Shown one piece after another: positions 1 to 64,000 of a DNA stretch of 64,000 nt. The position numbers and the translations under genes were made by a program. This DNA is from Wenjunlia tyrosinilytica. Its GTDB lineage: Bacteria; Actinomycetota; Actinomycetes; Streptomycetales; Streptomycetaceae. The stretch is from NCBI RefSeq assembly GCF_014646055.1, contig NZ_BMMS01000022.1:264-64263 (forward strand). Direction: 5' to 3'. Numbering within the stretch: the first letter of the stretch is position 1; every line of letters begins with the position of its first letter. The notes beneath the pieces are model-generated. The model was given only the letters and a program-made list of their open reading frames with translations, ran no database searches and was not told the DNA's origin.

Positions 1-393
1 GAAGCCGGTGCCGGTGAGGGTCACGCCGGTGCCCCCTGCGGCGGGGCCGGAGGCGGGACTGACGGTGCTCAGGGTGGGCACGGGCGCGCTGACATAGGTG
101 TAGATCGCAAATTGCGAGCTGGTGCCTCCCGGCCCGGTGACGGTGACCTGCACCGTGCCCGTTCCCGCGGGGGAGACGGCCGTGATCTGCGTGTTGGAGT
201 TGACCGTGAACGAGGGCGCCGACGTGGCGCCGAACCGCACATTGGTGGCACCGCTGAATCCGGTGCCGAAGACGGTGACGGCGGTGCCGCCCGCGGCGGA
301 CCCCGAGGTGGGCGAGACCGAGGTCACGGTGGGCGCGGCGACGAGCAGTGGCTGCTTCGCGGATTCGGTCGGCGAGTTGGCGGAATGGCTCAC
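1..393 (-). CDS. IPT/TIG-repeat protein, 3' end beyond the window
   Basis: Partial gene reading leftwards off the window edge; 131 codons are visible. The start is taken as GTG with a GAAGGG-like ribosome site a few bases upstream. The protein begins with a short Ser/Asn/Thr stretch and then shows IPT/TIG (immunoglobulin-like, plexin, transcription factor) repeats, recognisable by the phrases TSVSPTSGSAAGGTAVTV and STVSPASGPAAGGTGVTL about 80 residues apart. Such repeats form beta-sandwich folds and are common in bacterial surface or secreted binding proteins. No signal peptide is visible. It lies just downstream of a second gene of the same type on the same strand, so they may be duplicates or parts of one locus. 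The exact ligand or role cannot be inferred. Confidence 0.72.
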   Translation of the reverse strand, partial: MSHSANSPTESAKQPLLVAAPTVTSVSPTSGSAAGGTAVTVFGTGFSGATNVRFGATSAPSFTVNSNTQITAVSPAGTGTVQVTVTGPGGTSSQFAIYTYVSAPVPTLSTVSPASGPAAGGTGVTLTGTGF

Positions 394-471
394 GGCCAGA
401 TCCCTTCGAAGGGTGTGCTCCCGGACGCCCACGAGGCAGGGGCGGGGGCTCGTCGGAACGTGGGAGAACCC

Positions 472-508
472 GCCCGGGCGGGAGAGGGGGGGCCGCCCCC
501 GCCCGGGC
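472..508 (-). terminator. GC-rich hairpin between the two IPT/TIG genes
   Basis: A perfect 11-base inverted repeat, GCCCGGGCGGG (472-482) and CCCGCCCGGGC (498-508), with a 15-base loop. It sits about 70 bases past the stop of the upstream minus-strand gene. There is no T-run, as is usual for streptomycete terminators, so function is inferred from position and stem strength. Confidence 0.5.
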
Positions 509-580
509 AGGCCGTCCGCGGCCCGGTCGCGTGACCCTGGTCGGGCTCCGGACCAGGCCGTCAGTGGCCCGGACGGCCGG

Positions 581-1323
581 TCAGATGCCAGATCCGGCCA
601 CATAGGTGAAGGCACCGGCGGCGGTGGCGCTGCCGCCGTCGGTGGTGACGGTGACATCCACGGCCCCCGCGGCTCCCGGAGGGGTGACCGCGGAGATACT
701 GGTGTCCGAGATGACGGAGAACGGCGCCGGTGTCCCGTCGAATGTCACCGACTGGGTGGTGGTGAGGCCGGTGCCGGGAATGGTCACCGCGGTACCGCCG
801 GAGGTCGGACCGGACGCGGGCACCGGAGTGCCGACCGTGGGGACGTCGACATATGCGTAGGAAAGGCCGTTGTTCGTGCCGCCGGTCGTGGTCACGCTGA
901 CGCCCACGGCGCCGGCGGCGGCACCCGCCGGCACCGTGACCGTCAACTGGCTGTCGCTCACCACGGTCGGCGTCGCGGTGGCCGCGCCGAAGTGCACCGC
1001 GGTGGCGGTGGACAGGCCGCTTCCGCTGATGGAGATGGTGTTGCCGCCCGCGAGGGGCCCGGAGGCCTGGCTCAGGCCGGACTTGAACGGCGCGCCGATG
1101 TAGAAGAACGGCACGGGGTTGCTCGTGCCGCCGGGGGTCGTCACCGTGACTCCGACCGTGCCGGTGCCGGAAGGCGAGGTCACGGTGACCGACGTCGGGG
1201 TGTTGGCGGTAATGGTGGCGAGTTTGGAACCGAAGTGCACGGCGGGGGCCCCGCGAGGTTGGTGCCGGTGATGGTGACGGTGTTCCCACCGCCGGTCGAC
1301 CCCGAATTCGGGCTGATGGGCAT
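581..1323 (-). pseudogene. IPT/TIG-repeat protein interrupted by one frameshift
   Basis: The reading frame starts at ATG 1323 behind a clear AAGGAG site and opens with MPISPNSGSTGGG followed by NTVTITGTNLAG. Near 1245-1256 the homology moves to another frame (PAVHFGSKLATITAN) and continues to the stop at 581, ending FTYVAGSGI. The switch lies in a GGGG-CCCCC homopolymer, so either a sequencing slip or a real frameshift could be responsible. The restored product would be about 247 residues with three consecutive IPT/TIG repeats, each opening with P-x-S-G-x-x-x-G-G. It is paralogous to the gene that runs off the left edge. Role unknown; these domains usually mediate binding at the cell surface or in secreted complexes. 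Confidence 0.7.
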
Positions 1324-1460
1324 GGCTGTCTCCTTGAGGTGAAGTCTCGTCGAGCAGGTGGTGGGCAAGGGCGACCGCGGCCGGACGGCCGCCGTCGCCG
1401 CCGTGGTGCCGAGCAGGGCTCGCGACGGGCGCGAGCCCGGCCCCGGGCGGCCGGGGGTTG

Positions 1461-1735
1461 TCAGCCGGTGCAGCCGGGCACGCTGCCGGACGGGGCGCGG
1501 TGGTCCGGGGAGTTGGCGGTGTCGCCACTGGCCGGCAGCGTCACCGCGCCGGAGTTGTCGGAGATGTCGCCGCCTGCGGCGCCGGTCCTGGGCGTGGCCC
1601 GTGGAATCCGGAAGCCGGGGGCCTGCCCCGCGCGGCGGCGGGAACCGCGGACGGCTTCCCGGCCGGTGCCGGGCCCGGTCCCACGGCGAGGGCGCGGGTG
1701 CCGATCGTGGACCACTGGATGCGGACGAGTGCCAT
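1461..1735 (-). pseudogene. Possible small protein with a frameshift
   Basis: Two overlapping minus-strand frames together read like one small protein. ATG 1735 gives MALVRIQWSTIGTRALAV and a Pro/Ala-rich stretch; near 1640-1650 the sensible frame shifts, continuing GFRIPRATPRTGAAGG and ending PSGSVPGCTG at 1461. Joined, this is about 90 residues. The join falls in a C/G run, like the break in the neighbouring IPT/TIG gene. No family was recognised. The call rests only on plausible composition and high G/C at third positions, so it may not be a gene. Confidence 0.3.
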
Positions 1736-2199
1736 GGCGCCCCCGGACGAGATCGCGAGAGCCGCCTCACCAGTCGGTGCCGATGAGCGGCACCGGCCGG
1801 TCGGAGTCCGCTGCCGCGGGAGTACCCGTCGAGCACCGCGGCCGCAGCGCCGCCTGATGGACCATCGGGCCGGCGATGGGTAGGCCGACTGCCACTCCCC
1901 CGGAGAGGATGGGCGGCCTACCGGATTGGTTGAGACCAGTAATCCACTAAAGTGGCATGGTCGGCAATGGGATTGACGGCGTATCACTCGATTGGAAGAG
2001 CGCGCGCGAAGAGTGGTTGCGCGGTGCATACCACCGCCCGCACCACCTCGCGAGACCTCGCGCCCGGGGGTGAAGCCCGCCCACCGCCTCCCGACAGCAT
2101 TGGGTCGCCCCACATACTTGACCTGTACATGCCCTGCCCCGAGAGTTGCTCGCGGTCCCGGGATCCCTGGACCGCGAACCCGCAACCCTGGAGGAAGCG
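1736..2199. other. Intergenic region with no supported gene
   Basis: No convincing reading frame on either strand. The stretch 1920-2000 is less GC-rich than its surroundings and could hold promoters for the divergent flanking genes. A TTGACC hexamer near 2119 is a possible -35 box for the secreted-protein gene at 2200, but no good -10 box was found. Confidence 0.4.
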
Positions 2200-3087
2200 A
2201 TGGGGCAGAGCATGCGCCGCTCGCGACGGACAGCGCGCCGCCGCGCGGCACTTGGCACTCTCGCCGTCATGGTCTTCGGCATCGCCGGCGCCGCTGCCGG
2301 ATCGGCGTCCGCCGCCGACAACTGGGCGGAGACCGGCTCCGACCGGGTCAGACCGCTGACGGAAAGTCAGGGGCTGGCGTCGGTCGAGGTGCCCGCCAAC
2401 AGCCCGAACCGGTACACCGGAGTCGGCACCATCCCCTCCGGTGTCAGCAGCCGGGGCTGGAACCACGTCGGAGACCCGGACGCCTCCTACAACGGCTACT
2501 ACATCGAGCCGTACCAGCGCGACGACGGCGGCTCCAAGATGTTCCGCGTGCAGGCGCCCGACGGCAGTTGGGCCGAGTACACCCACAGGCTGGAGTCCTG
2601 GGAGGACAAGGAGAACTCCTTCGACACCATCACCCCCGACGGGCAGTGGATGGTCTCCGGCGAGTTCGGCACCAAGAGCCGCCTGCTGGTCTACCCGACC
2701 CCCGGGGTCAACTCCGCCACCTCGCCCTCCGCCAACCTGCCGTACGCCTCCACGATCAACCTCGACCACCCCGTCCGGGACGTCCAGGGCTGCGACTTCT
2801 CCAGCGCGACCACTTTGCTGTGCTCCTCCGACGACCCCGAGGGCAGCCTGTTCGGGATCACCAAGCCCCTCCTGCAGATCGACCTGTCCTCCGCGCTGTC
2901 CGGCTCCGACGTCACCGGGCATGTCACCGCGCTTCGGCAACTGCCGCTCAGGAGCGGCTGCTCGGGGTCCTTCGAGGCGGAGGGCATCGACTACGACCGC
3001 CGCAGCGGTACATTGCGGGTCATAGTCGTGTCGCCGAGCATCTGCGCGGCGTTCGACAGCAAGACCTGGCGCTTCACCCGACGCTGA
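2200..3087 (+). CDS. Secreted hypothetical protein
   Basis: 295 residues. The ATG at 2200 is chosen over an upstream in-frame ATG because GGAGGAAG lies just before it and it places an Arg-rich n-region directly ahead of a hydrophobic core (LGTLAVMVFGIAGAAAG), with a signal-peptidase site after GSASA. The mature part is rich in Ser, Asp and aromatic residues with four or more cysteines in its C-terminal half (GCDF, LLCSS, SGCSG, SICAAF), suggesting disulfides in an exported protein. It resembles uncharacterised secreted actinobacterial proteins, perhaps with a beta-propeller fold; no catalytic motif was recognised. The HAD-like gene follows after 24 bases and may be co-transcribed. Confidence 0.82.
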   Translation: MGQSMRRSRRTARRRAALGTLAVMVFGIAGAAAGSASAADNWAETGSDRVRPLTESQGLASVEVPANSPNRYTGVGTIPSGVSSRGWNHVGDPDASYNGYYIEPYQRDDGGSKMFRVQAPDGSWAEYTHRLESWEDKENSFDTITPDGQWMVSGEFGTKSRLLVYPTPGVNSATSPSANLPYASTINLDHPVRDVQGCDFSSATTLLCSSDDPEGSLFGITKPLLQIDLSSALSGSDVTGHVTALRQLPLRSGCSGSFEAEGIDYDRRSGTLRVIVVSPSICAAFDSKTWRFTRR

Positions 3088-3111
3088 CCCCCGAGGCGAG
3101 GAGGACGAGCG

Positions 3112-3648
3112 GTGCCCCGTCCGCTGCTGCTCCTCGACGTCGACGGAGTCCTCAACCCGTTCGCGGCCCCGCCCGAGCGGCGCCCGGAAGGGTACGCCAC
3201 CCACCGGATGCGGCCCAACGGCTGGGACGCGCCGGGGCTGAAGCCGCTGCGTGTGTGGCTCAACCCCGCCCATGGCCCCCTCCTGCTCGCCCTGCCGTAC
3301 GAGCTGGTGTGGGCCACGACGTGGATGGATGAGGCGAACCGGTGGATCAGCCCGCAGCTCGGCCTGCCCGAGCTGCCGTTCATCGCGTGGCCGGAGATGT
3401 TCGCGGTCGACGAGAACGGGGTCCACTGGAAGACCAGGCACCTGGTCGAGTACGCCGCCGGCCGCCCATTCGCCTGGGTGGACGACGAGCTCGGCGACCC
3501 GGACCGGGCATGGGTCGCCGGGCACCACGGCGGTGAGGCGCTGCTGCACCGGGTGGATCCCCGCATCGGCCTGACCGATGCGGACTTCGAGGCGCTGGAC
3601 ACCTGGGCGCGGGGACGGGAGCCGGGCGGGGACGGCTCGCGACCGTGA
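3112..3648 (+). CDS. HAD-like hydrolase family protein
   Basis: 178 residues from a GTG behind GAGGAGGAC. The N-terminus LLLLDVDGVLNPF carries the HAD motif I (DxDGVLN) that supplies the nucleophilic Asp and Mg ligand. WATTWMDEAN fits motif II, and FAWVDDELGDPD near residue 125 fits the acidic motif IV. This compact form is common in actinobacteria, usually annotated only as a hypothetical HAD-domain protein, so the substrate (probably a phosphomonoester) is unknown. Its stop nearly meets an alternative GTG of the following SDR gene, so the two are probably co-transcribed. Confidence 0.85.
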   Translation: MPRPLLLLDVDGVLNPFAAPPERRPEGYATHRMRPNGWDAPGLKPLRVWLNPAHGPLLLALPYELVWATTWMDEANRWISPQLGLPELPFIAWPEMFAVDENGVHWKTRHLVEYAAGRPFAWVDDELGDPDRAWVAGHHGGEALLHRVDPRIGLTDADFEALDTWARGREPGGDGSRP

Positions 3649-3677
3649 CCGCCGGCCCCACGGGCTACGGTGCTGCC

Positions 3678-4448
3678 ATGACAACTGCCCTCATCACCGG
3701 CGCCACCGCCGGGATCGGTGCCGCCTTCGCCCGCCGCCTCGCCTCCGACGGCCATGCCCTGGTCCTCGTCGCCCGGCAGTCCCCACGCCTGGACGAGACG
3801 GCTCGGCGGCTGCGCGAGGAGTTCGGCGTCGACGTCGAGGCCCTGCCCGCCGACCTGGCCGGCGAGGAGGGCATCGCGGCCGTCGAGGCGCGCCTGGCCG
3901 ACCGGGAGGCGCCGGTCGACCTGCTGGTCAACAACGCGGGCTTCGGGCAGCGCGGAGGGTTCCTCAAGGTGCCGGTCGAGGACGAGCTGGCGATGCTGCG
4001 CGTCCATGTCGAGGCCGTGCTCCGGCTCACCTCGGCCGCCGCGGTGAGCATGCGCGAACGAGGCCGCGGCGGCATCGTCAATGTCGCCTCGGTGGCGGCG
4101 TTCTTCGCCCGCGGCACCTACGGCGCGAGCAAGGCCTGGGTGGTGAGCTTCAGCCGGGGTGTCGCCCAGGACCTGGCCGGCTCCGGTGTGCGGATCACCG
4201 CTGTGTGCCCCGGCTTCACCCGCACCGAGTTCCACGAGCGCGCGGGCATGGACGTCTCAGGGGTCGGCCGGCCGCTGTGGCTGTCGGCGCAGGAGGTCGT
4301 GGACACCGCCCTGCGGGACGTGGCGCGAGGCAGGGTGGTGAGCATCCCCGGCTGGCAGTACCGGACTCTGGTCGGCCTCGGCCGGCTGACCCCGAGCCGC
4401 CTGGCGGAGCGCATCTCGAGTCGCAGCGGCCGCAAGTACCGCGACTGA
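3678..4448 (+). CDS. Short-chain dehydrogenase/reductase (SDR)
   Basis: 256 residues. Start ATG 3678 puts the nucleotide-binding motif at the very N-terminus (TALITGATAGIGAAFA), typical of classical SDRs. An in-frame GTG at 3645 overlaps the previous stop and would add 11 residues not expected in the family. NNAGF, the catalytic Ser in VNVASVAAF and the YGASK Tyr-Lys pair are all present, followed by PGFTRTEF, so the enzyme should be an active NAD(P)-dependent oxidoreductase. The Arg in VARQ after beta-strand 2 favours NADPH. Substrate unknown; closest in pattern to DltE/YqjQ-like ketoreductases. Confidence 0.9.
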   Translation: MTTALITGATAGIGAAFARRLASDGHALVLVARQSPRLDETARRLREEFGVDVEALPADLAGEEGIAAVEARLADREAPVDLLVNNAGFGQRGGFLKVPVEDELAMLRVHVEAVLRLTSAAAVSMRERGRGGIVNVASVAAFFARGTYGASKAWVVSFSRGVAQDLAGSGVRITAVCPGFTRTEFHERAGMDVSGVGRPLWLSAQEVVDTALRDVARGRVVSIPGWQYRTLVGLGRLTPSRLAERISSRSGRKYRD

Positions 4449-4530
4449 GCGGGAGGGTCGGGCCGCGCCGCGGGAGGGTGAGGCCGCGCGGCCGTCCATG
4501 GCGCCGGGTGCCCGGCGCCGGGCACAGGGC

Positions 4531-4977
4531 TCAGGGCTGGGCAGCCATGTGCGCGTCCCAGTCGCCGCGGGGAACGAGGGGCATCTGCCGGACCCGCGGC
4601 TCGACGGCGGCGCTCGCCACGTACACCAGGGCGCGCACATTCATGCCGTCGTCCGTCAGCACCGTGCACATCAGGCGCTCGTAGTCGTTCGCCGGATCCT
4701 TCGGGCCGATGTACCCCTCGAGTTCGTCCAGCGCGGCCAGCGCCGTCCGGTGGATGTCCGCCCGCAGATGGACCAGCTCACCGCGGACCGACGCGGCGGC
4801 GCCGAGCAGCACATACGGGTACGGGCCCGCGTCGTACATGGCGGCCCCGGGGAGCACCGCGGGCTCCACGGATTCGACGGCGCTCTCCACCAGCGCGTGG
4901 TTCCCGTGTCCGTGCATGAGCGTCCCGTAGGCGAACAGCGGGACACGGTCGGCGGCGGGTGCGGCGTGCGGTGTCAT
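4531..4977 (-). CDS. Gamma-glutamylcyclotransferase-like protein
   Basis: 148 residues. Near the N-terminus is the family signature LFAYGTLM, which binds the gamma-glutamyl group, and LDELEGY supplies the expected catalytic Glu region; ALVYVA forms a late beta-strand. These features define the AIG2/GGCT fold, whose members cleave gamma-glutamyl amines or amino acids to pyroglutamate. Start ATG 4977 places the signature at residues 13-20, as usual. It converges on the SDR gene and diverges from the reductase-like gene at 5086. The precise substrate is not determinable. Confidence 0.88.
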   Translation of the reverse strand: MTPHAAPAADRVPLFAYGTLMHGHGNHALVESAVESVEPAVLPGAAMYDAGPYPYVLLGAAASVRGELVHLRADIHRTALAALDELEGYIGPKDPANDYERLMCTVLTDDGMNVRALVYVASAAVEPRVRQMPLVPRGDWDAHMAAQP

Positions 4978-5085
4978 CGGTCGTCGGCCCTCTTCCTGCG
5001 TGTCCTCGCACACGCGTGGCGGCTGTTTGAAACGATATGAAAACCCTGAGGCTCCCTGACGTCCACCCCGAAAGGACCGACCCAC

Positions 5086-5775
5086 ATGAGCTATGCCGTC
5101 CTCGGCACCGGCATGGTCGGCCAGACCCTCGCAGGCAAGCTCGACGCCCTCGGGCAGCCGGTCGCCGTGGGCACCCGCGACCCCGGGGCCACGCTCGCCC
5201 GCACCGAGCCCGACGCCATGGGCAACCCGCCCTTCGCACGGTGGCACGAACAGCACCCCGAGGTGAGCCTGCTGCCCTTCGCAGAGGCGGCCGCCTTCGG
5301 CGAGAGGGTCATCAACGCGACCAGCGGCATCGCCGCGCTCCAGGCGCTGGAGGCGGCCGGGGCGGAGCATCTGGCGGGCAAGGTCCTCCTGGACGTGTCC
5401 AATCCGCTCGACTTCTCCCACGGCATGCCGCCCTCGCTGGATCCCGTGAACACGGACAGCCTCGGCGAGCAGATCCAGCGCGCCTTCCCCGCCGCCAAGG
5501 TCGTCAAGACCCTCAACACGATGAACTGCCTGGTCATGGTGGATCCGGCCAGAATCCCGGGTGAGCACGACGTCTTCGTCTGCGGGAACGACGCCGGGGC
5601 CAGGGAAGCCGCCGTCGAGATGCTGCTGTCGTTCGGCTGGCCGCGGCAGGCGATCATCGACCTGGGGGACATCACCGGCGCGCGTGGCACCGAGATGGTG
5701 CTGCCGCTGTGGCTGCGCCTCATGGGTGTCCACGGCCACGCGGACTTCAACTTCCACATCGATCGCGCCCGCTGA
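5086..5775 (+). CDS. NADPH-dependent F420 reductase-like protein
   Basis: 229 residues. ATG 5086 follows AAAGGACC. It opens with a Rossmann motif (AVLGTGMVGQTLAGKL) and continues VAVGTRDP, a site for the NADP 2'-phosphate, then VINATSG, LLDVSNPL and KTLNTMN, all characteristic of the NADP oxidoreductase, coenzyme F420-dependent family (PF03807). Members transfer hydride between NADPH and F420 or act on other substrates. Actinobacteria make F420, but this short form is often not tested, so F420 use is an inference. The C-terminus (MVLPLWLRLMG) is a helix used in dimerisation in the family. Confidence 0.87.
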   Translation: MSYAVLGTGMVGQTLAGKLDALGQPVAVGTRDPGATLARTEPDAMGNPPFARWHEQHPEVSLLPFAEAAAFGERVINATSGIAALQALEAAGAEHLAGKVLLDVSNPLDFSHGMPPSLDPVNTDSLGEQIQRAFPAAKVVKTLNTMNCLVMVDPARIPGEHDVFVCGNDAGAREAAVEMLLSFGWPRQAIIDLGDITGARGTEMVLPLWLRLMGVHGHADFNFHIDRAR

Positions 5776-5810
5776 GGACCCCCCGTGCGCGTCTTGCCCG
5801 GCGCCGCTCG

Positions 5811-6434
5811 TCACGCGGCTCCGCAGTCGGGGCAGATGCCCCAGAACATCACGGCCGCCTCGTCCACCAGATAGGACGGCGGCAGACTGGCCTGCATACA
5901 GGGGGCCTCTCCGACCACGCAGTCGGTGTCGACGATCGTGCCGCACTCACGGCACACGAAGTGGTGGTGGTTGTCGCCCCGCTCGATCTCGAAGCGGGCG
6001 GGGTGGCCGGGAAACTGCGTGCAGCGCACGAGACCCGCGTCGGCGAGCACCCGCAGCACGTTGTACGTCGCCTGCAGAGAGAGGCGGCCGGTCACCCGCT
6101 GTCCCCACGAGCGGACCGCGTCCGCGTCGCAGTGGCCGGGCAGCGACTCGACGGCCATGAGGACGGCCATGCGCTGCGCGGTGACCCTCAGGCCCGCCTG
6201 GCGCAGCGTCGAGGCCGCTCGTGCCATCGGCTCGGTGGCGGTCGGGTGGCCGTACTCGGCGGCGTCCGACAGGCGTCGGTGCGACCGCGGGCCCGTCTGC
6301 TTGTCGGTGTTGGCGGCGGTGGTGTTGGTGCCGGTGGTGTCTGTGCGGGTGGTGTCGGCGGTGCTGGCGGTGTCTGTTCCGGTGGTGCTGGTGGCGGCTC
6401 GGGTGTCCGCGTCGGTTTCAAGGGCGTCTGTCAC
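5811..6434 (-). CDS. Fur-family metal or peroxide-responsive repressor with Thr-rich N-terminus
   Basis: 207 residues. The C-terminal 140 are a full Fur-type regulator: winged helix (GLRVTAQRMAVLMAV, SLQATYNVLRVLADAGLV), the metal-binding HHHFVCREC cluster and a second CPDC at the end, giving a structural zinc site. Start GTG 6434 has GGAGG nine bases upstream and overlaps the end of the preceding ATPase gene by 17 bases, so they are translationally coupled. This start adds about 65 residues very rich in Thr, Ala and Asp, not found in ordinary Fur proteins (about 140 residues); ATG 6227 is the alternative. Sequence resembles the CatR/FurA peroxide sensors of streptomycetes, but no catalase gene is adjacent. 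Confidence 0.88.
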   Translation of the reverse strand: MTDALETDADTRAATSTTGTDTASTADTTRTDTTGTNTTAANTDKQTGPRSHRRLSDAAEYGHPTATEPMARAASTLRQAGLRVTAQRMAVLMAVESLPGHCDADAVRSWGQRVTGRLSLQATYNVLRVLADAGLVRCTQFPGHPARFEIERGDNHHHFVCRECGTIVDTDCVVGEAPCMQASLPPSYLVDEAAVMFWGICPDCGAA

Positions 6435-6894
6435 CAGGGCTGACCTCCAGTTCGAACCACGTCGTCTTGCCGTGGGTGCTCGGGTAGCTGCCCCAGCGAT
6501 GGGACAGCTCGTCGACCAGGGCGAGGCCCCGGCCGCACTCGTCCTGCCCACCGGAGGAGCGCATCTTCGGCAGCACGGCGGAGCCGTCCTCCACCGAGCA
6601 GCGGATCATCCGCGTTTGCACGACGGACAGGGACAGGGGAGCCGCGGCGTGGCGTACGGCGTTGGCGACCAGCTCGCTGACCAGCAGTTCCGCGGTTCCC
6701 ATCAGTTCGGCGGGCACCCCGGAGGACGACAGTTCCAGCCGTATCGCCCGCCGGGCCTGGCAGGCGGCCTCGGGGGCCCAGCTCAAGGGCCAGGACTTCG
6801 ACCGGCGACCGCCGAGATCCACCTCCGCTTCCCGCGGGGAGCGGCTGCCTGAGTTGCCGTAGTGCCGGTCGTCTGGGCCGACGGAGTACATCAT
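6418..6894 (-). CDS. RsbW-like ATP-binding protein (anti-sigma type)
   Basis: 158 residues. ATG 6894 has an ideal GGAGG eight bases upstream. The protein carries a HATPase fold: LLVSELVANAVRHA is the N-box that binds Mg-ATP, and GRGLALVDELSHRWG is the G1 region. These small standalone ATPases are numerous in streptomycetes and resemble the anti-sigma kinases RsbW and SpoIIAB; their partners are mostly unknown. The gene overlaps the Fur-family gene, so both probably share a promoter in the AT-rich patch around 6930-7000. A second protein of this family lies at 14206. Confidence 0.87.
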   Translation of the reverse strand: MMYSVGPDDRHYGNSGSRSPREAEVDLGGRRSKSWPLSWAPEAACQARRAIRLELSSSGVPAELMGTAELLVSELVANAVRHAAAPLSLSVVQTRMIRCSVEDGSAVLPKMRSSGGQDECGRGLALVDELSHRWGSYPSTHGKTTWFELEVSPGDRRP

Positions 6895-7189
6895 GATCCT
6901 TACCTCCGCCCCGAAAGGCCACACCATGTGCCCACTTCCAACGTTATGCCCATTTTGGAGTGAGTCAAGAGAATGGATCGATTTCTTCTATTTTAGTGGT
7001 TCTCGTCGCCCCTTCCGACGCTCACCGGGGCCACCCGCCCAGGCCCGGCACCTGATCGAGGGAACCCCGAGCCTCACACGCGCCCGCCTCGGACGTGACC
7101 GGCGGCACCCCCCGCGCTCTGGTGGGGGGCAAACGCTCCGGACTAGCTTGGTGGCCGCGAGTCGGATCCGCCGCTGCCGGAGGAGGACG
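6895..7189. promoter_or_regulatory. Divergent promoter region, AT-rich
   Basis: 295 bases between two divergent genes. The stretch 6935-7005 is unusually AT-rich for this window and is the likely promoter area for the ATPase-Fur pair (leftward) and possibly for the aldehyde dehydrogenase (rightward). No exact promoter boxes are claimed. Confidence 0.45.
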
Positions 7190-8608
7190 ATGAAGGCCCA
7201 CGACGGGATGTACATCGAGGGGGAATGGCGGCCGTCGTCCGGGCAGGACACGACCGCGGTGGTCAACCCGGCGGACGAGGAGGTCATCGCCCATGTCCCG
7301 GCCGGGACCGCCGAGGACGTGGACGCCGCCGTACGAGCGGCGCGAAACGCCTTCCGCGGCTGGGCGTCGACACCGTCCGCCGAGCGTGCGGCCAGGGTCG
7401 CGGCCCTGCGCGACGCACTCGCCGCCCGCCGCGAGGAGTTCACCGAGACCATCACCTCCGAACTCGGCGCCCCAACGGCCTTCGCCCGCAAGGTGCAGAC
7501 GGACCTGCCGACGGCGGTGGCGGGCACCTACGCCGCACTGCTGGAGACCTACCCGTTCGAGGAGAAGGTCGGCAACTCCACGGTCGTCCAGGAACCGGTG
7601 GGCGTCGTCGGCGCCATCACCCCGTGGAACTACCCGCTGCACCAGATCGTCGCGAAGGCCGCCCCCGCCCTGGCCGCCGGGTGCTCGGTCGTCCTCAAGC
7701 CGGCCGAGAACACCCCGCTCACCGCACAGCTGTTCGCCGAGGCCGTGCACGAAGCGGCCTTCCCGGCGGGGGTGTTCAACCTCGTCACCGGCCTGGGACC
7801 GGTCGCGGGCCAGGCCCTGGTCGAACACGAGGGAGTGGACCTGCTCTCCTTCACCGGCTCGACCGCCGTCGGCAAGCGGATCGGCGCGATCGCGGGCGGT
7901 TCGGTGAAACGGGTCGCGCTGGAACTGGGCGGAAAGTCGGCGAACGTCGTGCTGCCCGGCGCCGACCTGGCCAAGGCGGTCAACGTGGGCGTCGCCAATG
8001 TCTTCGCCAACTCCGGCCAGACGTGCAGCGCCTGGACCCGCATGCTCATCGACGCCGACCGCTACGACGAGGCCGTGGACCTCGCGGCCGCCGCGGCCGC
8101 CAAGTACGTCCCCGGTGACCCGCGCGATCCGGACACCCGGGTCGGGCCCCTGGTCAGCGAGGCCCAGCGCGACCGCGTACGCGGCTACATCACCAGGGGC
8201 GTCGAGGAGGGCGCCCGCGTCGTCGCGGGCGGCCCGCGGGCCCCGGGCGGCCTGGACCGCGGCTACTACGTGAGCCCCACCGTCTTCGCCGATGTCACCC
8301 CCGAGATGGTGATCGCCCAGGAGGAGATCTTCGGACCCGTCCTGTCCGTCATCAAGTACGAGGACGAGGACGACGCGCTGCGCATCGCCAACGGGACCGT
8401 CTACGGCCTCGCGGGCGCGGTGTGGGCGAGGGAGGAGGGCGAGGCGGTGGCCTTCGCCCGCCGGATGGAGACCGGCCAGGTCGACATCAACGGCGGCCGC
8501 TTCAACCCGCTGGCCCCTTTCGGCGGCTACAAGCAGTCGGGCATCGGGAGGGAGTTGGGCTCGCACGGCCTGGCCGAGTACCTCCAGACCAAGTCCCTGC
8601 AGTTCTGA
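7190..8608 (+). CDS. NAD(P)-dependent aldehyde dehydrogenase
   Basis: 472 residues from ATG 7190, preceded by GGAGGAGGAC. All ALDH landmarks are visible: TPWNYPL (cofactor pocket), [18 protein letters not shown], the general base Glu in LELGGKS and the nucleophilic Cys in [11 protein letters not shown], then [10 protein letters not shown] and PFGGYKQSG near the C-terminus. Length and spacing match ordinary homotetrameric ALDHs. An in-frame start far upstream is rejected because it adds nothing homologous. A zinc alcohol dehydrogenase follows after 59 bases on the same strand; together they could oxidise an alcohol to its acid through the aldehyde. Substrate not deducible. Confidence 0.93.
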
Positions 8609-8667
8609 ACGTACCGGCCTCCCGCCGCAGCTACCCGCCGCAACAACCCGCCGCACAAGGAGAATCC

Positions 8668-9747
8668 GTGGTCCGCGCCGCCGTCCTGCCCGCCGTCGGA
8701 GCCCCGTTGGAGATCGCGGAGATCGACCTCCCGGAGCCCGGCCCCGGGCAGGTGGGAGTCCGCCTCGCCGCAGCAGGCGTGTGCCACTCCGATCTCTCGT
8801 TGTCCAATGGCACCCTGCGCCAGCCGGTGCCCGCCGTCCTCGGCCACGAAGGCGCGGGCACGGTGACCTCCGTGGGGGAGGGGGTCACCGGGATCGCCGC
8901 CGGCGACGCCGTGGTCCTCAACTGGGCGCCTTCCTGCGGGGACTGCCACTTCTGCGCCCTGGACGAGCCATGGCTGTGCGCCAACGCCCTGGCCGGAGCC
9001 GCCGAACCCTATGCCCGCTCCAAGGACGGCCGGGAGCTGTACCCCGGACTCGGCACCGCGGTGTTCGCCGAGGAGACCGTCGTCTCCGCCCACTCGGTAC
9101 TGCCCCTGCCGGACGGTGTCCCGCTCACCGACGGCGCCCTGCTCGGCTGCGCGGTCCTCACCGGCTACGGCGCCGTCCACCACGCCGCCCGGGTGCTGCC
9201 CGGCGAGTCGGTCGTGGTCCTCGGGGTGGGCGGGGTCGGCCTCTCCGTCGTCCAGGCGGCCCGGATCGCGGGTGCGGGCGCCGTGATAGCCGTGGATGTC
9301 TCCGACGGCAAGGAGGAACTGGCACGGGCCGCGGGCGCCACCGACTTCGTGACCGCCGGGGAGGACACGGCCAAGCGGATCCGCAAGCTCACCGACGGGC
9401 ATGGAGCGGACGCCGCCGTGGAGTGCGTCGGCCGCGCCGGGACCATCCGCACCGCCTGGGACTCCACCCGGCGTGGCGGCCGCACCATCGTCGTGGGCAT
9501 CGGCGGCAAGGACCAGCAGGTGTCGTTCACCGCGCTGGAACTGTTCCACTACGGCCGCACGCTCTCCGGATGCGTCTACGGCAACTGCGATCCGGCGCGC
9601 GACCTGCCCGTGCTCGCCGAGCATGTGCGGGCCGGGCGGCTGGACCTGAGCGGCATGGTCACCGAGCGGATCACCCTCGACCGCATCCCCGCCGCCTTCG
9701 AGCAGATGCTCGCCGGGCGCGGCGGCCGCTCGCTGGTCGTGTTCTAG
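8668..9747 (+). CDS. Zinc-dependent alcohol dehydrogenase (MDR family)
   Basis: 359 residues from GTG 8668 behind AAGGAGAA. The catalytic zinc ligands are the Cys in GVCHSD and the His-Glu in LGHEGAG; four cysteines in CGDCHFCALDEPWLC form the structural zinc lobe typical of class I/III alcohol dehydrogenases. The Rossmann motif is VVLGVGGVGLSVVQAA followed by AVDVSD, whose Asp indicates NAD rather than NADP. The form is close to class III-like enzymes and to NDMA- or mycothiol-dependent dehydrogenases of actinobacteria. Pairing with the upstream ALDH suggests a two-step oxidation of an unknown alcohol. Confidence 0.92.
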   Translation: MVRAAVLPAVGAPLEIAEIDLPEPGPGQVGVRLAAAGVCHSDLSLSNGTLRQPVPAVLGHEGAGTVTSVGEGVTGIAAGDAVVLNWAPSCGDCHFCALDEPWLCANALAGAAEPYARSKDGRELYPGLGTAVFAEETVVSAHSVLPLPDGVPLTDGALLGCAVLTGYGAVHHAARVLPGESVVVLGVGGVGLSVVQAARIAGAGAVIAVDVSDGKEELARAAGATDFVTAGEDTAKRIRKLTDGHGADAAVECVGRAGTIRTAWDSTRRGGRTIVVGIGGKDQQVSFTALELFHYGRTLSGCVYGNCDPARDLPVLAEHVRAGRLDLSGMVTERITLDRIPAAFEQMLAGRGGRSLVVF

Positions 9748-9994
9748 ACGGCGGTGCCTTCCGGGGTGTCGTTCTTCCGGGGTGTCGTCTGCTGGGCCGC
9801 CGTCCCCGGGCCCGCCGCCTTCCGGCTCGTTCTCGAAGGACGGCCGCGACCCGGGGAACCTCCCGGCGCCGGACGAGTGGACGGCGGACCTCGGCCGTAT
9901 CCCGCTGCCGCACCAGCAGGGTGACGCCTGGCTGCACACCACCTGCTCCGACCTCCAGGGCGTGCTGATCACCCGGCCGAGGTCCCGCCGACGT

Positions 9995-11224
9995 CTAGCC
10001 GGCGACGCCCAGCAGGTGGTCCATCGCCAACTGGTCGAGGCGTTCGAAGGCCATGCCCCGCGCGGCCGCCGCATCGATGTCGAACTCCTCGAACGCGGAG
10101 GTGTCGGCGAGCAGTACGGCGGCGGTCTCCCCGGCATGCAGGGTGGGCCGTGCCAGCTGGTCCAGACGGGAGGCCAGCAGCGCCTCCTGGACCCGAGGGT
10201 CGGCGCGGAACGCGGCGGCCTTGCGCTTGAGCACCAGGTAGTTGCGCATGCAGCCCGCCGCCGAGGCCCACACGCCGTCGAAGTCCTCGGTGCGCGGCGG
10301 CTTGAAGTCGAAGTGGCGCGGACCGGTGTACCCGGCGGACTCCAGCAGGTCCACGAGCCAGAACGCCTGCCGTAGATCACCGGCGCCGAAGCGCAGGTCC
10401 TGGTCGTACTTGATGCCCGACTGGCCGTTGAGGTCGATGTGGAAGAGCTTTCCCGACCACAGGGCCTGTGCGATGCCATGGGGGAAGTTCAGCCCGGCCA
10501 TCTGCTCGTGTCCGACCTCGGGGTTGACGCCGAACAGTTCGGGACGCTCCAGGCGCTCGATGAAGGCCAGGGCATGGCCGACGGTCGGCAGCAGGATGTC
10601 GCCTCGGGGCTCGTTGGGCTTCGGTTCGATGGCGAACCGCAGGTCGTAGCCCTGGCCGGTCACATGGTCGGCGAGGAGGTCGAAGGCTTCCTTGAGGCGG
10701 TCCAGCGCGTGGCGGACGTCCTTGGCGGCGCCCGACTCGCTGCCTTCGCGGCCACCCCAGGCGACGTAGATCCGGGCGCCCATCTCGGCCGCCAGGTCGA
10801 TGTTGCGCATGGTCTTGCGCAGGGCGTAGCGGCGGACGTCGCGGTCGTTGGCGGTGAAGGCGCCGTCCTTGAAGACGGGGTGGGTGAAGAGGTTGGTGGT
10901 GGCCATCGGGACGGACATGCCCGTCTCGATGAGGGCCCGCCGGAAGCGCTCGATGTGCTTGGCGCGCTCGCTGTCGGTGCTGCCGAACGGGACGAGGTCG
11001 TCGTCGTGGAAGGTCACACCGTGGGCGCCCAGCTCGGCCAGGCGGTGGACGGCCTCCACCGGGTCGAGCGCCGGCCTGGTCGCCTCACCGAAGGGGTCGC
11101 GCGCCTGCCAGCCGACGGTCCACAGGCCGAAGGTGAAGCGGTCGTCGGGGGTCGGGGTCAGGCCGTCGGCACCTGCGAGGCCGGTGGGGGCGCGGTGGAC
11201 GGCCGGGCCGAGGGGATCTGTCAC
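9995..11224 (-). CDS. xylA: Xylose isomerase
   Basis: 409 residues. Converts D-xylose to D-xylulose (and glucose to fructose in vitro), using two divalent metals. The sequence matches actinobacterial XylA almost throughout: [12 protein letters not shown] near the N-terminus, [12 protein letters not shown] with the ring-opening His and its Asp, [13 protein letters not shown] and [11 protein letters not shown] with metal ligands, and [16 protein letters not shown]. It is about 20 residues longer at the N-terminus than usual; the GTG at 11224 is the longest start and an internal one near TPTPDDRF is possible. It is divergent from xylB and the ROK regulator, the standard streptomycete xyl arrangement. 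Confidence 0.96.
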
Positions 11225-11236
11225 GGGGTGACTCCG

Positions 11237-11335
11237 AGGGGGCTTCGAGGGGGCGGCTTCGAGGGGGCGTCGAAGGGGCTTCGAGCGGCGATCAAGGGGA
11301 TGGCTTCGAAGGAGGCGCGGTCGAGGGGATGGCGC
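11237..11335. repeat. Degenerate G-rich direct repeats upstream of xylA
   Basis: The leader of xylA is built from several imperfect copies of GGCTTCGAGGGGG (for example GGCTTCGAGGGGGCG, GGGGCTTCGAGCGG, GGCTTCGAAGGAGG), all oriented alike. The pattern is visible directly; a role in transcript structure or as slipped-strand expansion is inference. Confidence 0.6.
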
Positions 11336-11364
11336 CGGGGAATGGGACGGGGCTGCCGGGGCTA

Positions 11365-11378
11365 TTCGTAAACGCGAA
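11365..11378. promoter_or_regulatory. Candidate operator between xylA and xylB
   Basis: In the only AT-rich patch of the divergent xylA-xylB gap lies TTCGTAAACGCGAA, whose ends TTCG and CGAA are inverted, followed by AAAACAAATTAGTATG. Position suggests the binding site of the ROK repressor encoded at 12883 and overlapping promoters; the exact site is not proven. Confidence 0.45.
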
Positions 11379-11439
11379 AAACAAATTAGTATGCGGCGAG
11401 TGGGAGGGGAAGCCCACCCGCCGAGCGCAGGAGGCAGGC

Positions 11440-12879
11440 ATGGCCGTTGAACGGGTGGTCATCGGCGTCGACAGCTCCACCCAGGCGACGAAGGCCGTCG
11501 CCGTGGGCCTGGAAAGCGGCGAGGTGCTGGGTGAGGGCCGCGCCGCTCACGCCGTGAGCACCGGCGGCGGCAAGGAGAGCGACCCCCGGCGGTGGTGGCG
11601 GGCCCTCGGTGAGGCGGTGGCCGCGACCGGCCATGCCGACCGCGCCGAGGCGGTCTCCGTGGCCGGACAGCAGCACGGCCTGGTCGCGCTCGACGCCGAC
11701 GGCGCTCCGGTGCGTCCCGCGCTGCTGTGGAACGACATCCGTTCCGCGCCCCAGGCCGCCGCCCTGGTCGAGTGGCTGGGGGCGGGGGAGTGGGCGCGGC
11801 GCACCGGCAGCGTTCCCACCGCCGCCTTCACCGCCGCCAAATGGTGCTGGCTGCGCGAGCGGGAGCCCGAGGCGGCGGCCCGGGTGGCCGCGATCCGGCT
11901 GCCCCACGACTATCTGACCGAGCGGCTGACCGGCGCCGCGGCCACCGATCGGGGAGATGCCTCCGGTACCGGATGGTGGACCCCGCAGGGGTACGACTCC
12001 GAGATCCTGCGCCATGTGCAACTCGACCCGGCCTGGCTGCCGCGAGTGGTGGAGCCGGGAACGGCGGCGGGCACCGTGCGCGGTCATGGGCCTCTGCGCG
12101 AGGGCATCCCGGTGGCGGCGGGCACCGGCGACAACATGGCGGCCGCCCTGGGCCTCGGTCTGGCGCGGGGTGTGCCGGTCCTGAGCCTGGGCACCTCGGG
12201 CACGGTCTACACCGTCGCCAGGAGCCGCCCGCAGGACCCCTCCGGCACCGTGGCCGGTTTCGCGGACGCGCTCGGCGGCTGGCTGCCGCTGGCCTGCACG
12301 CTCAATTGCACCGTGGCCGTGGACCGCATCGCCTCGACTCTGGGCCGTGACCGGGAGGCCGTGGAGGCGGGCGGCAGCGCCGTGGTCCTGCCGTACCTCG
12401 ACGGCGAGCGCACCCCCAACCTCCCCTGTGCCTCGGGGCTGATGCACGGCCTGCGCCACGACACGACCGCGGGCCATCTCCTCCAGGCCGCCTACGACGG
12501 GGCGGCGTACTCGCTGCTCGTGGCACTGGACGACGTGCTCACGGCCGGTGGGGAGAGCGCCGACGCCGATACCCCGCTCGTGCTCATCGGCGGCGGCGCC
12601 CGGGGCGCCGCGTGGCAGCGGACCGTACGGCGGCTGTCCGGGCGGCCGGTGCGGGTGCCCGCCGCCGGGGAACTGGTGGCGCTCGGAGCCGCGGCGCAGG
12701 CCGCCGGGCTGGTCACCGGCGAGCGCGCGGACGAAGTGGCCCGCCGCTGGGGGACCGCGCGGGGGCCGCTGCTCGAAGCACTGCCGAAGGACAGCGAGGC
12801 GCTGGAGCGGATCGCCGACGCGCTCGAGCGTGCCGGGGGCCTGCTCCGCACCGCTCCCGGCCTCCCCGGCCGAGACTGA
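11440..12879 (+). CDS. xylB: Xylulokinase
   Basis: 479 residues from ATG 11440 with GGAGG upstream. An FGGY-family kinase that phosphorylates D-xylulose to xylulose 5-phosphate for the pentose phosphate pathway. [13 protein letters not shown] is the N-terminal phosphate loop; [13 protein letters not shown] and LLWNDIRS form the sugar site found in xylulokinases; [11 protein letters not shown] and [12 protein letters not shown] bind the ATP phosphates, and [11 protein letters not shown] is the C-terminal adenosine motif. The gene is divergent from xylA and only 3 bases from the ROK regulator, so these two form an operon. Confidence 0.95.
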
Positions 12880-12882
12880 ACC

Positions 12883-14124
12883 ATGGCCGACCAGGACGGG
12901 CCCGCCCCGGCCGCGAAACCGCGCCGTCCCGCCGAGTACCGGCCCGGTGGCCGGACCGCTCCCGCCTCCCAACGCGGTATGCGGCAGCAGAACCTGTCCC
13001 TGGTGCTGCGCACGGTCGCCGACCAAGGACCGCTCTCCCGGGCACGGGTGGCGGCTCACACCGGGCTGACCCGCGCCGCCGTCTCCAGCCTGGTCGAGGA
13101 ACTCCGGGGTGCGGACCTGCTCGTCGAGTCCGGGCCCGAGCCCGGCGGCCGGGTCGGCCGTCCCGGCAGCGCGCTGGCGGTCAGCGACCGGGGTGCCGCG
13201 GGGCTGGGCCTCGAGGTCGGAGTGGAGCATCTGGGCGCGTGCGTGGTCGATCTGCGGGGCGAGGCCAGGGTGTGGTCGCGGACGGCGGCGGCCAACCGGG
13301 GGCGGGCCGCCGCCCAAGTCCTGGCCGATCTCGCCGCGGTGGCCGACGAGGTGGTGCGGCAGGCGTCGGGTCAGGGCCTGCGGCCGGTGGCGGCCGTGCT
13401 GGCCGTGCCGGGTCTGGTCGGCAGCGCGCCGGGGACGGTCGAGCATGCCCCCAACCTCGGCTGGCGTCACGAAGCCGTCGTCCCCCTGTGGCCGGGGACG
13501 CTCCCCGTCGAAGTGGAGAACGAGGCCAATCTGGGGGCGCTGGCCGAACTGTGGAGCCGGTCGGTGGGCCCCGACTTCGTCCATGTCTCGGCGGAGGCCG
13601 GAATCGGCGCCGCCCTCGTCATCGACGGCCGCCTCTTCCGGGGGGCGCGTGGCTTCGCGGGGGAGCTGGGGCATGTGCCGGTGCGTCCGGACGGACCCCC
13701 TTGCGCCTGCGGTGCCCGGGGCTGCCTGGAGACCTACGCGGGCGAGGCCGCGGTCCTTCGGCGGGCCGGGCTGGAAGGAGTGGCCATGGACCCGGTCGGC
13801 GCACTCGGGGAACGGGCCCGGGCCGGGGACGCCCGAGTGGTGGCAGCGCTGGAGCGGGCCGCGACGGCCATGGGCACCGCTCTCGCCGGAGCCGTCAACC
13901 TGGTCGACCCGGCAGCCGTGGTGCTCGGCGGCGCTTACGCCGAACTGGGCGAGTGGCTGATGCCCGGGATACGGCGCGAACTGGAGCGGCGGGTCACCGT
14001 CCGCCCCTGGCAGGCCGACGCGCTCAGGGTGTCGGCCCACGGGCGGCGCGGTCCGCTGCTCGGAGCCGGGCTGACGACCGTCCGGCGGATCCTCGACAAC
14101 CCGGGCCGCTTCACGCTGCCGTGA
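12883..14124 (+). CDS. ROK-family repressor, probable xylose regulator
   Basis: 413 residues. A winged helix-turn-helix (residues about 35-90, with LSRARVAAHTGLTRAAVSSLVEEL) precedes a sugar-kinase-like ROK domain. The latter shows the zinc-binding motif GHVPVRPDGPPCACGARGCLETY and the EVENEANLGALAE region, so the fold and metal site are intact. In streptomycetes the homologue Rok7B7/XylR controls xylose genes and affects development and antibiotics. Here it directly follows xylB and probably represses the divergent xylA and xylB promoters until a xylose-derived ligand binds. Confidence 0.92.
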   Translation: MADQDGPAPAAKPRRPAEYRPGGRTAPASQRGMRQQNLSLVLRTVADQGPLSRARVAAHTGLTRAAVSSLVEELRGADLLVESGPEPGGRVGRPGSALAVSDRGAAGLGLEVGVEHLGACVVDLRGEARVWSRTAAANRGRAAAQVLADLAAVADEVVRQASGQGLRPVAAVLAVPGLVGSAPGTVEHAPNLGWRHEAVVPLWPGTLPVEVENEANLGALAELWSRSVGPDFVHVSAEAGIGAALVIDGRLFRGARGFAGELGHVPVRPDGPPCACGARGCLETYAGEAAVLRRAGLEGVAMDPVGALGERARAGDARVVAALERAATAMGTALAGAVNLVDPAAVVLGGAYAELGEWLMPGIRRELERRVTVRPWQADALRVSAHGRRGPLLGAGLTTVRRILDNPGRFTLP

Positions 14125-14205
14125 AACGGGTGACATACATGTCCCGCTTCGGGGTAGAGCCCGCAAGATGAATGGCACGGTGATAGGGCAGGAAGCGGGA
14201 GCACG

Positions 14206-14643
14206 ATGACGGGTCCGCCGGTCACACGGTCGCGCACAGCCCCCGCTTCCGGGTTGCACATGTACGCGAACTACAGCGGAGAGCCCGGCAGCATCGCCTC
14301 CGCCCGCGACCTCGCCAGGGACTTCCTCGCCCGTCTGGAACGACGCGACGGCGCCCCCGTCCCCGAGCGCGTGGCGCACACCCTGCCGCTCGTGGTGAGT
14401 GAACTGGTCACCAACGCCGGACGGCATGCCCCCGGCCCCTGCCTGCTGGACCTGCGCGATCTCGGGCACGCCATCGAGATCACCGTCTGGGACACCAGCT
14501 GCGTCCTGCCGCACGCGTTCCGCACCGATCCCCACAGGATCGGCGGCCATGGCATGGAGATCGTCGCCCGCCTGTGCTCGGACGTCCGGGTCGAACGAGC
14601 GGCCGGAGGCAAGCGGGTGCGGACCCTGCTGGATCTGGCCTAG
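14206..14643 (+). CDS. RsbW-like ATP-binding protein (second copy)
   Basis: 145 residues from ATG 14206. HATPase_c_2-type fold: VVSELVTNAGRHAPG supplies the N-box, WDTSCVLP is a variant G1 motif, and RIGGHGMEIV the G2 loop. Related to anti-sigma kinases such as RsbW. It is alone in its transcription unit and different enough from the copy at 6418 to be an older paralogue. Target sigma factor or anti-anti-sigma partner unknown. Confidence 0.86.
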   Translation: MTGPPVTRSRTAPASGLHMYANYSGEPGSIASARDLARDFLARLERRDGAPVPERVAHTLPLVVSELVTNAGRHAPGPCLLDLRDLGHAIEITVWDTSCVLPHAFRTDPHRIGGHGMEIVARLCSDVRVERAAGGKRVRTLLDLA

Positions 14644-14676
14644 CGCCCCGCTCACCTCCGGCCCGTCCAGCCGGTG

Positions 14677-14985
14677 TCAGTGCCTGGCGATGCCCGGTGC
14701 GACGTCCTCGTGCACGGTCGCCCCGCGGCTCACCGGCTTCGCCGGCGCGGTGCCGCAGAACGCCGCCTCGAGGCTGTCGGCCAACGTATTGATCACAGCC
14801 CCGTTGAGCAGGTCCGCGCTGACCGGCCACGGGAGCAAGCGTGCGGATCGGGCGTGCGTTCCACGCCGGTCCGCACCCCGAACCGGAGTGGAGTTGTCGC
14901 CACCGCCGACGGCGGGGCTTCCCCCCGCGGCAGCGCTGCCGCGTACTCCCTCGGTATTCCGCACGTCATTCATTCGTTGAGGCAC
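14677..14985 (-). CDS. Possible hypothetical protein
   Basis: 102 codons. The second half (DLLNGAVINTLADSLEAA, then CGTAPAKPVSRGATV) has strong G/C at third positions and sensible composition, whereas the first half is low-complexity. No ribosome site or family was recognised. It fills most of an otherwise empty gap upstream of the aminotransferase, so it may equally be non-coding. Confidence 0.3.
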   Translation of the reverse strand: MPQRMNDVRNTEGVRGSAAAGGSPAVGGGDNSTPVRGADRRGTHARSARLLPWPVSADLLNGAVINTLADSLEAAFCGTAPAKPVSRGATVHEDVAPGIARH

Positions 14986-14992
14986 CTGAATC

Positions 14993-15007
14993 GAGTGTTA
15001 GACACTC
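14993..15007. promoter_or_regulatory. Perfect palindrome upstream of aminotransferase
   Basis: GAGTGTTAGACACTC, a 6-3-6 perfect inverted repeat 61 bases before the aminotransferase start. Lrp/AsnC proteins bind sites of about 15 bases with this symmetry, and the operon encodes one, so autoregulation is plausible. Confidence 0.5.
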
Positions 15008-15067
15008 CACAGGCGCTCGATTCATGTGTATGGTCGCTGGCATTCGGCTCGCACTGGAGGGTGCCCC

Positions 15068-16417
15068 ATGGACCGTGCCCGGCTGCGGCGACTGCTCGAC
15101 TCGGAGATCGAGGAGAGCGCTCGACGCAATCCGCGTTCCCGGTCCGCCTACGAGCGCGCCGGGCATCTGTTCGGCAAGGTCCCGATGACCTGGATGAACA
15201 AGAACGCGGGCACCTTCCCCCTCTACCTCGACGGCGCTCACGGGGCCCGGGTGTCCGACATCGACGGGCACGAGTACATCGACTTCTGCCTGGGCGACAC
15301 CGGCGCCATGGCCGGGCACTCCCCGGCTCCCGTCGTCGAGGCCGTCGAGCGCCGGTACCGGGACCGGGGCGGGGCCACCGCGATGCTCCCGACCGAGGAC
15401 GCCGAGTGGGTGGGGGCGGAGCTCGCCCGACGCTTCGGGCTGCCGCGCTGGTCGTTCTCGCTCACCGCGACGGACGCCAACCGCTGGGCGGTCCGCCTGG
15501 CCCGTGCGGTCACCGGACGGCGGAAGATCCTTTTCAACAGCTACTGCTACCACGGCAGCGTGGACGAGTCGCTGATCGTGGTCGGCGAGGACGGGCGCGG
15601 GGCCATGCGCCCCGGCAATGTGGGAGCGCCCTGCGATGTGGCGCTGACCAGCAGGGTCGCGGAGTTCAACGACCTCGCGGGCCTGGAGCGTGAGCTGGCC
15701 GAGGGGGATGTCGCGGCCGTGCTGATGGAGCCGGCGCTGACCAACATCGGCATCGTGCTGCCCGAGCCGGGCTATCTCGAGGGGGTCCGTGAGCTGACCC
15801 GGCGTCACCGTGTGCTCCTGATCAACGACGAGACGCACACCTTCTCCGCCGGGCCCGGGGGCTGTACCGGCGCCTGGGACCTGGAGCCGGACATGCTCAC
15901 CATCGGCAAGGCCATCGGCGGTGGCATTCCCTCCGGCGGATACGGACTGTCGGCCGAGCTGGCCGACCGCCTCCTCGGGCGCGCCGACCTCGATCTGGTC
16001 GACATGGGAGGCGTCGGGGGCACGCTGGCCGGCAACGCGCTGTCCGTGGCCGCGATGCGGGCCACCTTGGAGCACGTGCTCACCGACGAGGCGTTCTTCC
16101 ATATGTCGGCCCTGTCCCAGCGGTTCGAGGAGGGCGTCCGCAAGGGCATCGAGTCCTCCGGCCTGCCCTGGTCCGTCAGCCGACTCGGCGCCCGCACCGA
16201 GTACCGCTTCGCCTCGCCCGCCCCGCGCACCGGCACCGAGTCGGCGGCCGTCGCCGACGCCGAGCTGGAGGACTTCCTGCATCTGTGGATGGCCAACCGC
16301 GGTGTGCTGATGACCCCCTTCCACAACATGGCGCTGATGTGCCCGGACACCACCGACGCCGACGTGGACACCCATACCGCCCTGTTCGCCGACGCCCTCG
16401 CCGAACTGGCCGGCTGA
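15068..16417 (+). CDS. Class III PLP-dependent aminotransferase
   Basis: 449 residues from ATG 15068 after CACTGGAGGG. The profile is that of glutamate-1-semialdehyde mutase or omega-aminotransferase-like enzymes: DGHEYIDFCLGDTGAMAGHS at the N-terminal substrate loop, the Asp in LLINDETHTF that contacts the pyridine nitrogen, and the PLP lysine in MLTIGKAIGGG. A GSA aminomutase would not be expected here because hemL normally sits with heme genes, so a catabolic transaminase is more likely. The following Lrp regulator (12 bases downstream) and the palindrome upstream suggest the pair responds to an amino acid or amine. Confidence 0.9.
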   Translation: MDRARLRRLLDSEIEESARRNPRSRSAYERAGHLFGKVPMTWMNKNAGTFPLYLDGAHGARVSDIDGHEYIDFCLGDTGAMAGHSPAPVVEAVERRYRDRGGATAMLPTEDAEWVGAELARRFGLPRWSFSLTATDANRWAVRLARAVTGRRKILFNSYCYHGSVDESLIVVGEDGRGAMRPGNVGAPCDVALTSRVAEFNDLAGLERELAEGDVAAVLMEPALTNIGIVLPEPGYLEGVRELTRRHRVLLINDETHTFSAGPGGCTGAWDLEPDMLTIGKAIGGGIPSGGYGLSAELADRLLGRADLDLVDMGGVGGTLAGNALSVAAMRATLEHVLTDEAFFHMSALSQRFEEGVRKGIESSGLPWSVSRLGARTEYRFASPAPRTGTESAAVADAELEDFLHLWMANRGVLMTPFHNMALMCPDTTDADVDTHTALFADALAELAG

Positions 16418-16429
16418 GGGGCACCCGAC

Positions 16430-16870
16430 GTGGACGACATCGACCGGGCCATCCTGCGGGAACTCCAGACCGACGGCCGTATCCCGTACGCCGACCTCGG
16501 ACCCAAGGTGGGCCTTTCCCCGTCCGCCGCGCGCCAGCGCCTCCAGCGGCTGATCGACAGCAAGGTGGTGCAGGTCGTCGGCGTCACCGACCCGATGGCC
16601 ATGGGCGGCCAGGCCATGGCGCTCCTCGGGATCGTGGTCGACGGCGATCCCCGTGCGGTGGCGGACGAGCTCTCCCGCCGTGACGAGGTCGTCTACGCCG
16701 TCCTCACCTCGGGCACCTTCGACCTGTTCGCCGAGGTGGTCTGCCACCGCCCGCCCGATTTGCTGGACTTCATCAATGACGTGGTCCGGCCCACCGAGGG
16801 CGTGGCCGGGGTGGAGAGTTTCCCGTACTTCGGGATCCACACCCACCGATTCCTGTGGGACGTGGGCTGA
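16430..16870 (+). CDS. Lrp/AsnC-family transcriptional regulator
   Basis: 146 residues from GTG 16430. DIDRAILRELQTDGRIPYADL and LSPSAARQRLQRL form the N-terminal HTH; the remainder is a RAM ligand-binding domain with the alternating beta-alpha-beta pattern (DEVVYAVLTSGTFDLFAEVV). Only 12 bases separate it from the aminotransferase, so it is probably that gene's specific local regulator, responding to the amino acid being transaminated. Confidence 0.9.
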   Translation: MDDIDRAILRELQTDGRIPYADLGPKVGLSPSAARQRLQRLIDSKVVQVVGVTDPMAMGGQAMALLGIVVDGDPRAVADELSRRDEVVYAVLTSGTFDLFAEVVCHRPPDLLDFINDVVRPTEGVAGVESFPYFGIHTHRFLWDVG

Positions 16871-16911
16871 CGGGGGGCGAGCCGCATCACCGCCGCACCC
16901 GCCTTCCTCAC

Positions 16912-17013
16912 AGGGTGGACCAGGTGGCGGCGGACTTCGGTATTTCCGTCCGCGGCCTCCAGCGGCTCTTCGCCGAATACGTGGGCGCCGCGCCCGAGTG
17001 GGTACATGCGGCC
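16912..17013 (+). pseudogene. Remnant of an AraC-family regulator
   Basis: Only the second half of an AraC-type DNA-binding domain is readable: RVDQVAADFGISVRGLQRLF followed by AEYVGAAPEWVH, the classic recognition helix and following linker. No upstream sensor domain and no downstream continuation exist. The rest of the gap up to the kinase (17014-17352) has no supported gene; a minus-strand frame around 17130-17250 has protein-like phrases but no start signal. Confidence 0.6.
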
Positions 17014-17352
17014 ACAGTCCCTTCATCGATTTGTCGACCGCACGGCGCGGCCCGTGCGGCGCGAGGCCGGCGCCGGATCGTCCACATCGGGACCGGGGTC
17101 GTCAGGGAGGGTCGGCCGACCCGACTCGTGGGCGCGCGGCGATGCCGTTGTCCGACCGGCGCGTCGTCCACGGTCCAGGTGATCTCCCACGGCCCCGGTG
17201 GTGCGGGCGGCGCCCGTTCGAACGGTTGGCCCGAGACCATGCTGTAGCGCGCTCGTTGCCGTTTGCGAGTGCGTGACCGGCGGTTTCCGGTCATCATGAG
17301 GGGTCGGCAGACGTCCGGGGCGTCATGCCCGTGGACCAGGGGCGGGGAGCCG

Positions 17353-19479
17353 ATGGTGGAAGCGTTGGAGGCCGGTGACCCACGGCGGGTGGGGCCGTAC
17401 CGGATCATGGGTCGCCTCGGCGCGGGCGGTATGGGCCAGGTGTACCTGGGGCGTTCGCCGGGCGGCCGGGCCGTGGCCGTGAAGGTGATACGGCCGGAGC
17501 TCGCCGGAGACCCCCTCTTCCGTGAGAGGTTCGCCCGGGAGGCGGCCGCGGCGCAGGCCGTCAGCGGAGCGTTCACCGCGGCGGTGGTCGGGGCCGACCC
17601 CCATGGTGACCCGCCGTGGCTGGCCACCGTGTACGTGCCCGGAGTGTCACTGTCGGACGCGATCACCCAGTACGGGCCGCTGCCCGAGTCGTCGGTGCTG
17701 GCACTGGGCGCGGGGCTGGCCGAGGCGTTGCAGGCGATCCACAGCGCCGGACTGGTGCACCGGGACCTCAAGCCGTCCAATGTGCTGCTGGCCCCCGACG
17801 GGCCCAAGGTGATCGACTTCGGGATCGCGGTGACCGCCGAGTCCAGTGCGCTGACCCACAGCGGCGTGGTCGTGGGTACGCCCGGCTTCATGTCGCCCGA
17901 GCAGTTGACGGGGCGGCCGGTGGGCGCCCTCACGGATGTGTTCGCGCTGGGCTCCGTGCTCGCCTTCGCCGCCACCGGACAGGGGCCGTTCGGCGCGGGC
18001 TCGGTGCACGCCCTCGGCTACCGCATCGTGCACGAGGAGCCCGATCTGTCGCCCGTACCACCGGGTGTGCGCCCGCTCGTGGCACGGTGCCTGTCCAAGG
18101 AGCCCGCGGCGAGGCCTCCGATCTTCGCGGTTCTGGCCGAACTGGCCGAGCGGATCGCCCCGCGCTACCAGGCGGACGACCGGGACACGGTCACCCTGGC
18201 GCTCAGGGGCGGAGGCTGGCTGCCCGCCCGCGTCGCCGACGCGGTCGGGGACGCCGCCGCCGACCCCGGCCCGGGGCTCGTCCCCGGCCAGTCGCAGGCG
18301 CCGCTCACCGACGCCACCGTCACCGTTTCCCACGGGCCGGACGCAAGCTCGCAGCCGCCCGGAGGGACACCCGGTGGCCCCAACCCGTCGAGGCGCCGCC
18401 TTCTGATCGCCCTTGCCGGCACCACCACGGTGGCGGCAGCCGGACTCGCCGGTATGGGGCTGTTCGGGAACGACGGCGGGTCCGGCTCACCCTCGGGCAG
18501 CGCTTCCAGCAGCCCGCCTGCCACCCGGCTGCGCTGGAAGTTCGCCACCGGGGGAGCGGTTGCCCCCGCCATGGTCGCGGCGGGCGGTGTGGTGTACGCG
18601 GGCAGCAAGGACGGCAGTCTCTACGCGCTCGACGCGGCCTCCGGCGAACAGCGCTGGCAGTTCACCGCGGGCAACGGTGTCTACTCCTCCCCGGCCGTCG
18701 CGGCGGACCGGGTGTACATCGGCAGCGCGGACTACAACCTGTACGCCGTGGACACGTCCTCGGGCCGCAAACGGTGGCAGTTCACCACCGGCGACGAGGT
18801 CAACTCCTCACCGGCGGTGAACGGGGCCGTGGTGTACTTCGGCAGCGACGACCGTCACCTGTACGCCGTGGACACCCGTACCCACACGAGGAAGTGGCGG
18901 TTCGCCACCGGCGGCTGGGTGCGGTCCTCACCGGTCGTCGCCTGGGGCACGGTCTACGTCGGCAGCAAGGACGGCAGCCTGTACGCGGTGGACGCCGCCT
19001 CGGGAGCGCAGCGGTGGCGGTTCAGGACCGAAGGGGATGTGAAATCGTCCCCCGCGGTCGCGGACCGGGTGGTCTACGTCGGCAGCTACGACGGCCACCT
19101 GTACGCCGTGGACTGCATGACCGGGGCCCGGCGCTGGAAGTTCGCCACGAAGGGCGGAGTCGGCTCGTCCCCCGCCGTCTCCGGCGGCATGGTCTACATC
19201 GGCAGCGACGACGGGAACCTCTACGCGGTCGACACCGCCACGGGCGCGCTGAGGTGGAAGTACACCGTCGGCGACATCGTCTACTCCTCCCCGGTGGTGG
19301 CCGACGGCGCCGTGTACGTCGGCGCCAAGGACGGGAACCTGTACGCGGTCGACGCCGCGACGGGCAAGCGCCGCTGGCGGTACACCACCGGAAACGACGT
19401 ACGGTCGTCCCCCGCGGTCGCGGCCGGTGCGGTGTACGTGGGCAACGACGACGGGAATGTCTTCGCCGTACGCCGCTGA
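17353..19479 (+). CDS. Membrane Ser/Thr protein kinase with PQQ-like beta-propeller
   Basis: 708 residues. Start ATG 17353 (GGGGAG upstream) is chosen because the kinase domain begins at residue 14. The Gly loop LGAGGMGQVYLG, Lys 44 (AVKVI), HRDLKPSN (from residue 136) and DFGIAV are intact, so the kinase should be active. A Pro/Gly linker leads to one membrane helix near residues 348-370 (LLIALAGTTTVAAAGLAG). From residue 394 to the end are eight 40-residue repeats of the PQQ enzyme type, each ending like VYVGSKDGSLYAVDAASG. The orientation expected is kinase inside, propeller outside as a ligand sensor. Streptomycetes have several such kinases; partners unknown. Confidence 0.95.
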   Translation: MVEALEAGDPRRVGPYRIMGRLGAGGMGQVYLGRSPGGRAVAVKVIRPELAGDPLFRERFAREAAAAQAVSGAFTAAVVGADPHGDPPWLATVYVPGVSLSDAITQYGPLPESSVLALGAGLAEALQAIHSAGLVHRDLKPSNVLLAPDGPKVIDFGIAVTAESSALTHSGVVVGTPGFMSPEQLTGRPVGALTDVFALGSVLAFAATGQGPFGAGSVHALGYRIVHEEPDLSPVPPGVRPLVARCLSKEPAARPPIFAVLAELAERIAPRYQADDRDTVTLALRGGGWLPARVADAVGDAAADPGPGLVPGQSQAPLTDATVTVSHGPDASSQPPGGTPGGPNPSRRRLLIALAGTTTVAAAGLAGMGLFGNDGGSGSPSGSASSSPPATRLRWKFATGGAVAPAMVAAGGVVYAGSKDGSLYALDAASGEQRWQFTAGNGVYSSPAVAADRVYIGSADYNLYAVDTSSGRKRWQFTTGDEVNSSPAVNGAVVYFGSDDRHLYAVDTRTHTRKWRFATGGWVRSSPVVAWGTVYVGSKDGSLYAVDAASGAQRWRFRTEGDVKSSPAVADRVVYVGSYDGHLYAVDCMTGARRWKFATKGGVGSSPAVSGGMVYIGSDDGNLYAVDTATGALRWKYTVGDIVYSSPVVADGAVYVGAKDGNLYAVDAATGKRRWRYTTGNDVRSSPAVAAGAVYVGNDDGNVFAVRR
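18532..19479 (+). repeat. Eight 120-base coding repeats (PQQ propeller blades)
   Basis: The 3' part of the kinase gene consists of eight tandem units of about 120 bases, each beginning near CGCTGGCGGTTC and containing TACGTCGGCAGC. They are similar at DNA level, so unequal recombination within the gene is possible. Confidence 0.8.
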
Positions 19480-19660
19480 AGGGGGCCCGCCGCGCCGGGA
19501 ACCGTCCGGCGTGTGCCGGGAGTTGCCTGAGCGCCTGCGTGCGGCCGTCGGCGCCGCCCGGGACGGCGTCAAACCCGGCCGGGAGGCGCCCATCCAGCGC
19601 CGCCTCCGCCGCACCCCTGACGCCGAGTTCCCGCCGCACCCCTGCGCCGGATCCCTGCCG

Positions 19661-20713
19661 CTACCGGGTCGTGAACGCACCGCCGTTGTCGATCGCCTCG
19701 GGGTTGGCGCAGTGGGAGAGCGGTTCCCCGCGGATGAATCTGCCCACTTCGGCGGCGGTGATGAACGCGGCCTGATGGGCGGTCTGGCGGCTCGCCCCGG
19801 CCAGATGCGGGGTCATGACGATGTTGGGAGTGCGCAGGAGCCGGGAGCCCGGGGGAACGGGCTCGGCCGGGAAGACATCGAAGGCCGCGGCGAACAGGTG
19901 ACCGCGGTCCAGGGCGTCGCACACCGCGTCGTAGTCGAGCAGGGCGCCCCGGGCGCAGTTGACCAGGACCGAGTCCGGCGGCATGGCCGCGATCTGCGCC
20001 GCACCGATCATGCCGGTGGTCTCAGGGGTGACCCGGGCGTGCAGGGACACCACCCGGGAGCGGCTCAGGAGCTCCGGAAGGCCGACGTGTTCGGCGACTC
20101 CTTCCACCGCGGCCTTGTCCGTGTAGGGGTCGTGAACGAGGACGTGGGCGCCGAAGCCGTTCATGATGCGGGCGACGCGGCTTCCGATGGCGCCGAAGCC
20201 GACCAGGCCGACGGTGGTCTCCCGAAGCTCCAGCCCCACCTGGTCGTAGCGGTAGTAGTCGCCGCGCCAGGTCGCCGAGCGCAGTTCGGAGTGGGTCTGG
20301 GGGACGCGGCGCATGGCGGCGAGCGTCAAGGCGACGGTGTGCTCGGCCGTCGCGGTCGCGTTGCGGCCCGGCGCGAAGGTGACCGCCACACCGTGCTCGC
20401 TCGCCGCGGGGAGGTTGGCGTTGACCGGGCCGCCGCGGCCGACCGCGAACAGCCGCAGGTCCGGGCAGTTCTCCAGGACCCGCCGGGTGAGCGGTGCCAT
20501 CTGGGTCACACAGATCGCCACGCCCTGGAGCGCCTCGATGAGCTCTTCTTCGCTCCCCGACGCCTCATGGACCTCGGCGACGTCACCGAATGGCACGTCG
20601 GGCCAGGGCAGGGTCAGTTCGCTGATCGGCACATGGCTGCCGAGTTCCTCGCGCAGCGCGTCGCGGATGGTTGAGTTGAGGACGAAGTGGTCGCCTGCGG
20701 CGAGGATGCACAT
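19661..20713 (-). CDS. D-2-hydroxyacid dehydrogenase family protein
   Basis: 350 residues from ATG 20713 with GGAAGGAG upstream. The NAD-binding motif VGLVGFGAIGSRVARI and the catalytic Arg in NCARGALLD are typical of phosphoglycerate/erythronate-type dehydrogenases, and the catalytic His is in MTPHLAGAS. It is last in a four-gene unit with two FGGY kinases and a phosphatase, so it probably oxidises or reduces a 2-hydroxy acid (possibly phosphorylated) in the same sugar or polyol pathway. The specific substrate is not visible from sequence. Confidence 0.9.
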   Translation of the reverse strand: MCILAAGDHFVLNSTIRDALREELGSHVPISELTLPWPDVPFGDVAEVHEASGSEEELIEALQGVAICVTQMAPLTRRVLENCPDLRLFAVGRGGPVNANLPAASEHGVAVTFAPGRNATATAEHTVALTLAAMRRVPQTHSELRSATWRGDYYRYDQVGLELRETTVGLVGFGAIGSRVARIMNGFGAHVLVHDPYTDKAAVEGVAEHVGLPELLSRSRVVSLHARVTPETTGMIGAAQIAAMPPDSVLVNCARGALLDYDAVCDALDRGHLFAAAFDVFPAEPVPPGSRLLRTPNIVMTPHLAGASRQTAHQAAFITAAEVGRFIRGEPLSHCANPEAIDNGGAFTTR

Positions 20714-20750
20714 GATGGGCGTTCGACTCCTTCCGGTGCCGGGGCGGCGG

Positions 20751-21371
20751 TCAGTCCACCGGGCTGTCGACGGGTGTGTTGAACTCCAGCAGCGACACCG
20801 ACCGGTCGCCGTCCCACCGGACCTCGGTGATCCCGCAGTTGCGGACGGCGGGGAACAGCTGCCGGTAGCGCGAGAGCGGTACCTCGAGGAAGTGGCAGAG
20901 CAGAAGGCGCCCCAGGGTGCTGTGTCCCACGACCAGCACCCGCCCGTCGGGGTGGCTCTCGGTGATCTCCCTCAGACAGGGCAGCGCCCTGGCCACCGCG
21001 TCGGCCGGATGCTCCCCACCGGGCAGGTGGTGGGCGACGGGATCACGCAGAAAGGCCGCTCTGGCTTCGGGGAAGCGCTCCCGCATCTGCGCCGCCGTGA
21101 GCCCTTCGCCCGCACCGAAGTCGATCTCCCGCAGCCGGTCGTCGACATGCGGCTCGAGACCGGTGGAACGGGCGGCCGGTGCGGCCGTGCTCCGGGCCCT
21201 GGACAGCGGCGAGGTCCAGATGGCGGCCAGCCGTGCCCCCTTGGCCCGGTCGCCCAGCCGCTCGGCCTGCGCCAGCCCTTCCCGGGTCAGGGCCACGTCG
21301 CTGCGGCCGGTGTAGCGGTTCTCGGCGTGCCAGACCGTTTCACCGTGGCGCACCAGGATCAAGGTGGTCAC
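20751..21371 (-). CDS. Histidine phosphatase (phosphoglycerate mutase-like)
   Basis: 206 residues. LILVRHGETVWHAENRYTG contains the phospho-accepting His of the RHG motif, VVGHSTLGRLLL the second catalytic His, and LREIDFGAGEG the family's middle motif. The GTG start at 21371 overlaps the stop of the upstream kinase by four bases, which shows translational coupling. Members without the insertion loop of true mutases are usually phosphatases, so removal of a phosphate from a sugar phosphate in the pathway is likely. Confidence 0.92.
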   Translation of the reverse strand: MTTLILVRHGETVWHAENRYTGRSDVALTREGLAQAERLGDRAKGARLAAIWTSPLSRARSTAAPAARSTGLEPHVDDRLREIDFGAGEGLTAAQMRERFPEARAAFLRDPVAHHLPGGEHPADAVARALPCLREITESHPDGRVLVVGHSTLGRLLLCHFLEVPLSRYRQLFPAVRNCGITEVRWDGDRSVSLLEFNTPVDSPVD

Positions 21372-22855
21372 GGGCGGCTCCTCTCCCTCGAGTGCTGGGC
21401 AAGCGCTTTCGGCAGCCAGCCTCGCGCTTCCAGCTCGGTGACCAGCCGCAGATGCGCTTCCAGCAGGCGGGGCGTCAGCTCCGGCCGGGGATCGAGGACC
21501 TCGCGCAGCCGCACCATCGACCGGGCCGTGTCGGCGAGGTCCCTGCCCCGGGAGCGGGCCAGGATCGCCATGCCCAGCGCCGCCTCGGCGTTCTCGGGGA
21601 CGGACACCGGCCGCCCCAGGACATCGGCACGCAGTTGGCACCAGTAGGGGCTGCGGCTGCCGCCCCCGGTCAGGGTGAGCGGCCCGCCGGTCGGCGCTCC
21701 GAGCAGATCGAGGTAGTCGAAGCAGAGCCGCTCGGCGAACGCGACGCCCTGGAGGAGGCAAGCATGGCGCTCCGCATCGTCCCGCGGGCGGCCGAGAGTG
21801 AAAGCCTCCGCCTGCGGGGCGACGAACGGGAACCGCTCCCCGCGCGAGACCAGTGGGTAGGAGACGGCGTCGGCGGGCTCGTGGGCGCGGGCCCGGGCAT
21901 CCAGTTCCGCCAGGTCCCGCCCCGTGAACGCCTGGGAGACAGCGCCTGCTCCGACGCTGGAAGCGCCTCCTGGCAGCCAGGTCCCCTCCGGCGCGCGGTG
22001 GCAGTAGAGCACCCCGAGCGGGTCGCGCGGACGATGTGCGGTCACTCCTTTGAGCACGAGAGTGGTGCCCAGGACCGAGTTCCAGGCGCCGACCTCCAGC
22101 GCGCCCGCGCCGATCTGGGCGGCGCAGCCGTCGGTCATCCCCGCGACCACCGCGGTTCCCGCCGGAACGCCCGTGGCCTCCGCGGCGGCGCCGGACACCG
22201 TGCCCAGCACACTGCCGGGAGGCACCACCTCGGGCAGTAGCACAAGCGGTACACCCACGGCCTCCAGCACCTCGGTCGGCCATGTGCCGTGGTCCGGGTC
22301 GTAGCCGGTCTTGAGGGCGTGGCTCCAGTCGGCCGCGGTGTCGTGTCCCGTCAGCTGCCGGGTGAGGCAGTCGGCCTGGTGCAGCAGTCGGGCTCCCGGC
22401 GGAAGGACGGGGCCGTTGGCCAGGAGCCACATCAGCTTGGGCAGCGCCCAGGACGGCTGGGTGCGGTAGCCCAACCGCTCCCACAGCGCGGCCCCGGCCT
22501 CGTTGACCCGCCGCGACTGCTCGGCGGCGCGGGCGTCGTCGTACATCAGGGCAGGGGTGAGGGGCTGCCCGGTCCGGTCCGCGAGCAGGACCGTGCCCGA
22601 GGTGGCGCAGACGGCGGCACCCTTCACCGAGGCGGGAGCGATCCCCGACAGGGCGTGCCGGGCCGCCGCCTGGAAGGCGGTCCACCACTGCCGGGGATCC
22701 TGTTCGTGGCGCGGCCCGTCACGGTGGCTGGTGAGCGGCTGCGAGCCCTGCCCGGCGACCTGACCCGAGGCGGTGACGGCGAGGACCCTGACGCTCTGGG
22801 TGCCCAGGTCGATGCCCAGCCAGACGTCGCCGGGCAGGGACACGCCGTCAGACAC
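21368..22855 (-). CDS. FGGY-family carbohydrate kinase (B)
   Basis: 495 residues from ATG 22855. WLGIDLGTQSVRVLAV is the phosphate loop and VAGMTDGCAAQIGAGAL the second, with SVLGTTLVLKGV and LTGGGSRSPYWCQLRADVLG as the ATP site. It resembles xylulokinase/ribulokinase-like kinases rather than glycerol kinase. The gene overlaps the upstream FGGY gene by 8 bases and the phosphatase by 4, so expression is coupled. Two different FGGY kinases in tandem suggest either successive substrates or a heteromeric unit; which is unknown. Confidence 0.9.
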   Translation of the reverse strand: MSDGVSLPGDVWLGIDLGTQSVRVLAVTASGQVAGQGSQPLTSHRDGPRHEQDPRQWWTAFQAAARHALSGIAPASVKGAAVCATSGTVLLADRTGQPLTPALMYDDARAAEQSRRVNEAGAALWERLGYRTQPSWALPKLMWLLANGPVLPPGARLLHQADCLTRQLTGHDTAADWSHALKTGYDPDHGTWPTEVLEAVGVPLVLLPEVVPPGSVLGTVSGAAAEATGVPAGTAVVAGMTDGCAAQIGAGALEVGAWNSVLGTTLVLKGVTAHRPRDPLGVLYCHRAPEGTWLPGGASSVGAGAVSQAFTGRDLAELDARARAHEPADAVSYPLVSRGERFPFVAPQAEAFTLGRPRDDAERHACLLQGVAFAERLCFDYLDLLGAPTGGPLTLTGGGSRSPYWCQLRADVLGRPVSVPENAEAALGMAILARSRGRDLADTARSMVRLREVLDPRPELTPRLLEAHLRLVTELEARGWLPKALAQHSRERSRP

Positions 22856-24386
22856 GGCCGTCCTCGACGGGTCTCACGGTCTGCGGGAGCGCTTTCCCCG
22901 GTGGTTCCGCAGCCGCGGCGAGCCGCTGCCAGCCGGGGCTCGACACCTCCCTGATGTTCAGGAAGTCCTCGTACAGGGCGTCGTAGAACGCGGACAGCTC
23001 GCGATCCGGCTCGCTCGCCGAGCGCACCCGCACATACCGCTCGGCCGCCGAGGCGACATCGGGCTCGGCGCCGGTGGCCACCAGCCCGCACAGGAAGGCT
23101 CCCTTGGCGCCCACCTCGGCATCGGTGGAACGCGCCGTCGGCACGCCCGTGACATCCGCGATGAGCCCGCTCCAGACGTCGCTGCTCGCGCCGCCGCCGC
23201 ACAGCCGCAGCTCATCGGTGTCGGCGCCCGAGGCCACGAGGCAGTCCCGGATCACCAGGCTCAGGCCGTCGAGGACGGCGCGGGCGACATCGGCCGCGGA
23301 GTGCTCCGACGTCAGCCCCCACAGGGTCCCGCGGGCGTGGGGGTCCAGGAACGGGGCCCTTTCACCGGCGGGGGACAGATACGGCAGGAACATCAGCCCC
23401 CGTGCTCCCGCCGGGCTCTGCCGGGCGAGTTCGCCCAGGTGCTCCGGTGCGCTCAGGCCCAGCAGCCTCATCGCCCAGGTGATCACCTCGGTGCCGGCCA
23501 GGGTGGGGAAGGCGCGCAGCACATGGTCCCCGGTGTCCAGGGCGATGGTCAGTCCGCACGGCTCCCCCGAGGTGTCGGCGCCGTCGCGTACCACCTCGGT
23601 GCACAGCGTGGTGCCCAGGATGGTGCAGGCCTGCCCCGGAGAAGTGGCGCCGACCCCCAGCGCGGTGGCCGCGACGTCGTAGGGAGCGATGACGACGGGC
23701 AGCCCGGTGGGCAGACCGAGTTCGGCGGCCGCCTCGGCCGTCAGCTCGCCGAGGCGGCGACCGTCGCCGAGCACCTCGGGCAGGAACCGTTTCGCCCAGT
23801 CGAGGCCGAACAGGGAAGGGATCGCGGGAGCGTAGCCGCGGGTGCCCAGGTCGAGGAAGGGTGCGGAGGCGTCCGAGGCGTCGACCGCGACCCGGCCGGT
23901 CAGGCGGAGGAACGCCCAGCCGTCGCAGTACAGGGCGGTGGCGGAGCGCTCCAGCCGGTCGGGGTCGTGCTCGGCGAGCCAGGCCAAAATGGCGTTGGGC
24001 AGGCCGGGAAAGGTCAGGGAGCCATTGACACGGAAGGCCTCTTCGAGGACGCCGTCGCGGCGCCAGCGTTCCACGATGTCCGCCGCGCGCCCGTCCGACC
24101 ACAGAACCGCCGGGCCCGTGGGGCGCCCCTGACGGTCGACCAGCCAGCAGCCGTCGCCCTGCCCGGTCAGGGCCAGGAACCGCACCGGACCGCTCACCCG
24201 GGTGCGGGCCTCGCGGATGGTCGCGACGATGGCGTTCCAGACCGCGTCCATGTCCTGCTCGGCCCAGCCCGGGTGAGGGCGGCGCACTTCGGTGGCCACG
24301 CGGGAGAGGGCGGCCTCCCTCCCGTCGTCGTCGAAGACGACGGTCTTGATCAGCGACGTGCCGATGTCTACTGCCAGGGCGGACAT
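22848..24386 (-). CDS. FGGY-family carbohydrate kinase (A)
   Basis: 512 residues; ATG 24386 has GAAGGGACC upstream and puts LAVDIGTSLIKTVVF at the N-terminus, as expected. LTGQGDGCWLVD, LWSDGRAADIV, VIAPYDVAATALG, ILGTTLCTEVV and LRLCGGGASSDVWSGLIADV are the successive sugar- and ATP-site motifs. It is closest in feel to erythritol kinase-like proteins, but that is a tentative match. It is first in the operon; no transporter is next to it in the window, so uptake must be encoded elsewhere. Confidence 0.9.
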   Translation of the reverse strand: MSALAVDIGTSLIKTVVFDDDGREAALSRVATEVRRPHPGWAEQDMDAVWNAIVATIREARTRVSGPVRFLALTGQGDGCWLVDRQGRPTGPAVLWSDGRAADIVERWRRDGVLEEAFRVNGSLTFPGLPNAILAWLAEHDPDRLERSATALYCDGWAFLRLTGRVAVDASDASAPFLDLGTRGYAPAIPSLFGLDWAKRFLPEVLGDGRRLGELTAEAAAELGLPTGLPVVIAPYDVAATALGVGATSPGQACTILGTTLCTEVVRDGADTSGEPCGLTIALDTGDHVLRAFPTLAGTEVITWAMRLLGLSAPEHLGELARQSPAGARGLMFLPYLSPAGERAPFLDPHARGTLWGLTSEHSAADVARAVLDGLSLVIRDCLVASGADTDELRLCGGGASSDVWSGLIADVTGVPTARSTDAEVGAKGAFLCGLVATGAEPDVASAAERYVRVRSASEPDRELSAFYDALYEDFLNIREVSSPGWQRLAAAAEPPGKALPQTVRPVEDGRV

Positions 24387-24778
24387 CCGCTGGTCCCTTC
24401 TCGAGTGTCGGGCCAGGGGCGACGAGCGCTGACTTCCGAGCTCGGCCACCTGGCCCGATCGTTCGGCATGGGGCGGTACCGGGGGAGGCGCCTCGCCGCT
24501 GCCGGGCCGCCGCTCGGTGGACCGGGCCGGTCCTGGGCCCGCTCACGCCGACTCCGGCCGAATCCGGTCGCAGCGAGGACGGCGATCGCCGAGAGGCTTG
24601 CGATCGCTGAAGGAGTCTCGCCGATATCCCGGCCGGCGGCCAGAGGCCCGGCTCGGCCAACGGCGGCGGTGGAGGAGTGACGCGAGGGACGTTTCGCCCG
24701 GGGCGCCCGTGCCGACGGGCCGGTGGACCCGGGAGCGGGGAGGGGGAAAGGCGGCCGGCCGGTCACCCGGTCAGTCGG
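24387..24778. other. Intergenic region with no supported gene
   Basis: 392 bases containing no convincing frame on either strand. It should hold the promoter of the FGGY operon. At its left end, GGTCACCCGGTCAGTC is present twice (near 24761 and 24777), running into the end of the methyltransferase gene. Confidence 0.4.
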
Positions 24779-25624
24779 TCACCCGGTCAGTCGGCCGAGG
24801 CCGCCGTACCAGGACACATCGGCGTGCGGGGGGCGGGCGTGCGGGGGCACGTCGGAGCGCCAGTCGGTGATCACCTGTATCCCTGGATCGACGATCTCCA
24901 ACCCGGCGAAGAACTTCTCGAACTCCGACCGGCTGCGCAGGGTCAGCGGCACACCCTGGGCCTGGTAGGTCGCCTGGACGCCCAGGGCGGTCTCCGGGGA
25001 AATGTCGGCGGTGGCGTGGGAGAGCACGATGTGGCTGTCCGGTGGGACGGACTCGCGCAGGGTGTCGATGATCCCGGAGGGGTTCTCGGCGTCGGGGACG
25101 AAGTGCAGCAGGGCGACCGCGAGGACCGCCACCGGCCGGGTGAAGTCGATGAGCTCGTTGGCGCGGCAGTGCTCGATGATGCGGTCGGGCGTGCGGGCGT
25201 CGGCCTGGATGACGGTGGTCCGGTCGTTCTCGGCGAGCAGGGCGCGGCCGTGGGCGAGCACGATCGGGTCGTTGTCGACATAGACGACGCGCGCGTCGGG
25301 GTCGTCGCGCTGGGCGACCTGGTGGACGTTCTCGGCGGTGGGCAGTCCCGAGCCTATGTCGAGGAACTGGCGGATCGGCGTCTCGCGCACGAGGTGGCGC
25401 ACCACCCGCCCCAGGAAGTTGCGGTTCTCCCTGGCGGCGGTGCGCAGCGTCGGGAAGGACGCCACGGCCTTCTCCGCGGCCTCGCGGTCGGCCGCGTAGT
25501 TGTCCTTGCCGCCGAGCAGGTAGTCGTACATGCGGGCGGCGTGCGGCCGGTCGGTGTGCAGTTCAGTGGGCGGGTGGTACGCGTCCTCGGTCACCGTCCA
25601 TTTGTCCTCACCCGTGTTCGCCAT
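24779..25624 (-). CDS. S-adenosylmethionine-dependent methyltransferase (DUF574 type), paralogue 1
   Basis: 281 residues from ATG 25624. The signature is unmistakable: ARMYDYLLGGKDNYAADREA near residue 31, QFLDIGSGLPTAENVHQVAQ for SAM binding, VVYVDNDPIVLAHG, and ALLHFVPD, then HATADISP. This family (PF04672) is greatly expanded in actinobacteria and its substrates are unknown. Two more members lie at 50665 and 52540. The C-terminal GRLTG is encoded at the edge of a direct repeat, so its length may vary between strains. Confidence 0.92.
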   Translation of the reverse strand: MANTGEDKWTVTEDAYHPPTELHTDRPHAARMYDYLLGGKDNYAADREAAEKAVASFPTLRTAARENRNFLGRVVRHLVRETPIRQFLDIGSGLPTAENVHQVAQRDDPDARVVYVDNDPIVLAHGRALLAENDRTTVIQADARTPDRIIEHCRANELIDFTRPVAVLAVALLHFVPDAENPSGIIDTLRESVPPDSHIVLSHATADISPETALGVQATYQAQGVPLTLRSRSEFEKFFAGLEIVDPGIQVITDWRSDVPPHARPPHADVSWYGGLGRLTG

Positions 25625-25754
25625 GTGCTCCGCCTTCGGCCCGCCGATCGAGTGGCCGCGCGGGGCGCGTGGCCCTCACGATCATCACCCGGTGCCGACT
25701 CTAGGGCAACCATGCCTCTCATTGGCCCAACTCCCCCTGGCCAGAAGGCATTTA

Positions 25755-25902
25755 GCCAGGCTGGACGCCGTGCTCACCCCCGACTTCCGCACCGGATCCG
25801 CCGACGGGCACCAGTGGCACGGCGCCGAAGGGCTGAGGGAGTTCCTTCGGGCCCGCTCGGAGTCCTTCGACGAGAACCATGAGGTCGGGCGGATCTCCGA
25901 CG
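25755..25902 (+). pseudogene. Fragment of an NTF2/SnoaL-like protein
   Basis: In one frame the text LARLDAVLTPDFRTGSADG followed by HGAEGLREFLRARSESF and ENHEV matches the start of a SnoaL-like (NTF2-fold) protein. It lacks a start codon in a normal position and breaks off after about 50 residues into unrelated low-complexity sequence. The surrounding gap (25625-26153) has nothing else supported. Confidence 0.45.
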
Positions 25903-26088
25903 CGCGTCCGAGGGCACCTGGGCACCTGGGCACCTGTCAGCGGCGAAGGGCGGTTCCCGGACCGTGAGGCTCCGCGGTGGGCACAGACACCGCTGTCGGC
26001 ACGCCGGCGGGGGAGGGCGGTCGCGCGGTGGGACCGCGGCGCACTCGTGCGGTCCGCGCTGCCGGGCCATAGCCTGGGCCCCTTGGTT

Positions 26089-26108
26089 CCCCCGCCGCGC
26101 GGCGGGGG
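26089..26108. repeat. 20-base perfect palindrome before the oxidoreductase
   Basis: CCCCCGCCGCGCGGCGGGGG, a fully self-complementary run 45 bases before the start of the following gene. It could be an attenuator or the terminator of a lost upstream gene. Confidence 0.5.
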
Positions 26109-26153
26109 ACCGCGGAGCCCCAGCAGCCTGTTGGTTCGGGAGAAGAGAAGACG

Positions 26154-27686
26154 ATGACCGACCGGAAAACCACCGCCTCGGCCCCGGCCGACACCGCGCA
26201 GGATTCCTCGGACGCGCAGGATTCCTCGGAGGCGAAGGCCGCCGGTGACGCGCGGGCCGCCGGTGACGCCGTCTTCGACGTCATCGTGGTCGGAGGCGGC
26301 CCCACCGGGGAGAACGTCGCCGACCGGGTGGTCAAGGCCGGGCTGAGCGCCGCCCTCGTCGAGGGCGAACTCGTGGGCGGCGAGTGCTCCTACTGGGCCT
26401 GCGTCCCCAGCAAGGCGCTTTTGAGGCCGCCCGCCGCACTCGCCGAGGCCAGGGCCGTGGACGGGGCGCGGCAGGCGGTGAACGGTGGCCCCGACGCGGC
26501 CGCGGTGCTCGCCCGCCGCGACCACTTCGTCTCCGACTGGACCGACGACGGCCAGGTGGGATGGCTCAAGAGCGCGGGCATCGAGTTCGTCCGCGGCTGG
26601 GGACGGCTCGCCGGTGAGCGGAAGGTGGAGGTCCGCGACGGCCACGGAAGTGCGCGCACGCTCACCGCACGCCACGCGGTGGCGCTGTGCACGGGCTCGG
26701 CCGCCGCGCTCCCGCCGATCGACGGTCTGGACGGCATCGGCGTGTGGACCAGCCGTGAGGCCACCGCGGCGGCCGGCGTTCCACGCCGGCTCGCCGTCGT
26801 GGGCGGCGGCGTGGTCGGATGCGAAATGGCGGCGGCGTGGAACGCGTTGGGCGCCCAGGTCACCATGCTGGTGCGCGGCGACCGGCTCCTCCCGGCGTGG
26901 GAGGACTTCGCCGCGCAGGCCGTGGCCGACGGCCTCAGGGCCGACGGCGTCGATCTGCGCACCGGGACGCGGGCCACCGCCGTGTCGCGGGGCGACGACG
27001 GTGTGGTGACCGCGACGCTGAACGACGCAACCCTGCTCGAGTGCGACGAGTTCCTGGTGGCGGCGGGCCGCAGGCCGCGCACCGACGGGCTCGGCCTGGA
27101 GACCGTGGGCCTCGAGCCAGGCGGGTGGATCGACGTGGACGACACCTGCCGCGTCACCGCGGTCGAGGGCGGCTGGCTCTACGCGGCCGGGGATGTCAAC
27201 CACCGCGCACTGCTGACGCACATGGGCAAGTACCAGGGCCGGGCCTGCGCCGCCGCCATCGCGGCTCGCGCGGCGGGAGAACCGTCCGTGGACGGTCGCT
27301 GGAAGCCCTGGACGGCGACCGCAGACCACGCGGCCGTCCCGCAGATCGTCTTCACCCGTCCCGAGGTCGCCGCCGTCGGTTTGACGGAGCGTCAGGCACA
27401 GCGGGCCGGGCTGCGGGTACGCGTGGTGGAGTACCCCATCGGCAATGTCTCGGGCGCCTCGTTGTTCGCCGACGACTACACCGGCCGCGCCCGGATGCTC
27501 GTGGACGAGGACCGCTCGGTCGTCGTCGGCTGCACCCTGGCGGGCCCGGGTGTCGGGGAACTGATCCACGCCGCCACCGTCGCGGTGGTCGGCGAGGTGC
27601 CCCTGGACCGCCTGTGGCACGCCGTCCCGTCGTTCCCCTCCATCAGCGAGATCTGGCTTCGCCTGCTGGAGGAGTACGGGCTCTAG
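26154..27686 (+). CDS. FAD-dependent pyridine-nucleotide disulfide oxidoreductase
   Basis: 510 residues from ATG 26154 after GAGAAGA. A low-complexity leader (repeated DSSDAQ/DSSEAK and AAGDARAAGDA) precedes the FAD motif VIVVGGGPTGENVA. The redox disulfide is in GGECSYWACVPSK, with the standard four residues between cysteines; LAVVGGGVVGCEMAAAW binds NAD(P)H and LYAAGDVN completes the FAD site. In place of the usual HxHPT-SE end it has HAVPSFPSISE. It belongs with lipoamide dehydrogenase/mercuric reductase-like proteins, but no metal-binding or lipoyl partner is adjacent; a mycothiol-, quinone- or lipoamide-linked role is open. Confidence 0.92.
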   Translation: MTDRKTTASAPADTAQDSSDAQDSSEAKAAGDARAAGDAVFDVIVVGGGPTGENVADRVVKAGLSAALVEGELVGGECSYWACVPSKALLRPPAALAEARAVDGARQAVNGGPDAAAVLARRDHFVSDWTDDGQVGWLKSAGIEFVRGWGRLAGERKVEVRDGHGSARTLTARHAVALCTGSAAALPPIDGLDGIGVWTSREATAAAGVPRRLAVVGGGVVGCEMAAAWNALGAQVTMLVRGDRLLPAWEDFAAQAVADGLRADGVDLRTGTRATAVSRGDDGVVTATLNDATLLECDEFLVAAGRRPRTDGLGLETVGLEPGGWIDVDDTCRVTAVEGGWLYAAGDVNHRALLTHMGKYQGRACAAAIAARAAGEPSVDGRWKPWTATADHAAVPQIVFTRPEVAAVGLTERQAQRAGLRVRVVEYPIGNVSGASLFADDYTGRARMLVDEDRSVVVGCTLAGPGVGELIHAATVAVVGEVPLDRLWHAVPSFPSISEIWLRLLEEYGL

Positions 27687-27712
27687 CCGCGAGAGCGTCG
27701 TGCGGCTTGCGC

Positions 27713-27744
27713 GGCGGCTCCACCGCGTCGCCGGTGGAGCCGCC
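27713..27744. terminator. Bidirectional hairpin between convergent genes
   Basis: GGCGGCTCCACC (27713-27724) and GGTGGAGCCGCC (27733-27744) form a perfect 12-base stem with an 8-base loop, between the oxidoreductase stop and the converging phosphorylase stop. Confidence 0.75.
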
Positions 27745-27764
27745 TTCCTCCCGCCGCCGAGGCG

Positions 27765-30110
27765 TCAGTGACGGTGCCCCGGACGGCGGCCCGGAGGCTG
27801 CTGCGGCTCGGGACGGGCCGCCACGGGAGGTACCTGCCGCGTCACGGGGCCCTTGTCCGTCACGGTGAACGCCTCGCCGTAGTGCCGGATCTCGATCGGC
27901 GCCCCCTGGTCCAAGGTGTAGGTGGCGACCGAGTCGGTGATCTCCACACACAGCCGCCGCCGCAGCACCGACACCCTGAACGCGAGGCGGGAGAGCTTCT
28001 CCGGCAGCTTGGGGGCGAAGTCCAGCGTGCCGTTGCGGTGGCGCATACCGCCGAACCCCGCGACCAGCGCGACCCACGTCCCCGCCAGCGAGGCCATGTG
28101 CAGGCCGTCGCGGGTGTTGTTCTCCAGGTCCTTGAGGTCCATCAGGGCCGCCTCGCCCAAGTAGTCGTAGGCCAGGCGCAGATGGCCGACCTCCGCGGCG
28201 ATGACCGCCTGGCAGCACGCCGACAGGGACGAGTCCCGGACGGTCAGCGCCTCGTAGTAGGCGAAGTTGCGCGCCTTCTGCTCCTCGTCGAAGGCATCGC
28301 TTCGCAGGAACATCGCCAGTACCAGATCGGCCTGCTTGACCACCTGCTTGCGGTACAGGTCGAAGTAGGGGAAATGCAGCATCAGCGGGTACTGGTCGGG
28401 GCGGGTGCCCGCGAAGTCCCAGACCTGGTGGCCGGTGAAGCCGGACGACTGCTCGTGCACCCCCAGGGTGTCGTTGAACGGGATGGACATCGCGTCTGCG
28501 GCGTCCCGCCAGGCGGCGGTCTCCTCGTCGTCCACGCCCAAAGTGGCGGCCACGTCGGGATGGCGCTCGCTGACGTTGGCGGCGGCTCGCAGGTTCGACT
28601 GCGCCATGAGGTTGGTGTAGACGTTGTCGTCCCCGATCGCGCTGTACTCGTCCGGCCCGGTGACCCCGTCGATGTGGAAGCGCCCCCGGTGGTCGTGGTG
28701 GCCGAGCGAGCGCCACAGCCTGGCCGTTTCCACCAGCAGCTCCACGGCGGTCTCGCGTTCGAACTCCTCGTCCCCCGTGCAGGAGACGTAGCGCACCGCC
28801 GCGTCGGAGACATCCGCGTTGACGTGGAAGGCGGCGGTCCCGGCGGGCCAGTAGGCGGAGCACTCCGAGCCGTCGATGGTCCGCCAGGGGAACGCGGCTC
28901 CCTTCTGGCCGAGCTGGCGGGCCCGGTCGCGGGCGGCGGGCAGGGTGGACTGGCGCCACCGCAGGGCCTCGGCGACGGACTCCGGCGAGGTGTAGGTCAG
29001 CAGCGGGAGGACAAAGGTCTCGGTGTCCCAGAAGGAGTGGCCGTCGTACCCGGAGCCGGTGAGCCCCTTGGCGGGAATGGCCCGGCGCTCGGCACGGGCA
29101 CCGGCCTGGAGGACATGGAAGAGGGCGAACCGGACCGCCTGCTGGATCTCCGCGTCGCCGTCCACCTCCACATCGGCCCGGGTCCAGAAGTCGTCCAGGT
29201 ACTCGCGTTGCTGGTCCACCAGCCCCGACCAGCCGGTGCTCACCGCACCCGCCAGCGCCGCGTCCACCTGGTCGCGCACGGCGGGCAGGGAACGGACCGC
29301 CGACCAGCCGTAGGAGACCAGCTTCTCCAGGCGCAGCGCCTGCCCCGGCTCCAGCACCGAGGTGATGGTGAGCCGGCTGACGTCCGGGCTGCTCTCGCTG
29401 GAGGTCTGGATCCCCTTGGGCCCGTGCACGGTGTGGTCGGCGGCGGCCGCCACCCGAAGGTCGCTCTCCTTGGTCACGTGGATCAGACGGAGCCGGGTGC
29501 CCTCGGCATAGTCCTCCTCGGGCAGCAGCGGGGACTCCAGGGCCGCGGCGACCCGAGGGTCACCGGCCAGATGGGGCAACTGCTCGTTGGTGACGAGCTC
29601 GGACTGCACGACCACCCGGATCTTCGCGTCGAGCGGCTCCACCTCATAGGCGATCCCGGCCACGGCGCGCTGGGGGAAGGAGACCAGGCGGGTGGAGCGC
29701 ACCCGGATGGTCCGTCCCGCCGGGGAGGTCCATTCGCAGGTGCGGTGGAGCACCCCCGCGCGCAGGTCGAGTAGCCGCTCGTGGAACCGCAGCCGCCCGT
29801 AGCGCAGGTCGAACGGCTCGTCGTCGACGAGGAGGCGGATGACCTTGCCGTTGGTGACGTTGATGACGGTCTGACCGGACTCGGGGTAGCCGTAGCCCGC
29901 CTCGGCGTAGGGCAGGGGGCGCAGCTCGTGCACTCCGTTGAGGTAGGAGCCGGGCAGGCCGTGCGGTTCGCCCTCGTCGAGGTTGCCGCGCCAGCCGACG
30001 TGGCCGTTCGACAGCGCGAACATCGATTCGCTCTGCGGCAGGACATCGAGGTTGAGCTCGGTCTCGCGCAGGCACCAGGGCTCGACGGCGTAGGAGGTGT
30101 GGGTGATCAC
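27765..30110 (-). CDS. Glycoside hydrolase family 65 disaccharide phosphorylase
   Basis: 781 residues. N-terminal super-sandwich domain, then an (alpha/alpha)6 barrel containing FWDTETFVLP and the general acid Glu 488 in GVTGPDEYS; the following KQADLVLAMF and DSSLSACCQAV build the phosphate pocket. Members split maltose, trehalose, kojibiose or nigerose with phosphate, releasing beta-glucose 1-phosphate and glucose. Its start overlaps the stop of the beta-phosphoglucomutase gene (ATGA), and that enzyme would convert the glucose 1-phosphate to glucose 6-phosphate, so the pair is a self-contained route. The linkage specificity cannot be read by eye. The last 20 residues are Pro/Arg-rich and unlike the family. 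Confidence 0.94.
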   Translation of the reverse strand: MITHTSYAVEPWCLRETELNLDVLPQSESMFALSNGHVGWRGNLDEGEPHGLPGSYLNGVHELRPLPYAEAGYGYPESGQTVINVTNGKVIRLLVDDEPFDLRYGRLRFHERLLDLRAGVLHRTCEWTSPAGRTIRVRSTRLVSFPQRAVAGIAYEVEPLDAKIRVVVQSELVTNEQLPHLAGDPRVAAALESPLLPEEDYAEGTRLRLIHVTKESDLRVAAAADHTVHGPKGIQTSSESSPDVSRLTITSVLEPGQALRLEKLVSYGWSAVRSLPAVRDQVDAALAGAVSTGWSGLVDQQREYLDDFWTRADVEVDGDAEIQQAVRFALFHVLQAGARAERRAIPAKGLTGSGYDGHSFWDTETFVLPLLTYTSPESVAEALRWRQSTLPAARDRARQLGQKGAAFPWRTIDGSECSAYWPAGTAAFHVNADVSDAAVRYVSCTGDEEFERETAVELLVETARLWRSLGHHDHRGRFHIDGVTGPDEYSAIGDDNVYTNLMAQSNLRAAANVSERHPDVAATLGVDDEETAAWRDAADAMSIPFNDTLGVHEQSSGFTGHQVWDFAGTRPDQYPLMLHFPYFDLYRKQVVKQADLVLAMFLRSDAFDEEQKARNFAYYEALTVRDSSLSACCQAVIAAEVGHLRLAYDYLGEAALMDLKDLENNTRDGLHMASLAGTWVALVAGFGGMRHRNGTLDFAPKLPEKLSRLAFRVSVLRRRLCVEITDSVATYTLDQGAPIEIRHYGEAFTVTDKGPVTRQVPPVAARPEPQQPPGRRPGHRH

Positions 30111-30853
30111 GCGGCATCACCCTCCAGCAACTCCGCTAGGTCCCCGACCACGATGTCCGCACCGTGTTTGCGCAAGCCCTCGGCCTGCCCCACCCGGTCG
30201 ACACCGACGACGTGGCCGAAGCCGCCCGCCCGGCCCGCCTCCATTCCCGCGAGAGCGTCCTCGAAGACGGCCGCCTCACCGGCGCCGACGCGGAGTTCGC
30301 GCGCGGCCTCCAGGAAGGTGTCGGGGTGGGGCTTGCCGGGGAGCTCGCGCTCGGCCGCGACGACGCCGTCGATGCGGACCTCGAAAAGGTGCTCGATGCC
30401 CGCGGCGATCAGGACGTCGCGGCAGTTGGCGCTCGAGGAGACCACGGCGGTTCTCAGCCCGGCCGCCCGCACCGCCTCGACGAAGCGGACGGATCCGGGG
30501 TAGACCGCGACCCCCTGCTCGCGGATCTTCTCCAGGACGAGGGCGTTCTTGCGGTTGCCGAGGCCGTGCACGGTGTCCTTCTCGGGCGGGTCGTCCTCCG
30601 CTCCCTCGGGAAGCTCGATGCCGCGCGAGGCGAGGAAGGAGCGCACCCCGTCGGCCCGGGGGAGCCCGTCCACGTACTCGTCGTAGTCGTGCGCGGAGTC
30701 GAACGGGCGGAAGCCGTCGCCGTCACGGCGCCGCAGGAATGCGTCGAACGTCTCCTTCCACGCGGCCGCGTGCACGACCGCCGTCCTGGTCAGGACGCCG
30801 TCGAGGTCGAACAGGCAGGCCCGAACAACGTCCGGGAGCTTGAGCTTCGTCAT
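30107..30853 (-). CDS. Beta-phosphoglucomutase family HAD enzyme
   Basis: 248 residues; ATG 30853 is chosen since ACLFDLDGVLTRTAVVHAAAW then falls near residue 12, as normal. The nucleophile and acid Asp are in FDLDGVLT, the cap follows, VVSSSANCRDVL is motif II and KPHPDTFLEAA with FEDALAGMEAG are motifs III and IV. Converts beta-glucose 1-phosphate to glucose 6-phosphate. It is first in the two-gene unit with the GH65 phosphorylase, the normal partner for this enzyme. Confidence 0.93.
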   Translation of the reverse strand: MTKLKLPDVVRACLFDLDGVLTRTAVVHAAAWKETFDAFLRRRDGDGFRPFDSAHDYDEYVDGLPRADGVRSFLASRGIELPEGAEDDPPEKDTVHGLGNRKNALVLEKIREQGVAVYPGSVRFVEAVRAAGLRTAVVSSSANCRDVLIAAGIEHLFEVRIDGVVAAERELPGKPHPDTFLEAARELRVGAGEAAVFEDALAGMEAGRAGGFGHVVGVDRVGQAEGLRKHGADIVVGDLAELLEGDAA

Positions 30854-31181
30854 GGGTCGCTTGTCCCCGCCGGGCACGGGGTGCATGCCTGCGCGCCGCC
30901 GCATCTCGCTCGTGCGGCGGCCGGGTGGCGGTCATGTCCCGCACGAGGAGGCCGGTTCGCGGCCCTCGCCCGGCGCAACGGCGGGCCGCGGGGCGAGCCG
31001 GGCCCGCCCGGCGGCGCGGGGAGCGAAACGAGCGGGGCGTTCGCTGGTGTTTCGCGGTACTTCGCGTCCGTGGGTTTGCCCAATGCCCTTGTGCGGAGCA
31101 GATCCATCTGGGCTACTTGTGGGGTTGCCCGCCGGAAAGCGTAGGCGGAAGGCCGAGGAACGCAGCGGAAGGATCTGCCCG
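30854..31181 (+). promoter_or_regulatory. Long structured leader of the Rpf-type gene
   Basis: 328 bases, rich in inverted repeats (for example GCCCGCCGG-AAAGCGTA-GGCGG near 31130-31155), with no gene. In streptomycetes rpf-type cell-wall hydrolase genes are often preceded by a cyclic-di-AMP (ydaO) riboswitch; the length and position fit, but conserved ydaO boxes were not recognised, so this is only a candidate. The left part also holds the promoter of the GH65 unit. Confidence 0.3.
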
Positions 31182-32420
31182 ATGCCCGCGCGAGGACGTC
31201 ACCGTCGCCCCCAGCAGCCCAGTCAGTTATCACGGATGTCCGTCGCGGTCACCGCGTCGTCGGCGGGCATAGCCGTGCCGTTGCTCGGCGCCACCGGCGC
31301 GAGCGCGGCGGCACCCGACGTCTGGGACAAGGTCGCCAAGTGCGAGAGCAGCGGCAACTGGGAGAGCAACACCGGCAATGGCTACTTCGGCGGCCTCCAG
31401 TTCACCCCGAGCACCTGGAAGGCGTACGGCGGCACCGTGTACGCCCGGCGGGCGGACCTGGCGACCAAGCGGCAACAGATTGCCGTCGCGGAGAAGGTCC
31501 TGGAAGGAAGCGGTCCCTCGGCCTGGCCGGTCTGCTCGCAGCGGGCCGGGCTGACCCGTGCCTCGGGCGCGGCGAGCCATGGTCAGGGCGCGAGCGCGTC
31601 CTCGTCCGCGGGAAGCGCTTCCGGACACGGGAGCGCTTCCGGTCATGAAAGCGCCTCGGATCATGAACGCGCCTCCGGTCACGACCACCAGGACCATGAG
31701 CGGGAGGCGGCGAAGGCGCGCCGCTCGACGGGGAACACGGCCGGCTCGTACAAGGTCGTCGGCGGGGACACGCTCAGCGGTATCGCCGACGAGCACCGCG
31801 TGGCGGGCGGGTGGGAGCGGCTGTACGCCGCCAACCGCCAGGTCGTCGGAACCGACCCCGACCTGATCCACCCCGGCCAGGAACTCGCTCTTCCCCGCGG
31901 CTACCGTCCCGCCCGGCCCGCACCGCACCCGCACCCGGCCAAGCCGAAGCCCAGGCCCTCGGCGCCGAAGCCGAAGCACCACACCCCGGCGCACCCGTCG
32001 ACGCAGACGCACGCCGCCTTTGTGAGCCCCGTTCAGCACTACTCCCTGAGCACCGGCTACGGCGTCCCGGGGCCCCTGTGGGCGAGCGGGCACCACACCG
32101 GCCAGGACTTCGCCGTGCCGATCGGCACCTCCGTCAAGGCCGTCACCTCGGGCACCGTGGTGGCCGCGGGATGGGGCGGCGCCTACGGCTACCAGGTCGT
32201 CATCCGCCATCACGACGGCATGTACAGCCAGTACGCCCATCTGTCCTCGGTGACCGTGCGGGTCGGCCGGGCCGTCTCCGGGGGAGTGCAGATCGGCAGG
32301 TCGGGGGCGACCGGGAATGTGACCGGACCCCATCTGCACTTCGAGGTGCGCACCGGCCCCGGCTATGGCTCCGACGTCAGCCCCGCCGCCTATCTGCGGC
32401 GCCACGGCGTGCGCATCTGA
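31182..32420 (+). CDS. Secreted Rpf-LysM-M23 cell-wall enzyme
   Basis: 412 residues from ATG 31182 with GGAAGGA upstream. Signal peptide ending ATGASA; then a resuscitation-promoting-factor/transglycosylase domain (VWDKVAKCESSGNW, the Glu being catalytic, with GGLQFTPSTWKAYGG). A flexible Ser/Gly/His/Asp-rich linker (residues about 125-180) leads to one LysM domain (VVGGDTLSGIADEH) that binds peptidoglycan, another Pro/His/Lys linker, and an M23 peptidase domain with zinc ligands in GHHTGQDF and HLHFEV. It could cleave both glycan strands and peptide cross-links. Such enzymes act in germination and growth. A minisatellite follows directly. Confidence 0.94.
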   Translation: MPARGRHRRPQQPSQLSRMSVAVTASSAGIAVPLLGATGASAAAPDVWDKVAKCESSGNWESNTGNGYFGGLQFTPSTWKAYGGTVYARRADLATKRQQIAVAEKVLEGSGPSAWPVCSQRAGLTRASGAASHGQGASASSSAGSASGHGSASGHESASDHERASGHDHQDHEREAAKARRSTGNTAGSYKVVGGDTLSGIADEHRVAGGWERLYAANRQVVGTDPDLIHPGQELALPRGYRPARPAPHPHPAKPKPRPSAPKPKHHTPAHPSTQTHAAFVSPVQHYSLSTGYGVPGPLWASGHHTGQDFAVPIGTSVKAVTSGTVVAAGWGGAYGYQVVIRHHDGMYSQYAHLSSVTVRVGRAVSGGVQIGRSGATGNVTGPHLHFEVRTGPGYGSDVSPAAYLRRHGVRI

Positions 32421-32425
32421 CGCAC

Positions 32426-32625
32426 CCGGCACACCCGATCCGGCACACCCGATCCGGCACACCCGATCCGGCACACCCGATCCGGCACATCCGGTCCGGT
32501 ACATCCGGGGACCGGTACATCCGGGGACCGGCACATCCGGTCCGGTACATCCGGGGACCGGCACATCCGGTCCGGTACATCCGGGGACCGGCACATCCGG
32601 TACATCCGGCACATCCGGTACGGAG
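32426..32625. repeat. Minisatellite of 14- and 16-base units
   Basis: Four exact copies of CCGGCACACCCGAT (32426-32481) are followed by alternating CCGGCACATCCGGT and CCGGTACATCCGGGGA units, giving three copies of a 30-base higher-order repeat, and degenerate CACATCCGG/TACATCCGG ends. It begins six bases after the stop of the Rpf-type gene. The rest of the gap, to 32844, has no gene. Confidence 0.9.
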
Positions 32626-32844
32626 CAAACCGCTCCCCGCGCGCCCCGAACGGGCGCCCGGACGTGTGTGCCGCGCGTCCCTCCCGCCGTGCCGTTGCCC
32701 TGTCCCTGCGGCGGACCCGCCCCGGCCGTCTCCGCCGTTCCCCGGGAGCGGTTCACCGGTGGGATTCGCCGGTGGGATTCGCTGTGGGAGAAACAGCCCT
32801 TCGTCCGGGCTCTCACACCCTCCTGCGGACGTAAGCTCGATTAC

Positions 32845-33369
32845 ATGATTACAGAACAGGAGAAGGAGGCCCTGCGAGGCTGGTTCGCCGGGCGGCTCCC
32901 CGAAGGATTGTTCAGCGAGCTTCAGGATGTGACCGTCGATCGTGAGGAGATCACCGTCGTCGGCCGGACCCCGGAGCCCGACGTCGGCTCGGACGCGTCC
33001 GAGCCGGCTCGTGCGGCCGCGGTCGACGGCCGGATCTCCGAGTTCCGCGAGCGCACACGCGAGGACCGGATGCATGTCGCCCGCGAGGCCGAGCGCCGTT
33101 TCGGCCGCAAGGTCTCCTGGGGTGTGGAATGCGGGGACAAGCGGGTGCTCTTCACCAATGTCTCCGCCCCCGTGATGACCCGGCTGCGGCAGCCCGAGCG
33201 CCAGGTGCTCGACACGCTCATCGCCGCGGGTGTCGCCCGCAGCCGCAGCGAGGCCCTCGCCTGGTGCGTCCGCCTCGTGCGCCGCAACGCGGACACCTGG
33301 CTCGATGACCTGCGCGAATCCCTCGAACACGTCCAGAAGGTGCGTGCCGAGGGGCCGGACGCCGACTGA
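32845..33369 (+). CDS. Conserved actinobacterial protein, RHH-like C-terminus
   Basis: 174 residues from ATG 32845. No enzyme motif. The N-terminal part is acidic and helical (EQEKEALRGWFAGRLPEGLF). The C-terminal part QVLDTLIAAGVARSRSEALA resembles ribbon-helix-helix DNA-binding proteins, in which a strand and two helices form a dimeric fold, so DNA binding is possible. Proteins of this type are common in streptomycetes but uncharacterised. No toxin gene is adjacent, so an antitoxin role has no support. Confidence 0.8.
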   Translation: MITEQEKEALRGWFAGRLPEGLFSELQDVTVDREEITVVGRTPEPDVGSDASEPARAAAVDGRISEFRERTREDRMHVAREAERRFGRKVSWGVECGDKRVLFTNVSAPVMTRLRQPERQVLDTLIAAGVARSRSEALAWCVRLVRRNADTWLDDLRESLEHVQKVRAEGPDAD

Positions 33370-33467
33370 GCCCGAGGGGGCGCGACGCGGGCCGGACCGC
33401 CCCCGCGGGGGTGGGTGCGATACACGTAAGCCTGCGGACCCGACGGCCCGCGGAGCACACTGAGTAG

Positions 33468-34502
33468 GTGACCGATGACTCCGAGGAAGTTCCCGAGTAC
33501 CTGCTGATCAAGGTGGCGAGCGGAGACGACCCCGTGTCGGCCGTCACCGAGGCGGACGCGTGGAGGGGGCGGGCGCAGTACCCCGATGTGGCGGGTGCAG
33601 GGCCGATGTTCGGCTGCGCGGAACAGGTCGAGGGCCGCTGGCAGATCCTCGGCCTGGGTGAGAGTGCCCCCCAGATCGCCCGCGACGCCATGGGCGGCCA
33701 CTTCCGCGCTCTCGCGAAGGAGGCCGAGGAGGCGGGCGACGTCACAGGGCAGCGCGAGTTCATGGCGGCGGCCGTGCGGATGGACTGGGAGGTGGTCGAT
33801 GAACTGACCGTCCACGGCCGCGACTTCCGGATCATCCGCGCGGAGCAGTTCATCAGGACCGGGCCGGACGGCCCCGAGCCGCCGCGTCCCACCGACCCGG
33901 ATCCGGCGCCGGTGGGCAAGGGGCACCGGGAGCGGCGCCGCACCAAGGGGTTCGTCATCAATCCGGCCGCCGCCACGGGACTGTCCGACGGAGTGCTCAG
34001 ACTGGAGCTCCTGCCGCTGGTGTACAAGGCGGGCATCGTCCCGGACGAGGTGCGCGCCGACGCCGCCCGAGCGCTGGAGACGCACCCGGGCGGAGTGCTG
34101 CTGCCCGCCGAGTTCGCCATCGCCGAGAAGGTCGACGGGGCATGGGAGCCGATGGCCGGCTCCTGCACCACCCCGCAGACCGCCCGTGACACCCTCTCCT
34201 TCTACTTCCGTGAGATGGCTCCGCGGCTGCTGGACCTGGACAACGCCGAGTGCGCCGAGTACGCGCGGGCCGCGGACCGGCTCGACTCCAGTCGCGCCGA
34301 CGAGATCTCGGTGGACGAGCGCTTCTTCCGGGTGGTGCGGGTCGAGCAACTGATCCGCGTCGGACCCGACGGCCCGGAAACGCCCCGGCCGTCCGACTAC
34401 GACCCGTATCCGCCCACGGAGGTGCAGGCGAGGCAACTGCGCGAGGAAGAGGAGTCGGGCTCCGACGAGAATGACAAGGAGTCCGGCTCGGGGGAGGAGT
34501 GA
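33468..34502 (+). CDS. DUF5954-type protein with internal duplication
   Basis: 344 residues from GTG 33468. Two halves are homologous: DFRIIRAEQFIRTGPDGPEP with RPTDPDP near residue 125-145, and FFRVVRVEQLIRVGPDGPET with RPSDYDP near residue 290-310. Each half ends in this signature, so the gene arose by duplication. I recognise the family as DUF5954 from Streptomyces, function unknown. The C-terminus is acidic and Ser/Gly/Glu-rich. No membrane helix or signal peptide. Confidence 0.86.
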   Translation: MTDDSEEVPEYLLIKVASGDDPVSAVTEADAWRGRAQYPDVAGAGPMFGCAEQVEGRWQILGLGESAPQIARDAMGGHFRALAKEAEEAGDVTGQREFMAAAVRMDWEVVDELTVHGRDFRIIRAEQFIRTGPDGPEPPRPTDPDPAPVGKGHRERRRTKGFVINPAAATGLSDGVLRLELLPLVYKAGIVPDEVRADAARALETHPGGVLLPAEFAIAEKVDGAWEPMAGSCTTPQTARDTLSFYFREMAPRLLDLDNAECAEYARAADRLDSSRADEISVDERFFRVVRVEQLIRVGPDGPETPRPSDYDPYPPTEVQARQLREEEESGSDENDKESGSGEE

Positions 34503-34576
34503 CGTGGAGTCCGGCACCGGGGAGGAGTTGGAGCCGGTCCGAGTCGAGCGGTGGCGCGGAGCCGGACCCCGACGAG

Positions 34577-34624
34577 GCGTCAGGCCTCAACTGACGGGCC
34601 TCAACCGCGTCAGGCCTCAACTGA
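34577..34624. repeat. Two direct copies of an 18-base sequence
   Basis: GCGTCAGGCCTCAACTGA occurs at 34577-34594 and 34607-34624, with a partial copy between them (GGGCCTCAACC). It lies between the DUF5954 gene and the next promoter. Confidence 0.75.
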
Positions 34625-34749
34625 TCGCTACCCGCCAGTAGTTTGGCCGACGGCCGCCTCGTCATCGTGATCGCTCCCGCCTACGCTCCGATCACCGTTC
34701 CCGCCGTGGCGCCGCCGAGGTGCCACGGCTGAGCCTTGATGGAGCCTCA

Positions 34750-36483
34750 GTGACGCGATCTGCGCACCCCCATGGACTCAGCCCCGGACTCAGTCCCGGA
34801 CTCAGCCGCGGACACACCCTTGGCCGCCGCGGCCGACGTCGCCCGGTCAGTGCCCTGCTCGCCATGGCACTTGTCGTCGTCGCCGCCTGTCTCGCGGCTC
34901 CCGCCTCGGCCTCGCCCGGCTCCCCGCCCGCGGCCGCGCGGCAGGCCGCCACGGCACACACGCTCCACTCGGTGTCCTTCCGCACGCTCGGGATACCGAT
35001 GAAGGACGGCGTCGTCCTGAAGGCGAATGTCTTCACCCCCGCCCCGGGCACACGGGGCGCCGACGCGCACGGCCGCTATCCCGTGGTGGTCCAGCCCGCG
35101 AGCTGGGGGCAGAACGACCTGGAGTACATCGTCCAGGGCAGGCAACTCGCCGCGGACGGGTACGTCGTCGTCACCTACACCGCGCGCGGATTCTGGCTCT
35201 CCGGCGGCAAGGTCGACGTCGCGGGCCCCAAGGACACCGGTGACATCTCCTCGGTGATCGACTGGACGCTGGCCAACACGCCGGCGGACCGGCACCGCAT
35301 CGGCATGACGGGCCTGTCCCTGGGCGCGGGGCTGACGCTCATGGGTGCCGCTTCGGACCCCAGGATCAAGGCCGTCGCCGCCATGAGCGGCTGGGGGGAT
35401 CTGGTCGACTCCCTCTACAGCGGTGAGACCCGGCATCTGCAGGCCGCCGCGGCGCTCACCGCCGTCCAGTTCCCCACCGGCCGTCAGAGCCCCGAGATGG
35501 AGAAGGCGCTGGCCGACCTCTTCAACGACCGCGATGTGCCCGACCTCCTCAAGTGGGCGAAGGACAGATCGCCCAGCACCCACGTGGACCGGATCAACGC
35601 CCATGGCACCGCTGTCTTCCTGGCCGGCGCCTGGGGCGACAGCGTCTTCAACTCCAGCCAGATCACGACGCTCTACCGGAAGCTGACCGGTCCCAAGCGG
35701 CTCGAGCTGCGCCCCGGCGACCATGCGACGCAGGAGTTCACCAGCCTGCTCGGGGTCGACAACGCGACCTGGTCCGCCGCCCGCCGCTGGCTCGACCGCT
35801 ACGTCAAGGGAGCGGACGGGGGAGCCGACCGCCGCGACCCCGTTGAGCTGGAGGTACGCCCCAACGGAAGCCATGAGGGCTACCCGTCGTGGGAGGCGGT
35901 CGGATCACGCACCGAGCGGCTTGCGCTGGGACCGCGCGACTTCTTCGGCACGGGCGGGCTCGGCGGCGACGGCGCCACCGGATGGCGCACCTCGATCACC
36001 GGTGGGACGGACTCCGGTGCGGACGGCGGCATCGTCGAACTGTCCGGGCTGGTCGACCAGTTCGCCAAGGTACCGCCGATCGTCGAGGTTCCCCTCCTGC
36101 CCCGCCGGGCCGGCGCCGTCTGGCAGTCGGCGCCCTACGCCTTCGCCCAGCACATCCGAGGTGCGGCCACGGTGCACATCAATGTCACCTCCTCCTCGTC
36201 CGAAGGAACCGTCTTCGCCTACCTGTACGACGTCAACGCGCTCGGCGTGGGCAAGCTGATCTCCCACGCGCCGCAGAGCTGGTCCGGCCGGACACCCGGT
36301 CAGGCGTTCCCGCTCGACGCGGCGATGTTCGCGACCGCCTACGACGTGCCCGAAGGCCACCGGCTGGCGCTCGTCCTGGACACCGCCGACCCGCTCTACG
36401 CAAGCCGTTCCCCGCTGTTCAGCCAGGTCTCCTTCGGCTCGCCGGAGCACGATCCGTCCATGCTGTCGCTGCCCCTGCGGTGA
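34750..36483 (+). CDS. Secreted CocE/NonD-type alpha/beta hydrolase (X-Pro peptidase-like)
   Basis: 577 residues from GTG 34750 (GGAG upstream; a GTG 30 bases earlier is the alternative). An Arg-rich n-region and the hydrophobic stretch SALLAMALVVVAACLAAPASASP form a signal peptide. The nucleophile Ser is in GMTGLSLGAGL, the His in RPGDHATQEF, and the Asp is expected in LAGAWGDSVF. A C-terminal jelly-roll beta domain (VHINVTSSSSEGTVFAYLYD to the end) is typical of X-Pro dipeptidyl-peptidases and cocaine esterase. Substrate, peptide or ester, unknown. A repeated LSPGLSPGLS tract in the leader is low-complexity. Confidence 0.9.
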   Translation: MTRSAHPHGLSPGLSPGLSRGHTLGRRGRRRPVSALLAMALVVVAACLAAPASASPGSPPAAARQAATAHTLHSVSFRTLGIPMKDGVVLKANVFTPAPGTRGADAHGRYPVVVQPASWGQNDLEYIVQGRQLAADGYVVVTYTARGFWLSGGKVDVAGPKDTGDISSVIDWTLANTPADRHRIGMTGLSLGAGLTLMGAASDPRIKAVAAMSGWGDLVDSLYSGETRHLQAAAALTAVQFPTGRQSPEMEKALADLFNDRDVPDLLKWAKDRSPSTHVDRINAHGTAVFLAGAWGDSVFNSSQITTLYRKLTGPKRLELRPGDHATQEFTSLLGVDNATWSAARRWLDRYVKGADGGADRRDPVELEVRPNGSHEGYPSWEAVGSRTERLALGPRDFFGTGGLGGDGATGWRTSITGGTDSGADGGIVELSGLVDQFAKVPPIVEVPLLPRRAGAVWQSAPYAFAQHIRGAATVHINVTSSSSEGTVFAYLYDVNALGVGKLISHAPQSWSGRTPGQAFPLDAAMFATAYDVPEGHRLALVLDTADPLYASRSPLFSQVSFGSPEHDPSMLSLPLR

Positions 36484-36495
36484 CTGCGCGTCACA

Positions 36496-36533
36496 CTGCC
36501 GGGCGCCCCCGACGCGTGGGGACCGCCCGGCAG
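36496..36533 (+). terminator. Hairpin after the secreted hydrolase
   Basis: CTGCCGGGCG (36496-36505) and CGCCCGGCAG (36524-36533) form a perfect 10-base stem, 13 bases past the stop codon. Confidence 0.65.
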
Positions 36534-36929
36534 CACGCACTTGTGAGACCCGCCACTCGGGCTGCGCAGGATGGGGCAAGGCGCCCCAAACGAATGTAAG
36601 CTCCCCGTTCGGCTCGGAGAGCCTGGGTCGCAGGCCCTGAGATGCCGAGCCCTCGGTGCCGTGAGACCTTGGCACGACCAGGCTCGAGCGTCTGCTGTCG
36701 GCGGACCACTCGCTCGCCGCCGCGGGAACGACGGGGAGCCGGAGCGGCACGGCCGGCGGGCGCTTCCGCCCACCCGAGGAGCCGAAACGCGGCTCACGAG
36801 GAGCCGACGAATCGCGGCTCACACGCGACGGAGGATGAGACACGTGCGTCCGACCCCTGCCTGCCCCGACAGCGTCGAGGCACCCGGCGCCCCACCCGGC
36901 GCGGGGCCGACCGAGGCATGGAGGGCCGC
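36534..36929 (+). promoter_or_regulatory. Long upstream region of the Pls-type synthetase
   Basis: 396 bases with no supported gene, expected to contain the promoter of the synthetase operon. CGCGGCTCAC occurs twice (36785 and 36812 area). The only moderately AT-rich spot is around 36585-36605 (AAACGAATGTAAGC), a possible promoter core. The true start could in principle lie upstream, as the frame is open from 36642. Confidence 0.4.
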
Positions 36930-39900
36930 ATGACCGTCGTCGACGAGTTCGAGACCCTGCTCGGCCCCCTGCGGGAGGCGGCAGAGGCATCCCTCGCGGC
37001 GCCGGCCGTCTTCTCGGCGGGCGCGCCCGCGGCCGAGCGCACCCTGCTCGACATCCTGCGCGAGACCGCCCGCCGCCACCCCAACGCCCCGGCCGTCGAC
37101 GACGGCGGCACGGTGCTCACCTACCGCGCCCTGCTCGCCGAGGTCGACGCGCTGCGGAGCGAACTGGCCGCGCGGGGGATCGGCGTCGGCGACCGCGTGG
37201 GCGTCCGGGTGCCTTCGGGCACGGTCGACCTCCATGTCTGCGTCCTCGCCGCGCTGGCGGCAGGGGCGGCCTATGTCCCGGTCGACGCCGAGGACCCGGA
37301 CGAGCGCGCCGACCTGGTCTTCTCCGAGGCCGCGGTGAGCGCCGTCCTCGGCGCCCACCGCGAGCTCGAACTGTGCGGAACACCCTCGGGAACGGCCGGT
37401 GAGCCCGGCCCCGGCGACGACGCCTGGATCATCTTCACCTCCGGGTCGACCGGCAGGCCCAAAGGCGTGGCTGTCACCCACCGCAGCGCCGCGGCCTTCG
37501 TCGACGCCGAGGCCCGGCTGTTCCTGACGGAGGAGCCCATCGGCCCCGGCGACCGGGTCCTCGCCGGCCTGTCCGTCGCCTTCGACGCCTCGTGCGAGGA
37601 GATGTGGCTGGCCTGGCGGCACGGCGCCTGCCTCGTGCCCGCACCCCGCTCGCTGGTGCGCACCGGCCTCGACCTCGGCCCCTGGCTGGTCCAGCAGGGG
37701 ATCACCGTCGTCTCCACGGTGCCGACCCTGGCGTCCCTGTGGCCGGCCCAGGCCCTGGACGACGTGCGGCTGCTGATCTTCGGCGGTGAGGCCTGCCCGC
37801 CGGAGCTGGCCGAGCGGATGGCCGTCGAGGGACGCGAGGTCTGGAACACCTACGGCCCGACCGAGGCGACCGTTGTCGCCTGCGCCGCCCAGTTGACCGG
37901 TGAGGGCCCGGTCCGCATCGGGCTGCCCCTCGACGGCTGGGAGCTGGCGGTGGTGGACCCCCGGGGCGAGGTCGTGCCCATGGGGGAGACCGGTGAGCTG
38001 GTCATCGGCGGCGTGGGACTGGCCAGGTACCTCGATCGGAGCAAGGACCGCGAGAAGTACGCTCCCCTGCCGGTGCTCGGCTGGGACCGGGCGTACCGCA
38101 GCGGCGACCTGGTGCGGGCCGAGGAGGCCGGTCTGCTGTTCGTCGGCCGGGCGGACGAGCAGGTCAAGCTGGGTGGACGCCGGATCGAGCTCGGCGAGGT
38201 GGATGCAGCGCTTCAGGCGCTGCCGGATGTCGCGGGGGCGGCCGCCGCGGTGCGGACGACCAGGAGCGGCCACCAGGTCCTCGTCGGCTACGTGGTCGGC
38301 GCCGCCGACGGCGGTTTCGACCCCGCGCAGGCGCTGGACCGGCTGCGGGAAGCGCTGCCCGCCGCGCTGGTACCGCTTCTCGCGCAGGTGGACGACCTGC
38401 CCACCCGCACCTCCGGCAAGGTCGACCGCGCCGCGCTGCCCTGGCCGCTGCCCTCGGCGGACAAGGCCGAGCGGGCCGTCCGGCTCGACGGCACGCAGGC
38501 ATGGCTGGCCGAGCAGTGGACCGAGGTGCTGGGCACCTCGGTGGGCTCGGCCGACGCCGACTTCTTCGCCCACGGCGGTGGCAGCCTCGCCGCGGCGCAG
38601 CTCGTCACCTTGATCAGGAAGCGCTACCCGAGCGCGTCCGTCGGCGATGTCTACCAGACCCGCACGCTCGCGGCCCTGGCCGCGGCACTCGACGCCTTCG
38701 ACGGCGAGGAGGCGACCTCCCGCCAGGTGCGGCCCACGCCACGCGGCGCCGGGGTCGTCCAGGCGCTGCTGATGCTGCCGCTGATGACGGTGACCGCCCT
38801 GCGCTGGAGTGTGGCGCTCGCCGCGATGAACAACGTTCTCGCCCTGACCGGCTCCTACCCGTGGGCCCCCGCCGTGTCGTGGTGGTGGGTCCTGCTCGGC
38901 TGGCTGGTCTTCTTCAGCCCCGCCGGCCGGGTGGGCATCGCCGCCGGAGGCGCCCGGCTCCTGCTCAGGGGGCTCAGGCCCGGTACATATCCGCGCGGAG
39001 GCGGCGTCCACCTGCGACTGTGGGCCGCGGAGCGCCTGGCCGCGATCAGCGGCGCGACGAGTCTGACCGGCTCCTGGCTCACCCACTACGCCAGGGCGCT
39101 CGGAGCCAAGGTCGGCGAGGGCGTGGACCTGCACTCCCTGCCGCCGGTCACCGGCATGCTCAAACTCGGCCGCGGCAGCGCCGTCGAGCCCGAGGTCGAC
39201 CTGTCCGGGCACTGGCTGGACGGTGACCTCCTGCACATCGGCAGGATCAGGATCGGCGCGGGCGCCAGGGTGGGCGCACGCGGCACGCTCCTGCCCGGCG
39301 CGCGGATCGGCAAGCGCGCCACCGTCGCACCCGGCTCCGCGGTGACCGGCTCGGTGCCCGCGGGCCGCCACTGGGCGGGGGTCCCGGCCACCCGCTCCGG
39401 CAAGGCGGGCCACCGCCGGCCGCAGGAGCGCCCGGCACGTTCACGCCTGTGGTCGTTCCTGTACGGCCTCACCTCGCTCGCGCTCGTCCTCCTGCCGGTC
39501 GCCGCGGCCCTGCCAGGCATCCTGGTGGCGGGGCTGTTCCTGCGCGGCGCGAGCACGCCGGGATCGGCGCTCGCCGGCGCCCTGCTCGCGGTGCCGGCGG
39601 CCACGGCGGTCTCGCTGCTGGCGTACGCGGCTCTCGTGCTGGGCGGCGTACGGGTGCTCGGTGTGGGCATGTGCGAGGGCCACCACCCCGTTCATGGGCG
39701 TGTCGCCCTGCAGGCGTGGGCGACCGAGCGGCTGATGAGCAACGCCAGGGTGGTGCTCTTCCCCCTGTACGCCAGCTTGTTCACCCCGGTGTGGCTGCGC
39801 GCTCTCGGCATGAGGGTCGGGCGCGGTGTGGAGGCGTCGACGGTGCTCGCGCTGCCCTCGATGACCACGGTCGGCGACGGTGCTTTCCTCGCCGACGACA

Positions 39901-40865
39901 CCATGGTCGCCTCCTACGAACTCGGCGGCGGCTGGATGCGGATCGCCGAGGCCCGGATCGGCAAGAAAGCGTTCCTCGGCAACTCGGGCATGACCGCGCC
40001 CGGCCGCTCGGTGCCCAACCGCGGCCTGGTCGGTGTGCTGTCCGCGACGCCCAAGCGTGCCAAGGCGGGCAGCTCATGGCTGGGCATGCCCCCCATGAAA
40101 CTGCCCCGGTCGGCGCACAAGGGCGATCGCAGCCGAACCTTCGCGCCGTCCCGTCGGCTGAAGGCGGCGCGCGCCGCCGTCGAGCTGTGCCGGATCGTTC
40201 CGGTGATGTGCGCCGTCGCGCTCGCCGTGCTGGTACTCGCCGCCTTCGAGGCGCTCACGGCCCGGATCGGCCCGGGCCTCGGGGCCCTGTGCGGCTCGGT
40301 GGTTCTGCTCGCCGCCGGCGTGGCGGCCTGCGCTGTCGCCATTGGCGCCAAATGGCTGCTGGTGGGCCGGTTCCGGGCGATCGAGCGCCCACTGTGGAGC
40401 TCCTTCGTCTGGCGCAACGAGCTTGCCGACACCTTCGTCGAGACGCTCGCGGTGCCCTGGCTGATCGCGGCCGTGGACGGCACCCCGCTGATGAATCTGT
40501 GGCTGCGCGGCCTCGGCGCCCGGATCGGGCGGGGCGTATGGTGCGAGAGCCACTGGCTGCCCGAGGCCGACCTGGTCAGGATCGGTGACGGGGCCAGTGT
40601 CAACCGCGGCTGTGTGGTGCAGACGCACCTGTTCCACGATCGGATCATGCGTATGGACGAGGTCACCCTCGAGGAAGGGGCGACGCTGGGCCCGCACGCG
40701 ATCGTTCTGCCCGGCGCGACCATCGGCGAGCGGACTACGGTCGGTCCCGCGTCGCTGGTGATGGGCGGCGAGAGCGTGCCCGCGGGCACCCGCTGGCTCG
40801 GCAATCCCATCGCCGCCTGGCAGACGGAGGGGACCCGGCAGACGGAAGGGGCCCGGCGAGGGTGA
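36930..40865 (+). CDS. Pls/PosA-family non-ribosomal peptide synthetase (poly-amino-acid synthetase)
   Basis: 1311 residues; ATG 36930 has GGAGG five bases ahead. The adenylation domain (about 50-530) shows WIIFTSGSTGRPKG at 166-179, FDASCEEM at 218, NTYGPTEAT at 306 and TSGK with Lys 497. The thiolation domain carries the phosphopantetheine Ser 552 in HGGGSLAAAQ. There is no classical condensation or thioesterase domain; instead six membrane helices in pairs (about 608-670, 841-905, 1085-1140) separate three related left-handed beta-helix-like domains, exactly the layout of epsilon-poly-L-lysine synthetase, which has 1319 residues. The aligned binding pocket reads D-A-E-S-I-G-T-V-V-K, resembling lysine-activating domains. 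It is a membrane enzyme that should polymerise one basic amino acid through isopeptide or peptide bonds. The next gene, an M1 peptidase, overlaps it by four bases. Confidence 0.95.
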   Translation: MTVVDEFETLLGPLREAAEASLAAPAVFSAGAPAAERTLLDILRETARRHPNAPAVDDGGTVLTYRALLAEVDALRSELAARGIGVGDRVGVRVPSGTVDLHVCVLAALAAGAAYVPVDAEDPDERADLVFSEAAVSAVLGAHRELELCGTPSGTAGEPGPGDDAWIIFTSGSTGRPKGVAVTHRSAAAFVDAEARLFLTEEPIGPGDRVLAGLSVAFDASCEEMWLAWRHGACLVPAPRSLVRTGLDLGPWLVQQGITVVSTVPTLASLWPAQALDDVRLLIFGGEACPPELAERMAVEGREVWNTYGPTEATVVACAAQLTGEGPVRIGLPLDGWELAVVDPRGEVVPMGETGELVIGGVGLARYLDRSKDREKYAPLPVLGWDRAYRSGDLVRAEEAGLLFVGRADEQVKLGGRRIELGEVDAALQALPDVAGAAAAVRTTRSGHQVLVGYVVGAADGGFDPAQALDRLREALPAALVPLLAQVDDLPTRTSGKVDRAALPWPLPSADKAERAVRLDGTQAWLAEQWTEVLGTSVGSADADFFAHGGGSLAAAQLVTLIRKRYPSASVGDVYQTRTLAALAAALDAFDGEEATSRQVRPTPRGAGVVQALLMLPLMTVTALRWSVALAAMNNVLALTGSYPWAPAVSWWWVLLGWLVFFSPAGRVGIAAGGARLLLRGLRPGTYPRGGGVHLRLWAAERLAAISGATSLTGSWLTHYARALGAKVGEGVDLHSLPPVTGMLKLGRGSAVEPEVDLSGHWLDGDLLHIGRIRIGAGARVGARGTLLPGARIGKRATVAPGSAVTGSVPAGRHWAGVPATRSGKAGHRRPQERPARSRLWSFLYGLTSLALVLLPVAAALPGILVAGLFLRGASTPGSALAGALLAVPAATAVSLLAYAALVLGGVRVLGVGMCEGHHPVHGRVALQAWATERLMSNARVVLFPLYASLFTPVWLRALGMRVGRGVEASTVLALPSMTTVGDGAFLADDTMVASYELGGGWMRIAEARIGKKAFLGNSGMTAPGRSVPNRGLVGVLSATPKRAKAGSSWLGMPPMKLPRSAHKGDRSRTFAPSRRLKAARAAVELCRIVPVMCAVALAVLVLAAFEALTARIGPGLGALCGSVVLLAAGVAACAVAIGAKWLLVGRFRAIERPLWSSFVWRNELADTFVETLAVPWLIAAVDGTPLMNLWLRGLGARIGRGVWCESHWLPEADLVRIGDGASVNRGCVVQTHLFHDRIMRMDEVTLEEGATLGPHAIVLPGATIGERTTVGPASLVMGGESVPAGTRWLGNPIAAWQTEGTRQTEGARRG

Positions 40866-42238
40866 GCGGTGTGAAGAACGGGCGCGCACGGACCGGTGCG
40901 CGCCCCGGCGCCGATACCTCCACCGACCCCTACTTCCCGCGCCACGGCAACGGCGGCTACCGCGTGGCCCACTACGATCTCGAGCTCGACTACCGGCCCA
41001 GCAGCGGCAGGCTCTCCGGCAGGGCGAAGATCTCGGCCACCGCCGAGCACGCGCTGTCGGGGTTCAGCCTCGACCTCGGTGAATTCCGCCTGGACCGGGT
41101 GCTGGTGAACGGCAGACGGCCCGCCCGCTACACCCACCGGGCGGGCAAACTCAGGGTCCGGCCCGCCGATCCGCTGCCCGCCGGGGCTCCGTTCACCGTG
41201 GAAGTGCGCTATGTCGGCACCCCGCGGCCTATCCGCAGCAAGCACTGGGGCGATCTCGGCTGGGAGGAGCTCGAGGACGGCGCCATCGTGGCCGCCCAGC
41301 CGACCGGCGCGCCCTCGTGGTTCCCGTGCAACGACCACCCGGCCGACAAGGCCGCCTACCGGATCTCGGTGACCGCGCCCTCGCCGTACACCGTGGTCGC
41401 CAACGGGGTCCTGGAGTCGCGCACGACAGGCGCGGGCACGACCACCTGGGTCTACGGGCAGCCCGCCCCTACGTCCACCTATCTCGCCACGGTGCAGATA
41501 GGGCCGTACGAGATGCTGGACGTGGCCGCCGGGTCCCTTTCCCAACCCGTTTCCCAACCCGCTGCCGTTCCGGCGCGCCTGCTCGCCGACTTCGCCCACG
41601 ACTTCGCCCGCCAGCCGGAGATGATGAGCGCGTTCGAGGGCTTCTTCGGCCCCTATCCGTTCCAGGACTACGCGGTGGTCGTGGTGGACGAGGAGCTCGA
41701 GGTCCCGGTCGAGGCCCAGGCCCTGTCGATCTTCGGCGCCAACCACGTCGACGGCCGCCGCGGCTTCGAACGGCTGGTCGCACACGAGTTGGCCCACCAG
41801 TGGTTCGGCAACAGCCTGACCGTCGCCGACTGGCGGTACATCTGGCTCAACGAGGGATTCGCCAAATACGCGGAGTGGCTGTGGTCGCAGGCCTCGGGGG
41901 GCCGCTCGGCGGACGAACTGGCGGCCCGTTCCTGGGCCACCGTGGCCGCCATGCCCCAGGATCTGAGGATCGGCGACCCCGGCGCACGGCACTTGTTCGA
42001 CGACCGTGTGTACGAGCGGGGCGCGCTGACCCTGCATGCCCTGCGGGCGGTGCTCGGTGACGACGCCTTCTTCACCGTCCTGCGGGAGTGGACGGCCCAG
42101 CACCGGCACCGCACGGTGACCACCGCGGAGTTCACCGCCCTGGCACAGCGCCACACCTCGCGGCCGCTGGGGGATCTGTTCCGGTCCTGGCTGCAGGAGA
42201 CCCGGCTTCCGGAGCAGCCCCGCCTCGGAGCCCGCTGA
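40862..42238 (+). CDS. M1-family zinc aminopeptidase, coupled to the synthetase
   Basis: 458 residues from GTG 40862, in a GTGA overlap with the synthetase stop. An N-terminal beta-saddle domain precedes the catalytic domain: HELAH at 308-312 and Glu 331 complete the HExxH-x18-E zinc site, and the later VYERGALTLHALR contains the Tyr that stabilises the transition state. The exopeptidase loop usually reading GxMEN is VPVEAQ here, a departure expected to alter N-terminal substrate recognition. It lacks the large C-terminal HEAT-like domain of full-size aminopeptidase N. In epsilon-poly-lysine producers, zinc aminopeptidases (Pld enzymes) degrade the polymer and protect the cell, so this protein probably trims or degrades the neighbouring product. 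No signal peptide is visible. Confidence 0.93.
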   Translation: MSGVKNGRARTGARPGADTSTDPYFPRHGNGGYRVAHYDLELDYRPSSGRLSGRAKISATAEHALSGFSLDLGEFRLDRVLVNGRRPARYTHRAGKLRVRPADPLPAGAPFTVEVRYVGTPRPIRSKHWGDLGWEELEDGAIVAAQPTGAPSWFPCNDHPADKAAYRISVTAPSPYTVVANGVLESRTTGAGTTTWVYGQPAPTSTYLATVQIGPYEMLDVAAGSLSQPVSQPAAVPARLLADFAHDFARQPEMMSAFEGFFGPYPFQDYAVVVVDEELEVPVEAQALSIFGANHVDGRRGFERLVAHELAHQWFGNSLTVADWRYIWLNEGFAKYAEWLWSQASGGRSADELAARSWATVAAMPQDLRIGDPGARHLFDDRVYERGALTLHALRAVLGDDAFFTVLREWTAQHRHRTVTTAEFTALAQRHTSRPLGDLFRSWLQETRLPEQPRLGAR

Positions 42239-42254
42239 CCGCGACCGGGTCCGC

Positions 42255-42683
42255 TCATCCGAGGGCGGCCCTGAGCGCGAGACGGGTGTTGGACTGGGCG
42301 ACCCCCGCCTCGCGTTTGAGGCGGCGCAGCAGGGCGTCCAGGGCGGGCGCGTCGGCGGCGCGGGCCCGCAGGAGGTAGTCGTGCTCGCCGGTGACGTGCA
42401 CGACCTCGGTGATGCCCGGCAGCCGCAGCACCGCCTTCTCGAACTGCTCTCCGGTCGTGTCGAGCCGCAGGGTCACGTCGATGAAGACCACCAGCCCGGA
42501 GCGGCTGTCGGCGGCGGGGTCGACCAGCGTGGTGAAGCCGCGGATCACCCCGGTGCGGCGCATCTTGCGCACCCGGTCGGCGGCGGCGTTGGCGCTGAGC
42601 CCGACCCGCACGCCGAGGTCCCGGAAGGAGATCCGCGCATCCTCCTGGAGATGACTGAGGATTTCCCTGTCCAGCTCGTCCAT
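42255..42683 (-). CDS. Lrp/AsnC-family regulator
   Basis: 142 residues from ATG 42683. DELDREILSHLQEDARISFRDL with LSANAAADRVRKM is the HTH; the RAM domain follows (GITEVVHVTGEHDYLLRARA). It diverges from a LysE-type exporter 69 bases away and converges on the M1 peptidase. Lrp-type proteins often control adjacent amino-acid exporters (LysG-LysE logic is similar), so this one probably senses lysine or another amino acid and regulates the exporter. Confidence 0.9.
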   Translation of the reverse strand: MDELDREILSHLQEDARISFRDLGVRVGLSANAAADRVRKMRRTGVIRGFTTLVDPAADSRSGLVVFIDVTLRLDTTGEQFEKAVLRLPGITEVVHVTGEHDYLLRARAADAPALDALLRRLKREAGVAQSNTRLALRAALG

Positions 42684-42752
42684 GCCGCGATTGTCGCAGT
42701 CGGCGCCGTAATTCGGCCACAGTAGCGACAGGACCCCGGCCACGGTGGGCGG

Positions 42753-43376
42753 ATGAGTGATTCCTTGACGGCGACGGCCATGGCGGGAGCGGCGGCCGGG
42801 CTGGGCGTGGCGGTGCCGATAGGGGCCGTGGGTGTCCTCCTGGTCCAGGAGGGGATGCGCGGCTGGCGCCGCGCCGCCGCGGCGGCAGCGGCCGTGGCGA
42901 CGGTCGACATGGCCTACGCGGCCGTCGCGACCGCCCTCGGTCCGCTGGTCGCCGATGCGCTGTCGGGGGTGGAGGCATGGGTGCGGCTGGTGTCGGCCGC
43001 CGTCCTGGTGGCGATCGCCGCGCGAGGCCTGGTGGCGTCCCGCCGTTCCACGGACGCGCGGGAGAGGGCCGCGGTGGGTGGGGGCGCCGTACGTACCTTC
43101 GGCCGCTTCGCCGCGCTCACGCTCATCAACCCCACCACCGCCCTGTACTTCGCGGCCCTCACCACCGCGCAGGGAGGCAGCCTCGGGCACGGCGGGGCGG
43201 GGGTGGTCTTTGTGGCCGGAGTCTTCCTCGCGTCGCTGCTGTGGCAGCAGTTCATCGTCGCCGCGGGCGCCTTCGCGGGCACGAGGATCACCGGCGCCGC
43301 CCGGGTGTGGACCTTCCGCGTCGGCTACGGCCTGATCATCGGCTACGCGGCGCTCCTCGCGGTGCCCCTGCCTTGA
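42753..43376 (+). CDS. LysE-family amino-acid exporter
   Basis: 207 residues. Six hydrophobic stretches are visible. The family hallmarks are GLGVAVPIGAVGVLLVQEGM at the first helix and FAALTLINPTTALYFAAL in the fourth, where NP is the conserved pair. The start is ATG 42753. It is divergent from the Lrp regulator, which is the normal arrangement for such exporters. Next to a poly-amino-acid synthetase it might balance cytoplasmic monomer levels; this is inference. Its stop codon lies inside a tandem repeat. Confidence 0.9.
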   Translation: MSDSLTATAMAGAAAGLGVAVPIGAVGVLLVQEGMRGWRRAAAAAAAVATVDMAYAAVATALGPLVADALSGVEAWVRLVSAAVLVAIAARGLVASRRSTDARERAAVGGGAVRTFGRFAALTLINPTTALYFAALTTAQGGSLGHGGAGVVFVAGVFLASLLWQQFIVAAGAFAGTRITGAARVWTFRVGYGLIIGYAALLAVPLP

Positions 43377-43457
43377 CGTCGCTGCCTTGACGTCCCCGCC
43401 TTGACGTCCCCGCCCTGACGTCCCCGCCCTGACGTCCCCGCCCTTGACGCCCCCGCC
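43371..43457. repeat. 14-base tandem repeat at the end of the exporter gene
   Basis: Five to six units of CCTTGACGTCCCCG (variants CCCTGACGTCCCCG and a first copy CCTTGACGTCGCTG). The first unit contains the exporter's own TGA stop. Confidence 0.88.
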
Positions 43458-43530
43458 CACCTGCCGGGCGCCCTTCCGGCCCGATTGTGCACGGGCCGCC
43501 CCGAGCGCGCCCGGTCGAGCGCTGTCCCCC

Positions 43531-43600
43531 GGCCTCCCCCGGCCTCGCCCGGCCTCCCCCGGCCTCGCCCGGCCTCGCCCGGCCTCCCCCGGCCTCGCCC
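43531..43600. repeat. 10-base tandem repeat before the DMT transporter gene
   Basis: Seven units of GGCCTCCCCC or GGCCTCGCCC in an alternating pattern. Together with the 14-base repeat it makes 43377-43719 a gene-free, repeat-rich stretch. Confidence 0.88.
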
Positions 43601-43719
43601 CGGCGACGACATGCCGACGGGACGTCTTCGCGGGACGATGGTTCATGCCGCCGTGCCCGGCCGGGGCTTCGCTCCGGCGGCGGCGGACCTGGCTTCTCGG
43701 GAGCGCGAGGGAGGTGCGG

Positions 43720-44640
43720 GTGGAGCAGACGTCGCTGCTCTGCGTCCTGTTCGCGTTGCTGGCGGCCGCCAGCAACGCGCTGGGGACCGTACTGCAGCGG
43801 CGTGCCGCGCTCACCGTGCCGCTGTCCCACGGGTTCCATCTGCGGCTGATCACCGAACTGCTCCACCGGCCCATTTGGCTCGGTGGGATGGCGGGGGTTC
43901 TCGCCGCCGCCTGCTTCCAGGCACTGGCCCTGGCGAACGGACCGCTGTCGGTCGTGCAGCCGATCTTTGTGCTCGAACTGCCGTTCGCCCTGCTCATGGC
44001 GGGCGTGGTGCTCGGCCGCAAGCTTCCGCGGGCGGGCTGGGTCGCCGTCGGCTGCATCGTGGTCGGACTGGCCACCGCCCTGGCCGCGGCCTCGCCCACC
44101 CCGGGGCGGTCCCAGGCACCGATGGACCGGTGGACCCTGGCGCTGCTGTGCTGCGGGGCAGCGGTCGCCGCGCTGATCGCGGTGGCGATGCGCCGCCCCG
44201 TCGGCGCCACGCGTGCGGCCTGCCTCGGCACCGCGACCGCCATCGGCTACGCGCTGACCGCCGCCCTGCTGAAGTCCGCCACCTACGAGTGGCAGAGCGA
44301 CGGGATAACCGGCTTCTTCCTGGCCTGGCAGACCTATGCCTTCGCCGCGACCGGAGCGGGCTCGCTCTTCCTCATGGAGAACACCATGCAGTCGGGGCCG
44401 CTGGCCGCGTCCCAGCCCGCCCTCACCCTCGGTGACGCCACGGTGAGCCTCACCCTCGGAGTGACGCTGTACGGGGAGCGGATCCGTCTCGGCTGGTGGC
44501 TCGTCCTGGAACTGCTGGGGGCGGCCCTGATCCTCGTCGGGGCGATCATGCTGGGCAAGGTGCCGCTGACGACCTCGCTCATGGCCCCCTCGGAGGCTCG
44601 GGAGAGCGACGAGGCGGGGGAGCCGGCCCGCCGGCGGTGA
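43720..44640 (+). CDS. DMT-superfamily transporter (EamA-like)
   Basis: 306 residues; GTG 43720 is preferred (GGGAGG six bases before it). About nine to ten membrane helices are visible, beginning with LLCVLFALLAAASNALGTVL and ending with LVLELLGAALILVGAIMLG. A duplicated five-helix pattern with the phrase SVVQPIFVLELPFALL in the first half and AASQPALTLGDA in the second is typical of DMT permeases. Substrate unknown. It starts right after the repeat-rich stretch. Confidence 0.88.
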   Translation: MEQTSLLCVLFALLAAASNALGTVLQRRAALTVPLSHGFHLRLITELLHRPIWLGGMAGVLAAACFQALALANGPLSVVQPIFVLELPFALLMAGVVLGRKLPRAGWVAVGCIVVGLATALAAASPTPGRSQAPMDRWTLALLCCGAAVAALIAVAMRRPVGATRAACLGTATAIGYALTAALLKSATYEWQSDGITGFFLAWQTYAFAATGAGSLFLMENTMQSGPLAASQPALTLGDATVSLTLGVTLYGERIRLGWWLVLELLGAALILVGAIMLGKVPLTTSLMAPSEARESDEAGEPARRR

Positions 44641-45007
44641 CCGGTCGCGGCGCCCCGGTGCGTCACCCGGGAGGGCCGTCGACCCGCAGCGGGATCCGCT
44701 CGGCCGGCTGTGACAGGCTCTCGTCGAGCGCCCCTCGATCACCTCGCCGGGAGGCGTGTGGCCCTCGTCGCACGGAACGCCGGGCAGTTGGGGAATCGGC
44801 CGTGTCCGGCGGCATGGGCCCGGCGCCTCGTCGGGCTCGGGCAGTCGCGGGCGCGGTCGACTCAAGCGAAGGGGAATGGCCGGTCCGGTACATCGGAAGC
44901 ATCCAATCTCGCCGGTGATATGCCCCATTGCCCATCCCCGTGGGCGTTTCGGCGGCCCGGACCGAAGCTCCATCCACCGTTGAAGCGTGTTCGGCGAAAA
45001 TGACGCG
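44641..45007. other. Gap with no intact gene
   Basis: 367 bases. Minus-strand frames contain short protein-like phrases (ALDESLSQPAERIPLRVDG ending at 44663) that could be the tail of a lost gene, but no family or start was found. Its right end must contain the MFS promoter. Confidence 0.35.
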
Positions 45008-46402
45008 GTGACCACACAATCTTCCGGACCCGACAGCGCCGCTCCCCACACCCCGGGCGGCTCGACCGGGCCGGTCTCCGTCCCCTCCACACCGTCCCCG
45101 CCCTCCGGGCCCGGAGCGGACGGACGGCCGGGCGGACGACCGGGCGGACGGCCGGTAGGACGGCTGCGCCGGACGGCCCGGCTCGCCCTCGCCGACATCA
45201 CCCCGTTGCGGACGAGTCCCCACTACCGCCGTGTGTGGTTCGGCCAGACCGTCTCCTCCATAGGCCAGCAGATGACCGCCGTGGCGGTGTCGGTGCAGGT
45301 CTACGCGCTGACGGATTCGCCCTTCGCCACGGGCCTGGTCGGTCTCTTCTCCTTTGTCCCGCTCGTCGTCTTCGGCCTCTACGGCGGGGCCGTCGCCGAC
45401 ACCGTGGACCGCCGCAAGCTCGGGCTCTGGGGCGCCGCGGGACTGTCGCTGCTGTCCGCCGCGCTCGCCGCGCAGGCCTTGCTCGGTACGGGCCAGGTCG
45501 CGGTGCTGTACGCCGTGGTGTCACTGCAGGCCGTGTGCTTCTCGGTGAGCTCGCCCGCCCGGTCCTCGATGATCCCCAAACTGGTGACCGCGCAACAGCT
45601 CCCGGCCGCCAACGCCCTGGCCACCGTCAGCATGAACCTCGGTCTGACCGTCGGACCCCTGCTCGGTGGGGTCCTCATCGGAGCCGGTGGCTACCAGGCG
45701 GCCTACCTCGTCGACACCGTCGCCTTCGCCGCCACCCTGTACGCCATGTGGCGGCTGCCCTCCATGCGCCCCGACGGGGTGCGCAAGGGGCGGGCCTCGG
45801 TCCTGGAGGGGCTGCGCTTCCTTCGCGACCGTCCCAATCTGAGGATGAGCTTCCTCGCGGACCTCGCGGCCATGATCTTCGGTATGCCCCGGGCGCTCTT
45901 TCCCGCCATCGCCGTCGGCTTCTACGGCGGGGACGCGCGAACCGTCGGCCTGCTCGTCGCCGCGCCCGCCGTCGGGGCCCTGCTCGGAGCCCTCTTCTCC
46001 GGCTGGGTCGGCCGGGTGCACCGCCACGGCCTGGCGGTCGTCTTCGCCGTACTGGCCTGGGGGACGGCCATCGCCGGCTTCGGACTGGTGCGGCATCTGT
46101 GGCTGGGGCTGGCCCTGCTCGCCGCGGCCGGATGCGCGGACACCGTCAGCATGATCTTCCGTAACACCATCATGCAGGCCGCGGCCCCCGACGACATGCG
46201 CGGAAGGCTCCAGGGGGTCTTCATCGTCGTTGTCGCCGGAGGGCCCAGGCTGGGCGACTTCGAGTCGGGATCGGTCGCCCAGCTCACCTCGCCGGCCTTC
46301 TCCGCCGTCAGCGGCGGGCTGGCCTGCGTGGTGGCGATGCTCCTGCTCACCGCCCGCCGGCCGGGCTTCGTCCGGTACGACGCCAGGCATCCGACGCCCT
46401 GA
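45008..46402 (+). CDS. MFS-type transporter
   Basis: 464 residues. A 60-residue N-terminal tail rich in Gly, Pro and Arg (with a repeated GGRPGGRP) precedes twelve membrane helices starting at YRRVWFGQTVSSIGQQMTAV. GGAVADTVDRRKLGL is the cytoplasmic loop 2-3 motif of the EntS/MFS_3 group, and GPLLGGVLIGAGGY lies in helix 5. Homologues export siderophores or drugs. Start GTG 45008 is uncertain, as no strong ribosome site exists; GTG 44987 is alternative. A remnant of a related C-terminus is at 56855. Confidence 0.88.
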   Translation: MTTQSSGPDSAAPHTPGGSTGPVSVPSTPSPPSGPGADGRPGGRPGGRPVGRLRRTARLALADITPLRTSPHYRRVWFGQTVSSIGQQMTAVAVSVQVYALTDSPFATGLVGLFSFVPLVVFGLYGGAVADTVDRRKLGLWGAAGLSLLSAALAAQALLGTGQVAVLYAVVSLQAVCFSVSSPARSSMIPKLVTAQQLPAANALATVSMNLGLTVGPLLGGVLIGAGGYQAAYLVDTVAFAATLYAMWRLPSMRPDGVRKGRASVLEGLRFLRDRPNLRMSFLADLAAMIFGMPRALFPAIAVGFYGGDARTVGLLVAAPAVGALLGALFSGWVGRVHRHGLAVVFAVLAWGTAIAGFGLVRHLWLGLALLAAAGCADTVSMIFRNTIMQAAAPDDMRGRLQGVFIVVVAGGPRLGDFESGSVAQLTSPAFSAVSGGLACVVAMLLLTARRPGFVRYDARHPTP

Positions 46403-46404
46403 TC

Positions 46405-46540
46405 CTCGGACCGTGGCGGGCACCGGGAGGCAGAAGGGGTGCCCCGCCGGGTCGAGCAGAACCCGCCAGGGCGCCGGCCCGTGGGGGTGCGGACCGGCGC
46501 CGGGCCGGTGCACGGGCACGGCCGCCGACTGCTCGGGTCC
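46405..46540 (-). pseudogene. Remnant of a VOC (glyoxalase-like) protein
   Basis: On the minus strand the phrase PWRVLLDPAGHPFCLP is the final strand of a glyoxalase/bleomycin-resistance-type domain, including the last metal-ligand region. Nothing upstream of about 40 residues belongs to the family, so this is a truncated copy between the MFS gene and the binding-protein terminator. Confidence 0.55.
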
Positions 46541-46556
46541 CCCCCCACGCGAGTGA

Positions 46557-46581
46557 GCCCTCCCGTCATCGACGGGAGGGC
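46557..46581 (-). terminator. Hairpin after the sugar-binding protein gene
   Basis: GCCCTCCCGTC (46557-46567) and GACGGGAGGGC (46571-46581) form a perfect 11-base stem with a 3-base loop, 33 bases past the stop of the leftward gene. Confidence 0.75.
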
Positions 46582-46613
46582 GCACGGCGGCCCGGCGATC
46601 GGGGGCCTGCGGC

Positions 46614-47723
46614 CTACGGCTGCAGGCCGACCGCGTCGCAGGCGTCCTTGTACTTGGCGGTGCAGATCTCCTGGACCGTGTAGAGGCCGTTGGAGACCAC
46701 ACTCGCGATGTTCTTCTTCGTCAGCTCCACCGGGGTGATGATCACCGCCGGAATGCTCTGGTTCGTCCCGCTGTCGACGAGGTCCGTCGCCACGTCCTCG
46801 AGCTTCTCGCCGCGAGCCGCCGTCACCGCCATCTCGGCGGCGGCGTCGGCCTCCGGCTTGTAGGGCTTGAAGACGCTCATGTACTGGTCGCCGGTGATGA
46901 TGCGCTGCACACCCGCGAGCTCGGCGTCCTGGCCGGTGACCGGGGGGAGCTTGGAGTAGCCGGCCGCCTTGAGGGCGGTGATGATGCCGCCGGCCATGCC
47001 GTCGTTGGCCGAGTAGAAGCCGACGATGTTGTTCTTGCCGAGGGAGGAGATGGCGCCCTTGGCGTTCTTGTTGGCCTCGTCCGGGGCCCAGCCGACGGTG
47101 TCGTACTCCTTGCCGATCTCGACCTTGCCGTCGAGCTCGGAGTGCGCGCCGCGCTTGAAGAAGGCGGCGTTGGGGTCGCCCTTGTCGCCGTTCATCATGA
47201 CGATCTTGCCCTTGGACGCCTTGCCGCCGAGCGCGTCGAGCAGGGCCTTGCCCTGGACCTTGCCGACGTACTCGTTGTCGTAGCTGGTGTAGCCCTTGAT
47301 CGGACCCTCGGCCAGGCGGTCGTACGCGATGACCGGGATGCCCGCGGCGTCGGCCTTCTTCACGGAGCCGGCGATGGACTTGAAGTCCACCGAGTCCAGG
47401 ATCAGGGCGTTGACCTTCTTGGTGATCATGGTGTCGACCTGCTGCTGCTGGGCCGAGGCGTCCTGCTTGGCGTTGGCGTACAGGACCTTGCAGTCCGGAC
47501 ACAGCGACTTGACCTTCTTCTCGATCAGCGGCCGGTCGAACTTCTCGTAGCGCGCGGTCTGGTTCTCCGGGAGCAGCAGGCCGATGGTCAGTGCGCCGTC
47601 CTCGCCGCCCGACCCGGAACCGGTGCTGTCACCGGACTGCTTGGCGCTGCCGCAGGCGGCGAGACCGGTGGCAAGGGAGACGGCTGCGGCAAAAAGCGCG
47701 GCACGGCGCATATAGGTGTTCAC
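46614..47723 (-). CDS. Sugar ABC transporter substrate-binding lipoprotein (xylose type)
   Basis: 369 residues. GTG 47723 has GGAGG nine bases upstream. The signal sequence MRRAALFAAAVSLATGLAAC ends in a lipobox whose Cys would be lipidated. The mature protein is a type I periplasmic-binding fold: ALTIGLLLPENQTARYEKFD, ALILDSVDFKSIAG, IPVIAYDRLAEG, GFYSANDGMAGGIITALKAA and VTGQDAELAGVQRIITGDQY match XylF-like D-xylose-binding proteins. No ATPase or permease gene follows; a terminator comes next. It therefore stands alone or cooperates with components elsewhere. A xylA-xylB-ROK locus lies 35 kb away. Confidence 0.9.
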   Translation of the reverse strand: MNTYMRRAALFAAAVSLATGLAACGSAKQSGDSTGSGSGGEDGALTIGLLLPENQTARYEKFDRPLIEKKVKSLCPDCKVLYANAKQDASAQQQQVDTMITKKVNALILDSVDFKSIAGSVKKADAAGIPVIAYDRLAEGPIKGYTSYDNEYVGKVQGKALLDALGGKASKGKIVMMNGDKGDPNAAFFKRGAHSELDGKVEIGKEYDTVGWAPDEANKNAKGAISSLGKNNIVGFYSANDGMAGGIITALKAAGYSKLPPVTGQDAELAGVQRIITGDQYMSVFKPYKPEADAAAEMAVTAARGEKLEDVATDLVDSGTNQSIPAVIITPVELTKKNIASVVSNGLYTVQEICTAKYKDACDAVGLQP

Positions 47724-47802
47724 GAACGGGGACCTCCTGCCAGGCCGCACCCTGCGGCGGGGGTGCGGCGCAGTCAACTCCGCCCGTGATCGTGGCGTCA
47801 AG

Positions 47803-47822
47803 AAGTTGAAACTTAACGAGTT
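47803..47822. promoter_or_regulatory. Candidate operator upstream of the sugar-binding protein
   Basis: AAGTTGAAACTT (47803-47814) is a perfect 5-2-5 inverted repeat, and AACT-5-AGTT overlaps it (47810-47822), in the only AT-rich patch of the 308-base gap. ROK repressors bind sites with A/T-rich symmetric ends, so control by the xylose regulator is possible. The rest of 47724-48031 has no gene. Confidence 0.45.
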
Positions 47823-48031
47823 GGAAACGGGACCAATTGTTATCCAGTGAAGGATCGCGCCGTCATCGCTGCACACCGAGGAGGCCCTGCCGCCCAGCGA
47901 GAGCCGCTGATCAGGCCCGAGTTGGCCGGATCGGCGCCGTCCTGCGGCACCGGTTCTTGGCGTCGCTTCTTGAAGTCTTCTTGAGGCCGACCGCCCCCCG
48001 TGCACCCCAACGGCACTCCAGGGAACGGCCG

Positions 48032-50446
48032 TTACTGCATCGCGGCGACCTGCTCGCCGACGTCCCGGCGCAGCGCTTCCACCTTCCGCAGTGCCGTCTC
48101 GCTGTCCAGTACGGCCTCGAATGCCCGCTTCAGTACGGTGCTGCCGACTTCGGCCGGTTCCGGTCGCAGTTCATTGAGCATGCCGAGGATGAGCTGCACC
48201 CCGTCGAGGCGTCCCCAGAGGTAGTCGTTCTCGCGCCACTCCTGATGGAAGAAGGCGGCGAAGTGCGACAGCCCCGTGCCCTTCAGCTTCTCCCCGGAGG
48301 TGACGGCGAGCCGGGTCGCGTCCAGGGGACTGAACCGGCGCACTTGGACGGGGCTGAACTGGGGGACCCCGCTCAGCGCGACGATCGGGAAGATCAGCGT
48401 GTCCCAGACGGGGAAGCCCGCGTAGCGGGTGGCGAGCGGCGTCCACTGCTCGGCGGTCCATGTCTCGGTGTACTTGAGGAACCGCTCCCACAGGGCGGCG
48501 CCGCTGTCCTGGGTGAACGCCGACAGCTCGCCTCGGTACGCGTGGACGAGGGCGCTCAGCTCCCGTCCGTGTTCCGCGGCCCAGTCGGCCGGATCCGCGT
48601 GGAGGGCCGCATCCGACAGGGACCGCGGCGCGATGACGGCGGCGATGTCGGACGGGACCTTCCCGGCCGCCGAGGCCGGCATGGCGCCGAGCCCGTCGAT
48701 TATGTCCCACACCGCTCGCTTGACCCGGTCGATCTCGTGGCGGGACGGGGAACCGGCCATGCCGTAGAGGCGGTTGACTCCCTGCACTATGAAGCGCATA
48801 CGGCGTTCGCGGTATCCGAGGTCGAGGGAGCCGAGGAAGTCCTGCAGTGCCTGATCGGTGAACTCGCGGTAGGCGGGCTGCTGTTTCGCCCAGGCGATGA
48901 GGACGGTGTGGACGAAGGCGGCCTGGCTCGAGTCCGGGGGGTAGGCGAAGGCCGCCGCCATCCGGTCGGCGAGTATGGTGATGGCGTCCTCGATCTTCAG
49001 TCGCGCATAGGTGCCGTAGGCGAGACCGGTCGCCTCCCGCGCCTTCCCGTGCAGCACGGCGACCGCTTCCTTGAGCCATTCGCGGTCCGCGACCCGGGTC
49101 ATGGACGCCGTCGGGCCATTGCCGGGCGCCGGCGGCACCGTGCCGTTCGTCGGCGCGACCTGGCGCATCGCCTCCTCGACGAGCCGTTCGACGGTCGCCA
49201 TCTGGTGGTCGGCCACGGCATCGACGTCCCGGATCCTTGCGTTGAGATCGCGCAGCGCCAGCAATTGGTTGAGCAGGGGCTGGTGCCAGGGGATCGTGGT
49301 CCTCACGCGCCACAGCGTGGAGAGCCATCCGGGAGCGCCCACCGGATCGAGGGGCGCGGACGGCTCGGCGTCGGCCGTCCCCGCCGGGGGTGTGGGAGGA
49401 GGGTCGGGTTCGATGTAGACGAGGTGCCTGATGACCTCGGTCTCGGCGCGCTGGCGGCTGATCGCCGCGACCGCGTGGTCGAACGGCGCGTTGTCCAGCA
49501 CCCCTCCGTCGACGAAGGCCGTGGACCACGCCTGTTCCGGCGCGGTGAGGTACTGCGGGAAGAACCGGCGCACGATGGCGTCGAGGTCGCAGGCGCGGCC
49601 CGCGGGCGGCGCCTTCACCTGGAGGTCCTCGGCGAACTCCTTGAGCCGCACGGGCGGGAAGGCCCCGGGGAAGCTGGAGGTGCAGCGCGCGGCCAGGGCG
49701 AGCGCCGCCGTGCTGCCCGGCCCGAAGTCGCTGTCTCCACCGCGGTCATGACGGAACACCAGGGCGTGGTGGTAGGAGCGGTCGTGATGGGCGGCGCCGC
49801 CCGTGCCGAAGTCCACGACACGTTCCACACCGGTGAGGTCGGTGGTGGTCACATAGAGGTGCAGGCGATTGCCCGCCGGTACCAGTCCCGACACCGACGC
49901 GGCGGTCATCGCCTTGTCCGGCCGGTCCATCGTGCTGATGGCGTCGTGCAGCCACCGTGCCATGTCGTCACCGCGCAGCGGGGTGAACCGCCCCGCGGGA
50001 CGCATCGCCACCCGGCCCACGACCGCGCCGATACGGGCCCAAAGAGGCAGCCCCCGGGGCGCGTTGAGCAGACCACCGATGTCGCCGCGGGAGAGCCACA
50101 GATCCCTGAGGGCGTCGTCGGAGCCGTCGTTGGCGAGCGCCTTGGCCAGGCACACGCCATTGATGCCGCCGGCGGAAGTGCCGCTGATGATGTCGATGAC
50201 CACACGCACGGACGGGCCGTCCTCGGCGAGTACGGCGAGCTGTTCGAAGTAGGCGTACTCGGACTGGTCCGTCGTGAAAGGGTTGGTGTCCGGGGCCTGT
50301 TCGAAGGCCCGCGAGGCGACGACGAGCTTGCGCAGCTCCTTCGTCAGCCCGTGCATGTACACGGCGAGCGAGACCCCGCCGTAGCAGACAAGTGCGATCC
50401 GCAGCTCACGCACACCGCGGTCGGCGCCGTTGTGTCGCTCGTTCAT
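48032..50446 (-). CDS. Large patatin-like protein (DUF3376 type)
   Basis: 804 residues; ATG 50446 has AAGGAG. LRIALVCYGGVSLAVYMHG is the oxyanion-hole Gly-rich loop, GTSAGG has the nucleophile Ser 91 (GxSxG), and AFVDGGVLDNAPF gives the Asp of the Ser-Asp dyad, so it should be an active lipid acyl hydrolase. The long C-terminal half (with VKRAVWDIIDGLGAM, FLKYTETWT and YLWGRLDGVQLILGM) matches the extension I know from DUF3376 actinobacterial patatins. No membrane helix is evident; it probably acts on phospholipids at the membrane surface. It is transcribed divergently from a methyltransferase gene. Confidence 0.92.
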   Translation of the reverse strand: MNERHNGADRGVRELRIALVCYGGVSLAVYMHGLTKELRKLVVASRAFEQAPDTNPFTTDQSEYAYFEQLAVLAEDGPSVRVVIDIISGTSAGGINGVCLAKALANDGSDDALRDLWLSRGDIGGLLNAPRGLPLWARIGAVVGRVAMRPAGRFTPLRGDDMARWLHDAISTMDRPDKAMTAASVSGLVPAGNRLHLYVTTTDLTGVERVVDFGTGGAAHHDRSYHHALVFRHDRGGDSDFGPGSTAALALAARCTSSFPGAFPPVRLKEFAEDLQVKAPPAGRACDLDAIVRRFFPQYLTAPEQAWSTAFVDGGVLDNAPFDHAVAAISRQRAETEVIRHLVYIEPDPPPTPPAGTADAEPSAPLDPVGAPGWLSTLWRVRTTIPWHQPLLNQLLALRDLNARIRDVDAVADHQMATVERLVEEAMRQVAPTNGTVPPAPGNGPTASMTRVADREWLKEAVAVLHGKAREATGLAYGTYARLKIEDAITILADRMAAAFAYPPDSSQAAFVHTVLIAWAKQQPAYREFTDQALQDFLGSLDLGYRERRMRFIVQGVNRLYGMAGSPSRHEIDRVKRAVWDIIDGLGAMPASAAGKVPSDIAAVIAPRSLSDAALHADPADWAAEHGRELSALVHAYRGELSAFTQDSGAALWERFLKYTETWTAEQWTPLATRYAGFPVWDTLIFPIVALSGVPQFSPVQVRRFSPLDATRLAVTSGEKLKGTGLSHFAAFFHQEWRENDYLWGRLDGVQLILGMLNELRPEPAEVGSTVLKRAFEAVLDSETALRKVEALRRDVGEQVAAMQ

Positions 50447-50664
50447 GGGCAACTCCTTCGGGCCACCACTATGAGGCAGGGGGAGCCGATCGGACGACGC
50501 CCGGGCAAGAGGCAATCGGGTGAATGTCCATCAGATGCCCCACCTGCCGGTTCTCTTGCCTCCTCGGGTGATGAGTTCATGCCCCGTCCGACATGATGGG
50601 GGCGCGAGTCCGAAGGGCCCCGCGGCAGGGGTTGTACGCAGACGAAACGGATGAGGGAGCACGC

Positions 50665-51480
50665 GTGAGCGACAAGCAGGAGATGCCCGGCCTCGACGGA
50701 CTCGACCGGGGCACCGCGCACAACGCCAGGGTGTGGAACCACTGGCTGGGCGGCAAGGACAACTACAGCGTCGACCGCGCCGTCGGCGACCACATCTTCG
50801 GCATGTTCCCCAATATCGTCCATGTCGCCCGGGCCGACCGGGCATTCCTCGGCCGGGTCGTACGCTTCCTGGCCGAGGAGTGCGGGGTCCGCCAGTTCCT
50901 GGACATCGGCACGGGACTGCCGACCGTGGACAACACCCACGAGGTGGCCCAGAGGGTCGCTCCGGAGAGCCGGATCGTCTACGTCGACAACGACCCCCTG
51001 GTGCTGATGCACGCGCGGGCCCTTCTCACCAGTACACCGGAGGGTGCCACCGACTACATCGACGCCGACGCGCGCGAACCCGGGACGATCCTGGAGGCCG
51101 CGTCGGACACCTTGGACTTCGACCGCCCCGTCGCCGTCATGATGCTCGGCATCCTGAACTTCGTCATCGACGACGACCAGGCGCGGGCGACGGTGGCCCG
51201 GCTGATGGACGCCGTGCCCTCCGGAAGCTATCTGGTGCTGACCCATCCCACACTGGAACTCGGGGGCGAGGGCAATGTGGAGGCCATGAAGTTCTGGAAC
51301 GAGAACGCCACCCCTCCCATCACCTCGCGCACCGGCCGGGAGATCGCCCGGTTCCTCGACGGCCTGGACCTGCTGGAGCCGGGCCTGGTCTCGTGCGCCC
51401 ACTGGCGGCCGGAATTCGCCGAGCTCGACGGAACCCCGGCCCAGGTCTCCCAGTACGGGGCAGTGGGAAGGAAGCCCTGA
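50665..51480 (+). CDS. SAM-dependent methyltransferase (DUF574 type), paralogue 2
   Basis: 271 residues from GTG 50665 with GAGGGAGC upstream. RVWNHWLGGKDNYSVDRAVG, QFLDIGTGLPTVDNTHEVAQ, IVYVDNDPLVLMHARALL and ILNFVIDDDQA are the PF04672 landmarks. It is about equally distant from paralogues 1 and 3, so these are not recent tandem duplicates. Convergent on the XRE-DUF5753 gene with a strong hairpin between. Confidence 0.92.
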   Translation: MSDKQEMPGLDGLDRGTAHNARVWNHWLGGKDNYSVDRAVGDHIFGMFPNIVHVARADRAFLGRVVRFLAEECGVRQFLDIGTGLPTVDNTHEVAQRVAPESRIVYVDNDPLVLMHARALLTSTPEGATDYIDADAREPGTILEAASDTLDFDRPVAVMMLGILNFVIDDDQARATVARLMDAVPSGSYLVLTHPTLELGGEGNVEAMKFWNENATPPITSRTGREIARFLDGLDLLEPGLVSCAHWRPEFAELDGTPAQVSQYGAVGRKP

Positions 51481-51521
51481 CCCCGGTCGGCGGGCCGCGG
51501 GCCGCAGGCCGCCGACCGGGG
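51481..51521. terminator. Strong bidirectional hairpin
   Basis: CCCCGGTCGGCGG (51481-51493) and CCGCCGACCGGGG (51509-51521) form a perfect 13-base stem that exactly fills the gap between the convergent methyltransferase and regulator genes. Confidence 0.85.
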
Positions 51522-52427
51522 CTACATCTCCTTCAGGATGCGGTGGAGAACCGCCGCGGTCGCCGTCGGCGGTTCGGCCTTGATGCCCAGAACGTTCATC
51601 ACATGCCAGTAGTGCTCCACGTCCGACGGTTTGTCGAGGTAGAGAGCACCGGTGAGCTGCTCGAGGTAGACCACGTCGGGAAGCGTTTGCTGGGGCAACC
51701 GCAGGATGGTGAAGGACCCGCACTCGGCGGCGTGGCCCCCGGAGCGGAACGGGATCACCTGGAGCGTGACGTGACCGAGTTCGGTGGCCTCCATCAGGTG
51801 CCGGACCTGGGCGCGCATCGTCTCCGGGCAGCCGAACGGCCTGCGCAGCACCGCCTCGTCCAGCACGGCCCACAGCTTGGGCGCCTGAGGCCCCCGCAGC
51901 ACCCGCTGGCGGTCCATCCGCAGCCGCACCCGGCGTTCGATCTCGTCGTCGTGGGCGCGCTCATGGCCCTGCCGGATGACCGCCCGGGCGTACTCCGGTG
52001 TCTGGAGCAGGCCGGGAACGAACTGGACCTCGTACACGCGGATGACGTGCGCCGCCCCCTCCAACCCGAGGTACGCCTCGAACCAGCAGGGGAGGACATC
52101 CTTGTAGGGCTGCCACCAGCCGGGGGTGTTGGCCTGCTCGGCCAGAGCGAGCAGTGTCGCCCGCTCTCCGTCGTCCCTCACGCCGTAGAGGCTGAGGAGG
52201 TCGCCGACGTCCCGCTGCTTGAACCCGATCCGCCCCAGCTCCAGGCGGCTGATCTTGGACTCGGAGGCCCGGATGACGTACCCGGCGTCCTCCCGCGTGA
52301 TGCCCCTGGCCTCACGCAGCCGGCGCAGCTGTGCACCCACCAGCATGCGGGACACCGTCGGTCCCGCCTGCTGGAGATCGAGGACATGCGCGTCGGGCAA
52401 CTCGCCCGCCGCACGCGCGGTCACCAT
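51522..52427 (-). CDS. XRE-family HTH regulator with DUF5753
   Basis: 301 residues from ATG 52427. HTH at about residues 30-75 (LGAQLRRLREARGITREDAG then ESKISRLELGR-like motifs), followed by a DUF5753 sensing domain (EVQFVPGLLQTPEYARAVI and GGHAAECGSFTILRLP). In streptomycetes these genes are nearly always followed by a small DUF397 gene; none is present here, since the stop abuts the hairpin. It lies between two DUF574-type methyltransferase genes, a frequent company for this regulator class. Confidence 0.92.
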   Translation of the reverse strand: MVTARAAGELPDAHVLDLQQAGPTVSRMLVGAQLRRLREARGITREDAGYVIRASESKISRLELGRIGFKQRDVGDLLSLYGVRDDGERATLLALAEQANTPGWWQPYKDVLPCWFEAYLGLEGAAHVIRVYEVQFVPGLLQTPEYARAVIRQGHERAHDDEIERRVRLRMDRQRVLRGPQAPKLWAVLDEAVLRRPFGCPETMRAQVRHLMEATELGHVTLQVIPFRSGGHAAECGSFTILRLPQQTLPDVVYLEQLTGALYLDKPSDVEHYWHVMNVLGIKAEPPTATAAVLHRILKEM

Positions 52428-52539
52428 GGCTTCCTCCCAACTCGCTTACACTGTAAGAGCGTTTGATCCCACCCTAACGACTCCGGGAAGGGTCCGCGGT
52501 GGCGCGTCGATGCACGCCCGAGTGGCGGGCGTGCGCCTG

Positions 52540-53364
52540 TCAGAGCTTGCGCGCGACACCTGCGAAGCAAGCGGCTTCGATGTCGGTCACATTGGCGGCG
52601 TCGTCGGGGTCGTCGGGCCGCCATTTGCTGGACGGGACGATGCCGGGCTCGATGAGCTCCCAGCCGTCGAAGAAACGGGATATCTCCTCGCGTGAGCGGA
52701 AGTGCAGCCGTGTCCCGGCGGAGCGGTAGACCTCCGCGACCCTCTCCATGGCCTCCGGCGCGAACTCCCAGGTGGCATGGCTGATCGCCAGGGTGCTTCC
52801 GGAGGCGAGCGCGCCCTTGAGGTGCTCCACGATCTTGTGGGCGCCCTGGTCGTCGCCCACGAAGTGCAGCAGGGCGTTCAGGCTCAGGGCCACGGGCCGG
52901 TCCAGATCGAGTGTGTCGCGCAGTGCCGCGGTGCTCAGGACGGCTTCGGGGTCGGTGACATCGCCCTCGGCGTAGGCGGTGCGGCCCGACGCGTGACTGC
53001 ACAGGAGCGCCTGGGCATGGGCGAGCACGATGGGGTCGTTGTCGGTGTACACGACCCGGCACTCGGGCGCGACGCGCTGCGCCACCTCGTGGAGGTTGGG
53101 CGAGGTGGGAATGCCCGTGCCGATGTCCAGGAACTGCCGCATGCCGCTGCCCGCGAGGAACCGGGTGGCGCGGTGCATGAACTCACGGTTGGCCCGCGCC
53201 GCAACGAGCGCGGCGGGGAAGACGGCCATGACCCGGCCCACCGCTTCCCGGTCGGCGGTGAAGTTCGTCCTGCCGCCGAGGTAGTAGTCGTACATTCGGG
53301 CCGAGTGGGCACGGTCCAACTGGAGATCCATCACAGCGTCCACCGCGGTCTCGTCCTCGCTCAT
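52540..53364 (-). CDS. SAM-dependent methyltransferase (DUF574 type), paralogue 3
   Basis: 274 residues; ATG 53364 preceded by AAGGAG. ARMYDYYLGGRTNFTADREA, QFLDIGTGIPTSPNLHEVAQ, VVYTDNDPIVLAHAQALL and NALLHFVGDDQG match paralogue 1 closely. The start choice removes an upstream low-complexity stretch. Substrate unknown. Third member of the family in the window. Confidence 0.92.
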   Translation of the reverse strand: MSEDETAVDAVMDLQLDRAHSARMYDYYLGGRTNFTADREAVGRVMAVFPAALVAARANREFMHRATRFLAGSGMRQFLDIGTGIPTSPNLHEVAQRVAPECRVVYTDNDPIVLAHAQALLCSHASGRTAYAEGDVTDPEAVLSTAALRDTLDLDRPVALSLNALLHFVGDDQGAHKIVEHLKGALASGSTLAISHATWEFAPEAMERVAEVYRSAGTRLHFRSREEISRFFDGWELIEPGIVPSSKWRPDDPDDAANVTDIEAACFAGVARKL

Positions 53365-53670
53365 CCTTGCTCTCCTTCGACGGTCGTCCGTGGCGTCCGA
53401 TCCCGAACCGCCCGTGCGGAAGCGCTGGTTCAGCAATGCCCGCACCGAGTGTCCAAGATTGAGTTGCCACACGAGTAATCACATCATTACGCTCTGACGT
53501 ACTCCGCGTCGCCTCCAGTAGATGCCGTGGGTCGCGGCGTACGGCACCGGCCTGCGAAGAGACAGGACACTTGTGACGATCGAAGTGCGGACCCCTGCGG
53601 ATCCACGGGACGCCCTGCGCGTGTTATGGGCCCGTACCGCGCCGCCCTGCCGGGCGACGGGGGGCGAGCG

Positions 53671-54255
53671 GTGAACGAGGAGGGCCACGGCTCCGGGAGC
53701 AGGACCTCGCCGCCGCCTCTGCGCAGCAGAAGACTGGCGCTGACCTTCGAGGCCTTCCACGACACCTACCACCGAGGGTGGTTACGGTTCGCGCACCTTC
53801 AGGTGGGCGACGCGGACGCGGCCAGGACCGTCGTCGACCTGCTCTGCGCCCAGCTCGCGGGTGGCTGGTCGCACGCCCTGAAGCAGGGCAATGTCCAGTT
53901 CTACGCCTGGGCCCTGCTCAAGGAGCACATCGCCGCCCGGCTCGAGGAGCGCAACCACCGCGTGGCGCTGGTGGAGACCGCCGCCTTCGCCTCCGCCGTC
54001 ACCCGCATGCTCGATGTGACCGAGGACCGCTTCGCCGTGCTCGAGTGCGGGATATGCCTGTACGGAGCCATCGCCCGCCTGCCGGAGCGCCAGTACGACG
54101 CGGTCGTGCTGCGGTTCGTGCTGGGATACCCGGAGGCGGAGGCCGCCGCCCTTCTCGGTGTGAAGGCATCGACGGTCCGGTCCACCGTGAGTTTCGCCAA
54201 GCGCAGAATGGCCAAGGATCTGGACATCGCTTGGGAAACACAGATCGGAGGCTAG
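53671..54255 (+). CDS. Sigma-70-like (ECF-type) regulator
   Basis: 194 residues from GTG 53671. The N-terminal half (LTFEAFHDTYHRGWLRFAHL, with AARTVVDLLCAQL) is a degenerate sigma region 2. The C-terminal half ARLPERQYDAVVLRFVLGYP with AAALLGVKASTVRSTVSFAKRRM is a clear sigma region 4. Loss of conserved region 2 residues suggests weak or specialised promoter melting. The partner gene follows after 3 bases. No anti-sigma is adjacent. An ATG 45 bases upstream is the alternative start. Confidence 0.86.
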   Translation: MNEEGHGSGSRTSPPPLRSRRLALTFEAFHDTYHRGWLRFAHLQVGDADAARTVVDLLCAQLAGGWSHALKQGNVQFYAWALLKEHIAARLEERNHRVALVETAAFASAVTRMLDVTEDRFAVLECGICLYGAIARLPERQYDAVVLRFVLGYPEAEAAALLGVKASTVRSTVSFAKRRMAKDLDIAWETQIGG

Positions 54256-54258
54256 GAC

Positions 54259-55053
54259 GTGCACGGTACCGACGAGGGCGAGAGAGCCATTGACGCCCTC
54301 CTCGACCAGGCGGAAGTCCTCACCCGCACTTTTGACGACTACGATCCGCAGGCCGCCCGCGAGCGCGCGGTCCTCGCCGCCGACGACCCTCCGGGTCCCC
54401 GCACCCGGCTGGCCGCCCCGGCGCGCTCGGCGTCGGAACACGAGCAGGCCCAGCACGAGCTCGCCCTGGCGTGCGCCCTGATCATCAACGCCCCGCAGGC
54501 CGCCGAGTACCTCGCCCGCCTCGCCGACCGCCGCTACACCGAACCCGAGGGCGCGCTCGTCTTCGCCTGCCTGCTGCAGCTGAGCGGACGCGACGACGCC
54601 GCCCAGTTCTGGTGGCAGTTCGCCGCCGGAGGGGGCAGCCACACCGCCGCCTACTGCCTGTATCTGAACCACCGCCGCTACGCGGAGTTCCGTGACGCGC
54701 GGTACTGGCGCGAGCAGGCCGCACTGCTGTCGGTCCGCCCAGCCCGCCGCGCCGAACGGCCGGAGCGCCGTGACAGCACCCTGCTGCCCGAGGACGTCTG
54801 CAGGGATCTGCTCGCCCGATGCCACCAGGGCCTGCGGCCCACCCTGCCGCCTCAGCTCGAAGCGGTCATCGACCGCCTCCACGTCGACGCGGACGACGAG
54901 GACTTCGGGGCGATCCCCCGCCCGTCCCGCCACCTGGCAGCCGATCTGGCCGCCCGTGCCTCCGAGGGAGCCGGCTCGCCTCGGCAGCGCCGCCTCGGCC
55001 GCTCGGCGACCGCGGGTGCCGCCGGATATTCGAGCGACGAGACATCGGGCTGA
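54259..55053 (+). CDS. Hypothetical helical protein, partner of the sigma-like gene
   Basis: 264 residues from GTG 54259, 3 bases after the sigma-like gene. The centre (LACALIINAPQAAEYLARLA and GALVFACLLQLSGRDDAAQF) looks like helical repeats, possibly TPR-like; AYCLYLNHRRYAEF continues them. No membrane helix. The tight spacing suggests a joint function; it could be the sigma's anti-sigma or co-factor, but that is speculation. Confidence 0.8.
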   Translation: MHGTDEGERAIDALLDQAEVLTRTFDDYDPQAARERAVLAADDPPGPRTRLAAPARSASEHEQAQHELALACALIINAPQAAEYLARLADRRYTEPEGALVFACLLQLSGRDDAAQFWWQFAAGGGSHTAAYCLYLNHRRYAEFRDARYWREQAALLSVRPARRAERPERRDSTLLPEDVCRDLLARCHQGLRPTLPPQLEAVIDRLHVDADDEDFGAIPRPSRHLAADLAARASEGAGSPRQRRLGRSATAGAAGYSSDETSG

Positions 55054-55071
55054 TTGCTAGCTTCCGGTTCC

Positions 55072-55593
55072 ATGGACCCTCTCGCCGAGAAAGACATACG
55101 CGACTGCTTCGTCAACTGCTCCAAGGGCGAGGCGCGCCGTCTCGACCTGCCCAGGGGACTGGCCGAAGTGCCCTGGGAGGACCTGGACTTCCTGGGCTGG
55201 CGGGATCCGGGCGCCCCGGAGCGGGCCTACCTGGTCGCCGAGCGGGACGGGGCGCCGGTCGGAGTGACTCTGCGTGTGCCGCCGGGCGTGCGCAGGAGTC
55301 TGGTCAGGACCACGGTGTGCTCGATCTGCCTCACCGGCCATGTGGCGTCCGGGGTCTGCCTCCTGACCGCGCGCAGGGCCGGGGCCGCGGGCCGCCGGGG
55401 CAACACGGTCGGCTCGTACATGTGCGCCGATCTCGCCTGCTCCCTCTATGTGCGCGGCAGGAAGAAGTCGAAGCTCGTCGTCAGGGCGGACGAGACCCTG
55501 AGCCCGGCGGAGCAGGCCGCCCGCCTGCGGTCGAACCTGGCGTTGTTCCTGGACCGTGTGCTCGACGAGAACGAGTCCGCCGCCTCCGGGTGA
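55072..55593 (+). CDS. FBP-domain zinc protein (fusidic-acid-resistance FusB-like zinc fold)
   Basis: 173 residues; ATG 55072 is chosen as it gives MDPLAEKDIRDCFVN, the usual start. CSICLTGHV and MCADLACSLYV contain four cysteines of a treble-clef zinc site, matching FBP C-terminal proteins that bind elongation factor G. In this fold family, FusB-type proteins free EF-G from fusidic acid; general actinobacterial copies are uncharacterised, so resistance should not be assumed. Confidence 0.88.
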   Translation: MDPLAEKDIRDCFVNCSKGEARRLDLPRGLAEVPWEDLDFLGWRDPGAPERAYLVAERDGAPVGVTLRVPPGVRRSLVRTTVCSICLTGHVASGVCLLTARRAGAAGRRGNTVGSYMCADLACSLYVRGRKKSKLVVRADETLSPAEQAARLRSNLALFLDRVLDENESAASG

Positions 55594-55802
55594 CCCCGCC
55601 GTTCAGCCGTTCACCCGTATCACTCGTGCGGGTGAACCGAGGCCGCCGCCGGCCGCTCGTCCCCGGCACCGCAGGCCTGGCGTCATGGCGTGAACGGGGC
55701 GCTCGAGGGAGGTGGCACGAAGCCGGAGGTGTTCGATCGGGGCAATGGGGGCCGTTAGCGTACGGCCCTCGTTGCACGGCGAACGGTGGAGAGAGATCCG
55801 GC

Positions 55803-56858
55803 ATGCGCGCTTTGGTGATGACCGCTCCGTCACGCGGCTGCGACCGCACGCAGGTCCAGGACGTCCCGGAACCCCGCCCGGGGGCGGGGGAGGTGACGAT
55901 CGACGTCACCCACGCCGGCATCAACTTCCTCGACGTGATGGCCCGGCGCGGTGACGAGGGATACGCCCGCGCGTGGCCCCATGTGCCGGGACTCGAGGTC
56001 GCCGGCACCGTGCGCGAGGTGGGCGACGATGTCACCGGCCTCACGGTCGGGCAGCGGGTGGCCGCGTTCAGCCCGGGCGGCGGCCTGGCGGAGGTAGCGC
56101 TTGCTCGTGCCGCGCTCACGGTTGCCGTGCCGGACCGGGTCCCCTCGCGCATCGCCGCGGCGGCTCCCGTGATGCTCGCGAGCGCGCTCCTGCTGCTGAC
56201 CGACGCGGCCAGATTCCGGCAGGGGGAGAGCGTGCTGGTGCATTCGGCGAGCGGCGGTGTCGGCAGCGCCCTGGCACAGCTGGTACCCGCGCTCGGCGGA
56301 GGGCTGCGCATCGGTACGGTCGGCCGTCCCGAGAAGGTCCTGTCCGCGCGGAACAGCGGGTACGACGTGGCCATCGCGCGCGGCGGCGACCTGGCCGGGG
56401 AGGTCCGAGCGGCGGCGGACGGCGGAGTGGACGTGGTGCTGGACCCCCTGGGCACGAGCATGCTGGACGTCGACCTGGCGGTCACCGCGCCCGGCGGGCG
56501 CATCGTGCTGTTCGGCAACGCCGACGGAGGACGGGAGACCCCGCCCCTGCCCCTCGAACGGCTGATCGGCGGGAACATCGCCATCAGCGGCTTCAGCATC
56601 AGCCGCCTGTCCGCCACGGTGCCAGGACGCGCGGCCGGAGCGCTGCGCCAGGTCCTGGACCTGATCGCCACCGGCCGGCTCGACATCGCGGTGACGGAGG
56701 TCGACTCGCTCGACCGGGTGCCCGAGGTGCACCAACTGCTCGCCGAGGGCCGCGGCAACGGCAAGTACGTCGCACGAACGGGTGCCGAGCGAACGGGAGC
56801 CGAGCGAACGGGAGCCGAGCGAACGGGAGCCGAGCGAACGGGTGCCGAGCGGTCATGA
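55803..56858 (+). CDS. Zinc-free MDR oxidoreductase (quinone-oxidoreductase-like)
   Basis: 351 residues from ATG 55803 (GGAGAG upstream). MRALVMTAPSRGCDRTQVQD, HAGINFLDVMARRG and GLEVAGTVREVG mark an NADPH:quinone reductase-like medium-chain enzyme; HSASGGVGSALAQLVPALG is the nucleotide site. No structural or catalytic zinc ligands. The last 25 residues are five ERTGA-type repeats, a feature foreign to the family (normal length about 325), so the C-terminus has been extended by a repeat. It overlaps the following MFS remnant by 4 bases. Confidence 0.9.
   Translation: MRALVMTAPSRGCDRTQVQDVPEPRPGAGEVTIDVTHAGINFLDVMARRGDEGYARAWPHVPGLEVAGTVREVGDDVTGLTVGQRVAAFSPGGGLAEVALARAALTVAVPDRVPSRIAAAAPVMLASALLLLTDAARFRQGESVLVHSASGGVGSALAQLVPALGGGLRIGTVGRPEKVLSARNSGYDVAIARGGDLAGEVRAAADGGVDVVLDPLGTSMLDVDLAVTAPGGRIVLFGNADGGRETPPLPLERLIGGNIAISGFSISRLSATVPGRAAGALRQVLDLIATGRLDIAVTEVDSLDRVPEVHQLLAEGRGNGKYVARTGAERTGAERTGAERTGAERTGAERS
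56776..56850 (+). repeat. 15-base tandem repeat inside the coding end of the oxidoreductase
   Basis: Five units of GAACGGGAGCCGAGC (first and last read GAACGGGTGCCGAGC). In frame, each adds five residues. Confidence 0.92.
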
Positions 56859-57154
56859 CCGTGCCGGGCCGCCGCGGCGCGCCGCGGTCCACGTGGACCG
56901 TGCCGCGGTGCGCCGCGGTCCACGTGAACCGAATGGCGTCGGCGCGCACGGCCCGCACCGTCGGACCGGCCGGCGGGGCGGAGACCCCGACCGGGGTGCG
57001 TACCTCGGTCTGGACCGGCGGACCGTCCTGCGTGGCGGCCGTGCTCCTGCTCACCGCCGCCCTCCCGAAGCTGCTGTCGTACGACGCCCGCACCGACGAG
57101 CACGCCGAGCGCCTGCGCGCGTTCCGGGCCGCGGACACGGATCGCACCGGATGA
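56855..57154 (+). pseudogene. Open frame carrying a truncated MFS transporter C-terminus
   Basis: A 99-residue frame starting in ATGA overlap with the previous gene. Its first half derives from direct repeats of GCCGCGGTCCACGTG and is not like any family. From about residue 45, GGPSCVAAVLLLTAALPKLL followed by YDARTDEHAERLR is the last helix and tail of an MFS_3-type transporter; compare GGLACVVAMLLLTA with VRYDAR in the intact transporter at 45008. It is best seen as a remnant fused by rearrangement. Confidence 0.6.
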
Positions 57155-57205
57155 TCGAGGGCGCTTGACCATGACACGGTGTGAGGCCGTGGACTGGGAG
57201 GCGTC

Positions 57206-58030
57206 ATGTTCAACATCGGAGACTTCGCCAAGCACGGCCGGGTGTCGGTGCGCATGCTGCGCCACTACGACGCCATCGGTCTGCTGCGCCCCGCCCATGT
57301 CGATCCGGTCAGCGGCTACCGCTTCTACGAAGCGGGCCAGCTCGCCCGGCTCAACCGCGTCATCGCCCTCAAGGACCTCGGCTTCACCCTCGAACAGGTG
57401 CAGACGATCCTCGACGAGCAGGTGAGCGTGGAGGAACTGCGGGGGATGCTGCGGCTGCGGCGCGCGCAGCTCGAGATGGCGATCGCGGCGGACGCCACGC
57501 GGTTGGCCCGGGTCGAGGCGAGGCTCCACACGATCGAGAGTGAGGGCGACATGCCTGTCGACGACGTTGTGGTCAAGCGCATTCCAGCCGTCCGGGTCGC
57601 CGAGCTGACCGGCACGGCAGCGGGCTACGGGCCCGAGGACATCGGCCCCGTCGTCCAGCCCCTCTACGAGGAGCTGTGCCGACGGCTGGCCGACGCGGGC
57701 GTGACCCGCACGGGGTCGAACATCGCCTACTACGAGGACTCCCCGCGGGGGGACGAGACGATCGTGGTGCACGCCGGTGTGACGGTCGCGGCCGAACCCG
57801 GGACCGGCCAGGGCTTCGAGATCGTGGACCTGCCCGCGATCGACAGTGCCGCCACCATCGTCCACCGCGGCTCCATGGAGAAGGTCATGCCCACCGTCCA
57901 GGCGCTCGCGCGCTGGATCGACACCAATGGGTACCGCTCCGCGGGGTACGCACGTGAGCTCTACCTCGATGTCATGGGCAGTCCCGACACCTGGGTGACC
58001 GAGCTCCAGGAGCCGGTCCAGCCGGTCTGA
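57206..58030 (+). CDS. MerR-family regulator with GyrI-like effector domain
   Basis: 274 residues from ATG 57206 (GGGAGG upstream). FNIGDFAKHGRVSVRMLRHY and SGYRFYEAGQLARLNRV are the MerR HTH and wing; a coiled-coil helix follows, then a GyrI-like domain (about 125-274; PAVRVAELTGTAAGYG and RELYLDVMGSPDTWVTELQ) that in BmrR/TipA relatives binds drugs. Expected to activate a promoter on ligand binding; the target may be a nearby transporter, possibly the one now truncated upstream. Confidence 0.92.
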   Translation: MFNIGDFAKHGRVSVRMLRHYDAIGLLRPAHVDPVSGYRFYEAGQLARLNRVIALKDLGFTLEQVQTILDEQVSVEELRGMLRLRRAQLEMAIAADATRLARVEARLHTIESEGDMPVDDVVVKRIPAVRVAELTGTAAGYGPEDIGPVVQPLYEELCRRLADAGVTRTGSNIAYYEDSPRGDETIVVHAGVTVAAEPGTGQGFEIVDLPAIDSAATIVHRGSMEKVMPTVQALARWIDTNGYRSAGYARELYLDVMGSPDTWVTELQEPVQPV

Positions 58031-58048
58031 CCCGGCACGGAGGAGGGG

Positions 58049-58993
58049 TCAGCGGCTTCGTCCCCGACGGCGGGGTGGTTCGCTTCCGCCGTCGAGACTC
58101 TTCACCCGCTCGGCGGCCTCGCGTGCGCGGTCGCGTCGGCGCTCGGCCTCGTGTCCGGCCTGCTGGGCCCGGGTACGGGCCGAGCGCTCCGCCTTTCCGG
58201 CGTCCGGCAGCTCCTCCTTGGCCCGCTGCAACCGCTCGGTGAGCTCGTCGACGCGGGCCTCGGCCGCGCGGCGCCGGTCCACCGTCTCGGCCAGCTCGAG
58301 CTCGGCGGCCTCGGCCTCCCGTTCCGCCTCCTCGGCGGTGCGCTCGAGCTCCGCGGCCTCGGCCTCCGCCCTGGCCTGCTGCCTCGCGCGCCGGGCCGCC
58401 TCCTCCCGGTCGTCCCTGTCCCCGGCCCTGCTGTCTCCGGCACTCTTGGCCCGGCCGCTCCTTTCCCGGTCCTTCTTCTCCTTCCTGTCCTTGGACGGGC
58501 GCAGCGGGTGGACGGTGGCGCTCTCGCCCACCGGGCCGAACCCGGACGGAGGGGTGAGGGACGTGGTCAGGCGGCCGCTCGCCACCTGGCGGGCGGCGTC
58601 CGGGTCGGCCAGCGCGGCGTGCAGGGTGGCCTCGACCTCCCGCAGGACGTTCTCACCCACCGGCCGTCCCGCCTGCTCGGCGAGCTTTCTGGCCTGCTCC
58701 GACAGCATGGACACCACCCGCCTCTGCTGTCGGGTCAGCTCACGCAGCTGGTCCCCGTCGAGCTCCCGATGGGCCCGGCGCAGCTGCTCGCCCAGGCCGA
58801 GGAACGCCTGGATCTGGTCGCGGTCGTGGCGGGTGAGGAGATTGGTGACCCAGGCGGCGATGGTGGGGCGGCGCAGGGCGCGGATCCTGGCGGCCTCCCC
58901 ACGAGGGGCGGACTTGGCGGCCCGGTCGCGGTCAGCGGTGAAGTCGTCCGGAGGGCGTGTGTACAGCCCCTCGGCGACGTCCTCCCAACCCAT
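58049..58993 (-). CDS. Coiled-coil conserved actinobacterial protein
   Basis: 314 residues; ATG 58993, with no strong ribosome site (possibly leaderless, or GTG 59038). The N-terminal 130 residues are alpha-helical (FTADRDRAAKSAPRGEAAR, RHDRDQIQAFLGLGEQL). The C-terminal half is a long Ala/Glu/Arg-rich coiled coil (AEAEAAELERTAEEAEREAE) ending in basic tail RRRGRSR. Such proteins are common and uncharacterised in streptomycetes; a scaffold or DNA-linked role is possible. Confidence 0.82.
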   Translation of the reverse strand: MGWEDVAEGLYTRPPDDFTADRDRAAKSAPRGEAARIRALRRPTIAAWVTNLLTRHDRDQIQAFLGLGEQLRRAHRELDGDQLRELTRQQRRVVSMLSEQARKLAEQAGRPVGENVLREVEATLHAALADPDAARQVASGRLTTSLTPPSGFGPVGESATVHPLRPSKDRKEKKDRERSGRAKSAGDSRAGDRDDREEAARRARQQARAEAEAAELERTAEEAEREAEAAELELAETVDRRRAAEARVDELTERLQRAKEELPDAGKAERSARTRAQQAGHEAERRRDRAREAAERVKSLDGGSEPPRRRGRSR

Positions 58994-59063
58994 AAGGGCA
59001 TCGTCGCACTGTTTGTTCTGATATCTGCGGTGCGGCACTGCTCCGGCACGGCGGGATGCACGG

Positions 59064-59909
59064 TCATGGGCCGCAGGAGCGCAGCTCGTGGGCGCAGTAC
59101 AGGTCCTTGGCCAGCTGGTCGAGCACGGCCCCGGCCTGCTCGCTCAGGTACTGGTGGCCGCCTGGGAACAGATGCGGTGAGGCTGGGGAGGTCACCAGAT
59201 CCTTCCACGCGGCCAGTTGCTCGAAGCTGACGACGGGGTCGGTCGCGCCGCCGTACAGCGCCAGCTCCACTGCCAGCGGCGCCTCGTCGCGGTGCCGGTG
59301 CTGGAGAACGAGGAGAAGGTCGGCGAGGAGCGGGGTGTAGGCGGTGGCGAGCAGGCCGGGATTGTGGAGGCGCACCTCGGGAATGGGGCCGAGGATGTCG
59401 GTGAGAGCGGCCGCTCCGCTCAGCACGCGGGCGGCCATGGAGACACCGAACGACCCCACGTGCGGGGCGGGCAGCGCTGACAGGGCGAGCAGGATCGGCT
59501 GCCGACGCCCTTGGCGGCGCAGCGCGCGGGCGGTCTCGAAGGCCAGTAGGGCGCCGATGCTGTGGCCGAACAGGGCGAAGGGCCGCTCGTCGCGCCTGCC
59601 GGCCCCGTGCTCCCCGTGCTCCCCATGCAGGAGATCCGCCAGTGCCGCGGTCAGGCGGCGGGGGTCGGTGATGGACGGCCGACCGGCTCGGGAGCCACGT
59701 CCGGGCAGGTGGACGGCGTACACCTCGACGCCGGGCCCGAGACGGGCCGCCCAGTTCTGGTAGTACTCCGGACCCGTGCCGCCCGGAGGGAAGCAGTACA
59801 GCCGGAAGTCGGCGTCGGGGCGAGGGATGAAGGCGGCGAGGCAGGGCCGGTCCGTCACGGGGACGCCGTCGATGTCGTGGCCCGTCTCCCGGCCCGTCTC
59901 CCCGTCCAT
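59064..59909 (-). CDS. Type II thioesterase-like alpha/beta hydrolase
   Basis: 281 residues if started at ATG 59909; GTG 59858 or GTG 60011 are alternatives, and the region between them encodes Asp/Thr/Arg-rich repeats. LYCFPPGGTGPEYYQNWA is the oxyanion region, FALFGHSIGALLAFETAR has the Ser nucleophile, and PGGHQYLSEQ the catalytic His, as in GrsT/RifR-type editing thioesterases. They free mis-loaded carriers in polyketide or peptide synthetases. No such cluster is adjacent, apart from the distant Pls gene. Confidence 0.9.
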   Translation of the reverse strand: MDGETGRETGHDIDGVPVTDRPCLAAFIPRPDADFRLYCFPPGGTGPEYYQNWAARLGPGVEVYAVHLPGRGSRAGRPSITDPRRLTAALADLLHGEHGEHGAGRRDERPFALFGHSIGALLAFETARALRRQGRRQPILLALSALPAPHVGSFGVSMAARVLSGAAALTDILGPIPEVRLHNPGLLATAYTPLLADLLLVLQHRHRDEAPLAVELALYGGATDPVVSFEQLAAWKDLVTSPASPHLFPGGHQYLSEQAGAVLDQLAKDLYCAHELRSCGP

Positions 59910-60259
59910 CTCTCGGTCCGTGTCTCGGTCCGTGTCTCGCCCCGGTGACGTCGATGGATCGCTGGACGGACCGCACAACGGGTCTGGCGCAGCCACAGGC
60001 ACACACTCCACGGCAGGAACTGTCAGGCGCTACGGGACACAACCGCCGGGCCAGCCCACGGGACACCGAGCGGCACGGCGGATCACCCGGACGGCTCCGC
60101 GGACCGGCGAGCGTCGGCCCGAGGACCACGAACCCGAGCGCCACGAGAAAGGCGGAGAATTTCTGGGGAGCCATGTAGAGAACATGCCGCCCGCTCCGAC
60201 GTCCCCCGCGAAAGGCGGCCGCACCGGGCGCCGGAACAGCGAGTACAGGGAGTTCCACG

Positions 60260-60820
60260 ATGAGGAAGATCCACGCTTTCTTCGTGACGACCGCCGACGG
60301 GTACTACGAGGGCCCCAACGGGGAGTTCGACTGGCCGGTCGTCGACGACGAGTTCAACGAGCTCGCGATCGAGCAGCTGGACGCGGCCGGCACGCTGATG
60401 TTCGGCCGGGTCACCTACGAGGTCATGGCGCAGTACTGGCCGACACCGCAGGCGCTCCAGGACGACCCGCGGGTCGCCTCCCGCATGAACGGCCACCCCA
60501 AGATCGTTGTCTCGACGTCGCTCGACAAGCCCGAGTGGGAGAACACCCGGCTCATCAACGGCAATGTCGTCGAGGAGATCAAGGAGCTGAAGGACCAGCC
60601 CGGCAAGGACGTCGTGATCATGGGAAGCTCGTCGCTGACCGCGAGCCTGGTGCGGGAGGGGCTCGTCGACGAGATCCGGATCATGGTGAACCCGGTGATC
60701 CTCGGCGCTGGAAAGTCCCTCTTCAGGACCGCCGAGGAGCGGATCGGCCTGAAGCTGCTGAACACCAGGACGCTGCGCTCGGGCAATGTCCTGCTGACCT
60801 ACGAGCCCGTCACGGCGTAG
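60260..60820 (+). CDS. Dihydrofolate reductase/RibD-like protein
   Basis: 186 residues from ATG 60260. RKIHAFFVTTADGYYEGPNG and TLMFGRVTYEVMAQYW with VVIMGSSSLTASL and LGAGKSLF match the RibD C-terminal (DHFR-like) family found in many actinobacteria as stand-alone enzymes of unknown substrate. NADPH binding is expected at the GSSSL loop. Confidence 0.9.
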   Translation: MRKIHAFFVTTADGYYEGPNGEFDWPVVDDEFNELAIEQLDAAGTLMFGRVTYEVMAQYWPTPQALQDDPRVASRMNGHPKIVVSTSLDKPEWENTRLINGNVVEEIKELKDQPGKDVVIMGSSSLTASLVREGLVDEIRIMVNPVILGAGKSLFRTAEERIGLKLLNTRTLRSGNVLLTYEPVTA

Positions 60821-60933
60821 CGTCCCGAGTCCGATCCGGCCGGCCGCTCCGGACCGCGCCGGACCGCCCCGGACCGGCCGCGCCGGACCCCTGGGACGAT
60901 GGAACGGCGCCGTCGAGGAGGGATCATCGACCC

Positions 60934-61701
60934 ATGTCCAGTACGCCGTCGTCCAGCGGTCCCGCAACGCCGAGGCTCTCGGCCGCCCAGCGGCGGGCGG
61001 TGAACGGGGCGGACCCGGACACCGGTGAGATGGACGCCGCCCCGGCCACGTGCCGGGCGCTCGTCGCCGCAGGACTCGCCGTGAAGTACGGGCAGCGGGG
61101 CGCCCACTACCTGACCCGGCGGGGCTGGCAGGTCCGCGACGGTGCCGACGGCGCGCCCGGGGGCACACCTGAGCCCACGGCCGAGGAGGCACCACCCGGC
61201 CCCGAGGTGTTCGCCGCGGCCACCGGGGACGGTCCGCGGACGTCCGACACCGAGGGCAGACGGCGTGCCGTGGCCACGGCGTGGGCGGGTCTGCTGGAGA
61301 TCCGCAGGGTGACCGGTGCGGACGAGGCCGCGGTGGCCGCTCCCGCCGCATGGGAGAGGGCACGGATGGTCTCCGCCGTGGCCCTGGCCCTGGAGGGCGC
61401 CGGGATCACTCCTTCGGCTGTCGACGCCTCCGGAAGACATGTCCGCGACGGCTACCGCGTCGCCGAATCCTCCTCCCAGCCCCACGCCGTATCGGTCTCC
61501 TGGATGTCGGCGCAATCCGCGGCGGGCAGGGCATCCGCCCCCACCGCTCCCGCTCCCGCTCCCGCCGCCGAGGCCGAGGGCGAGGTGAGGCGGCAACTGG
61601 GCAGGTGCGCCCATGCACTGGAACGGGCGGGCTGGCACGCCACCGAGCACACCGACCGGGCCGGGCACCGCTTTCTGCTGGCCAGCCCCAAGCACGCCTG
61701 A
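60934..61701 (+). CDS. Hypothetical streptomycete protein
   Basis: 255 residues from ATG 60934 with GGAGGG about 14 bases ahead. No family recognised. The N-terminal helix-rich part (LSAAQRRAVNGADPDTG, CRALVAAGLAVKYGQRGAHY) looks like a winged helix end followed by LTRRGWQV; the middle is Ala/Pro-rich; the C-terminal 45 residues (VRRQLGRCAHALERAGWHAT) are helical. A DNA-binding role is conceivable from the wing-like RGAHYLTRRG phrase. Confidence 0.72.
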   Translation: MSSTPSSSGPATPRLSAAQRRAVNGADPDTGEMDAAPATCRALVAAGLAVKYGQRGAHYLTRRGWQVRDGADGAPGGTPEPTAEEAPPGPEVFAAATGDGPRTSDTEGRRRAVATAWAGLLEIRRVTGADEAAVAAPAAWERARMVSAVALALEGAGITPSAVDASGRHVRDGYRVAESSSQPHAVSVSWMSAQSAAGRASAPTAPAPAPAAEAEGEVRRQLGRCAHALERAGWHATEHTDRAGHRFLLASPKHA

Positions 61702-61858
61702 CGCCCGGGAACCGACTGGCCGGGCACGAGCGCACAGGCCGCACGGCGTCATTCGGTCGCCCCCCGTTCCTCATGGCACCGAGGCCCCCGGACCCGGCCG
61801 CGCCGGAAGCGGTCTCCCGGCAGGTCGGGGCAGTCCGCGATGAGCCTGCCCCTCGCCC

Positions 61859-61999
61859 GGAGCGCCCGGACTGCCGATCGGTGTGCAGTTCGTCGCTCCG
61901 TACGGCAGGGAGGATGTGCTGTTCACGGTCGCCGCCCGGCTCGAGGAGGCCATGCCCTGGAAGGGCCGCGTACCTCGGGTCTTCGTCGGCGACCGCTGA
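61859..61999 (+). pseudogene. Remnant of an amidase-signature protein
   Basis: The frame ending at 61999 reads APGLPIGVQFVAPYGREDVLFTVAARLEEAMPW, the exact C-terminal end of amidase-signature enzymes. Nothing upstream continues it and no start exists, so only the last 45 residues remain. The rest of 61702-62062 has no gene. Confidence 0.75.
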
Positions 62000-62062
62000 G
62001 CCGCGATGCCCGCCGGGGCTGCCACGTCACCCCGGCAGGCACGACCGCGACGCCCGCGCCGA

Positions 62063-62710
62063 TCAGGCGATGTTGAGCACGAAGTCGAACGTGCCCTCCT
62101 TCTCCGAGCCGACGGACCTGACGGTCATCAGCAGTGCCGGGTCGAACAGCGGGTCGGTGTTGTTGCGCGGCTCACCCGGGAAGTACAACTGCGTGGTGAG
62201 CACCGGCCGGTTGGGGGCCTGCACCTTCACATGGATGTGGCGGGTGCGTCCCGGATACAGCCCCGGCACGATGGTGCTGAGTGTGAACGCCCCCTGGGCG
62301 TTGGTGAACTGGTGGCCACGCAGCCGGAAGCCGGTGTTGTCGTAGGCGCCGGCGTTGTCGGCCTGCCAGAAGTCCAGCAGGGCGTTCGCGATCGGCCGGC
62401 AGGACAGGCTGAACACGAATCCGCTGACCGTCAGCCGTGTGCCCGTGGTACCGGCCTCGATGAGCGAGGTGCGCAGCGGTGAGTTGCGCTTGAAGTACGG
62501 CCCTTCGGTCTGCGGCGGTGTCGGGTCGTCCCCGTCGTCGCAGGAAGGTGTGGGAGCCGGCGGCCGGTCGGAGCGCACGGAGTCCCTGGCCAGGGCGGGG
62601 GCGGCACCGAGCAGGAACGGCACCGGAGCGGCCGCCAGCGCGGCCTTGAGCACATTCTTGCGGCTGATCATGCCGGTCGCCTTTTCCTCGTGCGGGTTCT
62701 CGCCTTCCAT
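62063..62710 (-). CDS. Secreted intradiol ring-cleavage dioxygenase
   Basis: 215 residues; ATG 62710 with GAGGAGG. A long signal region (ISRKNVLKAALAAAPVPFL, cleaved after APALA) suggests export. The catalytic part shows TEGPYFKRNSPLR, LDFWQADNAGAYDNTGFRLRG with a Tyr iron ligand, and PGLYPGRTRHIHVKV with the Tyr-His-His ligands. Such secreted dioxygenases in streptomycetes cleave catechols from lignin-like material. The AraC regulator upstream (same strand) may control it. Confidence 0.93.
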   Translation of the reverse strand: MEGENPHEEKATGMISRKNVLKAALAAAPVPFLLGAAPALARDSVRSDRPPAPTPSCDDGDDPTPPQTEGPYFKRNSPLRTSLIEAGTTGTRLTVSGFVFSLSCRPIANALLDFWQADNAGAYDNTGFRLRGHQFTNAQGAFTLSTIVPGLYPGRTRHIHVKVQAPNRPVLTTQLYFPGEPRNNTDPLFDPALLMTVRSVGSEKEGTFDFVLNIA

Positions 62711-62759
62711 CGGGGCCTCCTCGGCGTGGGGGCATGGCCGGGCGCGCGCCCGGCCATGA

Positions 62760-62799
62760 GTGCGGGGAGTGCGGGGGTGCGGGGGTGCGGGGGTGCGTG
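62760..62799. repeat. Short GTGCGGGG tandem repeat
   Basis: Four to five units of GTGCGGGG(G) in a row between the dioxygenase and AraC genes. Confidence 0.8.
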
Positions 62800-63008
62800 A
62801 AGAGGTGCTCAACGCCTGTGCGTTGCCTGTCGGCCACGCCTGTGCGTTCGAGCGCGGCGGGGCATGCCTGCCGTCGGCAGACGCATGACTGCCACGGCAC
62901 GTGGCCGATTCGGCCGAGGCCGCGCGTGGCCGCCGCTGGGAACGGTTCCGAATCTAGGCGGGCGCACCGATGCCGTCGATGGACGCAATGCGGCCGCGAT
63001 GGTGATTC

Positions 63009-63872
63009 TCACCGATTCCCGCGCCGGAAGGCCCCGGGGGAGGTGCCGGTCTCGCGGCGGAAGAAACGGCAGAAGTACGCCGCGTCGGCGAAGCCCAGCT
63101 GGTGGGAGATCCGGGTCAGCGCCAGGTCCGTGTGCGCCAGCAGCCGCTTGGCCTCGAGGACCTGGACCTGACGGATGAGCCGGCCCGGGGTGTGGCCCGT
63201 GGCCTGCTTGACGGCTTCGTTGAGGTGGCTGACCGACACCCCGACCTCGGCGGCGTACTCGCGCACGCTCCTCGGCGTCCGCTCGGGGAGGGCCAGCAGC
63301 CGGACGAAGTGCTGGGCGACGACGGCGGCCCGGCCGGCGCGAGAGTCGGGCGGTGCCGCGCCGGGCAGCCGCAGCGCCCAGGTGATCAGCACATGCAGAT
63401 AGGCCCGAAGGACCGAGGCGAAGCCGTCCTTCCGCGCGCAGTACTCGCGCTTCATGTCCGCCACCAGGGCGGACAGGCCCGGCTCGTCCTCCTCGGCCAC
63501 ATGCGCCCAGGGACGCTCGGTGAGCCTGCGCAGGGCGGGCACATCACCCGGATGGGAGATCAGGAAGTCGTCGGTGAACAGGACCAGCGATCCGCACAGC
63601 TCCGATTCGAGCTCCCAGTGGTGCACCTGCCCCGGGGCGACGTAGGAGAGCTGGGGAGGCCGCAGCGGCCACTCGACGAGGTCGACGAAGTGCCTGCCCC
63701 GGCCACCGGTCACGAAGGCGATCTCATGGAAGGTGTGGCGGTGCGGGTAACAGGCCCGTGCCATCGGCCCCAGCGCGTCGAACGTCCCGATGGAGAACGC
63801 CGACGGGCGTGGTGCGGGGGGACCGTCGTCGAGGTGGTGCACGGGTAACGGGGCGCTTCGCAGGCTCGTCAT
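63009..63872 (-). CDS. AraC-family transcriptional regulator
   Basis: 287 residues; ATG 63872 (AAGGAGCC upstream) rather than an earlier start. An N-terminal cupin sensor (PHRHTFHEIAFVTGGRGRHF) precedes two C-terminal HTHs: VREYAAEVGVSVSHLNEAVK and LTRISHQLGFADAAYFCRFF with the usual FRRETGTSPGAFR. Likely senses an aromatic or related compound for the dioxygenase gene. Confidence 0.92.
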   Translation of the reverse strand: MTSLRSAPLPVHHLDDGPPAPRPSAFSIGTFDALGPMARACYPHRHTFHEIAFVTGGRGRHFVDLVEWPLRPPQLSYVAPGQVHHWELESELCGSLVLFTDDFLISHPGDVPALRRLTERPWAHVAEEDEPGLSALVADMKREYCARKDGFASVLRAYLHVLITWALRLPGAAPPDSRAGRAAVVAQHFVRLLALPERTPRSVREYAAEVGVSVSHLNEAVKQATGHTPGRLIRQVQVLEAKRLLAHTDLALTRISHQLGFADAAYFCRFFRRETGTSPGAFRRGNR

Positions 63873-64000
63873 CTCCGGCAGGCTCCTTGAGGCTCCCGGA
63901 GACCATACGGCGTCCGGGCCGCCTCGCAAAGGCCGCCAACTCCCCCGGCGGAGCAAGCGGTTCCGCCTTGTGGCGAGATCAGCCGGGATGTCCGCGCCAG

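Follow-up and report, generated by a model that had tools for sequence, protein, structure and literature searches.

A pls-pldII-type operon of Wenjunlia tyrosinilytica with a predicted epsilon-poly-L-lysine product and a coupled M1 aminopeptidase that lacks a leader

The 64,000-nucleotide stretch of Wenjunlia tyrosinilytica DNA analyzed here (the window) very probably carries a pls-pldII operon that makes epsilon-poly-L-lysine, and whose coupled M1 aminopeptidase hydrolyzes the polymer, probably in the cytosol. Lysine polymerization and polymer hydrolysis are presumed by analogy, having been carried over from papers on relatives, and we infer both the product of this strain and the cytosolic role of the peptidase. 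The pair is a pls-pldII-type operon for this antimicrobial polymer, ordinary apart from the predicted location of its peptidase.

The open reading frame at 36930..40865 (+ strand) encodes a Pls/PosA-family synthetase, composed of an adenylation and a thiolation domain, six membrane helices, and three domains of the hexapeptide fold. It begins with an ATG at 36930, behind a GGAGGG sequence, and its stop codon ends at 40865, confirming the length of 1311 residues given in an earlier note on this DNA. The adenylation domain (37056..38438, +) was assigned from Pfam AMP-binding (PF00501, residues 43-366), and the best PDB match of the synthetase is 7wew; AMP-binding_C, at residues 423-497, scored 21.9, slightly under the Pfam cut-off of 24.5. 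The thiolation domain follows (38502..38690, +; PP-binding, PF00550, residues 525-587, 39.5 bits), with its carrier serine in the GGGSL motif at residues 549-553. TIGR01733 was matched in this adenylation/thiolation part as well, and the core motifs SGSTGRPKG, YGPTEAT, RSGD, GKVDR and GGGSL are all intact. Thioesterase and condensation domains are both absent from the Pfam matches.

The remainder of the synthetase is covered by the terminal-domain profile TIGR02353, which matches residues 609-1294 and, at 776 bits, exceeds its cut-off of 423. Hydropathy reveals three pairs of membrane segments, at residues of about 606-630/654-672, 852-870/885-903 and 1086-1104/1120-1138; an extra peak at residues 98-116, within the adenylation domain, was taken as a false membrane segment. 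AlphaFold, applied to residues 597-1311, gave a model (mean pLDDT 85.5, pTM 0.87) in which long helices alternate with three beta-helix blocks. On the + strand, helices 1 and 2 (residues about 605-640 and 651-678; 38742..38963) are followed by tandem domain C1 (38982..39404), helices 3 and 4 (about 839-871 and 877-911; 39444..39662) by C2 (39678..40079), and helices 5 and 6 (about 1075-1113 and 1122-1144; 40152..40361) by C3 (40383..40799). C1 is of the beta-helix type, with Foldseek matches to hexapeptide acetyltransferases, and C2 was likewise assigned from the model and Foldseek. C3 matches the hexapeptide repeat PF00132 and contains VQTHLFHDR at residues 1230-1238, of which QTHLFHDR is unvarying across 33 aligned C-terminal regions. 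The top Foldseek matches of the C-terminal model are serine and galactoside acetyltransferases. Normalized to query length, the TM-scores of the 50 matches listed are low, at 0.09-0.17, so that these hits speak for the fold of individual parts and not for the C-terminal arrangement as a whole. Pfam, TIGR02353, hydropathy and AlphaFold thus uphold the architecture described in the earlier note, namely adenylation and thiolation domains, six helices, three related domains, and no thioesterase.

The substrate code of the adenylation domain, DAESIGTVVK, was read from the alignment with 7wew at residues 219, 220, 223, 262, 283, 285, 307, 315, 316 and 497, these positions having been set from the GrsA numbering. 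The structure 7wew is the solved adenylation domain of an epsilon-poly-L-lysine synthase, and is 68% identical to the window protein over this domain. All ten code residues are the same in the window Pls, in 7wew (10/10), and in each of 80 named relatives, a set retained from one scan of named genomes; as the sequences within each group are akin and some almost identical, this count and those below are not independent. In PMC10522769, alanine at code position 2 is associated with lysine, methionine with ornithine, and phenylalanine with Dap or Dab.

Family members with different products are nevertheless known (PMC10522769; PMC8117764), and the window's own family includes a protein, L143, with the deviating code DFECLSVVTK. 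The window synthetase might, by this token, make another cationic homopolymer, of Dab, Dap, ornithine or beta-lysine. However, L143 is 31% identical to the window Pls, and is the only full-length protein with a different code among those listed in the code comparison; Dap and Dab synthetases sit in a different gene context (PMC8117764); and the window code matches that of the solved lysine enzyme fully. Such a product is consequently rated as very improbable.

In the tree, the window Pls is placed among the Pls proteins; the S. albulus-type clade lies to one side of it and C. variabile outside. The rooting depends on an outgroup whose branch is very long, and the forks immediately flanking the window Pls are unstarred. 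The tree includes one row with a Dap/Dab-like code and no characterized Dap or Dab synthetase, and the C. variabile Pls in it was recognized solely through a published primer stretch. Its label 'cytM1' was given to L156 and L161 by default. An earlier tree that lacked C. variabile and other families gave a plain two-way split, which became a nested S. albulus-type clade under wider sampling that included C. variabile. The substrate code, shared with the solved lysine enzyme, points to a lysine polymer, as does, more tentatively, the placement among Pls proteins. The most likely product is epsilon-poly-L-lysine, with the proviso that the code predicts the monomer and says nothing on linkage or chain length. 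Of the two products that the earlier note had entertained, poly-lysine is therefore favored; a new basic homopolymer is not supported by code or tree position, and this reading was dropped.

The two genes share a GTGA at 40862..40865 (+), in which the GTG start of the peptidase lies across the TGA stop of pls, and the M1 frame continues to 42238. This bears out the claim that a Pls-type synthetase is translationally coupled to an M1 aminopeptidase. The pairing is not unusual: it is already in print (PMC4361855; PMC8117764), and an M1 gene follows pls in 80/80 loci kept from the named-genome scan. Five other neighbors were each found in at most one of the 80 relatives, so that among the genes tested only pls and M1 stay paired. 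A wider cluster was considered, since a gene for an Lrp/AsnC regulator and another for a LysE-type exporter lie just downstream of the pair. This reading was rejected: in up to 6 kb of flanking sequence from each of the 80 relatives, the M1 control was recovered in 80/80 and neither of these two genes in any.

The second gene (40862..42238, +) encodes a pldII-like M1 aminopeptidase of 458 residues without an N-terminal signal, which matches Peptidase_M1 and Peptidase_M1_N (PF01433, PF17900) and aligns with S. albulus-type PldII. Its zinc and tyrosine motifs are unbroken: HExxH is present as HELAH (residue 308), the downstream glutamate lies in NEGFA (330), and PVEAQ (282) and DDRVYERG (380) are likewise present. 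Modeling the peptidase with AlphaFold from its sequence alone gave a mean pLDDT of 41, too low to be useful. The polymer-binding residues of S. albulus PldII are named in PMC9223678 as Thr194 and Glu281. S. albulus-type relatives served as the PldII reference, among which L133 has the reported PldII length and both named residues; in the alignment, the equivalents in the window are Val and Gln, and activity on the polymer is therefore not assured. These two positions vary across relatives, and were dropped as a test of polymer activity.

The altered binding residues, together with eight M1 matches in the genome besides the pls-coupled one, would suit a general aminopeptidase cotranscribed with pls but without any part in polymer metabolism. 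Yet it is M1, and not the other neighbors tested, that recurs behind pls in all 80 named relatives, and the window peptidase is 49% identical to S. albulus-type PldII, as opposed to at most 40% for every other M1 of the genome. A role unrelated to the polymer is thus considered unlikely.

No hydrophobic leader was found in the window M1, in which the hydropathy maximum is -0.9 at the protein N-terminus and, across all in-frame sequence upstream, -0.66; nor does its frame contain a start codon upstream of 40862. Conversely, S. albulus-type peptidases carry a twin-arginine-like leader, with a hydropathy of at least 1.34, in 20/20 loci having the gene. In a start-independent in-frame hydropathy scan, a leader was found on the coupled M1 in 0/80 named relatives and in none of 27 family loci, and an in-frame scan of the L150-L162 loci with an M1 match gave 0/10. 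The leader cut-off of 1.3 was chosen by us and falls in a narrow gap between the top leaderless value of 1.21 (L046) and the lowest S. albulus-type value of 1.34, with the twin-arginine motif as a second mark; in L054 the in-frame stretch is too short for a leader score.

PMC9223678 places the S. albulus peptidase outside the membrane, and the shared operon layout, with its 4-nt overlap (PMC4361855), would be in keeping with classical self-protection, whereby an M1 located there trims exported polymer. With no in-frame start upstream of 40862, no hydrophobic stretch ahead of the conserved body, and a leader in 0/80 named relatives against 20/20 S. albulus-type peptidases, we regard this as improbable. 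The window M1 does not appear to share the exported state of S. albulus PldII, and judged from its sequence, cytosolic clearance fits better than export-based self-protection, which is unlikely here. This location is predicted from hydropathy and a motif, and a leaderless export route is possible. As the window M1 has no leader, any protection would need to act intracellularly. Therefore, the compact locus for synthesis and self-protection envisaged in the earlier note stands as a two-gene unit, while self-protection in the published sense is doubtful.

The proposed mechanism begins with the adenylation domain, which would activate L-lysine and load it onto the thiolation domain. The three hexapeptide-acyltransferase-like domains, carried on six helices, would then link lysines via the epsilon-amine, and the membrane-embedded C-terminal part may pass the chain outward. 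The coupled zinc aminopeptidase would hydrolyze epsilon-poly-L-lysine, probably in the cytosol because it has no export signal, acting on chains that stay behind or re-enter.

The split between leader-bearing and leaderless coupled peptidases is apparently unreported, and raises the possibility, which we favor by a little, that there are two kinds of Pls operon. In most sampled actinobacteria, a cytosolic peptidase would clear or edit intracellular polymer, perhaps including re-entering chains, whereas export of PldII in S. albulus, the basis of the self-protection model, would have arisen late, in a single clade some of whose pls genes have no such peptidase; the window would represent the older, commoner kind. 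The model self-protection enzyme, S. albulus PldII, may then be atypical. The role of epsilon-poly-lysine for its maker has been called unclear (PMC9606270), and if the usual Pls partner is a cytosolic peptidase, the polymer's benefit to its maker becomes a question of intracellular polymer. The window also adds a candidate epsilon-poly-lysine producer.

Among known systems, epsilon-poly-lysine has been reported as the product of Pls from S. albulus as well as from C. variabile. The pls-pldII operon of Streptomyces albulus has the same synthetase domain order, the same substrate code, and a 4-bp overlap with its downstream M1 gene (PMC4361855). Relative to the S. albulus-type pair L133, the window synthetase is 57% identical over its full length and the peptidase 49%, but the latter is without the twin-arginine-like leader. 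The C. variabile synthetase is 58% identical over its full length and, when expressed in S. coelicolor, reportedly gave epsilon-poly-lysine of 26-35 residues (PMC8117764, which also describes S. coelicolor M145 as having no pls); its adjoining M1 peptidase, 43% identical to that of the window, is likewise leaderless, but starts about 10 nt past the pls stop (at the chosen start), with no overlap. PosA, the delta-poly-L-ornithine synthetase of Acinetobacter baumannii, shares the order of adenylation, thiolation and terminal domains, and PMC10522769 reports that its C-terminal part is 20% identical to S. albulus Pls. The window model resembles the model of PosA published there, with three packed beta-helices and six helices, while the codes differ, being DMEHNGTVSK in PosA and DAESIGTVVK in the window.

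The Pls-type synthetase gene and the overlapping M1 gene described in the earlier note were both recovered, as open reading frames and as domain matches. The pls frame is open from 36642, and the start chosen is the ATG at 36930, which lies behind GGAGGG and yields a protein of 1311 residues (36930-40865, plus strand); relatives such as the L041 protein align with it from its first residue onward. The M1 peptidase gene (40862-42238, plus strand; 458 residues, Peptidase_M1 match) begins with a GTG at 40862 that overlaps the pls stop at 40865 within the sequence GTGA. The synthetase matches AMP-binding and PP-binding domains. Against NCBI's Pls/PosA terminal-domain model it reaches 776 bits, where the cut-off is 423, and a whole-genome search with this profile gave no second match above the cut-off.

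Gene pairs of this kind have published precedent. Passages of PMC4361855 describe S. albulus pls and pldII as one operon with a 4-bp overlap, and the Pls product as epsilon-poly-lysine. A pls-peptidase operon is likewise reported from Corynebacterium variabile in passages of PMC8117764, according to which its pls directed epsilon-poly-lysine synthesis in S. coelicolor, no polymer was detected from C. variabile itself or a C. glutamicum host, and Dap and Dab synthetases have a gene context unlike that of pls. Pls homologues have also been noted in Nocardia (PMC4035055, in part). On this precedent the locus is of an already known type. It is predicted to be a pls-pldII operon that makes epsilon-poly-L-lysine.

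The best solved relative is 7wew, an adenylation domain from an epsilon-poly-L-lysine synthase (68% identity over 481 positions), whose source we take to be S. albulus. At the ten substrate-code positions, placed by GrsA numbering, the code DAESIGTVVK is the same in the window protein, in 7wew and in all 80 named relatives (the best 80 of at least 591). In passages of PMC10522769, the ornithine enzyme has DMEHNGTVSK, and position 2 is Ala for lysine, Met for ornithine and Phe in Dap/Dab enzymes. Phe occupies this position in L143, a protein 31% identical to the window synthetase.

A contig scan confirmed at least 591 relatives, of which the best 80, thus the nearest relatives only, share 61-75% identity with the window protein over their best segments and span Streptomyces, Kitasatospora, Amycolatopsis, Lentzea, Nocardia, Rhodococcus and others. 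In all 80, an M1 match on the same strand starts between -200 and +1500 nt relative to the end of pls. Five other neighbours from the window were looked for in flanks reaching at most 6 kb around these 80 genes: S15 and MFS were each found at one locus, and DUF5954, Lrp and LysE at none. In the window, a minus-strand Lrp/AsnC regulator diverges from a LysE-type translocator (42753-43376), the two together occupying 42255-43376 and adjoining the lysine polymer gene. Further afield, 50593-53472 holds an HTH_31/DUF5753 regulator (51522-52427, minus) flanked by two SAM methyltransferase genes matching Pfam Methyltransf_19 (50593-51480, plus; 52540-53472, minus), and a 526-residue frame at 30840-32420 unites Transglycosylase-like, LysM and M23 peptidase domains, presumably resembling a resuscitation-promoting factor with an extra peptidase.

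The terminal-domain family is present in 105 of 150 genomes from the window's family and, among 246 genomes sampled across its class, in 59; in the one other genome of its genus that was compared, the gene is absent. In another family (that of genome G522), a relative occurs in 108/121 genomes and 28/31 genera, several genomes also carrying a second Pls copy of only 35-37% identity. Four shorter proteins (L011, L012, L038 and L146; 813-1049 residues as extracted) have the Pls terminal domain at 25-29% identity, and their alignment to the window protein starts only past the adenylation domain; some genomes of the genus labelled g9 carry several such frames.

In genus g9, 166 of 392 genomes have a match to the 7wew domain with an E-value no higher than 1e-150. 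The S. albulus type was defined by at least 73% identity to that domain, which 23 of the 392 reach; all 23 loci were examined, and none appears to be S. albulus itself (best 93%). C. variabile Pls was assigned by a published primer stretch that matched one of 242 genomes of a Corynebacterium-like genus. In a 53-row tree, in which one row has a Dap/Dab-like code, a single clade (SH-aLRT 100) unites the S. albulus-type proteins with a mostly peptidase-less group and sits nested within the remaining proteins. L139, L140, L141 and L142, full-length relatives of 59-61% identity that share the lysine code, group with the S. albulus-type clade; no M1 peptidase was found in the 10-11.5 kb examined around them. 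The nearest companions of the window protein in the tree are Streptomyces sp. SPB162, Streptomyces sp. ISL-1 and Actinacidiphila glaucinigra, at a value of 85 that is not starred. C. variabile Pls falls outside. The rooting is weak because the outgroup branch is very long.

Hydropathy places three membrane-segment pairs within the last 710 residues. Residues 597-1311 were modelled with AlphaFold from 33 sequences (mean pLDDT 85.5, pTM 0.87). The model has three beta-helix blocks alternating with long helices, and its top Foldseek matches, at low TM-scores, come from the hexapeptide acetyltransferases, serine acetyltransferase among them. The published PosA model is comparable, with three left-handed beta-helices packed together, and passages of that report propose the three tandem C-terminal domains, C1-C3, as a single catalytic unit (PMC10522769). 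The C3 motif QTHLFHDR, invariant across the 33 aligned sequences, is a candidate active-site region.

By the steps described for relatives, L-lysine would first be activated and then loaded, after which the membrane part would carry out the polymerisation. Translational coupling would yield the peptidase together with the synthetase. The peptidase retains its zinc ligands (HELAH, NEGFA) and tyrosine region (DDRVYERG). Scored over the entire in-frame stretch ahead of the conserved body, independently of start codon, it has no hydrophobic leader segment (maximum -0.66). It thus appears to be cytosolic and would likely act on polymer inside the cell. Epsilon-poly-lysine is taken up through cell membranes, according to passages of PMC9606270 that do not extend this to the producers; such uptake would supply a cytosolic peptidase with substrate even after export. 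Three further M1 proteins in the genome (L167, L168 and L170; 35-40% identical to the window peptidase) have N-terminal stretches judged by eye to be hydrophobic, so that degradation outside could fall to others, and these three are possible candidates. Taken together, we consider it very probable that the locus is a pls-pldII operon for epsilon-poly-L-lysine whose coupled, leaderless peptidase probably works in the cytosol, a confidence slightly reduced by the lack of a characterised Dap or Dab synthetase in the tree and by the representation of S. albulus through relatives' sequences.

The leaderless peptidase is the sole point of specialist interest at this locus. No leader was found in the 80 named loci (best 80 of at least 591; one too short to score), in 27 loci of the window's family or in 10 further loci, C. 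variabile among them. The leaderless form is common to the examined relatives that belong neither to the S. albulus-type group nor to its sister group. A peptidase is present in 20 of the 23 S. albulus-type loci, and its N-terminus always carries a twin-arginine motif with a hydrophobic stretch behind it, as also in L144 of the sister group; the other three have no peptidase in the 2.4-3.0 kb behind pls. No description of this split between leaderless and leader-bearing peptidases was found in the literature searched, whose coverage was incomplete. A passage of PMC9223678 describes S. albulus PldII as lying outside the membrane, and the word "signal" does not occur in that paper. PldII is represented here by S. 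albulus-type relatives such as L133, whose 467-residue peptidase fits the reported 1404-bp gene and has both residues named in that paper. Compared with these systems, the window synthetase is 57% identical to that of L133 and 58% to the assigned C. variabile Pls. The latter has an M1 gene beside it, whereas L151, L152 and L153 of its genus (53-57% identical to the window protein) gave no M1 match in the stretch examined; and where S. albulus-type peptidases read PVENQ, the window peptidase instead reads PVEAQ.
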